From: Sphingobacteriales bacterium TSM_CSS
GTDB lineage: Bacteria; Bacteroidota; Bacteroidia; Chitinophagales; UBA2359
Length of the DNA: 64,000 nucleotides
Assembly (NCBI GenBank): GCA_002212985.1
Contig: NBMY01000117.1
Span: 1 to 64,000 of the forward strand
Reading direction: 5' to 3'
Part shown: piece by piece, positions 1-64,000 of the stretch
Layout of the letters: every line of letters starts with the position of its first letter
Numbering within the stretch: the stretch's first letter is position 1
Position numbers and translations under genes: made by a program
The notes under the pieces: generated by a model
Databases searched by the model: none
What the model saw: only the letters and a program-made list of their open reading frames with translations
What the model was told of the DNA's origin: nothing

Positions 1-217
1 TTTTTATATTGCTGTATATAGTTTCCATTTCGCAGTTTTTTCGCAAAATTACTGTATTTTCGCAAACCCTTGTATTTTAAGACTTTCCTGTTGTCGCAAG
101 TCTAATAAACCCTTAAAGAACACTTGGCTATTTTTTTACAATAAGAAGTCGCAATATTCAAAGGAATCAATAGATGCATTCTATTTTCCAGAGGAATTTA
201 AAACTATACCACTTAAT

Positions 218-907
218 TTGAAGTATAACAGACAAATTGGTTATTCTGACTGCCTCATAGATACAGTTGCAACTAAATTTAAAGATAATGTAGAAGAAGG
301 TTGGGTTGATATGCCTGAAAATTGGCAATCACTTACTCTAATAGAACAAGAAAAATTACTTGATGAAATGCGTTCAACAAAAGTTGTTGGAAGTTGTAGT
401 CATGACAGTAGACCAAGGGAACACGCCATATATATTGCAATGCTTTCAGCAGAAGTTACAAATTGGGAAGTTTTCTTAAAATCACATTTAGACATTATGA
501 ATGATAGGTTTGATAGAATGTCAGACGGAAGCTACGCTTATGCACAACGAAAAACATACATAAAAGAGCTTGAAGAATTAGATATAAATGTACTTGATTT
601 ATTAATTGGAATTTCTTTAAGCGTTGAAAATCCAGCGAAAAATCATTACGATGGAAGTATAGAAAGACTTGGAAGAGCAATTTCAGAATCTAAAAATAAA
701 GAAGACTTTAAAACTCAGATTTTGTCAATGGTTGAAGACAAAGAACTTGATAATTATAATAGAATTTTAGCATATTTTTTATTCGTTAGTTACAATAACT
801 ATTTAGACAATAAAGACGAACAAAATGAAAATATTAAACAGTTAGAAAATTCATTAAAGACCTTGCCAGACTATTTAAAGGACAAAATTAAACTGAAACA
901 AGAATAA
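218..907 (+). CDS. Hypothetical protein in AT-rich segment; 5' end uncertain
   Basis: I do not recognise this 229-residue product. It is acidic, Lys/Glu/Asn-rich and predicted helical, with no signal peptide or membrane segment. The start used is a TTG at 218; no ATG lies upstream, yet the frame stays open to the left edge of the window. The translation looks protein-like from about base 140 (a stretch like YSKESIDAFYFPEEF) and not before. Either a non-ATG start lies near 140-218, or the gene has lost its true 5' end. Base composition differs from its neighbours: a hand count of 241-300 gives 19 of 60 G+C against 26 of 60 for 1201-1260. With the hairpin just downstream this suggests an acquired, cassette-like gene. 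Function unknown. Confidence 0.5.
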   Translation: MKYNRQIGYSDCLIDTVATKFKDNVEEGWVDMPENWQSLTLIEQEKLLDEMRSTKVVGSCSHDSRPREHAIYIAMLSAEVTNWEVFLKSHLDIMNDRFDRMSDGSYAYAQRKTYIKELEELDINVLDLLIGISLSVENPAKNHYDGSIERLGRAISESKNKEDFKTQILSMVEDKELDNYNRILAYFLFVSYNNYLDNKDEQNENIKQLENSLKTLPDYLKDKIKLKQE

Positions 908-912
908 GCTAC

Positions 913-960
913 GCCTAACAACTAAGGTTTCGTTGGGTGCGCAGCACCAACAATGAAACC
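913..960 (+). other. attC-like motif with imperfect hairpin
   Basis: Six bases after the orphan gene lies GCCTAAC (913-919), which fits the R'' box (RYYYAAC) of integron attC sites. It is followed by an imperfect inverted repeat with arms 926-940 and 944-960 around a 3-base loop. No clear matching GTTRRRY box closes the element, and no integrase is seen, so this is only attC-like. It is not followed by a T-run, so it is a poor terminator. Confidence 0.3.
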
Positions 961-983
961 CCGCTTGCCCGAGGCTTAACCTC

Positions 984-1136
984 ATGAAAAGCCTATCTTT
1001 ACAAGGCTTAGCCTTAAACTATTTACCCAACTCACGAGGCATGGCCTGGCGAAAGCAAAGCACCATTGGATACATTATTGAAGGTGTAATACGGGCATTG
1101 GTACTGCTGTTTCTCATTGGGCTTATACGCAGGTAG
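984..1136 (+). CDS. Possible small membrane protein (50 aa)
   Basis: An ATG at 984 opens a 50-codon frame ending TAG at 1136. The C-terminal half is one hydrophobic segment (about residues 29-47, IIEGVIRALVLLFLIGLI) flanked by basic residues (WRKQ before, RR at the end), typical of a single-pass small membrane protein with a positive C-terminus. Its composition resembles the main chromosome rather than the AT-rich gene to its left. It may be a chance frame: it has no recognisable family and no clear promoter. Confidence 0.3.
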   Translation: MKSLSLQGLALNYLPNSRGMAWRKQSTIGYIIEGVIRALVLLFLIGLIRR

Positions 1137-1142
1137 GCAATA

Positions 1143-2456
1143 TTAAGTAAGGTTATATAACCCAGCGTTGCCGGCAAAGCTCAAAATTCGCTCATCAACA
1201 ATAATATCGCGGTAGCGTATGGGGTTTTTTAAAACAATACCCTCTAAAGTGGTGCAGCGGCTGAGGGCAACATATACCTGACCGGGTGCAAAAGCGCCTT
1301 TACCAATGTCAATAAGTACATGGTTAAAGGTTTTGCCCTGGCTTTTGTGAATGGTAATAGCCCATGCTAATTTTATGGGAAATTGGTTGAAACTGCCAAT
1401 TACTTCGGTGGTAATCTTATTTTCTTCGGGGTTGTATTGGTAGCGAAGTATTTCCCATGTACTTTTTTCAAGTGCATATATGGCTTCGCCACTGCCGTTG
1501 TTAACCGAAACGCAAATGGTTTCATCATCAATGTAAGAAATAACGCCAAGCGTACCGTTTACCCATCGGTACCATTGGTCGTTTCGCACAAACATTACCT
1601 GTGCACCTTCTTTAAGGGTGAGGGTTTTATCGTTGGGCATACTGTGTTCATCAAAATTGCCTACAATATCGGCGGCAAAGGTATAGGCAGGAGTGCTGAG
1701 TTTATCAAGTTCGCGGTTGTTAATGCTTTGCGCTATATAGTTGGTGCTGGTAAGTGTTATGTACAAATCTTTGTTGGCGGGCAGGGGGTTGTTAGACAGC
1801 TGGCACCGGGTATTGAGGTGTTTCAGTGTTTCGTCGTCAATAGTTTTGGTACGTATAGCGTCGAGCAAATCAAGAAAATAGCGGTCTTTTTGCCGGTACA
1901 CCTTTTTCAGTTCAATGTAGTGCAGCGGCAATTTGCGTAAAACATGAGCGCTGAAAAAATAAGGCGTATCGTATAAAAAATTGAACATTTGCTTTTCTAT
2001 TTCCGAAGAAATGACCGGCGGCAGTTGAAACAGATCGCCAATAAAAATCATTTGTACACCGCCAAAAGGCAGGCTTCGCTCGCGTCCGTTGATGCGCATA
2101 AAGTAGTCAATGGCATCTAAAATATCGGCTCTTACCATAGATACTTCGTCAATGACAATGGCATCGAGGTTTTGGTAAATTTGGTTATTGCGACGTTTTT
2201 TTATGTGGTCGTTGTGAAACGGGTGCGGCGGGAACCCGAAGAAAGAGTGAATGGTTTGCCCGCGCACATTAAGGGCAGCCAGCCCCGTGGGAGCCAGCAC
2301 GGCAATTTTTTTTTGGGTTACTTCCCTGAAATGTTGCAATAAGGTAGATTTACCTGTTCCGGCGCGGCCGGTGAGGAAAATGTGGTGCCCGGCGGGGTCT
2401 TCCAGCAGTTTAAGGGTATGGGTAAATTCGGGGCTAAGGTCAAGTTGCTGCAGCAT
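1143..2456 (-). CDS. Pif1/RecD-like superfamily 1 DNA helicase
   Basis: An ATP-dependent DNA helicase of the Pif1-like group, expected to unwind DNA 5'-3' in repair or replication. The Walker A motif GRAGTGKST is at residues 30-38, followed by APTGLAALNVRG and TIHSFFGF (motif Ia region), and a DEAD-like Walker B with IDEVSMV near residue 100. Near the C-terminus are IHKSQGKTF and YVALSRCTTLEGI, the motif V/VI signatures of Pif1/RecD/UvrD-type enzymes. At 437 residues it is a compact core helicase without extra N- or C-terminal domains. A TATATTTG -7 box lies 29-36 bases upstream of the ATG. Bacteroidota often carry such small Pif1-like proteins; the cellular role here is inferred from family only. 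Confidence 0.9.
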   Translation of the reverse strand: MLQQLDLSPEFTHTLKLLEDPAGHHIFLTGRAGTGKSTLLQHFREVTQKKIAVLAPTGLAALNVRGQTIHSFFGFPPHPFHNDHIKKRRNNQIYQNLDAIVIDEVSMVRADILDAIDYFMRINGRERSLPFGGVQMIFIGDLFQLPPVISSEIEKQMFNFLYDTPYFFSAHVLRKLPLHYIELKKVYRQKDRYFLDLLDAIRTKTIDDETLKHLNTRCQLSNNPLPANKDLYITLTSTNYIAQSINNRELDKLSTPAYTFAADIVGNFDEHSMPNDKTLTLKEGAQVMFVRNDQWYRWVNGTLGVISYIDDETICVSVNNGSGEAIYALEKSTWEILRYQYNPEENKITTEVIGSFNQFPIKLAWAITIHKSQGKTFNHVLIDIGKGAFAPGQVYVALSRCTTLEGIVLKNPIRYRDIIVDERILSFAGNAGLYNLT

Positions 2457-2484
2457 ACAGGGTGGCGGTTGGTCATCTGTTTTG

Positions 2485-2492
2485 CAAATATA
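2485..2492 (-). promoter_or_regulatory. -7 promoter box (TATATTTG) of the Pif1-like gene
   Basis: Read on the minus strand this is TATATTTG, a match to the Bacteroidota TANNTTTG -7 element, 29 bases ahead of the helicase ATG. No good TTG-type -33 box is seen at 17-21 bases. Confidence 0.4.
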
Positions 2493-2527
2493 GCAACATA
2501 AATTTAATGTTAAAGATAAAAAAGTAG

Positions 2528-3361
2528 TTAAAGTGCCGGTCGGCTAAAATCTTTAACGGTGCGGGCAGGGGTTTCGGGTACTAACCGTTTAATGAGTTTA
2601 AGCTGATGGGTTAGCATGCCGGTTTCGGCATGAAAAATGCCTTGTTCCCGAAGCAGGTCAATGCGCACACAACCCGAAGCATGGATAATTTTACCATTGC
2701 CGAGTGCTATGCCCACATGGGTAATTTTTCCGTCGGCATTGTTGAAAAAAAGCAGGTCGGCAGGTAGCACGGCGGCAAAATCCAATACTAATTTACCCTG
2801 TTGCGCCTGTTGATAGGCATCGCGCTGCAAGGGTATGTTGCACACTTTAAAAACAAGTTGGGTAAACCCCGAACAGTCAATGCCGAATAAGGTGCGCCCG
2901 CCCCACAGGTAAGGGGCATGTAAAAAAGTTCTGGCATAATCGAGCAGTTGTGCAGATTGAGCTGTATCGGCGCTGGCGCTGACTACCTCGCCATAGCAGC
3001 GGTAGGGCAGGTGGTGAATATGCCCTTCTTTATTGCTGCATGCCGGCAGGGTACTGCCCCACAGCAGTGGAAAATGTACCGACCGGAACACCATTTCCTG
3101 CACCGGTTCGGCGGCATAGGCGCGGGGGCTTAACAGCAGCCGGTCATATTCTCTGTCCGGCAGCGGCAGGCATTGTTTTTCATCGAGCCATCCAATATAG
3201 GCATCGTGGGTACATTTAACCTCAAGCCATTGTGGTTGCTGTTTAAGTACAGCAAAAGTTTCGCCAAAAAGCAGTTGGCTTATCATTTCGCTTTTATGGG
3301 AGGGTTCTTTACGCAAAGGCACTACGCTTAACGGGCAAATACCATATTGCACCTGCAACAT
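2528..3361 (-). CDS. SH3-domain NlpC/P60 (C40) peptidase
   Basis: A predicted cysteine peptidase that cuts peptidoglycan stem peptides. Residues about 8-65 form an SH3b-like cell-wall binding domain (PLRKEPSHKSEM, FGETFAVL, WLEVKC). The C-terminal NlpC/P60 domain begins near residue 136 with HAPYLWGGRTLFGIDCSGF; the catalytic cysteine is Cys163, with His215 (ITHVGIAL) and His227 (KIIHASG) as the histidine pair. No signal peptide is visible, so it either acts on recycled muropeptides inside the cell or leaves by another route; this matches cytosolic YkfC-type gamma-D-glutamyl-diaminopimelate endopeptidases. Length of 277 residues is usual. It is followed by the helicase after 71 bases and may share its transcript. 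Confidence 0.88.
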   Translation of the reverse strand: MLQVQYGICPLSVVPLRKEPSHKSEMISQLLFGETFAVLKQQPQWLEVKCTHDAYIGWLDEKQCLPLPDREYDRLLLSPRAYAAEPVQEMVFRSVHFPLLWGSTLPACSNKEGHIHHLPYRCYGEVVSASADTAQSAQLLDYARTFLHAPYLWGGRTLFGIDCSGFTQLVFKVCNIPLQRDAYQQAQQGKLVLDFAAVLPADLLFFNNADGKITHVGIALGNGKIIHASGCVRIDLLREQGIFHAETGMLTHQLKLIKRLVPETPARTVKDFSRPAL

Positions 3362-3460
3362 TCCTGAAAAAATTAAGTCGGGTTAGGGGAGGGGGTTTCA
3401 TGTTTGGGCAGCAGATTAGAAGCAGGAGCGCTTATACCGGCAATATTTTGATAAAAGCAT

Positions 3461-4324
3461 TTACACTTTATTAGTGGTGTATTTACCGTTTTCCATTACG
3501 GCAATGGTTTTTTTGTAGGAGGCGTTCAGTTCTTTTATTTCGGCAATTTGCACCTGCAGGTATTTGTTGGCTTCCTTGAGCAACTCATACTTTTGTTTTA
3601 ATTGGTTGTATTCATTTTGCAGCATGGCAAGCATGTTTTGCGATTCGGTATGTTTTTTTGTTACCGTATCGAGTTGGCCTACCTGTTTTTCAAGATTGCC
3701 TATGGTGAGTTTCTGCTCCAGAATTTGTTTGCCTAATTGTTTTTTTTCTGCTTCCAGCGCTTCGTTGGTGCTATGCAGTTGTACCAGATTGGCTTCCATA
3801 TCTTCCGATTTGGGCAGCAGTTGTTCATATTGGCGTTTAATCTGGCTAAGTTGTACATAATCGGCTTTAAGGCTTTCATTTTGCCGGGTTATTTCCTGCA
3901 ACCGGTTTTCCAATGCTTTTTTGTCATTTTCTGCCACCTGCAACAAACTATTTGTTTTACTCAGCATCAACTGCATTTGGTGCAACTGCTCTGCCAGTTC
4001 GTTAGATTGGGTGCGGTAGGTTTCCAAAAACTGAATGCGCGCCTCCTGCTCTTCTGAATTGGTGACAGATTGTTTTAGCTGCAATTGCAGTTGTTCGGCA
4101 TTTTTACGTTGCTTACTGGCATCTTCCTGAATGGTGTTTCTGTCGTTTTCAAGAAATTTGCGCTGCTCAATGGTGCGGTTTAGTTTAATGCTGGTCTGCT
4201 CCAGTTTTTCGGTTTGTTTTTTAAGGGCATCGCTCAGTGCATTGGTTTTTACTCTATAATAAATAACTACCAGCAGAATGATGAAAAACTGCATGACCAA
4301 ATAGATGAAAATATCGTAAATCAT
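3461..4324 (-). CDS. Membrane-anchored coiled-coil protein
   Basis: A 287-residue protein that I cannot assign to a named family. The chosen ATG at 4324 gives MIYDIFIYLVMQFFIILLVV, a strong N-terminal membrane anchor (about residues 2-20); an upstream in-frame ATG at 4402 would add 26 residues of unlike character. The rest, about residues 30-270, is one long Gln/Glu/Lys/Leu-rich heptad pattern (for example QLKQSVTNSEEQEARIQFLE), a clear coiled coil. Such proteins act as scaffolds or spacers at the inner membrane; no enzyme motif is present. It lies between an SRPBCC protein and the NlpC/P60 peptidase on the same strand, so a cell-envelope role is possible but only inferred. Confidence 0.75.
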   Translation of the reverse strand: MIYDIFIYLVMQFFIILLVVIYYRVKTNALSDALKKQTEKLEQTSIKLNRTIEQRKFLENDRNTIQEDASKQRKNAEQLQLQLKQSVTNSEEQEARIQFLETYRTQSNELAEQLHQMQLMLSKTNSLLQVAENDKKALENRLQEITRQNESLKADYVQLSQIKRQYEQLLPKSEDMEANLVQLHSTNEALEAEKKQLGKQILEQKLTIGNLEKQVGQLDTVTKKHTESQNMLAMLQNEYNQLKQKYELLKEANKYLQVQIAEIKELNASYKKTIAVMENGKYTTNKV

Positions 4325-4447
4325 ACGATTGTAGTATTTAAGTGTACTGTTTAGCGGTGCTAAATTTCCCCCGAATATAAAATAAAATAAGTTAGCACAC
4401 AATAATTACCCCAATATTAACATGTTTTGTGCCAAAAATTGCTGCTT

Positions 4448-4942
4448 TCAGGTTGTTGGCAATAATTTCAACCATCTTTTTTGCCTGTGGCGGTAAAACC
4501 ATAAAGCCCACCTTGCCATCATACGTGTAAGGTAGCCGCTATACATGAGGATTTCATCGGTATAGAGGGTTTGGCCGGGCTGTTGGGTTTGCAGGGTAAT
4601 GCGGTGCTGCCATACAGATGCCATGGCGCTGCTTTCGGTAGTTTGCAGGGTTTGGTTTTGCGGGTCTATATGCGTTATGGTAATACTGTGTTTGCCAAGC
4701 GGTAATATTCCAAATGCGTATAAACGCAGCATTATGGTAGTACCCTCCTGCCAATTGTTGGGCAGAGTAGCACGTCCTTGAGGCGTAAACTTCAACAGAG
4801 GGCTGGCAATAAACTGAAGGGTGGCGGGTTGTAGCAGTTTTTGCCATACGGTTTGGCTTGATGCAGGAAAAACAGATTGCACTTTAACTACCCACGCGCC
4901 CTTATGTGTCGGGGCAGGGTAAGCAGCAGATAATACAATCAT
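4448..4942 (-). CDS. SRPBCC (START-like) domain protein
   Basis: A 164-residue protein with the pattern of a SRPBCC/polyketide-cyclase-like hydrophobic ligand-binding fold: an N-terminal strand (WVVKVQSVFPASSQTVWQKL), a middle of alternating strands with FTPQGRATLPNNWQEGTTI, and a C-terminal amphipathic helix rich in Trp/Arg (MARWALWFYRHRQKRW). No catalytic residue can be assigned. Substrate unknown. It is separated by only 15 bases from the thioredoxin-family gene upstream and is probably co-transcribed with it. Family assignment rests on the fold pattern, not on a strict motif. Confidence 0.65.
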   Translation of the reverse strand: MIVLSAAYPAPTHKGAWVVKVQSVFPASSQTVWQKLLQPATLQFIASPLLKFTPQGRATLPNNWQEGTTIMLRLYAFGILPLGKHSITITHIDPQNQTLQTTESSAMASVWQHRITLQTQQPGQTLYTDEILMYSGYLTRMMARWALWFYRHRQKRWLKLLPTT

Positions 4943-4957
4943 AAGAACAGACGTTGT

Positions 4958-6412
4958 TTACCGGTCGTCGCCCACATTCATGGTTGGGGCTTGCTTTTTG
5001 TTAATGAGGTTATCCAGCATTTCATCTACCTGTTTAGGGTCGAGGCGTTTGGCAATAATTTTTTTGTCTTTGTCCAGCACATAAATAGTAGGAGTGCTGT
5101 AAATATCGTATAAATCGCGGAATTTGGTTCGGTTGTACGGGTCCCAAAGGTTGGTCCATGGCAATTTATATTCAACGACAAACTTTTTAATTTCATCCAG
5201 TTCCACCCGAGTACAAACGCCTAAAATGGTAACGCCTTTGTCTTTGTACTTTTCGTACAGTGCAACAAAATCGGGCATTTCTTTTTTACAGTGCCCGCAG
5301 TTGTAATCCCAAAATACCATTACCACAAAATCGCTCTTAATTGCGTGCAGGGAAACGTTGTTGTTGTCTAAATCGGGCATGAGCAGTTCGGGGGCTTTCA
5401 GTCCTACCAGATTATACTTTAGGCGGTTAACCCTTTCGGTCATTTTGGCCATATTGGTAGAATCCATCCAAGTTGCAAAACCGGTGAGATAGTATTTTTG
5501 TGCCAGATGAACAAAAACGGCATCCATGCCCATAATTTTGGAGGTTTCGTAGTTATAGGTAATTTGAGAAAGGGCAAACCGGAAGGCATCGGGGTTGGCT
5601 TTAGCCTTGTCAATAATAAAATCGGCCGATACATTAATTGAGTCGGGCAGTTTAAGGGTAAGGTTATCGAGATAGTAGGTAATTTTGTTATTAAAAATAG
5701 GAGTTCGCACCAGTCGTCCGTCGGAAAAATCATATTTATCCCAATAGTGCGATTTAAAGTATTTGTAGGCAAACTGCGGGTCGGCAGGGTCGCCTTTTTC
5801 GTTTTTGGGTATTTCGGGTATTTCGGGTTCCCACATGGCTTGAATGATGGCAGACAGAAAAGCGTTGGGGTTTTCTTTGGTTAATGTTTCGCGGTAAGTT
5901 TTAATATCTTTTTCTACTGCGTCAATGCTTTCATCTATGAGGGCAATGGAGTCTTCGTTTTGGGTGGCGTCTTTTTGTTTTTTAAGTTCAGCAATGACCT
6001 TTTGTTTTTTTCCCAGGTAGCGCTGGTAATCGTTAAACAATTTGTTATCGGGCGAGCCGGTAACTTTCATGCTGTTTACAAAATCGGCGGTATCGGTTTC
6101 CAAGGCAAACTCCTGATTATCGGTATTCACCAGCATTTCAAAGTATTTGCTTCCGGGGAAAACAGCCAGGTAAATGCCGCCGGGTAGTTTTTCGTTTCCT
6201 TTAAATTGCACTACGCCTTTTGCGTCAATGTTAAAAGTGTCGCTTACCAGAATTCGGCTTCCGTAGTAGTAAGCCAGATAACAGGTGGTGTCGGCAAAGC
6301 CTTTTACCTTTACCTTAATATTGTAGCCCTCTTTGGCAAAGCCGGGCACAACAAACAAGAACAAGGATGCGCCGTACAGCAAGGTGCGCAAAAACAATTT
6401 GTTCAACTGCAT
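4958..6412 (-). CDS. TlpA-like thiol-disulfide oxidoreductase with DUF4369
   Basis: An exported thioredoxin-fold protein. The ATG at 6412 gives a signal peptide (residues 1-26, hydrophobic LLYGASLFLFVVPGFA); a more upstream ATG at 6469 would bury it. Residues about 28-140 match DUF4369 (YNIKVKVKGFADTTCYLAYY), the middle is a helical DUF5106-like region, and the C-terminal third is an AhpC/TSA-Redoxin domain with the CGHC active site at Cys372-Cys375 and a cis-proline region (YSTPTIYVLD). Such proteins are frequent in Bacteroidota and reduce or shuffle periplasmic disulfides, often for cytochrome or envelope protein assembly. The length, 484 residues, is usual for this architecture. The partner protein is not evident here. 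Confidence 0.88.
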   Translation of the reverse strand: MQLNKLFLRTLLYGASLFLFVVPGFAKEGYNIKVKVKGFADTTCYLAYYYGSRILVSDTFNIDAKGVVQFKGNEKLPGGIYLAVFPGSKYFEMLVNTDNQEFALETDTADFVNSMKVTGSPDNKLFNDYQRYLGKKQKVIAELKKQKDATQNEDSIALIDESIDAVEKDIKTYRETLTKENPNAFLSAIIQAMWEPEIPEIPKNEKGDPADPQFAYKYFKSHYWDKYDFSDGRLVRTPIFNNKITYYLDNLTLKLPDSINVSADFIIDKAKANPDAFRFALSQITYNYETSKIMGMDAVFVHLAQKYYLTGFATWMDSTNMAKMTERVNRLKYNLVGLKAPELLMPDLDNNNVSLHAIKSDFVVMVFWDYNCGHCKKEMPDFVALYEKYKDKGVTILGVCTRVELDEIKKFVVEYKLPWTNLWDPYNRTKFRDLYDIYSTPTIYVLDKDKKIIAKRLDPKQVDEMLDNLINKKQAPTMNVGDDR

Positions 6413-6569
6413 ATAACCGGGTTGTTTTTTTATTAAAGATTTGAAAAAACAAAATTGGTTTAACAACATTGGTTTAATTTTAGGGAAATGCGCCAGTTAT
6501 TCTGGTTTTACTTAGCCCGATAAATAACGCTGTTACCGGGCATTTCGTTGCAGGCGGGTATAGTTTTGT

Positions 6570-7160
6570 TTATTTGCCCGTTGCCGGCGGCATGGTTGGG
6601 GGAGCCTGTAAAACAGAGTCGGGGTTTTGAGTGGGGGCTGTTTCTGCCAGCAATTTAAGCTTTTGCAATCCTTCTTCCAGGTCTGTGCCAATCCATTTAT
6701 CTAAAAAGGGTCTGAAATACCTGAAAACAGGGTTGTTGCCCATACTGCCAGAAGTTATCCATTCTACCTGTGTGCGGTTGGCTTCCAAATCGGGGGTAAA
6801 TCGTATTTGCCCGTTTAGCCGAAACTGGTTATTCATCAGCATTTCATATTTAATGCCTTCCAACGGGTAGCTTTCGGTAATGGTTAATTTGCCGTTGCCC
6901 ATTTCTTTGCCGTTCCATACTTGAGTAGCGCCTTTTCCTTCTGTAACCGCACCAAAAGTAACCTGCAAAGTGGGGTCTTTTTGGTTATTCCAGGCTGTCC
7001 ATTCGTTCCACTTTTTGAGGTTGTTTACCCATGCATACAGGGTTCCATGCCCGGCATTAATGGTTTGTGAGCGCTGTACAGAAAATTCGGAGGGTAAAAA
7101 ATAGGCTCCGATGAGCAACAACAAAAAAACAGCCGATATGCCTACAATAAATTTAACCAT
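6570..7160 (-). CDS. Membrane-anchored SRPBCC family protein
   Basis: A 196-residue protein with an N-terminal membrane helix (residues about 3-22, FIVGISAVFLLLLIGAYFLP) followed by an SRPBCC/polyketide-cyclase-type domain: RSQTINAGHGTLYAWVNNL, KKWNEWTAWNNQKDPTLQ, and a closing helix (FLDKWIGTDLEEGLQKLKLL). This arrangement of one transmembrane helix plus SRPBCC is common in Bacteroidota and usually annotated as polyketide cyclase/dehydrase-like; the ligand is unknown. It is unrelated in sequence to the other SRPBCC protein at 4448 beyond the fold. The Pro-rich tail (QAPPTMPPATGK) is disordered. Confidence 0.8.
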   Translation of the reverse strand: MVKFIVGISAVFLLLLIGAYFLPSEFSVQRSQTINAGHGTLYAWVNNLKKWNEWTAWNNQKDPTLQVTFGAVTEGKGATQVWNGKEMGNGKLTITESYPLEGIKYEMLMNNQFRLNGQIRFTPDLEANRTQVEWITSGSMGNNPVFRYFRPFLDKWIGTDLEEGLQKLKLLAETAPTQNPDSVLQAPPTMPPATGK

Positions 7161-7221
7161 ATTTACCTTTGGTTGTAGTGGTTAATTGCGATACAAATTT
7201 CGGAAAAAAATTACAAATGGT

Positions 7222-8130
7222 TTATTTTGGCGGCCGTTTTGCCCAGTATTGCGAAAGTGCAAGCCCAGCCAACATATCCCAAATACCCCACCATGCAGCC
7301 AATATGGCCATGCCGCCCAAGCCACCAAAAAAGGTAAAAATGAGCATTAACCCCAAGCCGGTGTTATGAATGCCGGTTTCAATGGAAATGGTACGGGCAT
7401 CGTATTCTTTTAACCCCAGCAGTTTGGCAAATAGGTAGCCGCCGCCAAAACCCAGTCCGTTGTGCAACAATACCAGCAGTGCCACCATGTGTATATAGGC
7501 AAGAAAATACTGGAAATTGGAAACAAGGGCTGCTATAATTACCACAATAAAAATGAAAAGCGATACTTTATGAACCGAGGGCGCAATGCGTGCTGCCAGT
7601 TGGCTGTGTTTTTCGGAAACATACAGCCCTAAAAGTAGCGGAATTCCCAAAACCAGCAATACGGTGGCAAACATTTGAGGCAAACTTACACTAATGGTGC
7701 GCATAAGCTGGGCAGCAGGCGGGTACAGGTTGCCCCAAAAACCAAATACAGCCGGGGTAATAAGCGGAGCCAACATGGTAAACGTGGCGGTAAGACTTAC
7801 CGATAACGCTGCATTGGCCTTTGAATTGAGCGAAATGAAATTGGCTACACTACCGCTGGGGCAGGCAACCACCAGCATCATGCCCAACGCCATGCTGGGC
7901 ATGGGCCGAAACAGGTAAATTAGTCCAAGGGTAATCAGTGGCATCAGCAACAGTTGGGCGGTGAGGGCTACGGCTGCCGTTTTGGGGTTAGACATGACCA
8001 TTCTGAAATGCCGGAGTTTTAATTCCAGCGCTACGCCAAATATAATAAATCCAAGGCAAAAGTTGAGTATCCACAAACTTTGCGGACTAAAATGCAGGCG
8101 CACGCTGTCTATGACTTCGGGTGTTGGCAT
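7222..8130 (-). CDS. Bile acid:sodium symporter (BASS) family transporter
   Basis: A polytopic inner-membrane transporter, likely Na+-coupled uptake of an organic anion. Starting at the ATG at 8130 the protein is 302 residues with about nine or ten hydrophobic segments. Two BASS hallmarks are visible: the VACPSGSVANFIS segment, matching the unwound helix motif that binds Na+ in this family, and ETGIHNTGLGLML, the second crossover motif. An upstream ATG at 8196 would overlap the end of lepA and add a basic, non-family extension, so the 8130 start is preferred; this leaves 19 bases after lepA and suggests co-transcription. Substrate cannot be told from sequence; family members move bile acids, pantoate, pyruvate and other organic anions. 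Confidence 0.88.
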   Translation of the reverse strand: MPTPEVIDSVRLHFSPQSLWILNFCLGFIIFGVALELKLRHFRMVMSNPKTAAVALTAQLLLMPLITLGLIYLFRPMPSMALGMMLVVACPSGSVANFISLNSKANAALSVSLTATFTMLAPLITPAVFGFWGNLYPPAAQLMRTISVSLPQMFATVLLVLGIPLLLGLYVSEKHSQLAARIAPSVHKVSLFIFIVVIIAALVSNFQYFLAYIHMVALLVLLHNGLGFGGGYLFAKLLGLKEYDARTISIETGIHNTGLGLMLIFTFFGGLGGMAILAAWWGIWDMLAGLALSQYWAKRPPK

Positions 8131-8149
8131 TTGGCAGGGCGGCTTCGGG

Positions 8150-9952
8150 TTAATCGTTGAGTTTAAGAACCGCCAGAAATGCCTCCTGCGGAACATCTAC
8201 CGAGCCAATCTGGCGCATTCTCTTTTTACCTTCTTTCTGTTTTTCGAGCAATTTGCGTTTGCGGGTAATGTCGCCGCCGTAGCATTTGGCTGTTACATCT
8301 TTGCGAAGGGCGCTAATGGTTTCGCGGGCAATAATTTTGGCGCCAATAGCGGCCTGTATGGCTATTACAAACTGTTGTCTTGGCAGCAGTTCTTTTAGTT
8401 TAGCACACATTTTGCGCCCAAACTCATAGGCTTTGGTGCGATGAATCAGAGCGGTGAGGGCATCTACACGGTCGCCGTTGAGTAAAATATCCAATTTTAC
8501 CAGATCAGATTGTTGGTAGCCCGATATATGGTAATCAAAAGAGGCATACCCTCTCGACACGGTTTTGAGTTTGTCGTAAAAGTCGAAAACTATTTCACCC
8601 AATGGCATTTCATAGGTTAGTTCCACACGGGTGGTAGTTAGGTACATTTGGTTTTTAAGCGTTCCTCGTTTTTCATCGAGGCATAGTTTCATAATAGCGC
8701 CAATGTATTCGGGTTTGGTAATAATTTGTGCCGAAATATAGGGTTCTTCCACGTAATCCAGAATGGCAACATCGGGCAGGTCGGCGGGGTTGTTTACCAA
8801 TATTTTTTCTGCTTTTTTTCCTTTGGTATAGGCGTAGTACGAAACGTTTGGTACGGTGGTAATTACGCCCATGTCAAACTCGCGGTTCAGGCGTTCCTGC
8901 ACAATTTCAAGGTGCAGCATGCCTAAAAACCCGCATCGGAAACCAAAACCCAATGCCAGCGAGGTTTCGGGTTCAAAAACCAGCGCTGCATCATTGAGTT
9001 GCAGTTTTTCCAGAGAGTCGCGCAGGGTTTCGTAATCTTCGGCATCAATAGGGTAAATACCGGCAAAAACCATTGGTTTTACATCTTCAAACCCATGAAT
9101 AGACTCTGTGCAAGGGTTGACAACGGCGGTAATGGTATCTCCCACTTTAATTTCGGTAGATTTTTTAATGCCGGTAATAATATACCCCACGTCTCCGGCT
9201 TCCAAAACCTGTCTGGGTTCCATATCGAGGCGCAAAATGCCAATTTCATCGGCAATATAATCTTTGCCGGTGTTTACAAACTTCACCTTTTCGTTGGCGT
9301 GAAGTGTGCCGTTCATAATACGGAAATAGGCAATTACCCCACGGTAAGAATTAAACACCGAGTCGAAAATTAGGGCTTGCAACTGTGCATCGGGGTTGCC
9401 CTTGGGGGGCGGAATTCTGCTGATAATGGCATCTAAAATGGACTGAATGCCAATGCCAGCTTTACCGCTTGCTTCCAGAATTTCTTCGCGTTTGCAGCCT
9501 ATTAAATCGGTAATCTGGTCGGCTGTTTCCTCAATCATGGCTCCTTCCATATCAATTTTGTTGATAATGGGAATGATTTCCAGATTGTGCTCAATTGCCA
9601 GATAAAGGTTCGAAATAGTTTGGGCCTGTATGCCCTGTGTGGCATCTACCAGCAGCAAAGCCCCCTCGCAGGCTGCAATAGAGCGCGAAACTTCGTAGGA
9701 AAAATCTACGTGGCCGGGGGTATCAATAAGGTTGAGTACATACTTGCCGTTATCGGAATGGGTATAGTTCATTTGTATGGCGTGGCTTTTTATAGTAATG
9801 CCCCGCTCGCGTTCCAAATCCATGTTGTCAAGCAGTTGCGCCTGCATTCGCCTTTCGGGAATGGTTTTGGTTATTTCCAGGAGCCGATCGGCCAGGGTAC
9901 TTTTACCGTGATCAATGTGTGCTATGATGCAAAAATTTCTAATATTATTCAT
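8150..9952 (-). CDS. lepA: Elongation factor 4 (LepA) GTPase
   Basis: Ribosomal back-translocase GTPase that assists translation under stress and 30S biogenesis. From the ATG at 9952 the protein is 600 residues, the usual length. The G1 motif AHIDHGKST is at residues 11-19; MNYTHSD and [15 protein letters not shown] (G3) and NKIDMEGA (G4) follow. LepA-specific features include [12 protein letters not shown] and a C-terminal [18 protein letters not shown] segment ending [13 protein letters not shown]. The in-frame ATG at 9994 would add 14 residues absent from the family. Highly confident. Confidence 0.98.
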
Positions 9953-9959
9953 AGTGCTG

Positions 9960-9967
9960 CAAAAATA
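9960..9967 (-). promoter_or_regulatory. Possible -7 box (TATTTTTG) of lepA
   Basis: On the minus strand TATTTTTG ends only 8 bases before the lepA ATG, which would give an almost leaderless transcript. It matches TANNTTTG but the -33 region is weak. Confidence 0.25.
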
Positions 9968-10591
9968 GAGCTTTTTTGCCAATATTTTACCCATTGTCGC
10001 AATTTTGACCCCATCTACATGCTAAAAGCACCCTGCAAGTTGAAAAACGCAAACTTGCCTTCCAACATGGCATATTGCCGAGCGCTGCTTCAACATTAGT
10101 TAGCCAAGGGTATAAACCAAACACAAACACCTCCTGCAAGTGGGAGGTAAAATGTAGAACCACCGGTTTTGGGGAATCTTTTAAATAAATGCCCCTATCC
10201 GTATAACAGGCTTTATCGGGCAGCAGTATGTTGTAGTTAATTTTTCTAATGCAAAACTCGTTTATGCTTTTTTGCTTTCGGCTTCAAAAGTAAATTTTGC
10301 AAGAAAATATCAGAAAAGACATAAGGCGAGAGTGAAAATAATTTAAACTATAGTAGATTTGTAAATTATTGTTTATGTTATTATTATATATTATAAAATA
10401 TTTAATGAATTGTTTAAAAAACCCTAAATGTTGATGATGTATAAATTTCACTATCTTCTATCAAACATATTATTATGTTTGTTTTTGAATGATTTATGCA
10501 AGAATTTGCAAAATGTTCAGGAGTGTGTCATGCAATTGTCAGAAAGTGTTTATTTTTGTAGCGTTAATTAACTACGAAAAAAACCGCTCAA
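9968..10591. other. Divergent intergenic region, no gene seen
   Basis: About 620 bases between lepA and the giant surface-protein gene. It holds two small inverted repeats, arms 10035-10041/10052-10058 and 10129-10134/10143-10148, both next to the octamer CTGCAAGT, and a very AT-rich stretch (about 10340-10410). TANNTTTG boxes on the plus strand occur at 10354-10361 (TAGATTTG) and 10551-10558 (TATTTTTG), the latter 34 bases before the downstream ATG. No convincing open reading frame or structural RNA was recognised. Confidence 0.5.
10551..10558 (+). promoter_or_regulatory. Possible -7 box (TATTTTTG) of giant T9SS gene
   Basis: TATTTTTG fits TANNTTTG, 34 bases upstream of the ATG at 10592. 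A second candidate TAGATTTG lies at 10354-10361. No clean -33 partner is seen for either. Confidence 0.3.
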
Positions 10592-13500
10592 ATGTTACGC
10601 TTAAAACCCAAACAACAAAAACCGGACTCTGTTTTTACGGAGTTTGCACCCGAAACAAACTGGAAAGTGAGTTTACCAGATGCTGTAAGTCTTTATTTAA
10701 AAGTATTTACAAAGATTTCGGCTTGTTTTATTCTCTTTTTATTATTATCAGTTCTTGACTATGCACAGGCACAATCGGTAGGTTTTGGCATGAGTTCTTT
10801 AGCCGGAACAGGGCTGAATAACCCCACCTCCCTGCAATTTGGACCCGATGGACGGCTATATGTGGCACAACAGAATGGGGTAATAAAAATTTTTACCGTA
10901 CAGCGGGTAGCCGCCAACAATTACCAAATTACCGCCTCACAGCAAATTGATGTAATAGCCCAAATGCCCAACCGCAACGACGACGGAACGCTCAACAGTT
11001 CGGTTTGGGGCAGGCAGGTTACCGGTATTTTGGTAACCGGCACAGCACAATCGCCGGTAATTTATATTTGTTCCAGCGACCCCCGCATAGGTGCGGGTCC
11101 CACAGGCGAAGACAGCAACCTCGATACCAATTCGGGCATTTTGTCGAGGTTGAACTGGACGGGCACACAGTGGGTAAAAACCGATTTGGTGCGAGGACTG
11201 CCGCGCTCAGAAGAAAATCACGGTTCAAATGGTATGCAGCTGAACACTGCCACCAATACCTTATATATAGCACAGGGCGGGCATACCAATATGGGCGCAT
11301 TGTCGGCAAATTTCAGTTTTCACCCGGAGTATGCCTACTCGGCTGCAATTTTGGCGGTCAATTTGGCTGCTATTGGGAATGCTACTTACGATTTACCCAC
11401 CCTTGATGACGAAGACCGCGCCAACACCGGCACCACCGCAGGCTTTACCGACCCCAACGATCCTTTTGGCGGAAACGACGGTAAAAACCAGGCAATGCTG
11501 GTGCCCAACGGGCCCGTACAAATTTACTCCTCCGGATACCGCAATCCTTACGATTTAGTAGTTACTGCTTCGGGTAAAATGTACACTTTTGACAATGGAC
11601 CCAACAGCGGCTGGGGCGGCCCGCCAGCTTCCTGCATCTATGCCGTATCTGAACCCGGTACCTCGCAACCCGACCAGCTTCACCTCATACCACAGCAGGG
11701 TTTTTACGCCGGACACCCCAATTTAACCCGCGCCAACCGCAACAATACCTTTAATGTAACCAATCCGCAAACACCCGTTCCGGCAGGAATGGAAAACCCC
11801 GCCGAATGCAATTACCTCTACCCGGGCACTGCCGATGGTTCTTTGATTACCATACCGGCCTCTACCAACGGACTAACGGAGTACACCGCCTCCAACTTTG
11901 GCAACAACCTTAAAAATAACCTGTTGGCAGTATCATGGAACAACAAAGTGTACCGCATACAACTCAATGCAGCCGGCACCGCAGTTGTTCCCGGCGGGGC
12001 TACCGAACTTTTTTCGGGACTCACCAGTTTGCCCCTTGATGTTGTGGCACAGGGCGATGCAGGACCCTTTCCGGGCACAGTTTGGACTGCCAATGTTTTT
12101 GGTAACGACCCCATTTACATTTTTGAACCGAATGATTATGGCGGCTCTTCAACCGGTTCATGCGACCCCAACAACCTGCCCGCTACCGGCGATGCCGACA
12201 ACGATGGTTACTCCAATACCGATGAGCAACTCAACGGAACCAATCCCTGCTCGGCTGCCAGCAAACCGCGTGATAACGACAACGACATGGTATCTGATTT
12301 GGTTGATACCGATGATGATAACGACGGCATACCCGACCTTACCGATGCTTTTGCCACAGATAATACCAATGGCATTAACCATGTTATGCCATTTTCTATA
12401 ACATGGGATAACGATGGTTCAACGCCCGGAGGCATTTACAATACCGGTTTTACCGGATTAATGACTAACGGAACCACCAATTACCTGAACCAGTTTAATA
12501 TTGACCAAATGACCATTGGTGGCGCTGCCGGTGTGCTAACCATTGACAATGTGCCCGAAGGTGATGCTTTGGGCATTGGAAACACACAGCAATATGCATT
12601 TCAAACAGGGGTAAATGTACAGGGATCCACGGTGCCATATTGCCTGCACTCCCGAATTAAATCGCCTTTTGCCGGTTTTACCCCTGCCAATAACCAGTCA
12701 ATGGGGGTTTTTATAGGAACCGGAAACCAAAGCAATTACATTAAAATTGTAACCGCAGCCAACGGCGGTTTCGGCGGTATTCAGATCGTAAAAGAGCAAA
12801 ACGATGTGGTTGCCAGTTCTTTTATTTACTGGGCATCTATTCTGAATGCCAACTGGGTTGATTTATACCTTATCATAAACCCCGTTACCTTAACGGTACA
12901 GCCGGCCTACTCCATAAACAGCGGCGCAAGAATAAACTTAGGTGCGCCAATAACCATACCGGCTTCGTGGTTGCAGGTGCTTGCCGTGGGCATTATGGCA
13001 ACGTCCAGCGGCCCCGGCAGTCCGTTTCCTGCTGCATGGGATCTTATAGAGTTAAAAACCGACCCGCTTTCGGCAAACGGTGTGTGGCAAACGGTAAACT
13101 GCAATGGTTTTCCTTCTTGCACCAGCCAGCTTACCCCCCGCCGCGACAATGGCTTTGTTCAATCGGGCAATCAGTTTATTTTGCTGGGTGGCAGGGGCAG
13201 TTCATTACCGGTTAACCGCTACAGCCCTGCTACCAATGTATGGAGCAACGGCGCTGCGCCACCCGTAGAAATGCACCATTTTCAGGCCGTAGAAATGAAC
13301 GGGCTGATTTATGCCCCTTGTGCCTTTACCGGCAATTACCCGAATGAAACACCCCTTGCCGATGTGTATTACTACGACCCGGTTTCCAATGCATGGGGTA
13401 TCAGCACACAGGTGCCGCAGGGCAGGCGCCGCGGGGCCGCGGGTGCAGTGGCTTACAACGGCAAAATTTACGTGGTGGGTGGCATTACCAACGGGCACGT

Positions 13501-16500
13501 ATCGGGGTGGGTTCCGTGGTTTGATTCTTACAACCCGGCTACTAATACATGGACTGTGCTACCCGATGCTCCGCGCGCCCGAACCCATTTTAACGCTATA
13601 GTAAAAGATAACAAATTATATGTAATTGGTGGTCATCTTACCGGCGCCCCCGGCACTGCCACAGCTCCCGTTGCTGAGGTAGATGTTTATGATTTTGCCA
13701 GCAACAGTTGGTCAACTCTGCCGCCATCGGCCAATCTTCCTACTCCACGTTGGGGAACAGTTGCCGGCACTTTAGGCAACGAAATTATGATTATTGGCGG
13801 GCAAAGCCCCACCGCAGCCAATGCCAACACCCGCACCGAAGCCTTAGATGTTTACACCAATACATGGCGAACCCTGTCGCCCATGCTGGAAGGCCGCCAC
13901 GGCACACAGGCAATTACTTCGGGCAATGTTATTTATGTAGCTACCGGTTCGTCCAATGCCGCCGAAACTGCCAATAACGGTAAACTTGAATCTTTCAGTT
14001 TATTTAATGCTGTGTTACCCGGCGGCACCGCTACGGTAAAAGGTAATTTCAGCGCCAGTCCTGCATCGGTTTCTTTTGGGTATGTGGCAACCGGCGCATC
14101 GGTAACGCAAACCATTTCGCTCATCAATGCAAGCGGCAATCAGGCATTGGTTATCAACAGTTTAACCGTATCGGGAAGTACCGCCTTTAGTGTATCTGCT
14201 TCCAATACTTTGCCCTTAGTAATAGCGCCCGGACAGCAAGTGGCTGTTTTAGTGGTATTTGCACCAGCCGCAACAGGCACACACAATGCCACGCTAACCG
14301 TTAATAATACCGGTACCACTGCTGCACTTACCATTCCGTTGAACGGCAATACCGAAACCTTTGCCACCCGTATTAACTCTGGCGGCAATGCTTTTACTAC
14401 CACAGATGGTAAAAACTTTATTGCCGATACATATTTTAACAACAGCAGCGGCACTTTTACTACATGGCTTACAACACCCATTGCAAATACTGCCGATGAT
14501 GCACTGTACCAAACCCTGCGAAGCGGCTATGCCAACAGCCTTACTTATGCCATACCGGTTCCGCAGGCGGGTTATTATACGGTGAAACTGCACTTTGCCG
14601 AGTTGCAGTTTGCCGCCGTAGGGCAACGCATATTTGATGTGAACATTGAAGGCGGCAACCTGGAACTGAACGACTATGATATTTATGCTGATGCCGGGGC
14701 CAACAGCGCATCGGTTAAGACTTTCAGTGGTATAGCCGTTACCGATGGAGTACTGACCATTAATTTTACCGCTGTTGTTAATGCTGCCACCATTGCCGCC
14801 ATTGAGGTAATAGCCGAAGGAGGCACCCCTCCGCCGCCAGTGCAGCCTGTTTTGCTGGTAACCAAAAACAGTACGCTCAACACCGGCGATACAGCCGTAA
14901 AATTGCGCCTTGAAAGCAATGGTTATACAGTAGTAGCCCAAAGCCAATCTGTGGCTAATGCGTCCAGTGCAACGGGTAAAAGTTTGGTGGTTATATCGGC
15001 GTCAACAGATGCATCGGTAGTAGCTGCCAAATTTAAAAATGTTACTGTACCGGTGTTAACATGGGAGGCTTGGATTTATGATGATATGAGCATGACCGCT
15101 ACCTTGTCGGGTACACATTATGGGCAAACCACCACCAACCAAACCCAGCTGGTAATTACTAATGCTGCACATTCTATGGCTGCCGGTTTAAGCGGAACAG
15201 TACCGGTATATATTACCGGAAACCGGCTAATGTGGGGGCAATCCAATGCAAACGCCATACAAATAGCCACTGTGCCGGGCGCAACTTCGCAATCCGTAAT
15301 ATTTGGTTATGAAGCGGGCGCTGCCATGAACGGAGGTTTTGTTGCACCTGCCCGAAGAGTAGGCTTTTTCCTTAACTCCAATTCTGCCGGCTCTTTAAAC
15401 ACAAACGGTTGGGCTTTGTTTGATGCTGCTGTTTGCTGGGCAATGAATTGTTCGGGTACGCCGCCACCCCCGCCACCGCCGGTCAATACGCCTCCCCAGT
15501 TTTCTGTTAGCCCTTCATCAATAACGGTTAACGCTAATTTTCCCACTCCGCAGGTTATTACCGTAACCCCCTCGCCTGTACCTCCGGCAGAGGCTACACA
15601 AACGGTAACTTACACGCTATCTCCGGCATCGGTTAATTTTGCTATTGTTAACATTAACAATGCCACCGGTATGGTAACCATTACCGCCATGCCCAATTTG
15701 TATGGTACCCAAACGTTTTCTATTATTGCCAACGACGGTCAAACCATCAACAACACAGCCTCTCAAAGTTTTACCCTTACGGTAAACCCGCCATCGGGCA
15801 GTAACAACACTGCTATCAGAATAAACTGTGGCGGGCCGGCATTTACCGTATCGGGGGGGCAAACTTTTTCGGCCGATGCGGCCTTTGCAGGGGGCAGCAC
15901 CTCACTTACTACCGCTGCCATTGCCAACACCACCGACGATTTGCTGTACCAAAGCGAGCGATACGGGTGGGCTAACGAATTAGCCTATAATATACCAGTG
16001 CCGCTTGCAGGCACTTACTCGGTAAAGTTGCATTTTGCCGAAATTTTCTGGACTGCCTCCAACCAGCGCAAATTTGATGTGAATATTGAGGGCGGCCCAG
16101 CCGAACTGACCAATTTTGACATTATTGCACAAGCCGGCGGACCCAATACGGCTATAGTGAAACAGTTTGACAACATAAGCGTTACCGATGGCATATTGAA
16201 TATACAGTTTACCGCAGTGTTGAATGCCGCCAAAGTTTCGGCCATTGAAGTTTTGGGGCAAACATCGGGCGGTACCACCGGCAATACGCCCCCCACTTTT
16301 GTACTTTCGCCGGCCGCAATAACCGTACCTGCCAATTTTACCATCCCACAGATTGTAACCGTAACACCCGGCGCCGTTCCGCCCGCAGAGGCAGGACAGG
16401 TAGTAACCTATACCATTACGCCCTCAGCGGTGGCATTTGCCAATGTTAGCATTAACGGCAGCACCGGGCAGGTTACCATTACAAGTGTTGCCAACCAGTT

Positions 16501-17410
16501 TGGCACCCAAACTTTTACCGTTACCGCCAACGACGGGCAGACTACCAACAACATTGCCATTCAAACATTTACGCTTACTGTAACACAGCCCACCGGCGGC
16601 GGAACCGGTGCTGCTATACGCATTAATTGTGGCGGCGGTTCATTTACCGACTCAAACGGAAATACTTTTGCCGCAGACGCATATTTTGCGGGCGACGGTA
16701 CATTTGCCACCATGTCTGCCATTACTGGTACAGTAGATGATGCCTTGTACCAAACCGAGCGTTACGGTTGGGCCAATAACATGGTTTACAACATACCCGT
16801 TCCGGTTGCCGGATATTATACGGTTAAACTCCATTTTGCCGAAATTTACTGGACAGCCGTTGGGCAACGGGTTTTCAACGTAAACATAGAAGGCGGCCCG
16901 GCCGAATTGACCAATTTTGATATTCTCGCTCAGGCAGGCGCTTCCAATACTGCCATCATTAAAGAGTTTTCGGGCATTTATGTCAATGATGGCATGTTGA
17001 ACATTAATTTCAGCGCGGTGGTAAATGCCGCTAAAATAGCTGCCATTGAGGTTATAAGTCAGGGAACCGGTGGTGGGCCCGCATCGGGCGGAAACAGTTC
17101 GGGTAAACAGGTAGCTAATGAAAGTTCTGATATGCAATGCAGCATTTCACTTTCCAATGAGAATGTTCTGGTTTATCCCAACCCATTTACCAACGAATTG
17201 TTTGTGCAGCTTGTCCCCGAATTAACAGGGCTTTTGAAAATTAGCCTCCAAAATTTACAAGGACAGGTTGTTTGGCAACAAGCGGTTAACAAACAAGCGG
17301 GACAAAACGGGCAAACCCTCAATTTCGACGAGCTGCTTCCGGGGTACTACCTGTTGCATATTGAGGCAGAAAACGGCAGTACCGCAACCAAAAAACTTTT
17401 GAAGTACTAA
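10592..17410 (+). CDS. Giant mosaic T9SS surface protein: propeller, Kelch, three malectins
   Basis: A 2272-residue secreted protein built of carbohydrate-related modules. After an unusually long 40-residue n-region comes a signal core (residues 42-57) with cleavage near Ala60. Residues about 62-515 resemble a glucose/sorbosone dehydrogenase-type beta-propeller (NPTSLQFGPDGRLYVAQQNG, SGYRNPYDLVV). About 523-593 are Asp-rich thrombospondin type-3-like calcium repeats (DADNDGYSN, DTDDDNDGIPD). About 597-817 look like a concanavalin-type jelly roll; 834-1134 are Kelch repeats (KIYVVGG, KLYVIGG, EIMIIGG); 1147-1250 a choice-of-anchor-D/ASPM-type Ig domain. Malectin-like domains occur at about 1258-1410, 1740-1890 and 2007-2157, the last two each preceded by a cadherin/Ig-like module (1632-1732, 1898-2000). 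Residues about 1420-1620 form an unassigned domain. The C-terminal 85 residues (VYPNPFTNELFVQL, ending KKLLKY) are a T9SS type A sorting domain. Likely cell-surface sugar binding; enzyme activity unproven. Confidence 0.88.
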   Translation: MLRLKPKQQKPDSVFTEFAPETNWKVSLPDAVSLYLKVFTKISACFILFLLLSVLDYAQAQSVGFGMSSLAGTGLNNPTSLQFGPDGRLYVAQQNGVIKIFTVQRVAANNYQITASQQIDVIAQMPNRNDDGTLNSSVWGRQVTGILVTGTAQSPVIYICSSDPRIGAGPTGEDSNLDTNSGILSRLNWTGTQWVKTDLVRGLPRSEENHGSNGMQLNTATNTLYIAQGGHTNMGALSANFSFHPEYAYSAAILAVNLAAIGNATYDLPTLDDEDRANTGTTAGFTDPNDPFGGNDGKNQAMLVPNGPVQIYSSGYRNPYDLVVTASGKMYTFDNGPNSGWGGPPASCIYAVSEPGTSQPDQLHLIPQQGFYAGHPNLTRANRNNTFNVTNPQTPVPAGMENPAECNYLYPGTADGSLITIPASTNGLTEYTASNFGNNLKNNLLAVSWNNKVYRIQLNAAGTAVVPGGATELFSGLTSLPLDVVAQGDAGPFPGTVWTANVFGNDPIYIFEPNDYGGSSTGSCDPNNLPATGDADNDGYSNTDEQLNGTNPCSAASKPRDNDNDMVSDLVDTDDDNDGIPDLTDAFATDNTNGINHVMPFSITWDNDGSTPGGIYNTGFTGLMTNGTTNYLNQFNIDQMTIGGAAGVLTIDNVPEGDALGIGNTQQYAFQTGVNVQGSTVPYCLHSRIKSPFAGFTPANNQSMGVFIGTGNQSNYIKIVTAANGGFGGIQIVKEQNDVVASSFIYWASILNANWVDLYLIINPVTLTVQPAYSINSGARINLGAPITIPASWLQVLAVGIMATSSGPGSPFPAAWDLIELKTDPLSANGVWQTVNCNGFPSCTSQLTPRRDNGFVQSGNQFILLGGRGSSLPVNRYSPATNVWSNGAAPPVEMHHFQAVEMNGLIYAPCAFTGNYPNETPLADVYYYDPVSNAWGISTQVPQGRRRGAAGAVAYNGKIYVVGGITNGHVSGWVPWFDSYNPATNTWTVLPDAPRARTHFNAIVKDNKLYVIGGHLTGAPGTATAPVAEVDVYDFASNSWSTLPPSANLPTPRWGTVAGTLGNEIMIIGGQSPTAANANTRTEALDVYTNTWRTLSPMLEGRHGTQAITSGNVIYVATGSSNAAETANNGKLESFSLFNAVLPGGTATVKGNFSASPASVSFGYVATGASVTQTISLINASGNQALVINSLTVSGSTAFSVSASNTLPLVIAPGQQVAVLVVFAPAATGTHNATLTVNNTGTTAALTIPLNGNTETFATRINSGGNAFTTTDGKNFIADTYFNNSSGTFTTWLTTPIANTADDALYQTLRSGYANSLTYAIPVPQAGYYTVKLHFAELQFAAVGQRIFDVNIEGGNLELNDYDIYADAGANSASVKTFSGIAVTDGVLTINFTAVVNAATIAAIEVIAEGGTPPPPVQPVLLVTKNSTLNTGDTAVKLRLESNGYTVVAQSQSVANASSATGKSLVVISASTDASVVAAKFKNVTVPVLTWEAWIYDDMSMTATLSGTHYGQTTTNQTQLVITNAAHSMAAGLSGTVPVYITGNRLMWGQSNANAIQIATVPGATSQSVIFGYEAGAAMNGGFVAPARRVGFFLNSNSAGSLNTNGWALFDAAVCWAMNCSGTPPPPPPPVNTPPQFSVSPSSITVNANFPTPQVITVTPSPVPPAEATQTVTYTLSPASVNFAIVNINNATGMVTITAMPNLYGTQTFSIIANDGQTINNTASQSFTLTVNPPSGSNNTAIRINCGGPAFTVSGGQTFSADAAFAGGSTSLTTAAIANTTDDLLYQSERYGWANELAYNIPVPLAGTYSVKLHFAEIFWTASNQRKFDVNIEGGPAELTNFDIIAQAGGPNTAIVKQFDNISVTDGILNIQFTAVLNAAKVSAIEVLGQTSGGTTGNTPPTFVLSPAAITVPANFTIPQIVTVTPGAVPPAEAGQVVTYTITPSAVAFANVSINGSTGQVTITSVANQFGTQTFTVTANDGQTTNNIAIQTFTLTVTQPTGGGTGAAIRINCGGGSFTDSNGNTFAADAYFAGDGTFATMSAITGTVDDALYQTERYGWANNMVYNIPVPVAGYYTVKLHFAEIYWTAVGQRVFNVNIEGGPAELTNFDILAQAGASNTAIIKEFSGIYVNDGMLNINFSAVVNAAKIAAIEVISQGTGGGPASGGNSSGKQVANESSDMQCSISLSNENVLVYPNPFTNELFVQLVPELTGLLKISLQNLQGQVVWQQAVNKQAGQNGQTLNFDELLPGYYLLHIEAENGSTATKKLLKY

Positions 17411-17532
17411 TTGCTACCTATAAAACCAAACAAGAAACAAACCTTTATTAAACAGTAATTTAAACCCTTTTAAAAATTTAAATCCTTCAATGCTGTTCGG
17501 CATTTTAGTTCAACCCAAACAACAATTTTCTC

Positions 17533-17913
17533 ATGAAAAGAAAAAAAATTCTGGTCGTAGAAGACGACAACAGCATTCGTATGTTGTTAAGTTGCCTTTT
17601 AAGTAAGCAATATGAAGTAACAACAAAGAAAAATGGTTTAGAAGGCATGAAGTGGTTAGATTTCGGAAATTTACCCGATGCTATTCTTACCGATATTCAT
17701 ATGCCCGGCTTTGATGGTTTCAGTTTTCTGAAAAATGTAAGGCAAAGCGGTTTTTTCTCTTCCATACCGGTTATTGCATTGTCTGGTAGTGAAAGAAGTG
17801 GTGAAATGAAGCGGTTTCTTGATATGGGCGGCAATGATTTTCTGCCCAAACCGTTTGACCCTAATTTGCTTTTCAATGTGTTGAATAAACATATTGGCGA
17901 TAAGCAACAATAA
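17533..17913 (+). CDS. CheY-like stand-alone response regulator
   Basis: A 126-residue receiver domain without output domain. The acidic pair is Glu10/Asp11/Asp12 (VVEDD), the phospho-acceptor is Asp54 (LTDIHMPGFDG), and the conserved Ser and Lys are in VIALSG and FLPKPF. It should relay phosphate from a histidine kinase to a partner by protein contact. No kinase is adjacent; the neighbours are a giant surface protein and a sugar transferase that itself carries a degenerate receiver, so control of polysaccharide synthesis is a reasonable inference. It starts 122 bases after the giant gene. Confidence 0.92.
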   Translation: MKRKKILVVEDDNSIRMLLSCLLSKQYEVTTKKNGLEGMKWLDFGNLPDAILTDIHMPGFDGFSFLKNVRQSGFFSSIPVIALSGSERSGEMKRFLDMGGNDFLPKPFDPNLLFNVLNKHIGDKQQ

Positions 17914-18028
17914 TTTTAAAGCAGATTCACCCTCATTTCCTTCAGCCTGCCACAGCTATTCTGAAATATTTAATTTGTATTGCAGTTAGTTGTGCACGGC
18001 ATCTGGAAAACAAAACAAATGCAATAAA

Positions 18029-19210
18029 ATGGAACAAAAAAATATGCTTTACTACAGAAGCGCTCCAAATATTACCGATACTTTTACATCTGGTGCAGTA
18101 GCTACCGAGTTAATTAACCACAGAAAGTTATGGGTAATAAGCAATGATGTAACTTTTGAAGAGTCTTTCTGTCGGGTAATTGGGGAATCTTCCGTGTATT
18201 ATACGGTAAATGCTGCCAATAATTCAGATACTGAAATAGCCAAATTGCTGGCAAGCCGTAAAAGTGAGTTGCCTTTTGCATTTATTTGCGATTTAGGTTG
18301 TTTTGAAACAACAGGGTTCGAAATTGCAATTCGACTGCAAAAATATAGCCACTTAAAAAACATTCCGTTTATTGTTGTTGCAAAACATAATTTTGCGGGC
18401 AATGATTTGGTAAAAATGGGGGCAATACTGCAAAGAACGGGGTTGGTAGATGACTTTTATACCTTGCCCATAGATTGGGAACAAGTAGGCAACCGCATTG
18501 AGTTTTTAAGTCGGCATAAAGCAGACAGAGAGCTAACGCCAAAAGAAGAGGACATTGTCCACACAATAAAATTGCCGTTTGCGAAAAGGCTTTTTGATAT
18601 TGTTTTTTCTTTAATGGCACTAATTATTTTCGGGCCAATAATGTTGTTTATTGCCTTGGCCATAAAACTTGAATCGAAAGGGCCAGTATTCTATAAATCA
18701 AAAAGGGCAGGAGCGGGATACCACGTATTTGATTTTTACAAGTTCAGGTCAATGACACAAGCAGCAGAGCAGGAACTTGGTAGTTTGTCCCATCTAAACC
18801 AATACGCCTCAAAAAAGGAGGAACAACAGGCACAAGGTAACAACATGGCTTTTGTAAAACTAAGCAACGACCCAAGGGTTACCCGAGTCGGCTGGTTTAT
18901 TCGTAAAACCAGTTTAGATGAATTGCCGCAATTGCTTAACGTATTAAAAGGCGATATGTCTGTTGTAGGAAACCGTCCACTGCCTTTGTACGAGGCGCAA
19001 CAATTAACCCGCGATGTTTGGGCAAAGCGGTTTTTGGCCCCGGCCGGTATTACCGGGCTATGGCAAGTAACTAAGCGCGGCAAAACCAACATGTCGGCCG
19101 AAGAGCGCATTCAGCTCGATAATGATTATGCGCAAAATTGTAGCTTTAAGTTAGATTTGCTCATTATTTTAAAAACTTTACCTGCAATGCTGCAGAAAGA
19201 GGCTGTATAA
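18029..19210 (+). CDS. Pseudo-receiver / undecaprenyl-phosphate sugar phosphotransferase fusion
   Basis: A 393-residue protein from the ATG at 18029. Residues about 33-162 follow a response-regulator receiver pattern: Asp40 in the acidic pocket and Asp88 (FICDLGCF) at the acceptor site. The conserved Thr/Ser is replaced by Ala118 and the conserved Lys by Leu146 (YTLPIDW), so it is a pseudo-receiver. One membrane helix follows (residues about 189-207), then a bacterial sugar transferase domain of the WbaP/EpsL class: FYKFRSMT, DPRVTRVGWFIRKTSLDELPQLLNVL, VVGNRPLPLYEA, AGITGLWQVT. This enzyme moves a sugar-1-phosphate onto undecaprenyl phosphate and so starts polysaccharide chains at the inner membrane. 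Two glycosyltransferases follow on the same strand. The N-terminal domain may sense the stand-alone receiver upstream (inference). Confidence 0.88.
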   Translation: MEQKNMLYYRSAPNITDTFTSGAVATELINHRKLWVISNDVTFEESFCRVIGESSVYYTVNAANNSDTEIAKLLASRKSELPFAFICDLGCFETTGFEIAIRLQKYSHLKNIPFIVVAKHNFAGNDLVKMGAILQRTGLVDDFYTLPIDWEQVGNRIEFLSRHKADRELTPKEEDIVHTIKLPFAKRLFDIVFSLMALIIFGPIMLFIALAIKLESKGPVFYKSKRAGAGYHVFDFYKFRSMTQAAEQELGSLSHLNQYASKKEEQQAQGNNMAFVKLSNDPRVTRVGWFIRKTSLDELPQLLNVLKGDMSVVGNRPLPLYEAQQLTRDVWAKRFLAPAGITGLWQVTKRGKTNMSAEERIQLDNDYAQNCSFKLDLLIILKTLPAMLQKEAV

Positions 19211-19241
19211 AGCATCTTTTTTGTTGCAAAACTAAAACCAC

Positions 19242-20171
19242 ATGAAACAGCCGCTCGTATCAATTATTACCGTTAACTATAATCAGCCTGTCTTAACCTG
19301 TGAATTACTTGCATCGGTTAAAAAACTTCAATACCAAAATTACGAGGTTATTGTGGTTGACAATGGCTCAAAAGTAAATATGCCCGATATTATCAAGCGC
19401 AACTATCCTGATGTACAACTCATTTGCAGCAATACAAATTTGGGCTTTGCAGGGGGTAATAATTTAGGCATTAAGGCGGCACACGGAGAATACCTTTTTT
19501 TGGTAAATAACGATGTAGAACTTAACCCCAATGTTTTGGATAAATTATTGCCTGTATTTGAGCAGTACAAAAACGCCGGAGTAGTATGCCCCAAAATTTG
19601 CTACCACCTTTCGGCGGCAAGCAAAGATGGGAAACCGCTTATACAATATGTTGGTTATACACCGGTAAACCCCTATACTGCCCGTAACAGTACCATAGGA
19701 GAATATGAACCCGACCAAGGACAATACAACAAGATTACACAAACGCCCTATGCACATGGAGCAGCCATGCTCATTAGCAGAACCGCAATTGAAAAAACCG
19801 GTTTAATGCCCGAAAATTATTTTTTATACTATGAAGAGTTAGACTGGTGCGAACAAATACGGCGTATGGGTTTCAGTATTTGGGTAGAACCTGAAGCAAC
19901 GGTGTATCACAAAGAATCCATGTCGGTAGGTAAGACCAATCCCCTTAAAACCTATTTTCTTACCCGAAACCGCATTTTATTCATGCGCCGTAATGCCAGT
20001 ACATGGCAACTTATTGTTTTTCTGCTGTTTTTTACCTTTGTAACCCTGCCCAAAAATATTGTTCTGTATATTGTAAAAAGACAATATACCCACTTGCGTT
20101 CATTTTTACAGGGTGTATTCTGGCATTTGGGGGTCAAAAAAAATAAATTGTATCATGTTAATCCTGCCTGA
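19242..20171 (+). CDS. Family 2 glycosyltransferase (rhamnosyltransferase-like)
   Basis: A 309-residue GT-A glycosyltransferase. It begins VSIITVNYNQP, followed by EVIVVDNGS, the NTNLGFAGGNNLGI segment typical of WbbL/rhamnosyltransferase-like GT2 enzymes, and a metal-binding LFLVNNDVEL (NND in place of DXD). The YYEELDWCEQIRRMGF motif carries the acidic catalytic residue. A hydrophobic segment near residues 258-280 would attach it to the membrane. It lies 31 bases after the sugar transferase and 5 bases before the next glycosyltransferase, so all three are likely one transcript making an oligosaccharide or exopolysaccharide. The sugar donor is not predictable. Confidence 0.92.
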   Translation: MKQPLVSIITVNYNQPVLTCELLASVKKLQYQNYEVIVVDNGSKVNMPDIIKRNYPDVQLICSNTNLGFAGGNNLGIKAAHGEYLFLVNNDVELNPNVLDKLLPVFEQYKNAGVVCPKICYHLSAASKDGKPLIQYVGYTPVNPYTARNSTIGEYEPDQGQYNKITQTPYAHGAAMLISRTAIEKTGLMPENYFLYYEELDWCEQIRRMGFSIWVEPEATVYHKESMSVGKTNPLKTYFLTRNRILFMRRNASTWQLIVFLLFFTFVTLPKNIVLYIVKRQYTHLRSFLQGVFWHLGVKKNKLYHVNPA

Positions 20172-20176
20172 AACAT

Positions 20177-21421
20177 ATGGAATCTTTTGTGACTTTTTTA
20201 GTTAAGACAGCAAGTCTGCTTGCCCTTTTTTTTCTTTTGTTTCCTTTTATTGCAACGGTCGTTTCTTTTTTGGGCGGTAAAAGAGATAAAGCCCGATTTG
20301 GCAATATGCATAAGGAGGCGAATGAAACTGCCGATTTTGGTTGCATTATTACCGCATACCGAAATTTAAACATTGCCCTCCCGGCGATTGATGCCTTGCT
20401 GAAACAAAATTATAAAAATTATCATGTTTACCTGATTGCAGATGACTGCGATATTTCCGAACTTGCCGGCAGCAGTTTTCCCGATGGCAAGGTAACGGTG
20501 TTAATGCCCTCTGAACCATTTCATGCAAAGGTAAAATCCATACAGTATGCAGTTGAAAATTATGTTCAACCGCACACCCATACCGTTGTGTTTGATGCCG
20601 ACAACCTTGCCGCCCCCGATTTTTTAATGGAGATGAACCGTTATATACAGCAAGGCTACCGGATTGTGCAAGGGAAACGAACAGCCAAAAACTTAGACAC
20701 CATTTATGCCTGCGCCGATGCAACCGGAGAAATATACAAAAACTACATAGAACGTTATGTGCCTTACCTGCTTGGTTCATCGGCTACTATAGCGGGTTCG
20801 GGCATGGCGGTTGAAACCGGTTTACTAAAAGAATTTTTATATAGCCCAGAAATAATTCAGCTTTTGAAGGACGGCAGGGTGATTGTAGCCGAGGACAAAA
20901 AGCTGCAAAACTTTTTGCTTAACCGGCAACAGGTTATTGCTTTTGCCGCAGAGGCTGTAGTGTATGATGAGAAGGTAAAAGCTGCAGCACAGGTAAAACG
21001 GCAGCGCACAAGATGGCTCTATGCCTATTTTCAAAACATACCACAGGCGGCAAGACTTACTGTCGGGGGTATTGGCGGCTTTAACCGAAATTTGGTTATT
21101 GCCGGCATTTTTTCACTCATTCCGCCTCTTTTTATATTGTTATTTGGTTCTGTATTGCTGGCGTTGATTAATTGCGGTTTGTTGGACGGCGGGTGGTTTA
21201 TGGTTATGATATTGGGAATTGTGTTTTTTATTGGTAATATTTTTTGGGTGCTGTGGTTAAACAATGCGCCCCGGCAAATATGGCAGGCACTTTGGGGATT
21301 GCCGTTGTTTATTATTTATCAAATGCTGGCGTTGTTTCATATTAAGCAGGCCAGTAAAAACTTTATGCACACACAACATTCGGCAACCGTAGGTATTGAT
21401 CAGGTTGGGCAGCAGCAGTAG
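20177..21421 (+). CDS. Membrane family 2 glycosyltransferase with QRxRW motif
   Basis: A 414-residue membrane glycosyltransferase. One N-terminal helix (residues about 9-33), then a GT2 domain: VYLIADDCD, VFDADNLAAPDFL (DXD), GSGMAVE, VAEDKKLQNFLL with the catalytic acidic residue, and QRTRW, the Q(R/Q)XRW acceptor-binding motif of processive enzymes such as cellulose, chitin and hyaluronan synthases. At least two or three C-terminal membrane helices follow (residues about 295-385). It could polymerise or extend a chain and pass it through the membrane, but it is shorter than BcsA-type synthases and lacks PilZ. It is the last gene before a strong terminator. Confidence 0.9.
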   Translation: MESFVTFLVKTASLLALFFLLFPFIATVVSFLGGKRDKARFGNMHKEANETADFGCIITAYRNLNIALPAIDALLKQNYKNYHVYLIADDCDISELAGSSFPDGKVTVLMPSEPFHAKVKSIQYAVENYVQPHTHTVVFDADNLAAPDFLMEMNRYIQQGYRIVQGKRTAKNLDTIYACADATGEIYKNYIERYVPYLLGSSATIAGSGMAVETGLLKEFLYSPEIIQLLKDGRVIVAEDKKLQNFLLNRQQVIAFAAEAVVYDEKVKAAAQVKRQRTRWLYAYFQNIPQAARLTVGGIGGFNRNLVIAGIFSLIPPLFILLFGSVLLALINCGLLDGGWFMVMILGIVFFIGNIFWVLWLNNAPRQIWQALWGLPLFIIYQMLALFHIKQASKNFMHTQHSATVGIDQVGQQQ

Positions 21422-21456
21422 CTACCGGTTATTGCTCTGTTGCCGGTATTTGGCAT

Positions 21457-21496
21457 AAAAAAAGCGGCTTTGCCTAACAGGGGGAAGCCGCTTTTT
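21457..21496. terminator. Bidirectional terminator between convergent genes
   Basis: Stem AAAAGCGGCTT with AAGCCGCTTTTT across a 13-base loop; A-run on one side and T-run on the other make it work on both strands. It separates the glycosyltransferase operon (plus) from the T9SS protein (minus). Confidence 0.85.
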
Positions 21497-21514
21497 GTAA
21501 ACCTAATGATGTTG

Positions 21515-22585
21515 CTATTGAATGATTAATTTTACCGTTTGCCTGCTTTGGTTGGTGGTTAGCTCAAGCAAATACAAGCCCGCTGGTAAGTTTTCGGCAT
21601 TAAAATTTAAGGTTTGGCTGCCCGGTTGCAGGTATCCGCTAAATAAATTAGCTACAAGTTGCCCGGCTGCATTGTAAACCGTTACTGCTGCATTGCCGGC
21701 CTGTGTCAGGTTAAGCATAACTGCTGCGTTTTGTTGCATGGGGTTGGGGTACACATTTACCGATACACCATTTTGAACCTCACTTATGCCCACCGGTTCA
21801 ACAGAGTCGTCAAAACCGTCTAATTCAATGTATCGGGCAATAATGCTGGGTTGAGGCGATCCGTTTACCTCTTCCGAAGAAATACTGAAGAAGGGGTAGG
21901 CCAGTTTCGGGTGATACCAGGCATACGTTTCAACGGTATATTCAAACGGGTCGAAACCCGGAATGGTTTGGGTATAATTTTCAATAAAATGCAGGCGTAC
22001 TACATTGTGAATGGTTCCGTAGGGCAATACCAGGGTGCCGTAGGCATCGGCGTTTACGGTAAAACTGCCGCTTTCCGTTACATTTGCCGTTCCGCTGGTA
22101 TAAGTTGCCGAAAAGTCGTCGATATGAGCATTGCCGTAGGTAAAAGGGTAGGGCAGCAGCACTTTCGGGTCGGTGTAATTCACTGCAATGGGGGTTGCGG
22201 CATTGTTTACAAATCCGTTTTTCAGGAATGCAGCATCAGATATATTAAAAAATTCGTAATTAGCTGTATAAGAACCGTATTCAATACCTGGGTTGTAGGC
22301 TATGGCAATGGTTGAGTTGGGAAACGACGCTCCGAATGGTGTGGCATTTGGTACAACAAAAGTACCTGTTTTGACATTTACCATAGACAATGATTCGAAA
22401 TTCCATGTAATATTAGCTCCCGATGCGCCTTGGGTAATAGCGCCGGTGTTTACCCTTGAAATGTTAATGATGGTGCCCGGCTGCGGGCTTGGGTTGTAAT
22501 TATTGCTCAATACGGGTTGAGCGCCAAGATAGTACGGCAATAAGCAGGCAATTAATACAATGGCGAGGGTGGTTACTTTTTTCAT
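21515..22585 (-). CDS. Secreted T9SS-sorted protein, unknown function
   Basis: A 356-residue protein with a signal peptide (residues 1-22, LAIVLIACLLPYYLGAQ) and a C-terminal T9SS type A sorting domain starting near residue 278 (VNVYPNPMQQNAAVMLNL, LPAGLYLLEL, final KLIIQ). The intervening beta-rich region (Asn/Thr/Tyr-rich, with repeated aromatic strands such as YNPGIEYGSYTANYEFF) matches no family I can name; similar proteins occur widely in Bacteroidota. It is predicted to be released or tethered at the outer surface. Monocistronic: terminators flank it on both sides. Confidence 0.82.
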   Translation of the reverse strand: MKKVTTLAIVLIACLLPYYLGAQPVLSNNYNPSPQPGTIINISRVNTGAITQGASGANITWNFESLSMVNVKTGTFVVPNATPFGASFPNSTIAIAYNPGIEYGSYTANYEFFNISDAAFLKNGFVNNAATPIAVNYTDPKVLLPYPFTYGNAHIDDFSATYTSGTANVTESGSFTVNADAYGTLVLPYGTIHNVVRLHFIENYTQTIPGFDPFEYTVETYAWYHPKLAYPFFSISSEEVNGSPQPSIIARYIELDGFDDSVEPVGISEVQNGVSVNVYPNPMQQNAAVMLNLTQAGNAAVTVYNAAGQLVANLFSGYLQPGSQTLNFNAENLPAGLYLLELTTNQSRQTVKLIIQ

Positions 22586-22687
22586 GATGTTGCAATAGTT
22601 TTATGATACTTGAATAGCTTTTTACCACACAAACAATGCCGATGTGTCATAATACCGAATACTTGCCTGTATTATGACAAAATTATG

Positions 22688-22727
22688 AAAAAACCCTGTT
22701 TCAGACAGGCTGAAACAGGGTTTTTTT
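22688..22727. terminator. Rho-independent terminator after cyclophilin gene
   Basis: Perfect 10-11 bp stem (CCCTGTTTCAG / CTGAAACAGGG) with a 5-6 base loop, with A-run before and T-run after, so active in either direction. It ends the minus-strand cyclophilin transcript. Confidence 0.85.
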
Positions 22728-22774
22728 CCTTTTGGCATGTTCAGTATAACATACAGGCAAAATAATGCCGGCAA

Positions 22775-23434
22775 TTATTTTTGATAAGTAATTTTAATTA
22801 TTTGGTCGCCCTGAACTATGGCATTAACCACTTTCTGGTCTTCGGGACCTTTTACTTTTCCGAAAATGGTATGTTTACCGTCTAACCAGGGTGTTGCTTT
22901 GTGGGTGATAAAAAACTGGCTTCCGTTGGTATTGGGGCCCGAATTTGCCATAGATAAAATGCCGGGGCTGTCGTGTTTTAAATCGGGGCGGGTTTCATCT
23001 TCAAATTTATAACCGGGGTTACCGCGGCCGTTGCCAAATGGGCAGCCACCCTGTATCATGAAATCGGGAATTACGCGGTGGAAATTTAAACCATTGTAAA
23101 AACCGCGGTCAATCAATCCCAAAAAGTTGGCTACGGTTTTTGGAGCTTTGGTGGCATAGAGGGTTAGGTGTATATTGCCTTTGCTGGTTTCTATGGTAGC
23201 GTCAATGTCTTTTGTAAATTTGGCATTGGCAATAAGGTTAAGCATTTCCTGCGGGTTAATGCCTCGTATAAATTGCTGGCCTTCATTACCGCCTGCTGAC
23301 GGTGGGGGCGTTTGCTGCTGTTGGGTTTGCGCGGGTTGTGTTTCTGTTTTGGCTGTTTCTTTGGTTTCTTGCTTAGGTTTGCAGGCATTGAGCAGGAAAA
23401 CCGAAAGGAGAATAAAAAAGGTTATTTTTTTCAT
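22775..23434 (-). CDS. Lipoprotein peptidyl-prolyl cis-trans isomerase (cyclophilin)
   Basis: A 219-residue lipoprotein: signal peptide with lipobox LNAC, lipidated Cys18. A Gln/Pro/Thr-rich linker (about 19-55) leads to a cyclophilin domain (about 75-217) with [13 protein letters not shown] containing the catalytic Arg, NGSQFFIT, and [12 protein letters not shown]. It should catalyse proline isomerisation to help envelope proteins fold. Lack of Asp+2 after the lipid cysteine (Lys follows) does not tell its final membrane side in this phylum. It has a good promoter (23473-23480) and its own terminator. Confidence 0.95.
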
Positions 23435-23472
23435 TGTGAATTAAAATTTTGGGTGAATATTAACTTTGGCTG

Positions 23473-23480
23473 CAAAGTTA
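23473..23480 (-). promoter_or_regulatory. Promoter of cyclophilin gene (TAACTTTG with TTTTG -33)
   Basis: On the minus strand TAACTTTG is preceded by TTTTG at a 21-base spacing, giving both elements of the Bacteroidota housekeeping promoter, about 39 bases before the ATG at 23434. Confidence 0.6.
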
Positions 23481-23569
23481 CAATCTGGCGTTGGTTTTAC
23501 CCAAAAGTTGCAGCAAAAAAGCGATTTTTCTGTTAAAAATGACTTAGGCAGCCCGGCATTTGTAGTTTG

Positions 23570-23932
23570 CTACCATGATTTACCAAAGTAGTGTAAAATT
23601 TGCTCTTTCAGCAGGGTTTCCTGTTGGGTTAGCCCTTTCAGGTCGTCTGTCATAGGTTGAAGTGGTCGGTAATGCGGCCAACCTTCCTTATCAATATGGT
23701 CAAATTCAAAAAAGCCGCATTGGCTAAGCAGCCGGCAAACTGCCAGATGCATCAGGTCTTGTTTTTCTTCTTTGGTAAAGGTACGGTGCAATTGCCCCAA
23801 TTCCTGAACGCCAATCAAAAAAATTAAGCTCTGAAGGTTGGGCCGTCGGCCAAAAACGGGTTTTAGCTCGGCAAGCAGGTTTTTAAATGCCTGCTCCATG
23901 TCTTTGTTTTGGGTGGTGTTGGTTTGCATCAT
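23570..23932 (-). CDS. Conserved hypothetical protein (120 aa)
   Basis: A 120-residue soluble, helical protein of unknown function. Visible features are LQSLIFLIGVQELGQ, a basic-acidic helix (TFTKEEKQDLMHLAVCRLLS) and a short aromatic segment (GWPHYRPLQPM). No signal peptide or catalytic motif. It starts 10 bases after the end of the TPR-protein gene, which strongly suggests co-transcription with it. I recall proteins of this type in many Bacteroidota next to TPR genes, but cannot name a domain. Confidence 0.75.
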   Translation of the reverse strand: MMQTNTTQNKDMEQAFKNLLAELKPVFGRRPNLQSLIFLIGVQELGQLHRTFTKEEKQDLMHLAVCRLLSQCGFFEFDHIDKEGWPHYRPLQPMTDDLKGLTQQETLLKEQILHYFGKSW

Positions 23933-23941
23933 TCAGGTTGA

Positions 23942-25753
23942 TTAATTTACCCTTTCGCCCCTGAGTTGCCTGTATCGTTTTCGGGCTTCTACCACATACA
24001 GGCTGCCAGGATACTGAATAAGCAAATTTTGATAACACTCTAAGGCTTTATCTTTGTTATTGAAATTTTTTTCATTTAGTTGAGCAAGGGTAAATAAAGC
24101 GTCGTCGGCCAATATATCTTTACCATAGCTTTTCAGCAGGGTGTCTAAATATTGGGCTGCCTGCGTGTACTGTCGTTGTTCAATACTAATATTTGCCCTT
24201 GCGTACAAAATATCATCATCTAACATGTGCGCCGGAAACATGCGGTTCAGCGAGTCGTAAGTGGCAATAGCAGCGGCATATTTTTTTTGTAAGATGAGCA
24301 AATCGGCACGTGCAAACATCTGCATGGGAATGGCAGAGGTGTCTAAACCCATATTATCGGTAATAAAAACCGAAAGTTTAAGAGCATCATTGGCAATCAG
24401 TTCTGAGGTAGAGGCTTTCAGTACGTTCAGTTGTGCCTGTGCCCATTCAAAATCGCCGTTAAAATAAGAGAGGCGGGCATTTTTATAACGGGCTTCTTCG
24501 CCCAGTATATCGTCTGTAAAATCTTTATCTACCTGCGAGTACAGGAGGGTAGCATCCCAAATTTCGCCTTTCATAAGGTAGTAGTCACCAAGGTCTAATT
24601 TGGTAAGGGCGCGGTTGTAAGCGCTCACCGATGACATGCGCAGGGCATCTTCCAGCAGCGTAATGGCATTGTCTGTATTATTAATATAATAGGCATACAA
24701 GGCGGCAAGGTCACGAATAGAGGAGATGGTGTTGGCATTTTTACCAAACAACCGAAGGAAATCGAGATAATCAGCCTCCAAACCCCGAAGATCTTCCTGA
24801 GTATAGTTGGGGGTAGCGGTAATTTTTTCGTTACGGCAGTTTAGTAATTCTTCTCGGGCGGTTACATAAAGCGGGTTATTTTCTCCTTTTGCTATTATAT
24901 ATTCGTAGGCGCCAATGGCAATATCGTATTGTTTTTCGGTCATGGCTTTTTTGGCAAGTTCCATTAACCGTTTTCCGTCTTCGTTCAGTCGTTTGTCGAG
25001 TGCTTTTACCTGTATAAGGGCTTGTTCAAAGTCTTTTTGCTGATAAAATGCCCAAATCAGAATTTCGGTATAAATAAGTTCGCTGGTTTCTTTTTGAATG
25101 CGGCTGTAGAGCTGGCGTTGCAGTTCATCCATGTCGTCTTCTTTCTCGGTAAACCGTTGTAGTTCATTGTATATAATTTGAATGTGGTCAGGCTGTATAG
25201 CTGCGTAATCAAGGTAGCATGAAATGGCGTTGTTGGTGTCGCCGGTTTGCTTATACTCCTGTGCCAGTTCGCGCGCAAACATGCGGCTGTCTTTAAACAG
25301 TTCACGGCCTTTCAAATAGGCTTTTATGGCATAGTTATGTTCATCAGCATTTGAAAAAACAGAAGCTATATTTTGAATTTGGTTATCTTTTGCCATTTTC
25401 AGCGCCTTTTCAAATTCAGCTTCGGCTTCTTCAACTTTACTTTGTCCTTTCAGCAAAAGGCCAAGGTCTATATATAATGTGGGGTCGTTTTTATCTTGTT
25501 TCAGCTGTTTTTTTACCAGTTCTTCGGCGCGGGTAAAGTCTTTAACAGCCAGCAGGGCATTGTAGTAATTGCGGTAATACATGCTACTTTTTGGGTTCTG
25601 CTCATACAGGCGCTCGTAAATAGAAGCTGCTTTTTCATACTCTCCCTGCCGGGTATATTGTTGCGCCAAACGCAAGTCTTGCTGCAGATTGTCCTGTGCA
25701 AAAAGCGCAAGAGAGGTTAAAAACAGATAAGCATACAAAATATATCGGAGCAT
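23942..25753 (-). CDS. Exported tetratricopeptide repeat protein
   Basis: A 603-residue protein from the ATG at 25753, with signal peptide (LYAYLFLTSLALFAQ, residues about 5-20); an upstream ATG at 25795 would displace it. The rest is a run of TPR units, for example YTRQGEYEKAASIYERLYEQ, ILIWAFYQQKDFEQALIQVK, and near the C-terminus YAAAIATYDSLNRMFP, YTQAAQYLDTLLKSYG and KDKALECYQNLLIQYP, forming an extended superhelix for protein binding in the periplasm. It resembles YbgF/BamD-like repeats at the end. Partners unknown; the 120-residue protein just downstream is a candidate. Confidence 0.9.
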   Translation of the reverse strand: MLRYILYAYLFLTSLALFAQDNLQQDLRLAQQYTRQGEYEKAASIYERLYEQNPKSSMYYRNYYNALLAVKDFTRAEELVKKQLKQDKNDPTLYIDLGLLLKGQSKVEEAEAEFEKALKMAKDNQIQNIASVFSNADEHNYAIKAYLKGRELFKDSRMFARELAQEYKQTGDTNNAISCYLDYAAIQPDHIQIIYNELQRFTEKEDDMDELQRQLYSRIQKETSELIYTEILIWAFYQQKDFEQALIQVKALDKRLNEDGKRLMELAKKAMTEKQYDIAIGAYEYIIAKGENNPLYVTAREELLNCRNEKITATPNYTQEDLRGLEADYLDFLRLFGKNANTISSIRDLAALYAYYINNTDNAITLLEDALRMSSVSAYNRALTKLDLGDYYLMKGEIWDATLLYSQVDKDFTDDILGEEARYKNARLSYFNGDFEWAQAQLNVLKASTSELIANDALKLSVFITDNMGLDTSAIPMQMFARADLLILQKKYAAAIATYDSLNRMFPAHMLDDDILYARANISIEQRQYTQAAQYLDTLLKSYGKDILADDALFTLAQLNEKNFNNKDKALECYQNLLIQYPGSLYVVEARKRYRQLRGERVN

Positions 25754-26097
25754 GGCAGTTAATTGTTTTGGTTTGAAAATAAAAAACACCCGCAATTTTT
25801 TACTGCATCGTTTGGCGGTTCGGGCAGTTGTATTACGAAATATGAACGAAAAAATGCGGTCTGTTCATATGCAACCACAGCAACTTAGGTGTTTGTGCCG
25901 GGCTTTAAACAAACTAAAAGGCTTATTGGTTGAAATACAAAAGGCGCAGCGGGGGGTAAATGCGTAATTATTTACCCGTGCACCCACCATATAGCGTTTT
26001 AATGCTGCCTTGCTGCAAATGCTGTGGAACCGGCATTGGGGGCGTATTGTTGGTGTAAACTGCACTGCGGTAAAGGCATTACATTACAGGCAGGCTT
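25754..26097. other. Intergenic region, nothing recognised
   Basis: About 340 bases ahead of the TPR gene and behind the small TonB-family gene. Short frames here show no coding character. I looked for SRP RNA and RNase P signature sequences and did not find them. Confidence 0.4.
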
Positions 26098-26553
26098 TTA
26101 ATCGGGCATTAATTTCTTTATTTTGCGCTGTCTGTCTAATTTAAATTTAAACGGCAGTGAGTAGGATACCCGTACCTTGTTGCCGTCTTGAACGCCGGGT
26201 TCCCATTTAGGCATAAGAGCGGTTACTCTAAGGGCTTCTGCTTCTATACCCGAACCGCCTTCGGGCAAGCCTTTTAAGATGGAAATATTGTTAATGCTGC
26301 CATCGGGTTCTACAATAAATCCTACATACACAGTTCCTTCAATGCCCAATTGTTGGGCAGAAGCAGGGTAGCGGGTGTTTTCAGACATAAAAAGGAATAG
26401 TGCATTTTGTCCGCCCGGAAACTGCGGCATTACTTCAGCTGTTTGTAGTACCTCTTTGCCGGCAGGTGTTATTTTATTTTGCGCCTGCATATGATAACTC
26501 CCAAAGAGCAGCAATACTGCAAAATATAGGCTAAGGCGACTCTTGTTTTTCAT
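26098..26553 (-). CDS. Secreted TonB C-terminal-domain protein
   Basis: A 151-residue protein with signal peptide (LYFAVLLLFGSYHMQAQ, residues about 9-25) followed directly by a TonB C-terminal domain (about 40-138): QFPGGQNALFLFMSENTRYP, GIEGTVYVGFIVEPDGS, EALRVTALMPKWEPG, VSYSLPFKFKL. It has no membrane anchor or Pro-rich spacer, so it cannot act as a normal energy transducer. It looks like a shortened paralogue of the TonB protein encoded just upstream (26828-27685), with which it shares most of these motifs. The role may be periplasmic scaffolding. Confidence 0.88.
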   Translation of the reverse strand: MKNKSRLSLYFAVLLLFGSYHMQAQNKITPAGKEVLQTAEVMPQFPGGQNALFLFMSENTRYPASAQQLGIEGTVYVGFIVEPDGSINNISILKGLPEGGSGIEAEALRVTALMPKWEPGVQDGNKVRVSYSLPFKFKLDRQRKIKKLMPD

Positions 26554-26740
26554 GTGCAGATTGTTTTAACAGGCTCTAAGATACAACAATTATTCCACAA
26601 TTTATACCCCTTTTTGCATATAAAAATGCTGAATGTTTTTGTGAGCACCCTTTGTTGCCATAAAACCGCTTTTATCCGTAAATGCAGGCAGTATTGCAAA
26701 TTAAAGCAGAGAAATAATAACTGCTTCCCTTTACAAAGTG

Positions 26741-26785
26741 CAAATAACAAAAGGCTGTGCCAACGGCACAGCCTTTTGTTATTTG
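26741..26785. terminator. Perfect 21-bp inverted repeat, bidirectional terminator
   Basis: Arms 26741-26761 and 26765-26785 are perfect reverse complements around a 3-base AAC loop. The GC core GGCTGTGCC / GGCACAGCC is flanked by AAAA and TTTT, as in a rho-independent terminator for the TonB gene on the minus strand. The perfect extension beyond the core is longer than usual. Confidence 0.75.
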
Positions 26786-26827
26786 CTATATGAGCAGGTA
26801 AATTTCAGTAAACGGGGAGTTCCGGTA

Positions 26828-27685
26828 TCATTCCAGTTTAAATTTAAACGGCAGTGTATAAGCTACACGCACAGATTTTCCGCGTTGTTTGCCGGGTTTC
26901 CATTTGGGCATGGTTTTTACCACCCTAATAGCTTCTTCGTCGCAGCCGGCACCGCCGCCGGGCAACCCGCGTTTTACCTGTACATTGCTTATTGTGCCAT
27001 CTTCCAATACTACAAAGCCCACATAAACGGTACCCTCAATGCCGTTTTCGCGGGCCATGGGCGGGTATTTGGTATTTTCGGCAAGGAATTTAAACAGAGC
27101 GGCCTGTCCTCCGGGGTATTCAGGCATTTCTTCTACTATGGTAAAAATTTCGGGCTCTTCCACCTCCTTTTCTTTGGGCGGTTCTTTAATTTCAACTTTT
27201 ACCTCTTCTTTTACCTCTTCAACGGCCACTTCCTGCGGTTCTACCTGTGTTTCTTCTTCGGCTTCGGTATTCAGAACGGCAGGTTCGTCTTCAATAATTT
27301 CTTCATCGGAAACAATTTCAATTTGTGGCGGCGGGGGCGGGGGCGGCGGGGGCGGCGGCGCCTGTGAAGTAGGCGGCGGGAGCTGCTCTATTTCGTCTAA
27401 AGATTGAACTTCGCCTAAACTTGACGTTACTTGAGATGGCTTATCGTACCAACTGAAGGCAAAGAGCGAAAAACCCATAGAAATTAGCAACCCTATTAAC
27501 ATATAGGTGCTTCTGAAATTATGCACATCTACTTCGGGGTATTTGCGCATGTAGTACTTGTTTTTATTTTCAAGGTTACTTTCCATAACCGCTTCGGTAT
27601 TTTTGCGGTTAAACAGGAAAGTAAACAGCGCCCACGCAAAAGCAGGACCACCTAACAAAATAACCAGGAACCACCAGGGACTCAT
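26828..27685 (-). CDS. TonB family protein with Pro-rich spacer
   Basis: A 285-residue inner-membrane protein. Two hydrophobic segments (residues about 4-25 and 60-79), a run of eleven prolines at 110-120, an acidic Glu/Val/Lys-rich periplasmic spacer (about 121-185), and a TonB C-terminal domain (about 190-285: EYPGGQAALFKFLAENTKYP, GIEGTVYVGFVV, AIRVVKTMPKWKPGK). It would couple the proton gradient to outer-membrane transporters, but two N-terminal helices are unusual for TonB and no exbB/exbD lies in the window. The gene ends inside the overlap with VanZ-like start (27682-27685), implying translational coupling with that gene. Confidence 0.9.
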   Translation of the reverse strand: MSPWWFLVILLGGPAFAWALFTFLFNRKNTEAVMESNLENKNKYYMRKYPEVDVHNFRSTYMLIGLLISMGFSLFAFSWYDKPSQVTSSLGEVQSLDEIEQLPPPTSQAPPPPPPPPPPPQIEIVSDEEIIEDEPAVLNTEAEEETQVEPQEVAVEEVKEEVKVEIKEPPKEKEVEEPEIFTIVEEMPEYPGGQAALFKFLAENTKYPPMARENGIEGTVYVGFVVLEDGTISNVQVKRGLPGGGAGCDEEAIRVVKTMPKWKPGKQRGKSVRVAYTLPFKFKLE

Positions 27686-28113
27686 ACAATGTGTTTTTGA
27701 TGTTCTTTCAAATGAATAAGAGCGTACATGAGTAATGATACAAAAATGCCCGTAAGATTAGCGAGAATATCGGATATTTCAAAACTTCGGTACGAAAAAA
27801 ATTTTTTTTGTACGATTTCTATGAAAAAACCGAATAAAACTAATCCGAAAACTATTAATAGTCTTCTTTTTGCCTGTTTTTGTGTATAAACGCCAAAAGC
27901 ATACAATGCCAACAGGGTTAAAACACCGTACATAAGAAAATGGACAATTTTGTCAAGATGCGGCGTTGGTATGGAATTTACTGTCGGCACTTTTATTACC
28001 GATAATACAAACACCATAGCTGCCCATGCCAGAGTTACCAATTTTAAAAGCACGGTAAACGGGGGCACTTTGCCGTTATGCTCCAATGAGTTCGGTGTAG
28101 GCTGCGGCATCAA
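27682..28113 (-). CDS. VanZ-like membrane protein
   Basis: A 143-residue protein with four hydrophobic segments (about 22-42, 57-74, 85-103, 118-135) and the VanZ-family pattern PHLDKIVHFLMYGVLTLL, then FFIEIVQKKFFSYRSFEISDILANLTGIF. VanZ proteins are small membrane proteins of unclear function, some linked to glycopeptide tolerance. The ATG at 28113 overlaps the end of gcvH by 38 bases; a GTG at 28068 would avoid the overlap and keep all helices. Its stop overlaps the start of the TonB gene. The set gcvH-vanZ-tonB is probably one transcript. Confidence 0.85.
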   Translation of the reverse strand: MMPQPTPNSLEHNGKVPPFTVLLKLVTLAWAAMVFVLSVIKVPTVNSIPTPHLDKIVHFLMYGVLTLLALYAFGVYTQKQAKRRLLIVFGLVLFGFFIEIVQKKFFSYRSFEISDILANLTGIFVSLLMYALIHLKEHQKHIV

Positions 28114-28456
28114 GCAAGTTGCCTGTATCGTTCATATCATCGGGTTCAAGTTGAATAATCCAACCTTTGCCGTATGGGTCAGAGTTTACCAAATCGGGTT
28201 GGTTGTTGAGATTTTCGTTTACCGCCACCACTTTTCCGCTGATGGGGATAAACAATTCCGATACAGCTTTTACAGCCTCAACCGTGCCGAATGCCTCGCC
28301 TTTTGTCACATGTTGCCCCAGGCTGGTTATGTCAATATAAACAATGTCGCCCAACTCGCTCTGTGCAAAATCGGTTATACCTACAAATACACCTTTTTCA
28401 TCGGCCCTAAGCCACTCATGGTCGTGTGTGTAACGTAAATTTTCGGGAATGTTCAT
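28076..28456 (-). CDS. gcvH: Glycine cleavage system H protein
   Basis: Lipoyl carrier of the glycine cleavage complex, shuttling the methylamine group between P and T proteins. 126 residues, usual length. The lipoylation site is Lys63 within GTVEAVKAVSEL; N-terminal LRYTHDHEWLR and the SELGDIVYID segment are typical. gcvP and gcvT are not in the window. A TATATTTG -7 box lies 18 bases before the ATG. Confidence 0.97.
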   Translation of the reverse strand: MNIPENLRYTHDHEWLRADEKGVFVGITDFAQSELGDIVYIDITSLGQHVTKGEAFGTVEAVKAVSELFIPISGKVVAVNENLNNQPDLVNSDPYGKGWIIQLEPDDMNDTGNLLDAAAYTELIGA

Positions 28457-28473
28457 GTTAAGCTAATTTCGGC

Positions 28474-28481
28474 CAAATATA
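28474..28481 (-). promoter_or_regulatory. -7 promoter box (TATATTTG) of gcvH
   Basis: Minus-strand TATATTTG, 17 bases before the gcvH ATG; the -33 element is weak. Confidence 0.4.
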
Positions 28482-29155
28482 ATCACTTATTGGCGAATAC
28501 TGCTTTTTCATAGCCCGAATTAAAAAAAAATCGGTAAGGCAGCCGTTTGAACGCAGTGCTGAAAAAGGGGCATTATTGCAGTTTATCCCTTTTCGGGTAA
28601 TAAAATGTATTGGGTTTATGGCAGGTAGCACAGCAATCTGTGTCAAAACAGGTGTAAACTTACTTTTTCATACCCTTTTTCAGAAATTTTAATATAAGGG
28701 AAGTTATTGTAGCCCCATAAAGGGTTGATTATCATAGTCCGAAGTGAAAGTTGCGTGACAATGATTCAAATTAACACAAACGCCCAATGGTAAAGAGGGC
28801 AGTTGTAAACAATATTGAGGGCAAATTACTATCAACCAGTTTGCCGGCTTAGCGGCATTACAAGCGCTGCACTCCTGCACCCACTTTCAATGCCGAAAGG
28901 CAGTTCATACAGGCGTTACAGGTACAAATAGAGAAAAACGGTCCATTTAGCCGGGTTTAAACGGTTTGGCAATTAACAACTGTGCAACTATTGCCCCGAA
29001 AAAAAATCTTAGTACCTTTCGGGCTTTACCGTTTTCGCATTACCTACAAATATTGTTATGAACCGGCGACAACTGTTTGTATTCCGAATTTTGCTTGCAA
29101 TACTGGTTTTGGTGTTCTTTTACACCAAATGTTTCAGGTAGGGCAGGGGGGTAAA
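28482..29155. other. Long intergenic region, no gene recognised
   Basis: About 670 bases between gcvH and the downstream side of the aldolase gene. All frames are short or lack coding character (poly-A/T runs, frequent stops). No tRNA, SRP, tmRNA or riboswitch signature was found by eye. It may contain an unrecognised RNA or decayed sequence. Confidence 0.4.
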
Positions 29156-29208
29156 GCAAAACCGGCGCGGGTAAGTAAAACACTGCTGTTTTATCCTCGC
29201 CGGTTTGC
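29156..29208 (-). terminator. Nested hairpin downstream of aldolase gene
   Basis: Outer arms GCAAAACCGGCG (29156-29167) and CGCCGGTTTGC (29198-29208) enclose an inner TAAAACA/TGTTTTA stem. It lies 22 bases beyond the aldolase stop. A T-run is short (GGTTTTGCTTT on the minus strand), so it is a moderate terminator candidate. Confidence 0.45.
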
Positions 29209-29230
29209 TCAAAATGTGATAGCGTTTTTA

Positions 29231-30289
29231 TCAGGCAATGGTTATATCATTGCTCAAATACACATCTTGTATGGCATGAAGCAGTTTAACCCCTTCAGCC
29301 ACCGGTTTCTGGAAAGCTTTGCGTCCCGATATAAGTCCCATACCGCCTGCACGTTTGTTAATGATGGCTGTTTCAACGGCTTCGGCCAAATCAGAAGCGC
29401 CTTTAGATTCTCCGCCCGAATTAATTAACCCAATTCTGCCCATGTAATTATTGATAACCTGATAGCGGCAAAGGTCAATAGGGTGGTCGGTAGCCAGTTC
29501 GGAGTACATTTTGGGGTGTGATTTACCAAACCCGATGGCTGTAAAACCCCCGTTGTTGGTAGGTAGTTTTTGTTTAATAATATCGGCCTGAATGGTTACA
29601 CCTAAGTGGTTGGCTTGGCCGGTTAGGTCGGCCGCGGTGTGGTAGTCTTTGCCGTCTTTTTTAAACCCGTTGTTTCGGGTATAACACCACAAAATGGTAG
29701 CCATACCCAAATCATGAGCCATTTCAAAAGCTTGTGCCACTTCCTGAATTTGGCGGGTAGATTCGTCGCTGCCAAAATAAATAGTGGCGCCTACTGCCAC
29801 AGCGCCCAAATTCCATGCATCTTCAATAGAGCCGTACATAATCTGGTCGTATTTATTGGGGTAGCTCAGCAATTCGTTGTGGTTTATTTTTACCACAAAA
29901 GGTATTTTATGGGCATATTTCCGGGCAACGGCTCCTAATACGCCAAAGGTTGTAGCAACAGCATTGCAGCCGCCTTCAATCGACAGCTTAACTATATTTT
30001 CGGGGTCAAAATAGATGGGGTTGGGGGCAAAAGCCGAGCCGGCACTGTGTTCAATCCCCTGGTCTATGGGCAAAATAGACAGGTAGCCGCTGTTCGCAAG
30101 TCTTCCATGTCCATGCAGGGTTTGCAAACTTCTAAGGGTTTGTATGGTGCGGTTGGTGCCGCTCCATATACGGTCTATAAAGTCGCCGCCGGGAAGGTAC
30201 AATTGGTCTTTCGATACGGTTTTGCATTGATGCTGAAGCAGGTATGCCGTTTTTTCGGCGCCTAAAAGCTGTTCTATGGCTTGAAGCAT
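29231..30289 (-). CDS. Class I fructose-bisphosphate aldolase (DhnA/FbaB type)
   Basis: Cleaves fructose-1,6-bisphosphate to glyceraldehyde-3-phosphate and dihydroxyacetone phosphate through a Schiff base. 352 residues with the archaeal-type class I pattern: [15 protein letters not shown] near residue 70, [11 protein letters not shown] holding a lysine, [31 protein letters not shown] with the likely Schiff-base lysine, and the phosphate-binding NSGGESKG and [12 protein letters not shown] at the C-terminus. Works in glycolysis and gluconeogenesis in the cytoplasm. It has a TATCTTTG -7 box at 30420-30427 and a hairpin downstream, so it is probably monocistronic. Confidence 0.93.
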
Positions 30290-30419
30290 TGGTTGTGAGT
30301 ATTATAAGTAATTAAATTTTTTTGCAATCATGCCGGCTGTAACGGGCAATTTTTCAATGTAGTTAGCGGCTTACGGCAGTATTATATGTAAAGTATTAAC
30401 GACCTTTTGCCGTGCGTGG

Positions 30420-30427
30420 CAAAGATA
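30420..30427 (-). promoter_or_regulatory. -7 promoter box (TATCTTTG) of aldolase gene
   Basis: Minus-strand TATCTTTG, 130 bases before the ATG, giving a long 5' leader. The -33 region is T-rich without a clear TTG. Confidence 0.4.
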
Positions 30428-30524
30428 CGCAAAAATGATAAGAAAAAGGATAGGAGGCTCTTAAATTTGCAGCGCCGAGGCATGCAAAACGGGTCGGCGC
30501 TTGCCTTTTGGAACAGGAAAATGG

Positions 30525-31940
30525 TTAAATGTTTTTGAGTTCTTTAACCAGTTTTTCGAGGCTGCTTTTAGCATCGCCAAACAGCATTCGGGTGTTGTCG
30601 TTAAAGAAGAGCCGGTTTTCAATGCCTGCATAACCGGCGCTCATGCCCCGTTTAAGGACCACAACGGTTTTTGATTCATCAACATCCAATATGGGCATAC
30701 CGTATATGGGGCTGGTTGGGTCGTCTTTGGCGGCTGGGTTTACCACATCGTTGGCGCCAATAACTAAAACCACATCGGTATTTTTAAAGAGCGGGTTGGC
30801 TTCTTCCATTTCCAACAGTTTATCATAGGCAACATCTGCTTCGGCAAGCAATACGTTCATGTGTCCGGGCATGCGTCCGGCAACGGGGTGAATGGCATAT
30901 TTTACTTCCACGCCGCGCTCTTCCAGCACCGATTCAAACTCGTGGGTAATGTGTTGTGCCTGTGCAACAGCCAGCCCGTAACCGGGCACAACAATAACCC
31001 GCTGCGCGTAGTTGCACAAAATGGCACAATCATTAAGCGTAATTTCTTTAATTACTCCCATTTCGGTGCTTGTAGCGGCTGCCTGTCCGCTTTGTCCGCC
31101 AAATGCGCCAACCAGTACATTCAGGAGCGAGCGGTTCATAGCCTGGCACATGAGTATGGTAAGAATGGTGCCGGCCGATCCTACCAGAATACCACCCGTT
31201 AACATGGCGCGGTTGCCATACAAGAAGCCGCCAAATGCAGCGGCAAGGCCAGTAAAAGAATTGAGCAGCGAAATTACCACCGGCATATCGGCCCCGCCAA
31301 TAGGTAATACAAACAGTACGCCATACAGCAAAGACAAGAGTGTAATTATATACAGCAACCCCGTTTTGCCCTCTGTTTGCACCATAAGGTAAGCGCCCAG
31401 CCCCAAAATGATAACAAGCAGAAGCACATTAAATAACTGTTGACGTGGTAAAACATAATCCTTAATTTTGCCTTCCAATTTTCCAAAAGCTATCATACTG
31501 CCTGCAAAAGATACAGAGCCAATCATAATGCCCAGTAAAATCATGAGCACATGCCCGTTTAAAAGCGTTTCTACATAATTGTTTTCGGTGTATTTGCCAA
31601 ACTCATTAAGCGAAATAAGCGCAGCGCAGGCGCCGCCCATGCCATTAAAAAAAGATACCATTTGCGGCATGGAAGTCATTTTTACGCGCTTTGCCATAAC
31701 ATAACCTATAACGGTTCCGGCAATAAGTCCCAAAAAAATCAAGGGCAGATTGCCAATCGGCGCCCCCTCGGCGTTGTGGTACAGGAATATGGTGGCAAAA
31801 ATGGCAAGCGTCATGCCAACACCGGCAATAAGGTTGCCGTTTCGGGCAGTTTTAGGGTGGCTAAGCATTTTAAGCCCCAGAATAAAAGACAGCGACGCCA
31901 GAAGGTAAATTATGTGAAGGAGATTTTGACTTAATTCCAT
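30525..31940 (-). CDS. pntB: NAD(P) transhydrogenase subunit beta
   Basis: Membrane subunit plus NADP(H)-binding domain III of the proton-pumping transhydrogenase (NADH + NADP+ to NAD+ + NADPH). 471 residues: about nine membrane helices in residues 1-270 (VGMTLAIFATIFLYHN, GGADMPVVISLLNSFTG), then domain III with VPGYGLAVAQAQH, YAIHPVAGRMPGHMNVLLAEA, VVLVIGANDVVNPAA and KRGMSAGYAGIENRLFF, all hallmark NADP-binding segments. Last of three pnt genes on the minus strand, 79 bases after the alpha-2 gene. Provides NADPH for biosynthesis. Confidence 0.97.
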   Translation of the reverse strand: MELSQNLLHIIYLLASLSFILGLKMLSHPKTARNGNLIAGVGMTLAIFATIFLYHNAEGAPIGNLPLIFLGLIAGTVIGYVMAKRVKMTSMPQMVSFFNGMGGACAALISLNEFGKYTENNYVETLLNGHVLMILLGIMIGSVSFAGSMIAFGKLEGKIKDYVLPRQQLFNVLLLVIILGLGAYLMVQTEGKTGLLYIITLLSLLYGVLFVLPIGGADMPVVISLLNSFTGLAAAFGGFLYGNRAMLTGGILVGSAGTILTILMCQAMNRSLLNVLVGAFGGQSGQAAATSTEMGVIKEITLNDCAILCNYAQRVIVVPGYGLAVAQAQHITHEFESVLEERGVEVKYAIHPVAGRMPGHMNVLLAEADVAYDKLLEMEEANPLFKNTDVVLVIGANDVVNPAAKDDPTSPIYGMPILDVDESKTVVVLKRGMSAGYAGIENRLFFNDNTRMLFGDAKSSLEKLVKELKNI

Positions 31941-32019
31941 ACGGAAATTTGCTTTTCGGAGGTATTGGGTAGATATAATGGTTGTAAATGAGGTGCTTTT
32001 TAAATTAAAGTGTCGGGAG

Positions 32020-32334
32020 TTATTTTTTGTCTTTCTTTTTAAACATTTCCAACATGCGGTCGGTCACCACAAAACCGCCAACCACGTTGAGCGTGCCTAA
32101 TACAACGGCAATAAAGCCCAAAGCTAATGCTAGGTAGTTTTGCGGGTCGGCTTGTCCCATAACAATGATGGCGCCAATAATAACCACGCCGTGAATGGCA
32201 TTTGCCCCCGACATAAGCGGGGTATGCAGCACCGCGGGTACATTAGAGATAACCTCAATGCCTAAAAAAATTGATAATGCCAAAATGTAAATGGCTTCAA
32301 TGTGTTGTCCTAAAAAGTGAAATATTTCGCTCAT
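32020..32334 (-). CDS. pntAB: NAD(P) transhydrogenase subunit alpha part 2
   Basis: A 104-residue membrane piece corresponding to the C-terminal helices of E. coli PntA. Three hydrophobic segments; typical motifs FLGIEVISNVPAVLHTPLMSGANAIHG and LGTLNVVGGFVVTDRMLEMF. In this phylum the alpha subunit is encoded by two genes, so the split is normal and not a frameshift. It lies 98 bases after pntAA and precedes pntB. Confidence 0.96.
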   Translation of the reverse strand: MSEIFHFLGQHIEAIYILALSIFLGIEVISNVPAVLHTPLMSGANAIHGVVIIGAIIVMGQADPQNYLALALGFIAVVLGTLNVVGGFVVTDRMLEMFKKKDKK

Positions 32335-32432
32335 AATTAAACAGTCTTTTTATGCCAAGGTGCCGGCAGCCTTGTTTTTATTGGTTAGCCAATATGCGGG
32401 TAAACACCGGCGGTTTACCCTGCAACCAGTTA

Positions 32433-33569
32433 TCAGGCTGTTATACCGGGTAGTTGCTTAACTCTTTCGTTTACCACTTGTCCGTTATGGGTAAGGCAGG
32501 ATCCTTGCACAATATCATCGGAAAAATTTAGGTTCAGGCTGCCGTCTTTGGCAATGAGCAGTTTAAGGAAGTTAAGCACGTTTTTGCCAAACATTTTGCT
32601 GGCATCTGCCGGTACGGTGGCCGGTATGTTTGATTGTCCTATAATGGTAACCCCATTGCATACAATGGTTTGGTTGTTTTGGGTAAGGGCGCAGTTGCCG
32701 CCGGTAGAGGCAGCCAAATCAATAATGACCGAGCCGGGTTTCATTTGGGCTATGGTTTCTTCTGCAATAAGCAGCGGGGCGCGTTTGCCCGGTATTTGGG
32801 CAGTGGCAATAATGACATCGCTTTTTATGGCGTGTTCCTGTATAAGCTGTTGTTGCCGTTGTTTGTATTCTTCGGTTTGTTCTACGGCATAGCCGCCGGC
32901 TTTTGCATCTTCGGCAGCGCCTTTTACTTCTACAAATTTGGCACCCAAACTTTGCACTTCTTCCTTTACGGCTGTGCGCACATCAAAGGCTTCTACCACG
33001 GCTCCAAGGCGGCGCGCCGTTGAAATGGCCTGCAAACCTGCCACCCCTGCGCCCAATACCAGCACTTTGGCGGGGGTTATGGTGCCGGCGGCGGTCATAA
33101 ACATGGGGAAAAATTTGGGTAAATACATGGCGGCCATTAATACGGCCTTGTAACCGGCAACGGTGGCCATAGATGATAAAATGTCCATGCTTTGTGCGCG
33201 GGTGGTTCGCGGCATCAAATCGAGGCTGAATGTGGTAAACCCCTGCCGGCAGAGGGCATTGGTTGCCTCTATGTTGCTCAAAGGCTGAAACACACTCAGC
33301 AGCACGGTTTTGGGGTTTATTTGTGGCAGTTCGGCGGCAGTAAAGGGGGTAATACGAATGAGCAGGTCTGCATGCTGCATAATTTGAGAAGCGGGCGCTA
33401 TAGTGGCGCCGGCCTGCCGGTAATCTTCATCGGAGGCAAAAGCAGCGTCGCCGGCTCCCTGCTCTACCAAAATTTCGGCTACCTGTAAACCTTTGAGTTG
33501 TTTTACGGTTTCGGGTAACAGTGCTACCCGTTGTTCGTCGCCGTTTTCTTTTAAAATGCCAATTGTCAT
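32433..33569 (-). CDS. pntAA: NAD(P) transhydrogenase subunit alpha part 1
   Basis: The soluble NAD(H)-binding domain I, related to alanine dehydrogenase. 378 residues: N-terminal IGILKENGDEQRVALLPETV, the NAD-fold VLVLGAGVAGLQAISTARRLGA near residue 170, the mobile-loop region DVIIATAQIPGKRAPLLI, and VIIDLAASTGGNC. First gene of the pntAA-pntAB-pntB transcript. Both loop and Gly-rich motifs are intact, so the enzyme should be active. Confidence 0.97.
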   Translation of the reverse strand: MTIGILKENGDEQRVALLPETVKQLKGLQVAEILVEQGAGDAAFASDEDYRQAGATIAPASQIMQHADLLIRITPFTAAELPQINPKTVLLSVFQPLSNIEATNALCRQGFTTFSLDLMPRTTRAQSMDILSSMATVAGYKAVLMAAMYLPKFFPMFMTAAGTITPAKVLVLGAGVAGLQAISTARRLGAVVEAFDVRTAVKEEVQSLGAKFVEVKGAAEDAKAGGYAVEQTEEYKQRQQQLIQEHAIKSDVIIATAQIPGKRAPLLIAEETIAQMKPGSVIIDLAASTGGNCALTQNNQTIVCNGVTIIGQSNIPATVPADASKMFGKNVLNFLKLLIAKDGSLNLNFSDDIVQGSCLTHNGQVVNERVKQLPGITA

Positions 33570-33728
33570 TGCAGGATGGTTAGTGGTAAAATGGTTGGCG
33601 GCGCCGGTCTGCCTTATTGCAACGGCCGGCAGCCTTATTATTGCGGGTGCAAAAATATTGAAAAAATAAAGGCAATTCGCATCATTAGGTTAAAAAAAGA
33701 ATAAAAAGCAACAAAAAAGTACCTGCAT

Positions 33729-34613
33729 TTAATTATGCGGCAGTTGCGGGGGTTGTTGGTGTTTCCACCGGCGGTGTGTCCATAGCCAGTTTTCGGGTTT
33801 TTGCCTTATAATGTTTTCAAGTGTGTGCATGTAGGCGGTGGTAATTTGTCCAGGTTGTGCGGTGGCAGGAGTATCGGCAATTTTAATGAGCTCCATGGTA
33901 TAATATCCGCGTTTTACCCTTTGCAGATGCAGGAAATAAACCGGGTAGTTGTGTAAAATGGCATGTTTTTCGGGTCCTATGGGGCAGGCAGTGGGTTGGT
34001 TAAAAAAGGTTGTCCAAATGGCTTTGCTCATTTTACCCGGATTTTGGTCGGCCAAAAAAGTGTAAACTGCGGGTTGGTTTTTATACTGCTCAAAAGTGGA
34101 CGATGTTTGGTTGTTGGGCACAAACACCATGCCGTATGCCATGCGCGATTGCAAGCCGTATTGGTTAATGTAGGCATTGGCCAGCGGCCGGTAGATGGTA
34201 ATAATTTTTATTTTTACTGAGTTGCTAATGACGGAGCACCACTCCCAATTGCAGTAATGTGCCGTAACTGCTACGATGCTTTGCCCGTTTTGATAAAGGT
34301 TTTCGGCTACATCGGTATTAAGGAGGCGGCAGCGCCCGCCAAGTTCGTCGGCACTAAGGTTAAAAATTTTAATGTTTTCAACCAGTACATCGCAAAAATT
34401 CCGATAAAATTTCCAAGCTATGCCCGCAATTTCGGCTTCGGTTTTTTCGGGAAAACAACGCCGGAGATTGCTTAATACCACTTTTTTGCGGTAGCGCATT
34501 ACATGGTAAAACAACACCCTGAGTATGTCTGACAAAACATATAACGCCGCAAAAGGCAACTTAGACAGAAAAAAAACAGCAACCCTGAAAAAAAAATACC
34601 CTATATATGCCAC
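33729..34613 (-). CDS. LpxL/HtrB-type lysophospholipid acyltransferase
   Basis: A 294-residue inner-membrane acyltransferase of the lipid A late-acylation family. An N-terminal hydrophobic anchor (about residues 3-38) is followed by VVLSNLRRCFPEKTEAEI, the catalytic HX4(D/E) motif as AHYCNWEW, the RPLAN segment, and a C-terminal PENWLWTHRRWK, the family's W-x-H-R-R-W signature. It probably adds a secondary acyl chain to Kdo-lipid A; a Kdo synthesis gene (kdsA) lies 2.7 kb away. A TACCTTTG -7 box is 23 bases upstream. Confidence 0.9.
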   Translation of the reverse strand: MAYIGYFFFRVAVFFLSKLPFAALYVLSDILRVLFYHVMRYRKKVVLSNLRRCFPEKTEAEIAGIAWKFYRNFCDVLVENIKIFNLSADELGGRCRLLNTDVAENLYQNGQSIVAVTAHYCNWEWCSVISNSVKIKIITIYRPLANAYINQYGLQSRMAYGMVFVPNNQTSSTFEQYKNQPAVYTFLADQNPGKMSKAIWTTFFNQPTACPIGPEKHAILHNYPVYFLHLQRVKRGYYTMELIKIADTPATAQPGQITTAYMHTLENIIRQKPENWLWTHRRWKHQQPPQLPHN

Positions 34614-34635
34614 AACGGTAGTTTTACTTAAGCGG

Positions 34636-34643
34636 CAAAGGTA
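34636..34643 (-). promoter_or_regulatory. -7 promoter box (TACCTTTG) of acyltransferase gene
   Basis: Minus-strand TACCTTTG, 23 bases before the ATG at 34613; it lies just inside the intergenic gap after the GWxTD gene, so the acyltransferase can be transcribed alone. Confidence 0.4.
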
Positions 34644-34657
34644 AGCGATTTATGCCA

Positions 34658-36145
34658 TTAATTATCGTTAAAAAAATCGGTTGCTTTTCCGCCAAAGTGG
34701 TTTCGTATCTGTTCGGTATCCAGGTTATTACTGTTGCTTTGTTCTTTCATAGTGTTGTAAATACGCATTTGCCATCGGGGGTCTTTTACCTCACCCCGCG
34801 CATCGGAGTGTATGAGTTGGTAATCGTTGCTGGCCAATATAGGCTGGTAAAACACAAATTTTACGTTTACCTGTTTGTTATTCAGTTTATAATAGTGCCA
34901 AATTTCGTACGGCAGAGCGCCGGGTTCATTGGTAACCTGCACCAAATCGTTGGGGTGTCCGTATTTCAGAAACACGCGGCCGCGGTCGGTTTGGTAGCCG
35001 TGTTGCTTAATAGTTTGGTAGGTTTTCTCTACATAATCGGCTTGTTCTTTATAGATTGAGAAAGCCAGGGCAGGGTCAACCGGTTCGTGTTGTTGCCAGA
35101 ATGCGGCCAAACTGCGTCTAATAATGCCTGGGTCTTTGGCATTAAGGGCATTTTGGGCAAACTGGTATTCCAGTTCGGTGGCTATGGGCATAATGGCATC
35201 GAGGTAAAAAGCAGCTTCGGCATCAGATAAAGTTTGCAGGTAGTTTGGCACTTCATCGGGTAAATTAGTTAAACCGGCGCCTTGTGTAGCCACTGCTGGG
35301 GTGTTGGCGCTAACATTGGGGTTGTTTCGCTGAAATACAACGGCATTTTCGGCAAGTACTTCATTTTGTTTGTTCCGAACCTCTACCCAAATATAATAAT
35401 TGCCTGATGGCAGGGCGCTGATGTCTAACTCTGCCATGAGTATGTTTACCGCATCGGCTTTTAATTTTTTAAACTTTCTAAGACCGTTAATCACCATTCG
35501 GCGGTTATTGACTACTGCGTATGTACACATAAAATCTGAGCCCGAACCTAAAACGGTGGCGGCATTGTACACTTCGGTATAAAAAGACAGGCGGTTGAGT
35601 TGCGGCGGGTAATACCCCAAAATGTTGGGTACAATTTCGTAACCGTACTTTGAGTATTGAGTGGTAGCGGCCGAGGGCACAAATGCATCGGACAGCATTA
35701 CATCGCTCATGCTAATAGCAGCAATATCGGGCGTTGGTATGGTAACGGTGGCTGTTCGCCGGGTTGTTTGTTGCGGGTTGTTGGCATCGTTTATGTTTAC
35801 CTCCAATTCATAACTGCCGGGCGGCAGTGGAAACCGTTTCAGGTCGAGCAGGTTGGGTTTGGCTCCGGTAGTATCGGGCAGTTCTTTGCCCAGCAGTACA
35901 TAGTGGTCGTATTGTGCCACCTGCGTTGCTGCGGTAAAAATAAGCGTAATATCGGCTTTTGCCTGCCAGGTACCGGCCGGTGTGGGTAGATAAAGCAGGT
36001 CGTTACCGGGTATCAGCACATATACTTCGGCATACGCGCTGAGGTTGGGCTGCCTGAAAACGGCAAAATCAACAATGGGGTTAAGCGCTTTTGCCATAAA
36101 AGGCAGTTGCAGCAAAAGGCAGTAAAAAAACATTCGTTTTTTCAT
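34658..36145 (-). CDS. Exported GWxTD-domain protein
   Basis: A 495-residue exported protein from the ATG at 36145 (signal FFYCLLLQLPFMAKA); a further ATG six bases upstream is also possible. The first two-thirds are beta-rich (ADITLIFTAATQVAQYDHY), and residues about 330-440 form the GWxTD-type domain: YQTDRGRVFLKYGHPNDLVQV, PYEIWHYYKLNNKQVNVKFVFY, YQLIHSDARGEVKDPRW. The molecular role of this domain is unknown; it is widespread in Bacteroidota and Acidobacteria. It is read toward the acyltransferase, 44 bases away. Confidence 0.85.
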   Translation of the reverse strand: MKKRMFFYCLLLQLPFMAKALNPIVDFAVFRQPNLSAYAEVYVLIPGNDLLYLPTPAGTWQAKADITLIFTAATQVAQYDHYVLLGKELPDTTGAKPNLLDLKRFPLPPGSYELEVNINDANNPQQTTRRTATVTIPTPDIAAISMSDVMLSDAFVPSAATTQYSKYGYEIVPNILGYYPPQLNRLSFYTEVYNAATVLGSGSDFMCTYAVVNNRRMVINGLRKFKKLKADAVNILMAELDISALPSGNYYIWVEVRNKQNEVLAENAVVFQRNNPNVSANTPAVATQGAGLTNLPDEVPNYLQTLSDAEAAFYLDAIMPIATELEYQFAQNALNAKDPGIIRRSLAAFWQQHEPVDPALAFSIYKEQADYVEKTYQTIKQHGYQTDRGRVFLKYGHPNDLVQVTNEPGALPYEIWHYYKLNNKQVNVKFVFYQPILASNDYQLIHSDARGEVKDPRWQMRIYNTMKEQSNSNNLDTEQIRNHFGGKATDFFNDN

Positions 36146-36463
36146 GAGCAATATTGGGTTTTGGGCGGCTAAACCTGCCGCTACTATTTACCAAACGCAA
36201 AAATGTGTTGTGGCGTTGTTTGCAAACCCAATAAAAACGCAATGGTTAGTTTGAATGTTTATCCACCCGTGCAATACTGCCGCTTTGTTGTTTGGAAATA
36301 TGCAAAAACAAGGGCACAGGCAGCAAGAAAGGCAGTAAAAACGGCAAGTTTATAAATTTATTTTTTGCACACTTGTTTAATTCGGGTAAATACCCGAACT
36401 TTAGGGCAGAATTTAGGTTTATAATCTTGTTTACGGTCTGACAGGAATAATTGTTTCCCGAAA
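36146..36463. other. Divergent intergenic region with operator-like palindrome
   Basis: 318 bases between divergent genes. Contains the perfect inverted repeat described separately (36381-36398) and a near-match -7 box TAATCTTG at 36422-36429, 35 bases ahead of the rightward ATG. No other gene or RNA seen. Confidence 0.4.
36381..36398. promoter_or_regulatory. Perfect palindrome TTCGGGTA-AA-TACCCGAA
   Basis: Two 8-base arms around AA form a perfect inverted repeat with the size of a dimeric regulator site, 66 bases before the ATG at 36464 and just upstream of a candidate -7 box. No T-run follows, so it is not a terminator. Confidence 0.4.
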
Positions 36464-37261
36464 ATGCAACAAATTTATTACCAGGAAGAAATTGATAAAA
36501 TTTTAGACCAGTACCTGGCCGGCAAATTAAGTGCCGAAGAAGTTCGCCTGTTACACGCTAAACTGCAGAAAGGCGAGTTACATTTTTTGTCCGAAGATGA
36601 ATGGGAGCAGATAGTTTTACCGCCAGATGTACTGCACCCCATCACTCATGCCGAAAAAATGACCGAAAAAGTACTGTATGCATCGGCAGGCAATGATTTT
36701 GAATGGACTGAAAACCGTTATCAGAAATACGGGTGGGCAAACAGCCGCTATGCCGTTGTAATTTCCCTGTTGCTGGGTTTGTTGCTTTTGTTGCCTTTTG
36801 TGCATTTGTTTTTATCTTTGGGAAAAGAACAAAACTTAGTAAACAGGTATTTTGCGCCGCACGACATGATACCGGTGGAACGTTCTTTTACCAACCCCGA
36901 TGCCGAAAACCTGTGGCACGCTGCCGTATTAAAATACCGCGCCGGCAATTACAGCGCCTCTGCCGCCTCGCTTAGCCAACTGTTTGCCTACCAACTGCCC
37001 GATGCCTATACCGACCATTTGTACATGGGTATTTGCTACATTGGAAACGCACAGCCCCGCGAAGCGCTGCACCACCTGAAAATTGCCGCCGAAACCACTC
37101 CCGCCGATGCAGGGTTGCAAAATCTGGTAAACTGGTATATTTCCCTTGCGTACATACAAAACGGAAATATAGCAGCAGCCAAACCGCTGTTGGAGCAACT
37201 TTCTGAAACCTTAAACTTTGTTTACCAAACCCGCGCAGCCAAACTGCTGTCCGAATTATAA
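36464..37261 (+). CDS. Membrane protein with periplasmic TPR domain
   Basis: A 265-residue protein of no named family. Residues 1-95 are cytoplasmic, helical and acidic (KILDQYLAGKLSAEEVRLLH, a pattern seen in anti-sigma-like N-termini), one membrane helix spans about 97-118 (VVISLLLGLLLLLPFVHLFL), and residues 145-262 form TPR units (AAVLKYRAGNYSASAASLSQ, DHLYMGICYIGNAQPREALH, ISLAYIQNGNIAAAKPLLEQ). The layout resembles Bacteroidota proteins that sit beside ECF sigma factors, but no sigma gene is adjacent. It ends 37 bases before kdsA. Confidence 0.8.
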   Translation: MQQIYYQEEIDKILDQYLAGKLSAEEVRLLHAKLQKGELHFLSEDEWEQIVLPPDVLHPITHAEKMTEKVLYASAGNDFEWTENRYQKYGWANSRYAVVISLLLGLLLLLPFVHLFLSLGKEQNLVNRYFAPHDMIPVERSFTNPDAENLWHAAVLKYRAGNYSASAASLSQLFAYQLPDAYTDHLYMGICYIGNAQPREALHHLKIAAETTPADAGLQNLVNWYISLAYIQNGNIAAAKPLLEQLSETLNFVYQTRAAKLLSEL

Positions 37262-37298
37262 TGACCCGCATCATGCCGGCAAACCGGTAAACCTGTTT

Positions 37299-38111
37299 AT
37301 GCTTCAACAAATTCCCAATCTAAAACACACCAACAGCGGCAATTTTTTTCTAATTGCCGGACCTTGTGTGGTAGAAACCGAAGAAATAGTTTTTGAAATA
37401 GCCGAAAGGGTAATTCAAATTGCCGCTAAACTAGCCATACCCTACATTTTTAAGGCATCTTACCGCAAGGCAAACCGCTCGCGCTCCGATTCTTTTACCG
37501 GTATTGGCGATGAAAAAGCGCTGGAAATATTGGGTAAAGTGCGGCAACAATACCAAATACCCGTTACCACCGATATTCATCTGCCCCACGAAGCCGCCCA
37601 AGCCGCTATGTTTGCCGATGTGCTGCAAATTCCGGCTTTTTTGTGCCGCCAGACCGACCTGCTCACCGCCGCCGCAATAACCGGCAAAACCGTAAACATA
37701 AAAAAGGGGCAGTTTCTTTCGCCTCAAGCCATGCAGTTTGCCATTGACAAAGTGCGGCAGGCAGGAAACGGCAATGTGTGGGTGACAGAGCGCGGCACCA
37801 CGTTTGGCTATAATGATTTGGTGGTGGACTACCGCAGTATTCCAATTATGCAGAATTTTGACGTGCCGGTGGTCTTAGATTGTACGCACTCCCTGCAGCA
37901 ACCCAACCAAAACAGCGGCGTAACCGGCGGTCTGCCACACCTTATTGCCACTATTGCCCGCGCGGGCATTGCCGCAGGCGCCAACGGCATATTTATAGAA
38001 ACCCACCCCAATCCCGAAAAAGCCAAATCAGACGGCGCAAACATGCTGCATTTAAGCAAGTTGGAGAATTTATTGGAGCAATTGGTAAAAATTAAACAAT
38101 GTTTTTCATAA
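37299..38111 (+). CDS. kdsA: 3-deoxy-8-phosphooctulonate synthase (metal-dependent type)
   Basis: Condenses arabinose-5-phosphate with phosphoenolpyruvate to Kdo-8-phosphate for the lipopolysaccharide core. The ATG at 37299 gives 270 residues, the usual length; an upstream in-frame ATG at 37218 lies inside the preceding gene. Motifs: LIAGPCVVE with Cys23, KASYRKANRSR, TTDIHLPHEA, IPAFLCRQTDLL, VNIKKGQFLSP, TERGTTFGYNDLVVD, DCTHSLQQP. Cysteine in the GPC motif, where E. coli has asparagine, marks the metal-requiring class known from Aquifex. Confidence 0.97.
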   Translation: MLQQIPNLKHTNSGNFFLIAGPCVVETEEIVFEIAERVIQIAAKLAIPYIFKASYRKANRSRSDSFTGIGDEKALEILGKVRQQYQIPVTTDIHLPHEAAQAAMFADVLQIPAFLCRQTDLLTAAAITGKTVNIKKGQFLSPQAMQFAIDKVRQAGNGNVWVTERGTTFGYNDLVVDYRSIPIMQNFDVPVVLDCTHSLQQPNQNSGVTGGLPHLIATIARAGIAAGANGIFIETHPNPEKAKSDGANMLHLSKLENLLEQLVKIKQCFS

Positions 38112-38116
38112 CTTTG
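38109..38116 (+). promoter_or_regulatory. -7 promoter box (TAACTTTG) overlapping kdsA stop
   Basis: TAACTTTG begins with the kdsA stop codon and lies 60 bases ahead of the next ATG (38177). A TTGG sits about 24 bases upstream, slightly far for a -33 box. Confidence 0.4.
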
Positions 38117-38176
38117 CATCAAACATTAGTTAGAGCAGCTAATCCCTTTTAAGAAGGGCACATTAAATACCCGTTT

Positions 38177-39292
38177 ATGACCAAAATCTCCACGCTGCTG
38201 GGTGTAGTGGCCATGCTGTTGCCCCTCAAAGGGCTGAACAGTTATACAGAATATGCCGATATATCGAGCTACCGTATTTGCCATGCACCCGAAGGCGGCG
38301 GTTGTTTAAACGACCCCGCCGTACCTGTTGCCGTACCCGATGGCAATACAGTTTCGGAAACCAAAACCGCTTTAGCCCAAAAAGATGGTAAGCAAAAACA
38401 CCGGCATAGTGCCATTGCTTCGCGAAAAGCAAAAAAAGCGGCCAAATATAGGCAACTGAAACAGAACGCCTTGCCCCAGGCAGATTTTAACGCTGCCAGT
38501 ATGCAAACCACATCTAACGAAGAAGAAGAAACTTATAGAGCAACCGCCAGCAGAAAAATGGTAAAATCTGCCGGAGCCAGCCTTGATGATGCCCTGCGCT
38601 ACTCTATGAAAATGGTGCCTGCTGCCGATGCTTACGAACCCTATGCCGGTTATAAACCCGATATTGCTTCGGGCAGTTACCGCTCTGTATTAACCGACAT
38701 AAAAAAACATCGCCGGTTTTTAGAGCAAAAATTAGACAACAGCCGCTCTGAACAGGAACGCGAAGCCGTTTTAAAAGATGCCGGCGATTTATTCAGCGAA
38801 GCCTTTCTTAACCACATTATGCCCTTTTGGTATGGAACTCCCTGGGATTTTTACGGGCATACCGAAGACCCCGGAAGCGGCGCCATTGCCTGCGGTTACC
38901 TTGTTTCCACTACCTTAAACCATTTGGGTGTTAATGTTAACCGATATACGCTTGCCCAGCAATGGCCGGTAGATATTGTACGCAGTTTAAGCGCCGACGA
39001 ATATTACCACTATAGCGGAAAAAGCGCTGCCATTGATGCCATTAGAAAAATGGGCTACGGTTTGTATATTGTAGGCTTGGATAATCATGTGGGTTTTGCC
39101 AAATACGATCAATGGGGTGTGCATTTTATACACTCCAATTGGGCCGGCAGCCGCACGGTGGTTTCCGAAGACCCGCAGTATTCTACCGCTTTTTCTACTA
39201 CCCGCAATTATTATATTGGTAAATTGTCTAACAATGAGCATTTCATTACCAAATGGCTTCATGCTACCAATATTAAGGTAAGCAAAGGTTAA
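38177..39292 (+). CDS. Divergent NlpC/P60-like cysteine peptidase, exported
   Basis: A 371-residue protein. Signal-like N-terminus (LLGVVAMLLPLKGL, residues 7-20), then a basic, low-complexity segment (about 60-130, rich in Lys/Ala/Gln) and a C-terminal domain (about 210-360) that follows the NlpC/P60 plan: FWYGTPWDFYGHTEDPGSGA, Cys239 (IACGYLVSTTLNHLG), His304 (DNHVGFA) and His319 (GVHFIHSN). The usual DCSGF motif is replaced by ACGY, so it is a distant member; activity is inferred. Substrate could be peptidoglycan or a protein. Own promoter at 38109 and a terminator at 39326 suggest a single-gene unit. Confidence 0.65.
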   Translation: MTKISTLLGVVAMLLPLKGLNSYTEYADISSYRICHAPEGGGCLNDPAVPVAVPDGNTVSETKTALAQKDGKQKHRHSAIASRKAKKAAKYRQLKQNALPQADFNAASMQTTSNEEEETYRATASRKMVKSAGASLDDALRYSMKMVPAADAYEPYAGYKPDIASGSYRSVLTDIKKHRRFLEQKLDNSRSEQEREAVLKDAGDLFSEAFLNHIMPFWYGTPWDFYGHTEDPGSGAIACGYLVSTTLNHLGVNVNRYTLAQQWPVDIVRSLSADEYYHYSGKSAAIDAIRKMGYGLYIVGLDNHVGFAKYDQWGVHFIHSNWAGSRTVVSEDPQYSTAFSTTRNYYIGKLSNNEHFITKWLHATNIKVSKG

Positions 39293-39325
39293 GCCAAACG
39301 CCTGTTACAATTACCAACCTCAACT

Positions 39326-39365
39326 AAAAAGCGGCAACCGCGCACCGGTTGCCGCTTTTGTTTTT
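39326..39365. terminator. Rho-independent terminator between convergent genes
   Basis: Stem GCGGCAACCG / CGGTTGCCGC with a 5-base loop, A-run before and T-run after (interrupted by one G). Ends the plus-strand peptidase-like gene and probably also the minus-strand receiver gene. Confidence 0.85.
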
Positions 39366-39398
39366 ATAATCCGCCAGTTAGGGGCATTGCAGCAAGGT

Positions 39399-39764
39399 TT
39401 ACGCCCTTTTTTTATTCAATACATGTTTTACCCTAAGCAATAACTCGTTCAGGTTAAGCGGTTTTTTAATAAAGTCGTCGGCGCCTTCTTCAAAAGCAGT
39501 TAAAATAACCTCTTGCTGGTCTAAGGCAGAAATTATGATGATGGGTAAACCTTTGCGCACTTTTTTAATAGCGCTCAACAATTCAATGCCCGAAACATAG
39601 GGCATCATAATATCTGAAATGATGAGGTCGAAGGTGTCTTCTTCTAAGGTGTCTAAGGCATCTTGCGCATCGGTGGTTGCAAAAACATGGTAGCCTTGTT
39701 TGGCAAGCATGGTTTTTATGGCTTGCAGCATAATTACGTCGTCGTCAACTACAATTATTTTCAT
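39399..39764 (-). CDS. Stand-alone response regulator receiver
   Basis: A 121-residue receiver: acidic pocket Asp7-Asp9 (VVDDD), acceptor Asp51 (IISDIMMPYVSG), Ser in IIISALD, Lys in FIKKPLNL. No output domain. Last of three signalling genes read leftward, 74 bases after the hybrid kinase, whose HPt domain is its most likely phosphate donor (inference). Confidence 0.95.
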   Translation of the reverse strand: MKIIVVDDDVIMLQAIKTMLAKQGYHVFATTDAQDALDTLEEDTFDLIISDIMMPYVSGIELLSAIKKVRKGLPIIIISALDQQEVILTAFEEGADDFIKKPLNLNELLLRVKHVLNKKRA

Positions 39765-39838
39765 AATGGTGATTGGGTGATTAGTGACAAAATGTTGTTA
39801 AATGGGTTGTATAAAAAAGGGTTTTGGCTGTTTATGGA

Positions 39839-42721
39839 TTAGTGGTGGTAAGTGGCATGTGTTTTTTTCAATTCATTAAGCGACAAAACCAGTTCAGCAT
39901 GAGCAAGCCGGCTGTCGTTAGCCAATTGAGTAACCATGGGATGCAGCAGGTTGGTGTCTTTACCCTCCCAAATATGATTTTCAATGGTGCGGGCCAGTTC
40001 TTTCAGGTTTTCTGTACCCATATAGGCACAGGTGGACTTCATTTTATGGGCAGTAGCTTTCAGTAAATCGAAATTGCCCGCTTCAAAATGCTCTTCAAGG
40101 GCGGCAATTTCGGACGGCAGGTCTGCAACTATGGTTTCCACCATGGTTAACAGCACATCGGGGTCATTGCCTGCCAAGGTTTGAAGGTAAGAAAGGTTAA
40201 TGATTTGGTGTGCTTTACCATTGAGGTCGGTGTTTGTTTGGGTCAAAACAGGTTCTTCCTTCACAGGTTTGGGGTTGTTTGCAAGCACTTTTGCTAATTT
40301 TGCATATAAGGCATTGGGGTTTATCGGTTTTGTAATAAATTCGTTCATACCGCTTTCAAAACATCTTTCGGCATTGGTATTAAATGCATGGGCGGTCATG
40401 GCAATAATGGGCGTATTGCAAACGGGCGGCGGCAAATGTTTGCGAATGTAAATAGTAGCTTCGTAGCCGTCCATTACCGGCATTGAGATATCCATAAAAA
40501 TTACGTCGTAGTTGTTTTTTCCGGTTTGCAGCATGTTTATGGCTTCCTGTCCGTTGTTGGCAATATCAATATATACCTGTTCTGACCATTTTTTCAGCAA
40601 ATCTGATGCCACAATTTGGTTTAGCCGATGGTCTTCCACTAAAAGTATGGAAATTGGTTTATCGGGTGCTTTTTCCGGCAGTTCCGGGTGGTTGTTTTTT
40701 AGGTTTTCATCGGCATAAACCCTTACAGGGTTCAGGTTTTTGGCTTTAATTGAAGGCGGAATAAATAAAGAAGACTCATCTTGCGAGGTAAAGCTATCGG
40801 GCAAGAATGATTTATCAAACAGTATGCGGAAACTGAAAACAGAACCTTTTCCTACCTCGCTTTCCAGGTGTATTTCACCGCCGAAGAGGTTTACCAGATT
40901 GCGGGCAATGGTTAGCCCCAACCCTGTGCCACCATATAACCGGGTGGTATCTTCGGCTGCCTGGGTAAAGCTTTCAAAGATTTTTTCCTGTTTATCGGGG
41001 GCAATGCCAATGCCGGTATCTTTAACCGCAAACTCTATTTCGGTAGCATTTTCCGAGTTGGCAATACACCGGGCTATTAACATTACCTCGCCTTTTTGGG
41101 TATATTTAAGGGCATTGCTAAACAGATTGTTTAATATTTGGTATAGCCTTACCGAGTCGCCGTTTACAATATCGGGCAGTGCCACATCTATTTGGGTAAA
41201 CAGGTTAATGTTTTTTTCGTGTGCCTTAAATTTATAGGTAGAAACCAGGTCGTTAATCAGGTCGCGAATGTTAAACGGCCGTTTTTCCAGTTCAATTTTT
41301 CCGGCTTCAATTTTAGAGAAATCAAGAATATTATTAATAAGATAAAGCAGGTTATTGGCCGACAGTTTTAGCGCATTGAGGTATTCTGTTTGTTTTGGGC
41401 TGGGGTTGGTGGTTTCCATAAGGTGGGTCATACCTACCACAACGTTCATGGGCGTTCTAATTTCGTGGCTCATATTGGCAAGAAACTGTTCTTTTAACCT
41501 TGCCGATTGTTCTGCCACCTCTTTGGCCTTTATGAGTTCCTGTGTTCTTTTGGCGGTGGTAATATCGCGTATAATGCCATGATAGCCCATAATTTCCCCT
41601 TCGAGCGATTTCCAGAGTGTGGCGGTAACGGCGCAATCAATAATTTCGCCATCGGGGCGTTTAAATTTTATTTCAAAATCTTTTACCGAGCCTTCTTGTT
41701 CAATTTTTTGGTGAAACGCATCGCGTTGTTTAGGCAAATGGTAGTAGTTGTTTATGTTTATATGGTTAACCGTTTCGGGGGTAATTTGCAATAAATTAAG
41801 AAAAGAGGTGTTGTATTCCATCAGTTCACCGCTGCGGGTAGTCATGTAAATGGCATCTTGCGATTGTTCGAACACCACCTTGTACCGCTCGCGGCTTTGT
41901 ATGAGCATTTCCTGTGCCTCTTTATAGGCCGTAATATCCTGAATGGTTCCAATAATTTGGGCAACCTTGCCTGTTTGAGGATCTGTAATTACCTTGCCCT
42001 GATTGCGCAGGTACTTTACCCTTTGCGGTTCGCCCACGCTTACCGGGTATTCAAAGTTAAATATGGGTAGTTTACCGTCTTCAATTTGCCTGTATCTGCG
42101 CTTAATGTCGTCCTGGTCGGGGCCGGTAGCAAAGCGCGAAAGCAGGTCGAAGGAGGGTTCGGGTTGGCCGTTTTTTACCTCCAATATATTATACACTTCA
42201 ATTGACCAGTAAATTTGGTTTATAGCGGGTATAAACTCATAGTTGCCAATATGGGCAATACCCTGAGCAAGCAGCAGTCTGTCTTCGCTTATTTTAAGGT
42301 TTCGGGCGGTGGTTTCAACCTCTAACTGCATTTTTCGACGGTAAATGGCGTGTAATACCGATCGGGTAAGCAAGGTGGTATCTATTTGCCCTTTTACCAG
42401 ATAATCCTGTGCGCCAGACTCAACTGCTTTTATGCCTATACTTTCATCGTCAAGGCCGGTAAGAATGACAATAGAGGTGCTTTTGGGAAAACCCTCTATG
42501 GCTTTGGTTAATGTTTGAAACCCTTTGCTGTCGGGCAGGTGTAAATCAAGCAGAACAATATCGAAATCTTTTTTCCGGTTTGCCAGTTCAATGCCTTCGC
42601 CAAGCCGGGTAACTTGAGTCATTTCAAAGTCAATAGTAGGCGATTCGCGCAGGTATATCTCTACCAGTTTGGCATCGCCGGGGTTATCTTCAATGAGCAG
42701 AACTTTTATTTTCTCTGACAT
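39839..42721 (-). CDS. Hybrid histidine kinase: REC-PAS-PAS-HisKA-HATPase-REC-HPt
   Basis: A 960-residue phosphorelay kinase without membrane segment. Order: receiver (about 4-125, Asp59 in LLDLHLPDSKGF); PAS/PAC (about 145-270); PAS/PAC (about 277-395, GYHGIIRDITTAKR); HisKA with phosphorylated His419 (NMSHEIRTPMN); HATPase (about 520-645; VKDTGIGIAPDKQEKIFE, GGTGLGLTIARNLVNLFGG); second receiver (about 687-805, Asp744 in FMDISMPVMDGYEA); C-terminal HPt with His892 (ATAHKMKSTCAYMG). All catalytic residues are present, so a full His-Asp-His-Asp relay is possible. The leading receiver suggests that another kinase or the neighbouring receiver protein tunes it. It lies between two receiver-only genes on the same strand. 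Confidence 0.96.
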   Translation of the reverse strand: MSEKIKVLLIEDNPGDAKLVEIYLRESPTIDFEMTQVTRLGEGIELANRKKDFDIVLLDLHLPDSKGFQTLTKAIEGFPKSTSIVILTGLDDESIGIKAVESGAQDYLVKGQIDTTLLTRSVLHAIYRRKMQLEVETTARNLKISEDRLLLAQGIAHIGNYEFIPAINQIYWSIEVYNILEVKNGQPEPSFDLLSRFATGPDQDDIKRRYRQIEDGKLPIFNFEYPVSVGEPQRVKYLRNQGKVITDPQTGKVAQIIGTIQDITAYKEAQEMLIQSRERYKVVFEQSQDAIYMTTRSGELMEYNTSFLNLLQITPETVNHININNYYHLPKQRDAFHQKIEQEGSVKDFEIKFKRPDGEIIDCAVTATLWKSLEGEIMGYHGIIRDITTAKRTQELIKAKEVAEQSARLKEQFLANMSHEIRTPMNVVVGMTHLMETTNPSPKQTEYLNALKLSANNLLYLINNILDFSKIEAGKIELEKRPFNIRDLINDLVSTYKFKAHEKNINLFTQIDVALPDIVNGDSVRLYQILNNLFSNALKYTQKGEVMLIARCIANSENATEIEFAVKDTGIGIAPDKQEKIFESFTQAAEDTTRLYGGTGLGLTIARNLVNLFGGEIHLESEVGKGSVFSFRILFDKSFLPDSFTSQDESSLFIPPSIKAKNLNPVRVYADENLKNNHPELPEKAPDKPISILLVEDHRLNQIVASDLLKKWSEQVYIDIANNGQEAINMLQTGKNNYDVIFMDISMPVMDGYEATIYIRKHLPPPVCNTPIIAMTAHAFNTNAERCFESGMNEFITKPINPNALYAKLAKVLANNPKPVKEEPVLTQTNTDLNGKAHQIINLSYLQTLAGNDPDVLLTMVETIVADLPSEIAALEEHFEAGNFDLLKATAHKMKSTCAYMGTENLKELARTIENHIWEGKDTNLLHPMVTQLANDSRLAHAELVLSLNELKKTHATYHH

Positions 42722-42770
42722 AGATTGACTTTCTGAAAGTTATGGCTGCGGTTGGGAGGAAGACGCAATA

Positions 42771-43196
42771 TTATAATCTGGTAGGAAGCCTTACGGTGGT
42801 AAGCCAGAATTTTTCAATAGCTTTAATTACTTCAATAAAACTGTTAAAATCTACCGGTTTGGTAATGTAGCAGTTGGCATGTAAATCGTATGCTTTCATA
42901 ATATCGCTGTCGGCATTAGAGGTAGTAAGCACCAACACCGGAATCCGCCTTAATTCGGGGTAGGCCTTTACCCTTGCCAGCACTTCGCGCCCGTCTTTTT
43001 TGGGCAGGTTGAGATCAAGCAAAATAAGGTCGGGGCTGCTTACCTGTGTATAGGGCGGTTCTTTAAAAAGATATTTAAGGGCTTCGTCGCCATCTGTTAC
43101 TACATTCAGTACATGGGGCACTGCGCCTTCTTTCAGCGCTTCCTGAGTTAACCTTATATCACCTGCATTATCTTCAACCAATAAAATATCAAACAT
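42771..43196 (-). CDS. Rcp1-like response regulator receiver
   Basis: A 141-residue receiver of the Rcp1/phytochrome-partner type: LLVEDNAGDIRLTQEAL at the N-terminus, acceptor Asp61 (LILLDLNLPKKDGREVL), Thr pair in VLTTSNAD, and Lys in YITKPVDFNSF. No output domain. First gene of the three-gene signalling set, 49 bases ahead of the hybrid kinase. It may feed or drain phosphate of the kinase. Confidence 0.95.
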   Translation of the reverse strand: MFDILLVEDNAGDIRLTQEALKEGAVPHVLNVVTDGDEALKYLFKEPPYTQVSSPDLILLDLNLPKKDGREVLARVKAYPELRRIPVLVLTTSNADSDIMKAYDLHANCYITKPVDFNSFIEVIKAIEKFWLTTVRLPTRL

Positions 43197-43410
43197 GTTT
43201 AAAAGTAATTGTTGTGTTTTATAAATCTAAAGTAAGAAAATTACAGGTATTTGGCAACTGTTTATAAATGCCCGAAAAAAAAATCTTTGGGGCGGTATTT
43301 ATTTTACATTGCAATGCTCTAATTAAAGGCCATTACCATTGTAATTCCCAATAATAAACTTGATTAGGTTTGTGCAAAATTAATGCCAGTTTATACTTGG
43401 CTTGTACGAT

Positions 43411-43443
43411 AGAAACCCGTTTCAGGTTGCCAAACGGGTTTCT
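43411..43443. terminator. Perfect 12-bp hairpin overlapping ABC gene stop
   Basis: Arms AGAAACCCGTTT (43411-43422) and AAACGGGTTTCT (43432-43443) are perfectly complementary; the ABC transporter stop codon is in the loop. A long T-run is missing, so termination strength is uncertain. Confidence 0.45.
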
Positions 43444-45215
43444 AATTGTTGCTTTTGATACAAATCGTAGTAAATACCTTTTTGCAACATCAATTCATCA
43501 TGTGTACCCTCTTCGGCCACCTGCCCGTGGTGCAGTACCAGTATTTTGTCAAAATTCATGAGCGAGAAAATGCGGTGGGTAATAACAATGGCCGTTTTAT
43601 CAGACAAAAACAGGTTCAGGTTGTTAAGAATGGTTTCTTCGGTTTCGGCATCAACGGCAGAAAGGCAGTCGTCAAAAAAAATGAGTTGCGGGTTTTTAAT
43701 AAGCGCTCTGGCCAGCGATATGCGTTGTTTTTGCCCGCCCGATAGGGTAACGCCGCGCTCACCCACAATGGTATCAAATTTTTTGGGCAATTGCTCAATG
43801 TCTTTAAACACGGCCGCCTGCTTGGCTGCGTGTATAATTTGCTCCATGCCGGCGGGTTCGCTGCCAAAAGCAATGTTGCCGCTTACCGTATCGGAAAACA
43901 GAAATACATCTTGCGGTACATAGCCGGTTTGTTTGCGCAGGCTTTGCAAAGGCAGTTGTTTAATATCGGTTCCGTCTAACAGAATTTGCCCTTGGGTGGC
44001 ATCATATTTCCGCAACAGCAATTCGGCTAAGGTGGTTTTACCAGACCCTGTGCGGCCTACTACAGCCATTTTCTGCCCGGGTTTTAAATGAAAACTCACG
44101 TTGGCAAGCGCTTCTACACCGGTATCGGGGTAGGTAAAACTTACTGCATCAAACCTTACATCGCCATGCAATTGACGGCTGTTGCCAGCTTGTGAATCGG
44201 TTTCAATATCGGGTTTTACCGACATAAACTCGTTGATGCGCTTTTGCGAGGCAGATGCCCGTTGAATAAGCGCCGCCACCCAACCCAATGAGGTTACCGG
44301 CCAAGTTAGCATGTTTACGTATAAAATAAATTCGGCCACATTGCCCGATGTGATGGCGCCGTTAATTACCTGTGTACCGCCTATGTAAATGGTTAAAATA
44401 GTGCTTAAACCAACCAGCATCATCATTAGCGGACTGAAAAATGCCTGAACCCGTGCCAACTGCAGCGATTTTTGCTTATACTGTTCGCTTTCATTATCAA
44501 AGTACAACCGGGTGGGTTCTTCCTGTACATACGCCTTCACCACCCTGATACCCGAAAACGACTCCTGCGCTATGGAAGTGAGCCGCGACAGTTGTTGCTG
44601 AATTTGCTCGCTGCGTTTATGGATAACCGAGTTGACCAAATAAATGCTGGTAGCCAGTACAGGTAAAGGCAGCAACACATAAAGGGTTAACTGCGCATTT
44701 ACCCGAAGCATGGTGCCAACTACAATAACTATCAACACCGTAAGGTTAATGGCATACATTATGGCAGGTCCCAAATACATGCGCACACGGTTCACGTCTT
44801 CGGTTATGCGCGACATTAAATCGCCGGTACTGTTTCTGCGGTAAAATGAGGTGCTTAATTGCTGGTAATGGGCATACATGTCATTTCTCAGGTCAAACTC
44901 TATATATCTCGACATGACAATGAGCGTTTGACGCATTAAAAACATAAATCCGCCTTTAAGCAGTGCCAGCAGCAGCATGGTAATGCCAAACAGTAAAATG
45001 GCATGACTAAACATACTGTAATATGCGCTTTGCAGGTTAAAACCCTCATACATTTGATAATACACAATATTATCTTTTACCAAATCAAACGAGTACCTTA
45101 TAATTTTGGGCGGTAAAATGGCAAATATATTAGATAATACCACAAACAAAATACCCGCCAGCAACCGGTACCGGTACTTTATAAAATACTTGTTTAAAAA
45201 GCGTAAGTGTTTCAT
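43422..45215 (-). CDS. ABC exporter (fused permease-ATPase, MsbA/MdlB-like)
   Basis: A 597-residue half-transporter from the ATG at 45215; a longer frame from 45302 adds Cys-rich sequence not typical of the family. Six membrane helices in residues 1-320 (LLAGILFVVLSNIFAILPPK; MSRITEDVNRVRMYLGPA), then an ATPase domain with Walker A GRTGSGKTT at 387-395, Q-loop TGYVPQDVFLFSDTV, signature LSGGQKQRISLARAL, Walker B LIFFDDCLSAVD and the His-switch VITHR. It should homodimerise and export a lipid, peptide or drug; the substrate is not predictable. Runs away from the CHAT-TIR gene, sharing the 45216-45409 region. Confidence 0.95.
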   Translation of the reverse strand: MKHLRFLNKYFIKYRYRLLAGILFVVLSNIFAILPPKIIRYSFDLVKDNIVYYQMYEGFNLQSAYYSMFSHAILLFGITMLLLALLKGGFMFLMRQTLIVMSRYIEFDLRNDMYAHYQQLSTSFYRRNSTGDLMSRITEDVNRVRMYLGPAIMYAINLTVLIVIVVGTMLRVNAQLTLYVLLPLPVLATSIYLVNSVIHKRSEQIQQQLSRLTSIAQESFSGIRVVKAYVQEEPTRLYFDNESEQYKQKSLQLARVQAFFSPLMMMLVGLSTILTIYIGGTQVINGAITSGNVAEFILYVNMLTWPVTSLGWVAALIQRASASQKRINEFMSVKPDIETDSQAGNSRQLHGDVRFDAVSFTYPDTGVEALANVSFHLKPGQKMAVVGRTGSGKTTLAELLLRKYDATQGQILLDGTDIKQLPLQSLRKQTGYVPQDVFLFSDTVSGNIAFGSEPAGMEQIIHAAKQAAVFKDIEQLPKKFDTIVGERGVTLSGGQKQRISLARALIKNPQLIFFDDCLSAVDAETEETILNNLNLFLSDKTAIVITHRIFSLMNFDKILVLHHGQVAEEGTHDELMLQKGIYYDLYQKQQLETRLAT

Positions 45216-45409
45216 TTTAGTAATAATAAATATAAAACTTGCGGGTTTTGGGCGGCAAGATACAACTTTCATGTAACAAAAACAGGCCGCAAAGGGTTGC
45301 AAACTACTGTTTTAAAGCAGTATATTGCAGCGTTAAGTGCGGCGGTTTCCTGCGAGCCGGGTTGGTAAGGAGATGCCGTTTAATTTTACCCGTCCAAAAA
45401 TCCGCGCCC

Positions 45410-46549
45410 ATGAACACAAAACCGGTCATTTTCTTAGCATTTGCCAACGACCCTTCCAACTATCTCGAAGCCCTGAAGCAGGAAAGAATTATTATACCAC
45501 AAATGCTGCAACCGGCCATAGACGAACGGCTTTGTGAAGTGCTGGTAGAACCCGATGCCACAGCCGATGATATTTTCCGTATTTTTAACCAATACAAAGA
45601 CCGGATTGCCCTTTTTCATTATGCCGGACACTCCGGCGCCGAAGGGCTGCAACTCGAAACCGATGGCATTGTTTCGCAACTCGCCAATGCCGGCGGGCTG
45701 GCTCAATTATTCGGGTTGCAGCAAAACCTTAATCTTGTGTTTCTTAACGGTTGTTCAAATAACCAACAGGTAACCCTTTTGCAGCAACAGGGCATTCAAA
45801 ATATTATTGCCACCAATAACTTTATAAAAGACCAGGCTGCGGTAAATTTTGCCAAGGCTTTTTACCAGGCCATTGGCGCTAAAAATACTCTCAACAATGC
45901 CTATGCCAACGCCGAGGCCTATGTAAAAACCATTTCCGGCCAAGGCGAAAGCAGGGCTTTGTTCTGGAAAAGCAAAGATACCGCAGCAGCCGATTTTCCG
46001 TGGGAAAAATATTTTAACCAACCCGATTGGAGCCTCATATCGGGCACTACCATTTTTGGCGAAAAACCGCAAATTCCCCTTTTCATTGCCAACCACCCCG
46101 CCGATGAACCTTGCCTGACCGAACTGAAAAAACAACTTACCCTGCTTAAACGGGGCGGCATGATTTCTGTTTTCGACTCCACCCAAATACCTCCCGGAGA
46201 TGAATATGACAAAGAACTCAAACGGCAACTGCTCAACGCCCGCATTATTCTGCTCATCATTAGCCCCGATTTCTTATATTCCGATGATACGCAGGAAATT
46301 GAAGCCATTGCCACCGAAAGGCACAAAGCTGGAACCGCCATTGTAATTCCGGTACTCTATAAGGAAGTAGCCGACCTTCGGGGAGAAAATACGGACATTC
46401 CCGATTATTACCCCGAATTTGCCCGCCTCCGCGGACTGCCCGACGAATACAGAAAATGGTTTATCAGCCAATGGCCCGATAAAGATGCCGCCTACGCCTA
46501 TATTGCCAAACGCATCAGGGAGCGCATTGAACAGCTTCGAAATTCCTGA
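45410..46549 (+). CDS. CHAT-TIR fusion protein, predicted effector
   Basis: A 379-residue soluble protein from the ATG at 45410; a further upstream frame start (45239) adds non-homologous Cys/Arg-rich sequence. Residues about 4-190 follow the CHAT (caspase HetF/TPR-associated) protease plan: LFHYAGHSG with His74 as catalytic candidate (His70 also present) and VFLNGCSN with Cys115. Residues about 221-340 follow a TIR domain: IPLFIANHPAD, GGMISVFDSTQIPPGDEY, ARIILLIISPDFLYSDD, then Glu296/Glu298 at the site of the NADase glutamate, and GTAIVIPVLYKE. CHAT proteases and TIR NADases are both used in bacterial defence and cell-death proteins. No sensor, TPR or STAND ATPase is attached. It lies between an ABC exporter (divergent) and guaA (91 bases downstream). 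Function is predicted, not shown. Confidence 0.8.
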   Translation: MNTKPVIFLAFANDPSNYLEALKQERIIIPQMLQPAIDERLCEVLVEPDATADDIFRIFNQYKDRIALFHYAGHSGAEGLQLETDGIVSQLANAGGLAQLFGLQQNLNLVFLNGCSNNQQVTLLQQQGIQNIIATNNFIKDQAAVNFAKAFYQAIGAKNTLNNAYANAEAYVKTISGQGESRALFWKSKDTAAADFPWEKYFNQPDWSLISGTTIFGEKPQIPLFIANHPADEPCLTELKKQLTLLKRGGMISVFDSTQIPPGDEYDKELKRQLLNARIILLIISPDFLYSDDTQEIEAIATERHKAGTAIVIPVLYKEVADLRGENTDIPDYYPEFARLRGLPDEYRKWFISQWPDKDAAYAYIAKRIRERIEQLRNS

Positions 46550-46601
46550 TGCCGGCAGCGCTTTACTTGGCATCGGGCAACTTTTATTTACCGCCATTCC
46601 C

Positions 46602-46609
46602 TATCTTTG
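46602..46609 (+). promoter_or_regulatory. -7 promoter box (TATCTTTG) of guaA
   Basis: TATCTTTG, 30 bases before the guaA ATG, so guaA can be transcribed apart from the CHAT-TIR gene. The -33 region (TTTTATTT) is only T-rich. Confidence 0.45.
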
Positions 46610-46639
46610 CGGCATTGTTCACCCCATTTCCCGCTTTTC

Positions 46640-48172
46640 ATGAATCACGAACTCATTATTGTGCTCGATTTTGGAGCGCAATACCGCCAACTCATAGCCC
46701 GCCGAGTGCGAGAAGCCGGCGTTTATTGCGAAGTAATGCCCCATGATACTCCCGTAAGCGTTTTGCAGGATAAAAACCCCAAAGGCGTTATTTTAACCGG
46801 CGGCCCCAGTGTTGTATATGACCCCGATGCACCTATTGCCGACAAAGCCTTGTTTCATTTGGGCATACCCGTTTTGGGTATTTGCTACGGCGCACAATTA
46901 ATGGGGTATGTTTTGGGTGGTTCGGTAGCCCGCGCCACCCACCGCGAGTACGGCAAAAAACTGCTTACCGTAAACCCTCAAAATCCGCTGTTTGAGCAGG
47001 TAAACCCCAATACCGTATGCTGGATGAGCCATACTTATTATCTTAACAGCCTGCCCGCCGGCTTTTCCATAACCGCCTCTACCGATACCTGCCCAGCAGC
47101 CGCCATTGCCAATGTTGAGGCAAAACTCTATGGCGTACAGTTTCACCCCGAAGTGGTACATACCGAAGAAGGAACCCAAATGCTGCACAATTTTTTATAC
47201 AATATTTGCGGCTGCAAAGGAGATTGGGTCATGCAGGATTTTGCACAGGAAACCATACTGCACCTTCAACAAAAAATTGGCAACAAAAAAGTACTTTGCG
47301 GCTTGTCGGGCGGCGTTGATTCATCGGTGGCGGCCATGCTGGTACATCAAGCCGTTGGGCAACAACTTACCTGCATTTTTGTTGACCATGGTCTGCTGCG
47401 CAAAAACGAAGGCGATGAAGTAGAAGAAACTTTTGCCAGCTTCAATATCAATCTCATACGGGTAAATGCCGGTAAACGTTTCCTGTCAAAATTGCAGGGA
47501 ATTACAGAACCCGAACAAAAACGCAAAATCATTGGCGAAGAATTTATAAGGGTATTTGAAGAAGAAGCCCGAAAAATTGGCGCCGTTGATTTTCTGGTAC
47601 AGGGAACCATTTACCCCGATGTTATTGAAAGTGGCACCAAAAACGCCGCCACCATTAAAACCCACCACAACGTAGGCGGCCTGCCCGATGTGATTGAATT
47701 TTCGGAAATTCTGGAACCCTTGCGCGATTTGTTTAAAGACGAAGTGCGAAAAGTAGGCGCCGCTATTGGACTGCCTCCCGAAATGGTAAACCGGCAGCCT
47801 TTCCCCGGCCCGGGACTGGCCATTAGAGTTATTGGCGAAGTAACCTTTGAAAAACTGGAAGTATTGCGCGAAGCCGACCATATTTACCGCTCCGAAATTG
47901 CTCACGCAGGGCTGCAAGACCATATCTGGCAGTATTTTGCTGTTTATACCGGCTTGCGCAGCGTGGGCGTAATGGGCGACGAGCGCACCTACGATACCAC
48001 CATTGCCTTGCGGGCAGTTACCAGCATAGACGGTATGACCGCAGATTGGGCGCGTATTCCTCATGAGGTATTGGAGCGTATAGCAAACCGCATTATTAAC
48101 GAAGTGCCACACGTAAACCGCGTGGTATATGATATTACCTCCAAACCCCCCGGCACCATAGAGTGGGAGTAA
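46640..48172 (+). CDS. guaA: GMP synthase (glutamine-hydrolysing)
   Basis: Converts XMP to GMP using glutamine and ATP. From the ATG at 46640 the protein is 510 residues, usual length. Glutaminase half: [29 protein letters not shown], catalytic Cys in [12 protein letters not shown], and the His/Glu pair in [15 protein letters not shown]-pyrophosphatase half: PP-loop [15 protein letters not shown] and [10 protein letters not shown]; dimerisation domain [17 protein letters not shown] through to [10 protein letters not shown]-like end ([10 protein letters not shown]). All motifs intact. Confidence 0.98.
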
Positions 48173-48277
48173 GGCCCTGCCGAAAATGCCCGCTATTTTT
48201 CGGCGTTTTTCAGGGTCGGGTTAATTGGCTCAATATTTTCTATTTGTACAAGCGCGTACAGCAAGTAATTCAGCCGC

Positions 48278-49606
48278 ATGAGCAATCAGTCGCTTTTATA
48301 CAGCATTATAAAAATTTGGGTTCGTATTGGGTTAAGCGCTTATTTTAAACGCATAGCCATAGTTGGGCTGGAGCAGGTGCCCAAAGAAGGCCCGCTGATT
48401 ATTACCCCCAACCACCAAAACGCATTTCTCGATGCACTGGCTGTGGCGGCATATCTCGGCCGGCCGGTTTTTTTTATAACCCGTTCCGATGTATTTGCCA
48501 ACCCGCTGGCTAACCGGTTTTTCAGGGCTTTGAACATGATGCCCATTTACCGCCGCCGCGATAAGGTAGATACCATAGAAATGAATAAACCCATTTTTGA
48601 GGCTACCGCCAAAATATTGGGTAACAGCGGCGCCATCATCATTTTTCCCGAAGGCAATCAGGAACGTAAATTTAACCTGCGCCCCCTGCAAAAAGGGTTT
48701 GCCCGAATGGCTTTTGGCGCAGCCATGCTCAAAACGCCACCTTTTAACATTCAAATTTCGCCTGTTGGCATTCAATATGGCAACCATTTACTTGCCCGGC
48801 ACGATTTACTGGTTCAAATTGGCCCTCCTTTGCAGTTGCACCGTTTTTTTGAACCGTACAACCAAAACCAGCAGCAGGCGTTAAAAACTCTGGCAGACAA
48901 TCTGGCGCTGCAAATGCAGCAGTTAATTTTACACATACCGCCAACCGAATTTTACCACACCATAGACTACCTGCGCACTTTATACCGCCCTGTGTATCTT
49001 ATGCGTCAAAACCAAACTCCCTCAGTTGAAAACTGCCACAGGGCCGAGCAAAAAATTGTGGCTGCCTTAGATAACCTGCAACAGCAGCAACCCGCTCAAA
49101 TGGAAAAATTATCGGAGTTGGCTTTCCGGTTTCAGCAATTAAACCGCCCGCCCGCACTTTCTCCCGAAACATTGGCAAAACCGCCAATGTTTGGTTTTGG
49201 GCTGTTGGTTCAGTTAATAATGCTGTTGTTATTAGTACCGGTTGCGGTTTGGGGTTTGTTCAACCATTTACCCGCCCTGCTGTTGCCCCAAATAATGACC
49301 AAACGCTTTGTAAAAGACCTCAATTTTTTTGCATCGGTTAAATTTTTGGCAGCGCTGTGCTCTTTTACCCTGTTGTATGTATTGCAAACAGGTTTGGTTT
49401 GGCTCCTTTCGGGCAGTTTTTTATGGGCTTTTTTATATCTGTTCGGCCTTCCGCTTAGCGGGCGCATTGCCTTGTTCTGTAAAGATGTGTTTATGCAATG
49501 CAAACAGTATTTGCAATGCCGCCGCCTCAACCAAACCGATAAGGGCAAAGAACTTGTCAACACTTATGGGGAAATTACCGATATGCTCAATCACCTCATT
49601 ACCTGA
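48278..49606 (+). CDS. PlsC-type 1-acyl-glycerol-phosphate acyltransferase, C-terminal membrane region
   Basis: A 442-residue membrane acyltransferase. The N-terminal half is the PlsC domain: TPNHQNAFLD carries the catalytic NHX4D motif, followed by PVFFITRSDVF, MMPIYRRRDKVDTIE and FPEGNQERKFNLRPLQKG (EGXR-like motif). Residues about 310-420 hold three hydrophobic segments not found in short PlsC proteins. It likely acylates lysophosphatidic acid or another glycerolipid; a longer bifunctional role is possible. It follows guaA by 105 bases and ends at a strong terminator. Confidence 0.9.
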   Translation: MSNQSLLYSIIKIWVRIGLSAYFKRIAIVGLEQVPKEGPLIITPNHQNAFLDALAVAAYLGRPVFFITRSDVFANPLANRFFRALNMMPIYRRRDKVDTIEMNKPIFEATAKILGNSGAIIIFPEGNQERKFNLRPLQKGFARMAFGAAMLKTPPFNIQISPVGIQYGNHLLARHDLLVQIGPPLQLHRFFEPYNQNQQQALKTLADNLALQMQQLILHIPPTEFYHTIDYLRTLYRPVYLMRQNQTPSVENCHRAEQKIVAALDNLQQQQPAQMEKLSELAFRFQQLNRPPALSPETLAKPPMFGFGLLVQLIMLLLLVPVAVWGLFNHLPALLLPQIMTKRFVKDLNFFASVKFLAALCSFTLLYVLQTGLVWLLSGSFLWAFLYLFGLPLSGRIALFCKDVFMQCKQYLQCRRLNQTDKGKELVNTYGEITDMLNHLIT

Positions 49607-49610
49607 AAAT

Positions 49611-49648
49611 AAAAAACCCTCCGCCTAAACGGCAGAGGGTTTTTTTTC
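49611..49648. terminator. Bidirectional terminator between convergent genes
   Basis: A-run, stem ACCCTC-CGCC / GGCA-GAGGGT, loop of five, and an eight-base T-run. Serves the acyltransferase (plus) and the T9SS protein (minus). Confidence 0.85.
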
Positions 49649-49698
49649 GGCAGTTACTTCAATAATGTGTTATAAAAGTAATAATTTGTGGCTGTTTA

Positions 49699-51924
49699 TT
49701 AATTTTTAACCACTTTTGCAGTAGCAACATGGTTGCCGTTGCTGAGGGTAACAAAATAAATGCCGGCAGCGTAATTGCTGATGTCTATGCGCAGATTGTT
49801 GCTGCCGTTTAAGGCTGCCATGCTAAAATTGTTCACCAAACGGCCGGTCATATCATAAACCGAAGCCTGAATATTGCCGCCTTTTGCGGTAAACCATACG
49901 TTTACGGCATCGGAAGCAGGAACGGGCGCTACCTGTGTAATGGCAAAGCCATTTTGGGCAACAGCCGTTTCTATACCCACCGACAGGGCGTTGGTTAAAT
50001 CGGCACAAGCGCCAATAACGTTAATGAGAGCTTGCAGGTCGGCAATGGTGGTAACGCTCAGCACGGTGGCCAGTTCGGCATCGCTCGACAATACGCCGTA
50101 AACGGTGTAACCTGTGGTAGAGCCGGTAACGGTAAAGCTGCCATTGGCGCTGCTTTGAACAATATTACCGCTGCCGTCAACCAGCAGGTACAGGAAGGTA
50201 TAGCCTGCCGTGGTAGTATAGCCGGCAGCCGTTGCGGTAATGGTATTGCCGCTTTGGAAAATATTGGTAATAGAACCGGCATCGGCAATGCAAACACCGC
50301 CACAGGCTTCTACCGAAATATTGTCAACAAAGAAGTTGGTGGTACCACCGCCAAAGCAGGAACTTTCAAAAGCCAGCACGTGGTTGCCGCCATCGGCATA
50401 GGCAGAAATATCAACCGTTACCAGCGTATAATCGGCATACGAAGCAACTTCCGATTCGTTTACCATAAATACTTCGTTATCATCAACGGTTACGCGCATA
50501 AAGTCTTGCCCGTTGGTGGAGTTAACAGGAATAGTCAGATAGAAGGTAAGCGTAGCAGTCGGAGCAGTAATGGCAATGGTTTGTGTAATGGAGCCATCTT
50601 CAACGGCATCAATGCCGCCAAACCAGCACCAGAAAGTACCTGCGTAGGCGTTATTGGTTCCGTTCGAGCAGGAGGGGTCGCAAAGCGGGGTGCCAAAATT
50701 GGTAGAGAATTGAGTCCAAGCGGTAGCGCCTTCTTCAAAACCGCCATCGGTTACGCGCTCACACTCGGTGGGGCAGGTTTCGGTAAAAGTTTCGGTAGAA
50801 TCACAGGCGGGGTCGCCATTGCTGATACTTACCGAAACTTCGGTGCCCGATTCAAAGGGTCCAAAAGAGTAAGGGCCTGCAACGGTAATGGTTTGGGTGG
50901 TTTGCCCGGCGGTAATGGTAAAAGAGCCGGTAGCGCCTGTGTAAACAACATCGGCGCTGATAGAAAATTGTTGGTTATCGCAATCCAAAACTGTGCTAAA
51001 GTTCACCACCGGGCAGGTGGTACAGGCGGGGTTGCCGTCTTCTAAGAAGTTAACAGGGAAACAAACGGTCTGCGTACAGGCTGCATCAAGGGTTAAGTCG
51101 TTAAATCCGGCAGTTGCTCCCGCGGTAGCATTCCCAAACACGCTGGAACAGAAGAAATAAGAACCTACCGGAACCTGTGTGCCGTCGTTCAGGAAGTTGA
51201 TGGGTGAAGTAGGGTTGTTTGCCTGAATAGGGAAAGCGCCGAAATAAGAAGCATCGGTATTGGGGGCTGTATTGCCGGTAAGGTCGGCGCCGGCAACAAA
51301 CCATACATAACCCGATACTGAACCGGGCGTATTGGGCGCTACAGCGCCGGTAACGGTCAGGTCGGTGGTTTCACCAAAGCAAATGTCGGTTGTGCCGTCA
51401 ATAACACCGGGGTTTACGGTAGGGTCATCACAGGCAACCGGCGGTGCGCATTCTACACCCGAGTTGGTAGTAACGGTAGGTACGCCGTTGTCATCCTGCT
51501 GAATGGCGCTGCCGCAGCCGCCAACGGTGGTAATGGTAAACCAAACGGTACCATCAACAGTAGCGTCAAAATCAATGGTACAGCCGGTGGCAAAACCCAA
51601 AACGGTTCCGCCGGTAACACTGCCCGATGCGGCTGTACCGCCTTCAATTACGGTAATAAACGCTTCGGCGCCCCATACGGTAGGGCTGTAGCCGTCGCAG
51701 ATGCTGAAGGTGTAATTGCCGCCGGCAACTACTGTGGTAAAGTAAATTTCATTTTTCCAAGCGGCATAAGGAGCCGAAACCGACTGCCCGTTACAACCGG
51801 CAATGTCAATGCCCTGATCGGTATAGGGTCCGCCGGCATAGGTTAAACATTGTGCATTGGCAGAAAAACTTGCTGCCATTAAACCCATAAGGGCTGCAAA
51901 AACAACGAGTGTAAATTTTTTCAT
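49699..51924 (-). CDS. Secreted Cys-rich beta-sandwich protein with T9SS signal
   Basis: A 741-residue protein with signal peptide (residues 1-24, ending SANAQ) and a C-terminal T9SS type A sorting domain (about residues 660-741: VAPVPASDAVNVWFTAKGG, YDMTGRLVNNF, YAAGIYFVTLSNG). In between are several Thr/Gly-rich beta domains with many paired cysteines, likely disulfide-linked, and a jelly-roll-like segment (about 398-540, DGGFEEGATAWTQFSTNFG to FFVDNISVEA) of the carbohydrate-binding type found in secreted Bacteroidota proteins. No catalytic motif. Probably a surface adhesin or matrix protein. It shares a divergent promoter region with the methyltransferase gene. Confidence 0.85.
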   Translation of the reverse strand: MKKFTLVVFAALMGLMAASFSANAQCLTYAGGPYTDQGIDIAGCNGQSVSAPYAAWKNEIYFTTVVAGGNYTFSICDGYSPTVWGAEAFITVIEGGTAASGSVTGGTVLGFATGCTIDFDATVDGTVWFTITTVGGCGSAIQQDDNGVPTVTTNSGVECAPPVACDDPTVNPGVIDGTTDICFGETTDLTVTGAVAPNTPGSVSGYVWFVAGADLTGNTAPNTDASYFGAFPIQANNPTSPINFLNDGTQVPVGSYFFCSSVFGNATAGATAGFNDLTLDAACTQTVCFPVNFLEDGNPACTTCPVVNFSTVLDCDNQQFSISADVVYTGATGSFTITAGQTTQTITVAGPYSFGPFESGTEVSVSISNGDPACDSTETFTETCPTECERVTDGGFEEGATAWTQFSTNFGTPLCDPSCSNGTNNAYAGTFWCWFGGIDAVEDGSITQTIAITAPTATLTFYLTIPVNSTNGQDFMRVTVDDNEVFMVNESEVASYADYTLVTVDISAYADGGNHVLAFESSCFGGGTTNFFVDNISVEACGGVCIADAGSITNIFQSGNTITATAAGYTTTAGYTFLYLLVDGSGNIVQSSANGSFTVTGSTTGYTVYGVLSSDAELATVLSVTTIADLQALINVIGACADLTNALSVGIETAVAQNGFAITQVAPVPASDAVNVWFTAKGGNIQASVYDMTGRLVNNFSMAALNGSNNLRIDISNYAAGIYFVTLSNGNHVATAKVVKN

Positions 51925-51964
51925 TTTCTGAAGTTTATGTTATTTGAACGTTAAAAAATTGCCT

Positions 51965-51972
51965 CAAAGATA
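51965..51972 (-). promoter_or_regulatory. Promoter of T9SS protein (TATCTTTG with TTTTG -33)
   Basis: Minus-strand TATCTTTG with TTTTG 17 bases further upstream; 40 bases before the ATG at 51924. One of the two promoters here with both elements. Confidence 0.6.
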
Positions 51973-52006
51973 CCAAAAATAATCGGTTACAAAAGAAGTT
52001 TACCCA

Positions 52007-52014
52007 TACTTTTG
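52007..52014 (+). promoter_or_regulatory. -7 promoter box (TACTTTTG) of methyltransferase gene
   Basis: Plus-strand TACTTTTG, 54 bases before the ATG at 52069, back to back with the minus-strand promoter at 51965. Confidence 0.4.
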
Positions 52015-52068
52015 CACAAGATTTGACAGGTTGCTGTTTTTTTGCACATTGCCCCTTAAAATATAATC

Positions 52069-53478
52069 ATGGCGCTTATTTTACCTCCTTCTTTTGCCGA
52101 CCGCATGCGCACTCTTCTTTATAACGAATTTGAGGCGTTTTCAAATACATTGTTGCAGCAAAAAAGTGCAACGGCTGTAAGGCTCAATCCCAATAAGCCA
52201 ATACAGCAGGGTATTTTTGAAACAGCACAACCCGTGCCGTGGTATGCCTTGGGGCGGTTGCTTGAAAACCGGCCGGTTTTTGCTGCCGACCCTTTGTGGC
52301 ATTGCGGCGCTTATTATGTGCAGGAACCTTCTTCAATGTTTGTGGCTGAGGCGGTAAAGCAATGCTGTAATCTAGAAAAACCGGCAACAGCTTTGGATAT
52401 GTGTGCAGCCCCCGGCGGAAAAACCACGCTGTTGGCCGCCACCCTGCACCCCGAAAGCCTGCTGATAGCCAATGAGGTTATTAAAACCCGCATACCGGCG
52501 CTGTTGGAAAATGTGCAGAAATGGGGCGCCGCCAATATTTGGGTTACCAATAATGACCCGGAAGATTTTAAGCATTTCGGCAATTTTTTTGATTTGGTTC
52601 TGACCGATGCACCCTGTTCAGGCGAGGGGCTGTTCAGAAAAAATCCCGAAGCGGTAAATGAGTGGTCGGAACAAACGGTGCAACTTTGCAGCGCAAGACA
52701 AAGGCGAATTTTGGCACATGCTGCCGGATTGGTAAAACCCGGAGGCATATTGCTGTACAGTACCTGTACTTTTGCTCCCGAAGAAAATGAACAAAATGTG
52801 GCATGGATATCCGATAACGCAGATTTTACCCCTCTTCGCCTGCAAATACAGCCGCAATGGGGCATTACCGAAACAATAAGCAAAACAGATAAAGGGCAAA
52901 CGGTGTACGGCTACCGTTTTTACCCCCACAAAACGCCGGGTGAGGGTTTTTTTATTGCCTGCCTTCGCAAAAAAAGCGTTGTGCCTTCGGCGGAAAACAA
53001 TGTACTGCCCGCATCGGGTAAAAAAACGCTGCACCAACCCTTTTCGCCTGTTGGTAAGCATGAGGTTGCCATGTTGGGGAAATGGCTCACAAATCCGACT
53101 GAATTTAATTTTTTTACCAAAAATCAAACAGATGTGTTTGCCGTGCCTGCTGCACATGCCCATCTTTTACCGGCATTTGCCGCCCGGCTTATCGTTAAAT
53201 CGGCGGGCATTGAAATGGGAACCATAAAAGGGAAAGACTTTATACCTGCCCCAGCATTGGCATTGAGCAATACCGTGCCCCCTCCTGTACCTAAATTGCA
53301 ACTTACACCCGAACAGGCAACGGCATACCTGAAAAAAGAAAACTTTGAACTGCCTTATCCACCCGGCCTTATGGGCTGGGCTTTGGTGGTTTACCAACAC
53401 CTGCCGTTGGGCTGGGTCAAAATAATGCCTGGCCGCTGGAACAACTATTACCCCCTTGAATGGCGCCAGCGAAAATAA
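52069..53478 (+). CDS. RsmF/NSUN-family rRNA cytosine-C5 methyltransferase
   Basis: A 469-residue S-adenosylmethionine-dependent RNA m5C methyltransferase. N-terminal RNA-binding region (SFADRMRTLLYNEFEAF), then YYVQEPSSMFVAEAV, the SAM site LDMCAAPGGKTT, motif IV DAPCSGEGLFRKNPEA and motif VI LYSTCTFAPEENEQNV, giving both catalytic cysteines. The C-terminal third (about 330-469) is the PUA-like extension of RsmF/YebU proteins with VKSAGIEMGTIKGKDFIPA. It probably modifies 16S rRNA. No functional link to the hydrogenase genes it converges on. Confidence 0.94.
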   Translation: MALILPPSFADRMRTLLYNEFEAFSNTLLQQKSATAVRLNPNKPIQQGIFETAQPVPWYALGRLLENRPVFAADPLWHCGAYYVQEPSSMFVAEAVKQCCNLEKPATALDMCAAPGGKTTLLAATLHPESLLIANEVIKTRIPALLENVQKWGAANIWVTNNDPEDFKHFGNFFDLVLTDAPCSGEGLFRKNPEAVNEWSEQTVQLCSARQRRILAHAAGLVKPGGILLYSTCTFAPEENEQNVAWISDNADFTPLRLQIQPQWGITETISKTDKGQTVYGYRFYPHKTPGEGFFIACLRKKSVVPSAENNVLPASGKKTLHQPFSPVGKHEVAMLGKWLTNPTEFNFFTKNQTDVFAVPAAHAHLLPAFAARLIVKSAGIEMGTIKGKDFIPAPALALSNTVPPPVPKLQLTPEQATAYLKKENFELPYPPGLMGWALVVYQHLPLGWVKIMPGRWNNYYPLEWRQRK

Positions 53479-53519
53479 CCTCCCGATTTTGCTCCACGGC
53501 TTACGGTGCCCAAGGACTG

Positions 53520-53993
53520 TTACTTGAGGGTGGCTATTAGCCCGTATATTTGCCGCACCAAATCCGGAATAGCTTTTTCTACCGCAGCCGACAAAGTGGT
53601 GCGCTGATGCTGTACACTATTTATGCAAACGGCAAACAGATAAATTTCGGGCATTTGGTTGAGCAGGATCAACGTTTCCACCACATCTTTCAATCCAATG
53701 TCATGCGTACTCAATGCCCTGGGAAAATCGGAAGAAAAAAATGGTTTCAGCAATCTGATGGTTCCGGGTTCATAATCGTTGTCTAAGGTGGCATCGATTA
53801 AAATAACCACATCATACTTTTCAAAATATCCCAGCAGATGAAACCCGCCGGTTCCGCCGTCCAGCACATCAACCCCTTTTGGCAGCAGGTTTTCTTTTTC
53901 CAGCAATTGCGCCAAATGTACGCCCACACCTTCATCGCCCATAAGGTAATTGCCAATACCCATTACCAATATGCTTGGTTCATTGGCAGGCAT
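53520..53993 (-). CDS. hyaD: [NiFe] hydrogenase maturation protease
   Basis: Endopeptidase that removes the C-terminal tail of the large subunit once the Ni-Fe centre is in place. 157 residues with the nickel-probing residues of HybD/HupD: Glu21 (YLMGDEGVG), Asp67 (VILIDATLD) and His97 (LSTHDIGL). VLDGGTGGFHLLG is also typical. Its ATG overlaps the stop of the cytochrome gene by one base (TAATG), a sign of translational coupling. The substrate is the large subunit encoded two genes upstream, which has a matching 15-residue tail. Confidence 0.95.
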   Translation of the reverse strand: MPANEPSILVMGIGNYLMGDEGVGVHLAQLLEKENLLPKGVDVLDGGTGGFHLLGYFEKYDVVILIDATLDNDYEPGTIRLLKPFFSSDFPRALSTHDIGLKDVVETLILLNQMPEIYLFAVCINSVQHQRTTLSAAVEKAIPDLVRQIYGLIATLK

Positions 53994-54709
53994 TAGGCGG
54001 AGGTTTTGGAGTTTTGTTCTTCAAACACCTCTTCTTCAATAAATTTCCATCCGCCACCCATTGAAGAAATTTCGCCCCGTCCTTCTACATAGTCGTGGTA
54101 AAAAACCAGATAAACATGCACCATAGCAAACAATATAAAAAACCACATGGCGGCATGGTGCCACCGACGCAGGGCAAAATCGCCCCCCAAAAACGGACTT
54201 ACCCACACAAACATGCGGGCAATCAACGAATGCGACATGGCTGCATACAACCCGAAGCCCGTAATACATTGCACGGCAAAGGCTATGAAAGTGAGGAAGT
54301 AAATAAAGCCGGCCAGTGCATTGTGCCCTACCGACAAATGCTCGCCGCTTTTAATTTGTAAAATATCTATTTTTAAAACCTCCCACATTTCTTTAAAAAA
54401 GCGGCGGTTGGTGGGGATAAAGTTTTTCCAGTTGGCATATTTGTTGCCAACAAAACCCCAGTATAGCCTGAACAGGAAGTTGAACAAAAAGATATAAGCC
54501 GATGCAAAATGCAGAAAACGCACGGTTCCAAACCAGTAAGACTCATGAGCCTCGCCCCCGAACATAATGCCGGGTGGGTTGCCAATGATAAAACCGGTAA
54601 CGCATAAAACTACAATGGCAAGGGCATTTATCCAATGGTAAACGCGCACGGGCAACTCCCACACAAAAACCCTGCGCAAATGTTTGAAATGCATTGCTAA
54701 GTCATTCAT
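53993..54709 (-). CDS. hyaC: [NiFe] hydrogenase b-type cytochrome subunit
   Basis: Membrane dihaem cytochrome b that takes electrons from the small subunit and reduces quinone. 238 residues, four hydrophobic segments: ALAIVVLCVTGFIIG, FLHFASAYIFLFNFLF, GFIYFLTFIAFAVQC and MWFFILFAMVHVYLVFY. Candidate haem-ligand histidines are in VRVYHWINA, RFLHFASAY, RRWHHAAMW and MVHVYLVFYH. EGRGEISSMGGGWKF near the C-terminus is a family signature. It follows the large-subunit gene by 19 bases. Confidence 0.96.
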   Translation of the reverse strand: MNDLAMHFKHLRRVFVWELPVRVYHWINALAIVVLCVTGFIIGNPPGIMFGGEAHESYWFGTVRFLHFASAYIFLFNFLFRLYWGFVGNKYANWKNFIPTNRRFFKEMWEVLKIDILQIKSGEHLSVGHNALAGFIYFLTFIAFAVQCITGFGLYAAMSHSLIARMFVWVSPFLGGDFALRRWHHAAMWFFILFAMVHVYLVFYHDYVEGRGEISSMGGGWKFIEEEVFEEQNSKTSA

Positions 54710-54728
54710 ATACCTTAGTATTTGGGGG

Positions 54729-56444
54729 TTAAAGAACTTTTACCCTGCTAAGGTGTTTGCCGTTTTCATCGTACAGGTGTACGGCGCAGGCCAAACAAGG
54801 GTCGAAGGAGTGAATAGTGCGCAGGATTTCGAGCGGTTGTTCGGGGTTGGCAATGGGTGTTTGCAACAAGGCCGATTCATAGGCCGACATTTGCCCCTTT
54901 GCATCTCTGGGCGAGGCATTCCAGGTGGTAGGTACTACCAACTGGTAGTTGGCAATTTTGGAATCTTCAATAACAATCCAATGTCCAAGGGCGCCGCGCG
55001 GCGCTTCTGTATGGCCTACACCGGTGGCTTTTGCGGGCCATTTTTTCGGGTCAAATTTTTCCATATCAGCCATTCGGGTATCGCCGTTTTTAATGTTTTG
55101 TATCAGCTTGTCATAAAAATCAATTGCCCAGTTGGCAATAATTTGCGATTCAATTGCGCGGGCTGCGGTTCTGCCAAGCGTAGAAAACAGGGCTGCTGCG
55201 GGCACTTTAAGAACCGAAAGCACCGAGTCGACGGCTGCCTTAAACTCTTCTTTACCGCGTGCATAGCCTACCAGTACTCGTGCAAGCGGTCCTACTTCCA
55301 TGGCATTGCCTTTCCACCGGGGTGTTTTAAGGAAACTGTATTTTTGTTCTACATCAAGGTGTTCGTAAGGAGGTTTCGGGCCGGTGTAGTTTAATTTGGT
55401 TTCACCTTTCCAGGGGTGCAGCCCTACGCTGTCGCCGCCTGCATAGGTGTACCACGAGTTGGAGATAAACTCCTGTACTTCGCTGTCGCTGCGCAAATCT
55501 ACCTCATACACCTTGCTGAGGTCTTTGTTTAAGATTGCGCCAGCCGGAAAACGGTACGAAGCAGTATCGGAATACCCGTTATCGGGCAAATCGCCATATA
55601 CCAGATAGTTACCCAAGCCGCCGCCAATTCCACCCCAATCGAGATAATAAGGGGCAATGGCCAGCAAATCCGGAATATATACCTGATTGATAAAATCTCT
55701 TGCCTGATATAAGAGCTGTTGTACATAAGCCAGTCTTTCGGCATTTATGGCGCTTACATCGTCAATGCCTATGGAGCAAGCCATACCGCCCACCAAAAAG
55801 TTGGGGTGCGGATTTTTACCGCCAAAAATGGTATGTATTTTAACAATTTCCTTTTGCCATTCCAGCGCTTCAAGGTAGTGCGCCAGCCCAATAAGGTTAA
55901 TTTCGCTGGGTAGTTTATAGGCTGCATGACCCCAATAGCCATTGGCAAAAATGCCCAGTTGCCCGCTTTCTACAAATTTTTTCACCCTTTTTTGAAGGTC
56001 TGAAAAATAGCCGGGTGAACTTTTAGGATAGCTGGAAATGCTTTGTGCAATTTCAGATGTTTTTTTGGGGTCTGCTTTCAGGGAATCTACTACATCAACC
56101 CAATCCATGGCGTGCAGGTGGTAAAAATGCACAACGTGGTCGTGCATGTATTGGGTGCAGAACATCAGGTTTCTAACCATTTCGGCATTGGGGGGTATGG
56201 TAATTCCTAATGCATCTTCTACGGCACGGCACGATGCCAGAGAGTGAACAGAGGTGCATACGCCGCAAACCCGCCCTACAAATGCCCATGCATCTCGGGG
56301 GTCGCGCCCTTTGAGTATTTCTTCCAGCAGCCGCACCATAGTGCCCGAACTGTAGGCATTTTCAACCTTGCCGTTTTGAATATCGGCTTCTATACGCAAA
56401 TGACCCTCAATACGAGTTATGGGGTCAATAACTATTCTGCTCAT
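54729..56444 (-). CDS. hyaB: [NiFe] hydrogenase large (catalytic) subunit
   Basis: Catalytic subunit that splits H2 at a Ni-Fe(CN)2CO centre in the periplasm. 571 residues. The N-terminal ITRIEGHLRIE and L1 motif GRVCGVCTSVH (Cys60, Cys63) and the C-terminal L2 motif DPCLACAVH (Cys550, Cys553) supply the four nickel ligands. Cleavage after His556 would remove a 15-residue tail ending SRVKVL, the job of the protease two genes on. It carries no signal peptide, as expected, and is exported together with the Tat-bearing small subunit. Closest by motif to group 1 membrane-bound uptake enzymes. Confidence 0.98.
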   Translation of the reverse strand: MSRIVIDPITRIEGHLRIEADIQNGKVENAYSSGTMVRLLEEILKGRDPRDAWAFVGRVCGVCTSVHSLASCRAVEDALGITIPPNAEMVRNLMFCTQYMHDHVVHFYHLHAMDWVDVVDSLKADPKKTSEIAQSISSYPKSSPGYFSDLQKRVKKFVESGQLGIFANGYWGHAAYKLPSEINLIGLAHYLEALEWQKEIVKIHTIFGGKNPHPNFLVGGMACSIGIDDVSAINAERLAYVQQLLYQARDFINQVYIPDLLAIAPYYLDWGGIGGGLGNYLVYGDLPDNGYSDTASYRFPAGAILNKDLSKVYEVDLRSDSEVQEFISNSWYTYAGGDSVGLHPWKGETKLNYTGPKPPYEHLDVEQKYSFLKTPRWKGNAMEVGPLARVLVGYARGKEEFKAAVDSVLSVLKVPAAALFSTLGRTAARAIESQIIANWAIDFYDKLIQNIKNGDTRMADMEKFDPKKWPAKATGVGHTEAPRGALGHWIVIEDSKIANYQLVVPTTWNASPRDAKGQMSAYESALLQTPIANPEQPLEILRTIHSFDPCLACAVHLYDENGKHLSRVKVL

Positions 56445-56518
56445 AGTGTGTTGTTTTTAAATTTCTCTGCATTGGTTCTACAGGATAAAAATCGGTTGTA
56501 AACAGGGGGTGTGGCGGG

Positions 56519-57646
56519 CTATTTTTTCAATTCTTTTTCAGATTCTTTACCTTCGGTAATTAAATCTTCAATCAACTTGTTTTTTCTGATGTTGGTGGCA
56601 ATAGCATGTGCTGCAAGTCCGCCTGCGGTTAACACAGCGGCGCCGATACCTATTTCATCGGCATTGCTTTCAATACCAAAGCCGGGGAAGGTTTGCATGC
56701 GTCTGTACAATGGGCCGGCATCCCAGTAGTTGTCTTCGCTGCAGCCAATACAACCATGCCCCGATTGAATGGGGTAGCTTACACCATTGTTCCATCGGGT
56801 TACGCTGCAGGCGTTGTAGGTCATGGGTCCTTTGCATCCTACTTTGTACAGGCAATATCCTTTTTTGGCGTTTTCATCGTCAAAGGTTTCTACAAACAGG
56901 CCGGCATCGTAAAATGCCCTGCGTTGGCAGGTATCATGCACCCGTTTTGAATAAAATGCTTTGGGGCGTTTTGCGCCGTCTAATTCGGGCAGGGTGCCAA
57001 AGGTAATAATATGTACCAACACTCCGGCCATCACCTCTCCGATAGGAGGGCAGCCCGGAACACGTATTATTGGCTTGTCGGTTATGATTTTGTGTATGGG
57101 AGTTGCCGAGGTGGGGTTGGGGTAAGCAGCCTGCACACACCCGTTGCAGGCACAACTGCCCCATGCAATAAGGGCTTTGGCGCCTGCGGCTGCTTCTTTC
57201 AATATATCTTCGGCAGTACGGCCGCCAATGCAGCAGTACACACCGTTATTGTCGGTAGGAACGGTTCCTTCCACACATAAAATGTATTCTCCGTAATAGT
57301 CTTTCATAGTTTTTGCCTTGGCAACTTCTGCCTGATGCCCTGATGCAGCCATGAGTGTTTCGGTATAATCCAGCGATAGTTTATCCAACAGAATATCGGC
57401 AACTATGGGGTGCGAAGAACGGATAAAAGATTCGCTGCAGCACGTGCATTCCTGAAAGTGCAGCCATATTACCGGTACCCGATGTTGCGTTTGCAGCGCT
57501 TGTGCCACCTGTGCCACTCCGCTGCTTTCCAAGCCAAGGTAAGCAGCCATCATTGCACAAAATTTCATGAAATCGCGCCGGGAATAGCCTTTTTCTATTA
57601 TGTCGTCGTAATAGGTTTTGCGCCCGATAGTAGTAATTTGTGCCAT
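56519..57646 (-). CDS. hyaA: [NiFe] hydrogenase small subunit, oxygen-tolerant type
   Basis: Electron-transfer subunit with three iron-sulfur clusters. From the ATG at 57646 it is 375 residues; the Tat signal is SRRDFMKFC (residues 22-30) followed by a hydrophobic stretch. The proximal cluster region has Cys67-Thr-Cys69-Cys70 (ECTCCSESF), Cys165 and Cys170 (GSCACNGC) and Cys199 (VPGCPPI): six cysteines, matching positions 17, 19, 20, 115, 120 and 149 of E. coli HyaA with a constant offset of 50. Cysteines 19 and 120 are the extra pair that makes the [4Fe-3S] cluster of oxygen-tolerant enzymes. Distal and medial cluster residues are present (YCLYKVGCKGP, NACSVTRWN, GHGCIGC). A C-terminal membrane anchor (about 326-345) docks on the cytochrome. 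First gene of the operon. Confidence 0.97.
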   Translation of the reverse strand: MAQITTIGRKTYYDDIIEKGYSRRDFMKFCAMMAAYLGLESSGVAQVAQALQTQHRVPVIWLHFQECTCCSESFIRSSHPIVADILLDKLSLDYTETLMAASGHQAEVAKAKTMKDYYGEYILCVEGTVPTDNNGVYCCIGGRTAEDILKEAAAGAKALIAWGSCACNGCVQAAYPNPTSATPIHKIITDKPIIRVPGCPPIGEVMAGVLVHIITFGTLPELDGAKRPKAFYSKRVHDTCQRRAFYDAGLFVETFDDENAKKGYCLYKVGCKGPMTYNACSVTRWNNGVSYPIQSGHGCIGCSEDNYWDAGPLYRRMQTFPGFGIESNADEIGIGAAVLTAGGLAAHAIATNIRKNKLIEDLITEGKESEKELKK

Positions 57647-57824
57647 ACCGCAGAAATTTAAAGGGTAAATAATAAAATAGCCTTTGCAAATTTCAGTATT
57701 GGCAGCCAAACCGCCAATGATAAAAATCAACAAGCAAGGTGACTTTTATCACCTTCCGGCTACTTTTAATTCGCGTATCTTTACCACACCTTACCTTTTT
57801 AATTATTGCTTAAAATTCAGTACC
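57647..57824. promoter_or_regulatory. Divergent control region of hya and hyp genes
   Basis: 178 bases between the hydrogenase small-subunit ATG (minus) and the small His-rich protein ATG (plus). A near-consensus -7 box TATCTTTA lies at 57776-57783, 42 bases ahead of the plus-strand gene. No clear minus-strand box or regulator site was found. Shared control of structural and maturation genes is inferred. Confidence 0.45.
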
Positions 57825-58040
57825 ATGTATCGTTATTTCTTTTTCGTTGTTTTGTTGCTGGGGCATAGTAATATTTATGCCCACCCGGGACACGGCAATA
57901 TTGATTTTCACTCATTGTGGCACTATTTGCTTACACCAGAGCATGGGTTGCCGGTATTGGTAATGCTTGTTTTAACCCTTGCAGGGTTTTACCGCTATGG
58001 TAAGAAAGCGGTTCCGGCAAAGCAAAAGGCACAAAAATAG
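57825..58040 (+). CDS. Small His-rich membrane protein in hydrogenase locus
   Basis: A 71-residue protein from the ATG at 57825; the frame is open further upstream but only this start gives a signal sequence (FFFVVLLLGHSNIYA, residues 5-19). The predicted mature N-terminus starts HPGHG, with histidines at 20, 23, 29, 33 and 40 in a 21-residue extracytoplasmic stretch, then one membrane helix (about 42-57) and a basic tail (KKAVPAKQKAQK). HupE/UreJ nickel permeases also begin with HPG-type motifs, but those have several helices; this is at most a fragment-like relative. It lies 9 bases before hypA. A role in metal capture or hydrogenase assembly is only a guess. Confidence 0.7.
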   Translation: MYRYFFFVVLLLGHSNIYAHPGHGNIDFHSLWHYLLTPEHGLPVLVMLVLTLAGFYRYGKKAVPAKQKAQK

Positions 58041-58049
58041 TTTCATTGT

Positions 58050-58391
58050 ATGCACGAACTGTCGCTGGTTTGCGGCATTATTGATGCCGCTTGTGAGGTG
58101 ATGCAAAACAACGGTGCCACCCAAATTGAGGAAATTGAACTGGAAATTGGCCTATTAACCGGTATTGAGTGGGAAGCCTTTGATTTGGCCTGGCAAACTG
58201 CCCGCCGCAATACACCTTTGGCTGCTGCTTCATGCCATATTGCAAAAAAAGAAGGACGGGCAGAATGTTTGGAATGCGGACGGTTATATAGTGTTGTATC
58301 CCTTGCCGATGTGTGTCCGGAGTGTCGATCCTATTTCAAAAATATTGTAAGCGGCGAAGAATTGCGCATAACTGCGTTGGTGGTTAAATAA
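58050..58391 (+). CDS. hypA: Hydrogenase nickel insertion protein HypA
   Basis: Nickel chaperone that works with HypB to load Ni into the large subunit. 113 residues, usual length. The N-terminal MHELSL holds the Ni-binding His2; the structural zinc site is Cys73-Cys76 (CLEC) and Cys89-Cys92 (CPEC). First of the hyp maturation genes, read rightward. A hairpin follows it before hypB. Confidence 0.97.
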   Translation: MHELSLVCGIIDAACEVMQNNGATQIEEIELEIGLLTGIEWEAFDLAWQTARRNTPLAAASCHIAKKEGRAECLECGRLYSVVSLADVCPECRSYFKNIVSGEELRITALVVK

Positions 58392-58392
58392 T

Positions 58393-58425
58393 AACCCGAA
58401 TAAAACAACTGCCCATATTCGGGTT
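58393..58425 (+). terminator. Hairpin between hypA and hypB
   Basis: Perfect 10-bp stem AACCCGAATA (58393-58402) / TATTCGGGTT (58416-58425), loop of 13, followed by a T/A-rich tail (TAAATAATTTT). It starts two bases after the hypA stop and lies before a separate -7 box of hypB. Possibly a partial terminator or processing site. Confidence 0.45.
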
Positions 58426-58439
58426 TAAATAATTTTGAG

Positions 58440-58447
58440 TATCTTTG
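58440..58447 (+). promoter_or_regulatory. -7 promoter box (TATCTTTG) of hypB
   Basis: TATCTTTG, 61 bases ahead of the hypB ATG and 15 bases beyond the hairpin, suggesting that hypB onward has its own start of transcription. -33 region is AT-rich (GTTTAAATAATTTTGAG) without clear TTG. Confidence 0.45.
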
Positions 58448-58508
58448 CTTATAGGCATTGCAATATTTTCTACTCTTGCTCATTACCTAACCCGTAAAAT
58501 CTTTTTTT

Positions 58509-59378
58509 ATGTGTGCTACTTGCGGTTGCTCTGCTCAGGACGGAAACAATTCTGTCACCATTCGGTTGGTGAAACCCGGTCTGCAGCATTTTCAAAACCT
58601 GAAACCCGTTCAAAACGAGGATCACCTTCATGCCGATGAACACCCTCATAAACATCCCGACCATACCAACCAACACCAACACAACGAAGGCAACAAAAAA
58701 ATCAGCCTCGAAATAGACGTACTTGCCCAAAACAAGCTTGCCGCAGTGCGCAACCGTGGTTTTTTTGAAGGGCGCAACATGAAAGTCATCAACCTGGTCA
58801 GTTCTCCGGGTTCGGGTAAAACAACCTTGCTCGAAAAAACACTCGTTCAGTGGAAACCCGGCGTGCCGGTGTATGTAATAGAAGGCGACCAACAAACCGA
58901 TAACGATGCCCGCCGTATTGCCAAAACAGGGGTTAAAGTGGTGCAGATAAACACCGGAACTGGGTGCCACCTTGATGCTCCCATGATTAGCAATGCCCTG
59001 CACGAACTGAACCCCGAATTTGGTTCGGTACTGTTTATTGAAAACGTAGGCAATTTAGTTTGTCCGGCAATGTTTGACCTTGGCGAGCAGGCAAGGGTAG
59101 TTATTATGAGCGTTACCGAAGGGGAAGACAAACCACTGAAATACCCTCACATGTTCCACTCTTCTGACATTTGCCTTATCAACAAAACAGACCTGCTTCC
59201 TTATGTTGACTTTGATATGGATAAGGCAATATCTTATGTTTACCGCGTAAGCCATGTGCAGGATTGTCTTCCCGTATCGGCAACCAAAAACACCGGATTG
59301 GAAAACTGGTACCGGTGGCTCAGTAACTTGCTGGCACAGAACAGTTCGCAGGTAACAGCCAAAGTTCAGGCTTTATAA
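58509..59378 (+). CDS. hypB: Hydrogenase nickel incorporation GTPase HypB
   Basis: GTPase that drives nickel delivery with HypA. 289 residues: N-terminal high-affinity metal motif CATCGC (Cys2, Cys5, Cys7), a His/Asp-rich nickel-storage stretch (about 52-68, with HPHKHPDHTNQHQH), then the GTPase domain from about residue 90: SSPGSGKTTLLEKT (P-loop), EGDQQTDNDARRI, the metal site TGTGCHLDA, ENVGNLVCPA, and NKTDLLPYVDFD. All motifs intact. The His-rich stretch gives extra nickel storage. Confidence 0.98.
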   Translation: MCATCGCSAQDGNNSVTIRLVKPGLQHFQNLKPVQNEDHLHADEHPHKHPDHTNQHQHNEGNKKISLEIDVLAQNKLAAVRNRGFFEGRNMKVINLVSSPGSGKTTLLEKTLVQWKPGVPVYVIEGDQQTDNDARRIAKTGVKVVQINTGTGCHLDAPMISNALHELNPEFGSVLFIENVGNLVCPAMFDLGEQARVVIMSVTEGEDKPLKYPHMFHSSDICLINKTDLLPYVDFDMDKAISYVYRVSHVQDCLPVSATKNTGLENWYRWLSNLLAQNSSQVTAKVQAL

Positions 59379-59425
59379 AACACCACACGGCAAACAAGTG
59401 TGGTAAATTTTAAGTAAAGCGCTAT

Positions 59426-61747
59426 ATGGCGGCCTTCAGCATACAGATACAGGGGCAGGTTCAAGGCGTCGGATTCAGGCCGCTGGTATTGCTTTTTGCG
59501 GTTCGATATGGTGTAAGCGGTTGGGTTAGTAACGGGGTTGACGGTGTACAAATATTGGCTGTTGGAAACCCCGGCGAGGTTGAGGCATTTTACAACACCA
59601 TTTTGCAGCATCCGCCGCCAAGAGCCATTATTACCCATGCCTTCATGGAAGAAACAGTTTTGCCTAATCCGGTTCCGGCTCATTTTTATATAACAGAAAG
59701 CAAAGCCGAAGGTGTACCCAACCTGCTCATTACCCCCGATTTAGGCATGTGTGCAAAATGCCGCCGGGAGTTGCAGACCCCCCAAAACCGCCGCTACCGG
59801 TATCCGTTTACCACCTGTACCCAATGTGGGCCGCGGTATTCCATTTTATTCGGCTTGCCATACGATCGCGAAACAACCGCCATGCACCCCTTTGCCATGT
59901 GCAGCCGGTGCCGCAACGAGTACAACAATACCCGTAACCGCCGGTTTTACTCGCAAACCAATTCCTGCCCAAATTGTGCCATTCCGCTTTATTTAACCAA
60001 TGCCGCTGGCAACCTGTTGCAAAGCGAGACAGGCGCAGCCATAAACCAAACCCTGCAATGCCTGCAAAACGGACAAATAGTTGCCGTTAAAGGCATAGGC
60101 GGTTTTTTGCTGTTAACCGATGCCACACAACCCGAAGCCGTAAACAGGCTTCGGGAGCGCAAAAACCGGCCGGCAAAGCCTTTTGCCCTGTTGTATCCTA
60201 ACCTGGCCGCACTGCGTCTTGATGCCCATGTTTCTAATGCCGAAGCGACTGCTTTTTTGTCTATTGAAAGTCCTGTGGTATTGGTAAATCTGTTACCCAA
60301 GCCGCAGAGCAATCTGGCAGCGGCGTCTGTAGCGCCCCATCTGGGTAAAATTGGCGCTATGCAACCCTACACGCCTTTGTTGGCGTTGTTATCAGAGCAT
60401 ATTAAAGTGCCTTTGGTTGCTACCAGCGCCAACATCAGCGGTTCGCCCATTATTTACCAAAATGAAACGGCAAGGAAAGAACTGTCAAATATTGCCGATG
60501 TGTTTCTGTGCAACGACCGCAACATTGTGATTCCGCAAGATGACAGCGTGTTACAGTTTACCGCTGCCGGAAAACGGCGCATTTTCCTTCGCCGGTCGCG
60601 CGGGTTTGCGCCAACACTCTTGCCTCATTTGTCTCATGCGGTCAGTTTTTCGGGCTTAGCCATGGGAGCGCATATGAAAAGCACTTTTGCCCTGCAACAT
60701 GCCGGAAACACCTACCTCAGCCAGTATCTGGGCAATCTGGAAAGCTGGGAGGCTCAGCAAAGTTACCTGCATACGCTGCAACATCTGAAAACCATGCTAA
60801 ACGCTCAACCTCGCATTATTTATACCGATTTGCATCCCGATTATTTTGCTACCCGGGCCGGCGCTGAATTTGCCGCCCAAAGCAATATTGCCAGCGTTGC
60901 CGTACAACATCATGAGGCACATTTTGCAGCCGTATTGGCCGAAAACGGGTATGACAACCCCGCTCCCTCAAGTGAACCGGTGCTGGGGGTCATCTTAGAT
61001 GGAACAGGACTGGGTACAGACGGGCATATTTGGGGCGGTGAGTTGCTGGCATACCGCAATGCAAAGTTTGAACGCATAGGGCATTTAAACTATTTTCCAA
61101 GTTTACCGGGCAATAAAATGGCACGTGAACCGCGCCTAAGTGCCTTATCGCTGCTCAGTACGAATACTAAAACAGCACAACAACTCCTGCACAACAAGTT
61201 CTCTGCGGTGGAGTGGCAATACTACCAACGGCTTTTAACTGCCGGCAACCTCTTGCAAACCAGCAGCGCCGGCCGCCTGTTTGATGCTGTGGGGTGTTTG
61301 CTGGGTTTGGGCGATTTACAGTCATACGAAGGGCAGAACGCTATGTATGCAGAAGCACTGGCAGCCCGATTTGCCCGTGGCCGGCGCCTGCCGGACACCT
61401 GCCGATATGAGGTAATATTGACCCCTTCAGGGTGCGCCGATGTGCAGCAACTGACCGCTGCCATAGCCGCCGATGTCCTGAACGGTGTGCAGCCGGAGCT
61501 TATTGCCTTTCATTTTCACCTGTGGTGGTGCCATTGGGTAAAACACGCAGCTCTACAGCACCGGTTCAGAACCGTTGCCTTTAGTGGCGGGGTGTTTCAA
61601 AATGCCCTGCTGACAGATTTAATGGAAAAAATAATCCGGCAACAATCTATACAACTCCTGTTTCACAGGCAACTGTCGCCCAATGATGAGGGTATTGCCT
61701 ACGGCCAGCTGGCATACCCGTTGCTGACCCGTAACTTTACCGCCTGA
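59426..61747 (+). CDS. hypF: Carbamoyltransferase HypF (cyanide ligand synthesis)
   Basis: Makes carbamoyl-adenylate from carbamoyl phosphate and ATP and passes the carbamoyl group to HypE for the CN ligands of the Ni-Fe centre. 773 residues: acylphosphatase domain (IQGQVQGVGFRPLV, about 1-90), two zinc fingers (about 107-190: CAKCRREL, CTQCGPRYS, CSRCRNEY, CPNCAIPL), YrdC-like domain (about 200-385; VAVKGIGGFLLLTDA, KNRPAKPFALLYPN, SANISGSP), and a Kae1-like domain (about 395-770; VQHHEAHFAAVLAENG, GVILDGTGLGTDG, FSGGVFQNALL). Complete. It starts 47 bases after hypB. Confidence 0.97.
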   Translation: MAAFSIQIQGQVQGVGFRPLVLLFAVRYGVSGWVSNGVDGVQILAVGNPGEVEAFYNTILQHPPPRAIITHAFMEETVLPNPVPAHFYITESKAEGVPNLLITPDLGMCAKCRRELQTPQNRRYRYPFTTCTQCGPRYSILFGLPYDRETTAMHPFAMCSRCRNEYNNTRNRRFYSQTNSCPNCAIPLYLTNAAGNLLQSETGAAINQTLQCLQNGQIVAVKGIGGFLLLTDATQPEAVNRLRERKNRPAKPFALLYPNLAALRLDAHVSNAEATAFLSIESPVVLVNLLPKPQSNLAAASVAPHLGKIGAMQPYTPLLALLSEHIKVPLVATSANISGSPIIYQNETARKELSNIADVFLCNDRNIVIPQDDSVLQFTAAGKRRIFLRRSRGFAPTLLPHLSHAVSFSGLAMGAHMKSTFALQHAGNTYLSQYLGNLESWEAQQSYLHTLQHLKTMLNAQPRIIYTDLHPDYFATRAGAEFAAQSNIASVAVQHHEAHFAAVLAENGYDNPAPSSEPVLGVILDGTGLGTDGHIWGGELLAYRNAKFERIGHLNYFPSLPGNKMAREPRLSALSLLSTNTKTAQQLLHNKFSAVEWQYYQRLLTAGNLLQTSSAGRLFDAVGCLLGLGDLQSYEGQNAMYAEALAARFARGRRLPDTCRYEVILTPSGCADVQQLTAAIAADVLNGVQPELIAFHFHLWWCHWVKHAALQHRFRTVAFSGGVFQNALLTDLMEKIIRQQSIQLLFHRQLSPNDEGIAYGQLAYPLLTRNFTA

Positions 61748-61804
61748 ACAGGATTTGTTTTAAAAAAAACCGTACATTAGCCACCAAATTAAATATCTGT
61801 TCCT

Positions 61805-62056
61805 ATGTGTCTGGCCATTCCGGGTAAAATTGAATATATTGAAGCAGCATTAGATGAAACTTTCCGTCTGGCAAACGTATCGTTTGGCGGTGTAAAACGC
61901 AAGGTTAACCTCAGCATGGTTCCCGAAGCAAAAGTTGGCGATTACGTACTGGTGCATGTAGGAGTGGCAATAAGCGTGGTTAATGAGGAAGAAGCTCAAA
62001 AAACGATGGAGTACCTGACACAAATAGGGGAGTTAGATGAACTGAATCCTGCCTGA
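61805..62056 (+). CDS. hypC: Hydrogenase maturation chaperone HypC
   Basis: Small chaperone that carries the Fe(CN)2CO unit with HypD and binds the large subunit. 83 residues. Starts MCLAIPGKI with the essential Cys2 and contains DYVLVHVGVAISVVNEEEA. One copy only, so it must serve both HypD and the hydrogenase. Confidence 0.97.
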   Translation: MCLAIPGKIEYIEAALDETFRLANVSFGGVKRKVNLSMVPEAKVGDYVLVHVGVAISVVNEEEAQKTMEYLTQIGELDELNPA

Positions 62057-62154
62057 AACCGACCGGGAATGGGTTTACCCTTTCATCGGGAAGCCATTTT
62101 CCTCTCATTGCCACTGATTGCTTTTCATAGATGAAATAAAGTACCCGATGCACC

Positions 62155-63267
62155 ATGAAATACCTTTCAGAATACCGCGACGCACAATTAGTGGAGCACC
62201 TGCTGCATCAAATAAACCAAACCATTACCCGCCCATGGACGATTATGGAAATTTGTGGCGGACAAACGCACGGCTTGGTTAAAAACGGCATTATTGACCT
62301 GCTGCCACCACAAATTACCATGGTACACGGACCCGGCTGTCCGGTATGTGTAACGCCGGTAGGTCTTATTGACGATGCTATTGAACTGGCAGAAAAGCAG
62401 CAGGTAATTTTGTGTTCTTTTGGCGATATGCTGCGCGTGCCCGGTTCGGGCAAAAGCCTGCTCGAAGCTAAAGCCGGAGGAGCCGATGTGCGCATGGTTT
62501 ATTCACCCCTCGATGCTCTGCAAATAGCCCAAAAGAATCCGCATCGGGAGGTGGTTTTTTTTGCCGTTGGTTTTGAAACCACTGCCCCCGCAAATGCCCT
62601 TTCGGTAATACAGGCCAGCAGGTTACAGGTAAACAATTACAGCATTTTGGCCTCGCAGGTATTGGTGCCCCCTGCTATGGAAGCAATTTTATCTGACCCG
62701 CAACAACATATTAATGCGTTTCTGGCCGCCGGCCATGTTTGCACCATTATGGGATTGGAGGAATATGAACCAATTGCCCGAAAATATCATATTCCGATCG
62801 TCGTTACCGGATTTGAACCGGTAGATTTGCTGCATGGCATACTAATGGCAGTAAAACAATTGGAAAAAGGTTATGCAAATGTAGAAAACCAATACGCACG
62901 TGTGGTATATGCGCATGGAAATGCACATGCCCGAAAAGTAATTGACACTGTTTTTGAAGTATCGGAACGCGAGTGGCGGGGCATTGGAAACATTGAGGGC
63001 AGCGGTTATGAAGTACGCAACGAGTTTGCCGCCCATAATGCCCGTATCAAGTTCGGATTACAGCATAGAGAAGCGCCTGAACAAAGCGAGTGCATTGCCG
63101 GAGCTGTTTTAAAAGGATTAAAAAAACCCCGGGAATGTCCGAATTTCGGAACAAAATGCCGCCCCGAAAATCCGTTAGGTGCGCCTATGGTGTCGTCAGA
63201 AGGAGCTTGTGCTGCTTATTACCATTATGCTTCCGGCAACCTGCTGTTACAACATGATAAAGTTTAG
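62155..63267 (+). CDS. hypD: Hydrogenase maturation protein HypD
   Basis: Fe-S scaffold on which the Fe(CN)2CO group is built with HypC and HypE. 370 residues. Key features: [26 protein letters not shown], the redox pair and cluster cysteines in VKGFGT-like C-terminal [18 protein letters not shown] and [12 protein letters not shown], plus [10 protein letters not shown] and AGHVCTIMG. Complete. It lies 98 bases after hypC and 3 bases before hypE. Confidence 0.97.
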
Positions 63268-63270
63268 CTT

Positions 63271-64000
63271 ATGAACCCGTTTCTGAACAACTGCCCTCTT
63301 CCCGGCCGACAAACCGATATTATTACTTTGGAACACGGTAGCGGTGGGTTAATGATGCACAGGCTGGTAAAAAATCTGGTTTTTGAAATGCTGCAAGATG
63401 TCATGACCGGCAATGGTCATGACGGGGCAATGTTGCAAGTGGAAGGCAATATTGCTTTTTCTACCGATAGTTTTGTGGTAAAGCCTTTGTTTTTTCCGGG
63501 TGGCAACATTGGCGAACTGGCCGTAAACGGAACGGTAAATGATGTGGCTATGTGTGGTGCAGTTCCCCAGTATCTTTCCCTGTCTTTTATTCTGGAAGAA
63601 GGTTTTTTGCTGGAGCAATTTAAACAAGTGCTGTTGGGCGTGCGCAATGCCTGTCTGAAAGCAGGTGTGCAGGTAGTTACCGGCGATACCAAGGTGGTAG
63701 AGCATGGCAAAGGCGATGAATTATATATTAATACATCAGGTATAGGTAAAATACACCCCAAAGCTGCCATTGGCAGTGCGCGGGTTAAACCCGGCAATGT
63801 GTTGCTCCTAAGCGGGCAACTGGCCACACACGGTACGGCGGTAATGTGCCTGCGCGAAGGTTTGGCTTTTGAAACTACCATCCAAAGCGATACGGCAGCA
63901 CTTAACCCTTTAACCACGCTGCTACTCGACCGGTTGGGCAGCGACATCCGCTTCCTGCGCGACCCTACGCGGGGTGGGCTTGCTACCACACTTAACGAAC
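63271..64000 (+). CDS. hypE: Hydrogenase maturation protein HypE (cut by window edge)
   Basis: PurM/AIR synthetase-like enzyme that dehydrates the carbamoyl group to cyanide at its C-terminal cysteine. Only the first 243 codons are present; the C-terminal PRIC motif lies beyond the right edge. Visible motifs: ITLEHGSGGLMMHRL, FSTDSFVVKPLFFPGGNIGE, NGTVNDVAMCGAVPQYLS, VTGDTKVVEHGKGDELY, and DPTRGGLATTLNE at the edge. The ATG at 63271 is 3 bases after the hypD stop, a typical hypDE coupling. Confidence 0.95.
   Translation, partial: MNPFLNNCPLPGRQTDIITLEHGSGGLMMHRLVKNLVFEMLQDVMTGNGHDGAMLQVEGNIAFSTDSFVVKPLFFPGGNIGELAVNGTVNDVAMCGAVPQYLSLSFILEEGFLLEQFKQVLLGVRNACLKAGVQVVTGDTKVVEHGKGDELYINTSGIGKIHPKAAIGSARVKPGNVLLLSGQLATHGTAVMCLREGLAFETTIQSDTAALNPLTTLLLDRLGSDIRFLRDPTRGGLATTLNE

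Follow-up and report, generated by a model that had tools for sequence, protein, structure and literature searches.

The closest named relatives of the protein analysed here are RefSeq entries entitled "malectin domain-containing carbohydrate-binding protein" (Hymenobacter, Rufibacter and Halobellus plasmid records), which contain the same core at 42-48% identity over 98-99%. That name covers the malectin part only and leaves the core unnamed, and the order of modules varies between members. Several described families resemble individual parts of the protein. The glucose/sorbosone dehydrogenase (GSDH) family (PF07995; E. coli YliI/Asd, sGDH) and CAZy AA12 have a propeller fold, a catalytic His and an Arg-Asn pair in common with the core; unlike these enzymes, the core lacks the PQQ-anchoring Lys/Arg/Arg and is fused to a TSP3 linker and a jelly roll. 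In GH43 beta-xylosidases with a C-terminal jelly roll, which Foldseek also finds with the core, a propeller is likewise followed by a jelly roll, but the whole-model superposition is poor (rmsd ~20) and no sequence relation was seen. Malectin (PF11721; CAZy CBM57) is represented by three domains scoring far above the Pfam cut-off, although these copies sit in a bacterial mosaic and the first lacks the ERYG tyrosine. Finally, the C-terminal domain scores above the cut-off for type A cargo of the type IX secretion system (T9SS; TIGR04183), attachment in the host genus being predicted from sequence. In Porphyromonas, according to excerpts of one paper (PMC7468200), the C termini of T9SS cargo proteins are conjugated to A-LPS, PorU is the proposed sortase, and WbaP, a predicted glycosyltransferase, serves A-LPS synthesis specifically.

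The window, i.e., the whole stretch of 64,000 nucleotides that was analysed (Sphingobacteriales bacterium TSM_CSS, contig NBMY01000117.1), contains at 10592-17410 on the plus strand a single intact ORF of 2272 aa, stop included, as a previous sequence-only reading had proposed. Each domain named in that reading was recovered by Pfam/NCBIfam, profile comparison, modelling or Foldseek, malectin and propeller folds among them, and an alpha/beta domain that it had overlooked lies at residues 1417-1622, between malectin 1 and Ig module 1. This giant protein is a real, unusual mosaic, and it belongs to a broad unnamed family annotated as malectin-domain protein. Its closest congeners are in Sphingobacteriales bacterium TSM_CSM 10 (L040; 92% over the N-terminal part) and in UBA2322 (L041; 71%). 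The protein is organised as follows.

10592..17410, plus strand: secreted mosaic protein of 2272 aa, whole ORF with stop (ORF reading; orthologs in two congeneric genomes)
10592..10774, plus strand: N-terminal region, residues 1-61, with a hydrophobic stretch, a probable signal peptide to near AQAQ (sequence reading)
10775..12145, plus strand: core part 1, GSDH-fold beta-propeller, residues 62-518, with H210, R317 and N318 (Pfam, profile, model, alignment)
12146..12373, plus strand: core part 2, TSP3-type acidic linker, residues 519-594, probably calcium-binding (Pfam, conservation in core rows)
12374..13069, plus strand: core part 3, concanavalin/DUF1349-like jelly roll, residues 595-826 (model, Foldseek)
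13106..14011, plus strand: Kelch propeller, residues 839-1140 (Pfam)
14033..14353, plus strand: ASH/choice-of-anchor-D Ig domain, residues 1148-1254 (Pfam/NCBIfam)
14360..14821, plus strand: malectin domain 1, residues 1257-1410 (Pfam)
14840..15457, plus strand: unnamed alpha/beta module, residues 1417-1622 (without Pfam or PDB sequence relative)
15485..15790, plus strand: Ig-like module 1, NTPP...VPPAE type, residues 1632-1733 (sub-threshold Pfam, alignment)
15809..16264, plus strand: malectin domain 2, residues 1740-1891 (Pfam)
16283..16588, plus strand: Ig-like module 2, residues 1898-1999 (sub-threshold Pfam, alignment)
16610..17065, plus strand: malectin domain 3, residues 2007-2158 (Pfam, match to solved malectin)
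17165..17410, plus strand: T9SS type A C-terminal sorting domain, residues 2192-2272, and stop (Pfam/NCBIfam)

The first finding of this study concerns the core, i.e., the 765 residues (62-826) made up of propeller, acidic linker and jelly roll. The propeller, which had been read as sorbosone dehydrogenase-like, is weak in Pfam, the GSDH model scoring 21.4 bits on the whole protein (under its 25-bit cut-off) and 26.7 bits, just over, when the N-terminal part is scored by itself. Profile-profile comparison with 30 GSDH rows, one of them YliI, recovers it clearly (E 2.7e-16), a match that needed the 30-row set, as single-sequence comparison of the core with YliI alone gave none. An AlphaFold2 model of the core (pLDDT 91.9, pTM 0.91) superposes on PQQ-dependent sugar dehydrogenases and AA12 with Z 25-31 and an rmsd of ~3 over ~300 residues; the structural matches also include a hetero-Diels-Alderase, a propeller lactonase and hedgehog-interacting protein (HHIP) with heparin. 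The predicted calcium repeats are visible in the sequence as TSP3 repeats with weak Pfam matches, and the jelly roll is borne out by a Foldseek match to 3mep (TM by target 0.70), which we take to be a member of the DUF1349 family.

Conservation within the core was assessed after a scan in which the N-terminal 835 residues of four orthologs served as queries. It yielded 164 loci, the best 80 of which, representing 79 distinct loci, were kept, and the 76 of these 79 with a full core were aligned with the window to give 77 rows. Many Asp/Glu positions of the TSP3 linker are kept in at least 75 of the 77 rows. Ten residues of the core are invariant in all 77 (H210, N213, N233, R317, D321, N335, N338, Y372, S424 and D483), while N318 and E430 are found in 76 and H375 and W341 in 75. 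In the profile alignment, H210 corresponds to the catalytic His of the 30 GSDH rows and R317/N318 to their Arg-Asn pair; in these rows the three residues are each present 30 times out of 30. We assume for GSDH enzymes that the His is catalytic, that the Arg-Asn pair binds PQQ and that the Lys/Arg/Arg residues hold the PQQ carboxylates. The Lys, Arg and Arg of Asd align, in an assignment based on alignment only, with N450, L480 and L482 of the core, so that the basic residues are not kept; position 482 is Leu in 74/77 rows. In the GSDH control set these residues are not universal either (Lys in 10/30, Arg in 18/30 and Arg in 17/30).

These residues bear on what the core might do. One reading is that the giant protein is an extracellular PQQ-dependent sugar dehydrogenase equipped with binding modules, in keeping with a GSDH fold at Z 25-31 and the retained His and Arg-Asn. 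The combination of a kept His/Arg-Asn site with a PQQ clamp replaced, by alignment, in a manner also seen in part of the GSDH controls, lowers this reading to a very improbable one. Alternatively, the protein could be purely structural or adhesive, its propeller being a non-catalytic glycan binder as in HHIP, a protein of GSDH fold solved with heparin according to the entry titles and matched here at Z ~22.8. Many modules of the giant protein are indeed binding modules, but about 12 polar residues of the core, with His, Arg, Asn, Asp, Tyr and Glu among them, vary little or not at all across many phyla and one haloarchaeon, which is probably more than a scaffold would need, and we regard this alternative as unlikely. 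Tentatively, we suggest that the core may be the constant part of an unnamed family of extracellular enzymes spread across bacterial phyla and haloarchaea, in which a propeller of quinoprotein type with its His/Arg-Asn site, but without the usual PQQ clamp, would act on polysaccharides and interchangeable lectin modules would choose the polymer. Automatic annotation names these giants after their malectins and overlooks the nearly constant core. Should that core prove to be an enzyme, one assay would account for a whole class of proteins, with members in Bacteroidota, Planctomycetota, Gammaproteobacteria, Verrucomicrobiota, Actinomycetota and haloarchaea.

The second finding is that this core is spread over many phyla and that its surroundings are variable. 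Among the best 79 of the 164 loci, it occurs in Bacteroidota, Planctomycetota, Pseudomonadota (Granulosicoccaceae, Chromatiales), Verrucomicrobiota, Actinomycetota, Eisenbacteria, Krumholzibacteriota, Ignavibacteriota, Rhodothermota, Chloroflexota and one haloarchaeon, many of these rows being MAGs in which the assignment of a contig may be wrong. Outside the genus, the core in these best 79 loci is 45-57% identical to that of the window. It is rare in Bacteroidota, with 10 of 395 sampled genomes positive at E up to 1e-30, the window's own counted. In a tree of the core inferred by a quick method (LG+G4), the window groups with TSM_CSM, UBA2322, a more distant relative (G004) and one Ignavibacteriales MAG, in a half that also holds Planctomycetota and Pseudomonadota rows, while 31 of the 36 named Bacteroidota rows lie in the other half. 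This placement would be compatible with old paralogy or with transfer. Around the core, the 57 complete relatives carry malectin (43), ASH (38) or Kelch (21) modules, or none of the three (5), in 39 different orders. The order core-Kelch-ASH is found in 17/79 loci and in the window, and ASH precedes the core in most rows from Planctomycetota, Granulosicoccaceae and Eisenbacteria; of 29 entries in the list of orders abbreviated ASH-C, which also includes ASH followed by a CTD, 23 have ASH before the core by hand count. In these sequences the core is thus the fixed part, and the malectin, ASH and Kelch modules about it are reshuffled. We found no paper on the core, nor on malectin together with T9SS, among open-licence PMC papers.

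Several side observations were made in this comparison. A 648-aa Kelch protein without the core (L009, in G031) is 42% identical to residues 823-1255. One locus with a match in Sporocytophaga (L115, 10001-13290) has 12 stops in one frame, presumably through a frameshift or an insertion. In 12/80 neighbourhoods, large proteins of one similarity cluster are encoded close to the core gene, and the one that was scanned (L093, 14887-18402) combines ricin-B lectin repeats with TSP3 and a T9SS tail.

The modules downstream of the core are for the most part as first read, with the exception of their supposed history. Malectin is matched three times by Pfam (E 1.2e-101; 337.9 bits for the protein against a cut-off of 23), and malectin 3 matches a solved malectin at E 1.9e-10. 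Malectins 2 and 3 keep the Tyr of the ERYG motif and an aromatic pair (FW, YW), aromatic residues being presumably the ligand contacts of malectin; malectin 1 does not, the ERYG tyrosine being missing from it. The Ig modules that precede malectins 2 and 3 give only sub-threshold matches to Big_9/He_PIG. These Ig modules had been described as near-copies, and the two Ig-malectin units as the product of a recent tandem duplication. That description does not hold, as residues 1632-1890 and 1898-2157 are 65.6% identical in amino acids (62.7% in their Ig parts) and 65.9% in nucleotides, with a dS of 1.95 that is near saturation. The orthologous units in the sister species TSM_CSM 10 are 89.2% and 87.7% identical to those of the window (dS 0.69 and 0.61). 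A recent duplication is thus ruled out, the paralogous units being far more different than the orthologous ones, and the duplication predates the split from that species and may be as old as the genus. Compared with UBA2322, the second units are 74.9% and the first units 61.8% identical; the two units of UBA2322 are 70.8% identical to each other (dS 0.97), possibly as a result of conversion or of a separate event there. Over longer times the number of modules shifts, as seen in G004 (L042), whose protein combines 10 Ig with 5 malectin modules and lacks both Kelch and ASH.

The Kelch repeats are matched above the cut-offs (E 4.4e-41; 117.6 bits for Kelch_1 against a cut-off of 20.1, and 140.5 for PF24681 against 50), and the ASPM-type Ig domain is matched by Cep192_D4/ASH/choice_anch_D models (best E 8.8e-14). 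The alpha/beta module at residues 1417-1622 gave no match in Pfam and no sequence relative in the PDB. Twelve copies of it occur in 8/198 genomes of the order, in large secreted proteins (L157-L165), with the motifs DDMKMT and APARRVGFF (window 14840-15457), and from the order of strands and helices we would guess that it is Rossmann- or GATase-like. One copy (L157, G009 contig C178) lies in a 2083-residue frame that also contains a canonical GSDH domain (E 5.4e-22). An AlphaFold2 model of residues 1147-2272 built from 3 rows had a pLDDT of 44.6 and was not used.

The third finding is the association of the giant gene with a small set of polysaccharide genes. That it lies upstream of such genes on the same strand was already apparent from the window, in which a cassette of four genes follows it, here given from domain scans.

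17533..17913, plus strand: cassette gene 1, stand-alone response-regulator receiver (REC)
18029..19210, plus strand: cassette gene 2, PF02397 sugar-phosphate transferase with an extra N-terminal domain
19242..20171, plus strand: cassette gene 3, family 2 glycosyltransferase GT2a
20177..21421, plus strand: cassette gene 4, family 2 glycosyltransferase GT2b, PF13641 type

The three genomes examined in the genus (the window's own, UBA2322 (G001) and G002) all have this set beside the giant gene, in the same order of giant gene, REC, sugar transferase, GT2 and GT2; in UBA2322, the genes outside this five-gene block differ from those of the window. Among 20 related genomes, the cassette is present in six (G000-G004 and G009); the core is present in 4 of 20 genomes of the family, all four within these six. 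For GT2c, another glycosyltransferase, the same six genomes have orthologs of 60-68% identity (100% in its source, G004) and the rest of the 20 have matches of 28-34% only, so that matches of at least 60% are confined to the six. In G004, which belongs to another genus, the giant gene is divergent from GT2c, and in G003 GT2c is divergent from the cassette. Of the evidence on function, these two separate placements beside genes of a single polysaccharide set are the strongest. Against a role on the polymer speak the ERYG-less malectin 1, the separate contigs of giant gene and cassette in G004, and the cassette without the giant gene in G003 and G009, from which it follows that the polymer can do without this gene. 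Outside the genus, among the best 79 of the 164 loci, 7/77 loci are flanked by a relative of the sugar transferase against 0.64 expected, an expectation computed from the density of PF02397 genes in 43 of the host genomes (183 genes in 253.1 Mb) rather than from the surroundings of other surface-protein genes; the seven are not fully independent, as L073 and L088 are both from Hymenobacter with similar spacing. The other 70 loci have no such sugar transferase in the retrieved flanks, some of which are short.

Export by T9SS is predicted. The C-terminal signal is matched by Por_Secre_tail (E 7.9e-11) and by the T9SS type A model (E 2e-11; 43.7 bits against a cut-off of 23), and the T9SS component that we searched for, SprA, is encoded in the genome (SprA_N, E 2.0e-144). 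Since a T9SS type A signal and a PF02397 sugar transferase thus meet at one locus, the adjoining cassette could build a glycolipid that anchors the giant protein together with other T9SS cargo of type A, as excerpts on A-LPS and WbaP in Porphyromonas would suggest (PMC7468200), making the glycan an anchor and not a ligand. We consider this quite improbable, because this genome has other genes with T9SS tails away from the cassette, the cassette is restricted to 6 of 20 related genomes while 59 of 60 genomes have some match to the giant protein, mostly through the T9SS tail, and none of 10 scanned neighbouring proteins is of the Wbp/Vim kind.

On the basis of the domains, conservation, gene neighbourhood and sprA observed here, we propose, with about even confidence, that the giant protein is exported by T9SS to the cell surface and is devoted there to an exopolysaccharide or surface polysaccharide of the bacterium itself; export, ligand, calcium binding and catalysis are predictions. 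As its gene lies beside surface-polysaccharide genes, the protein probably acts on that polymer or is retained in it. Its place on the surface would be due to the C-terminal signal, the core would keep hold of the polymer and might also alter it chemically, the acidic linker would probably be loaded with calcium, and malectins 2 and 3 together with the Kelch and Ig modules would add avidity and reach. Of the two kinds of ligand suggested earlier, the polymer of the neighbouring cassette is thus plausible, the co-occurrence of cassette and GT2c giving it comparative support, and a host or plant glycan finds no support here; the relatives are isolates and MAGs of many phyla. The link to one small polysaccharide gene set offers a concrete first candidate substrate.

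A few minor observations concern the rest of the window. A motif that we scanned for as the Bacteroidota-type promoter has 8 matches in the window against 5.7 expected, none of them near the giant gene, and scans of 17300-21700 for promoters and terminators did not rise above chance. Two more proteins with T9SS tails and no other notable Pfam domains are encoded at 49702-51924 and 21518-22585. The sugar transferase of the cassette has ~180 extra N-terminal residues (18029-18625) that match no Pfam model and are poorly conserved, and our guess is that they are a degenerate receiver.
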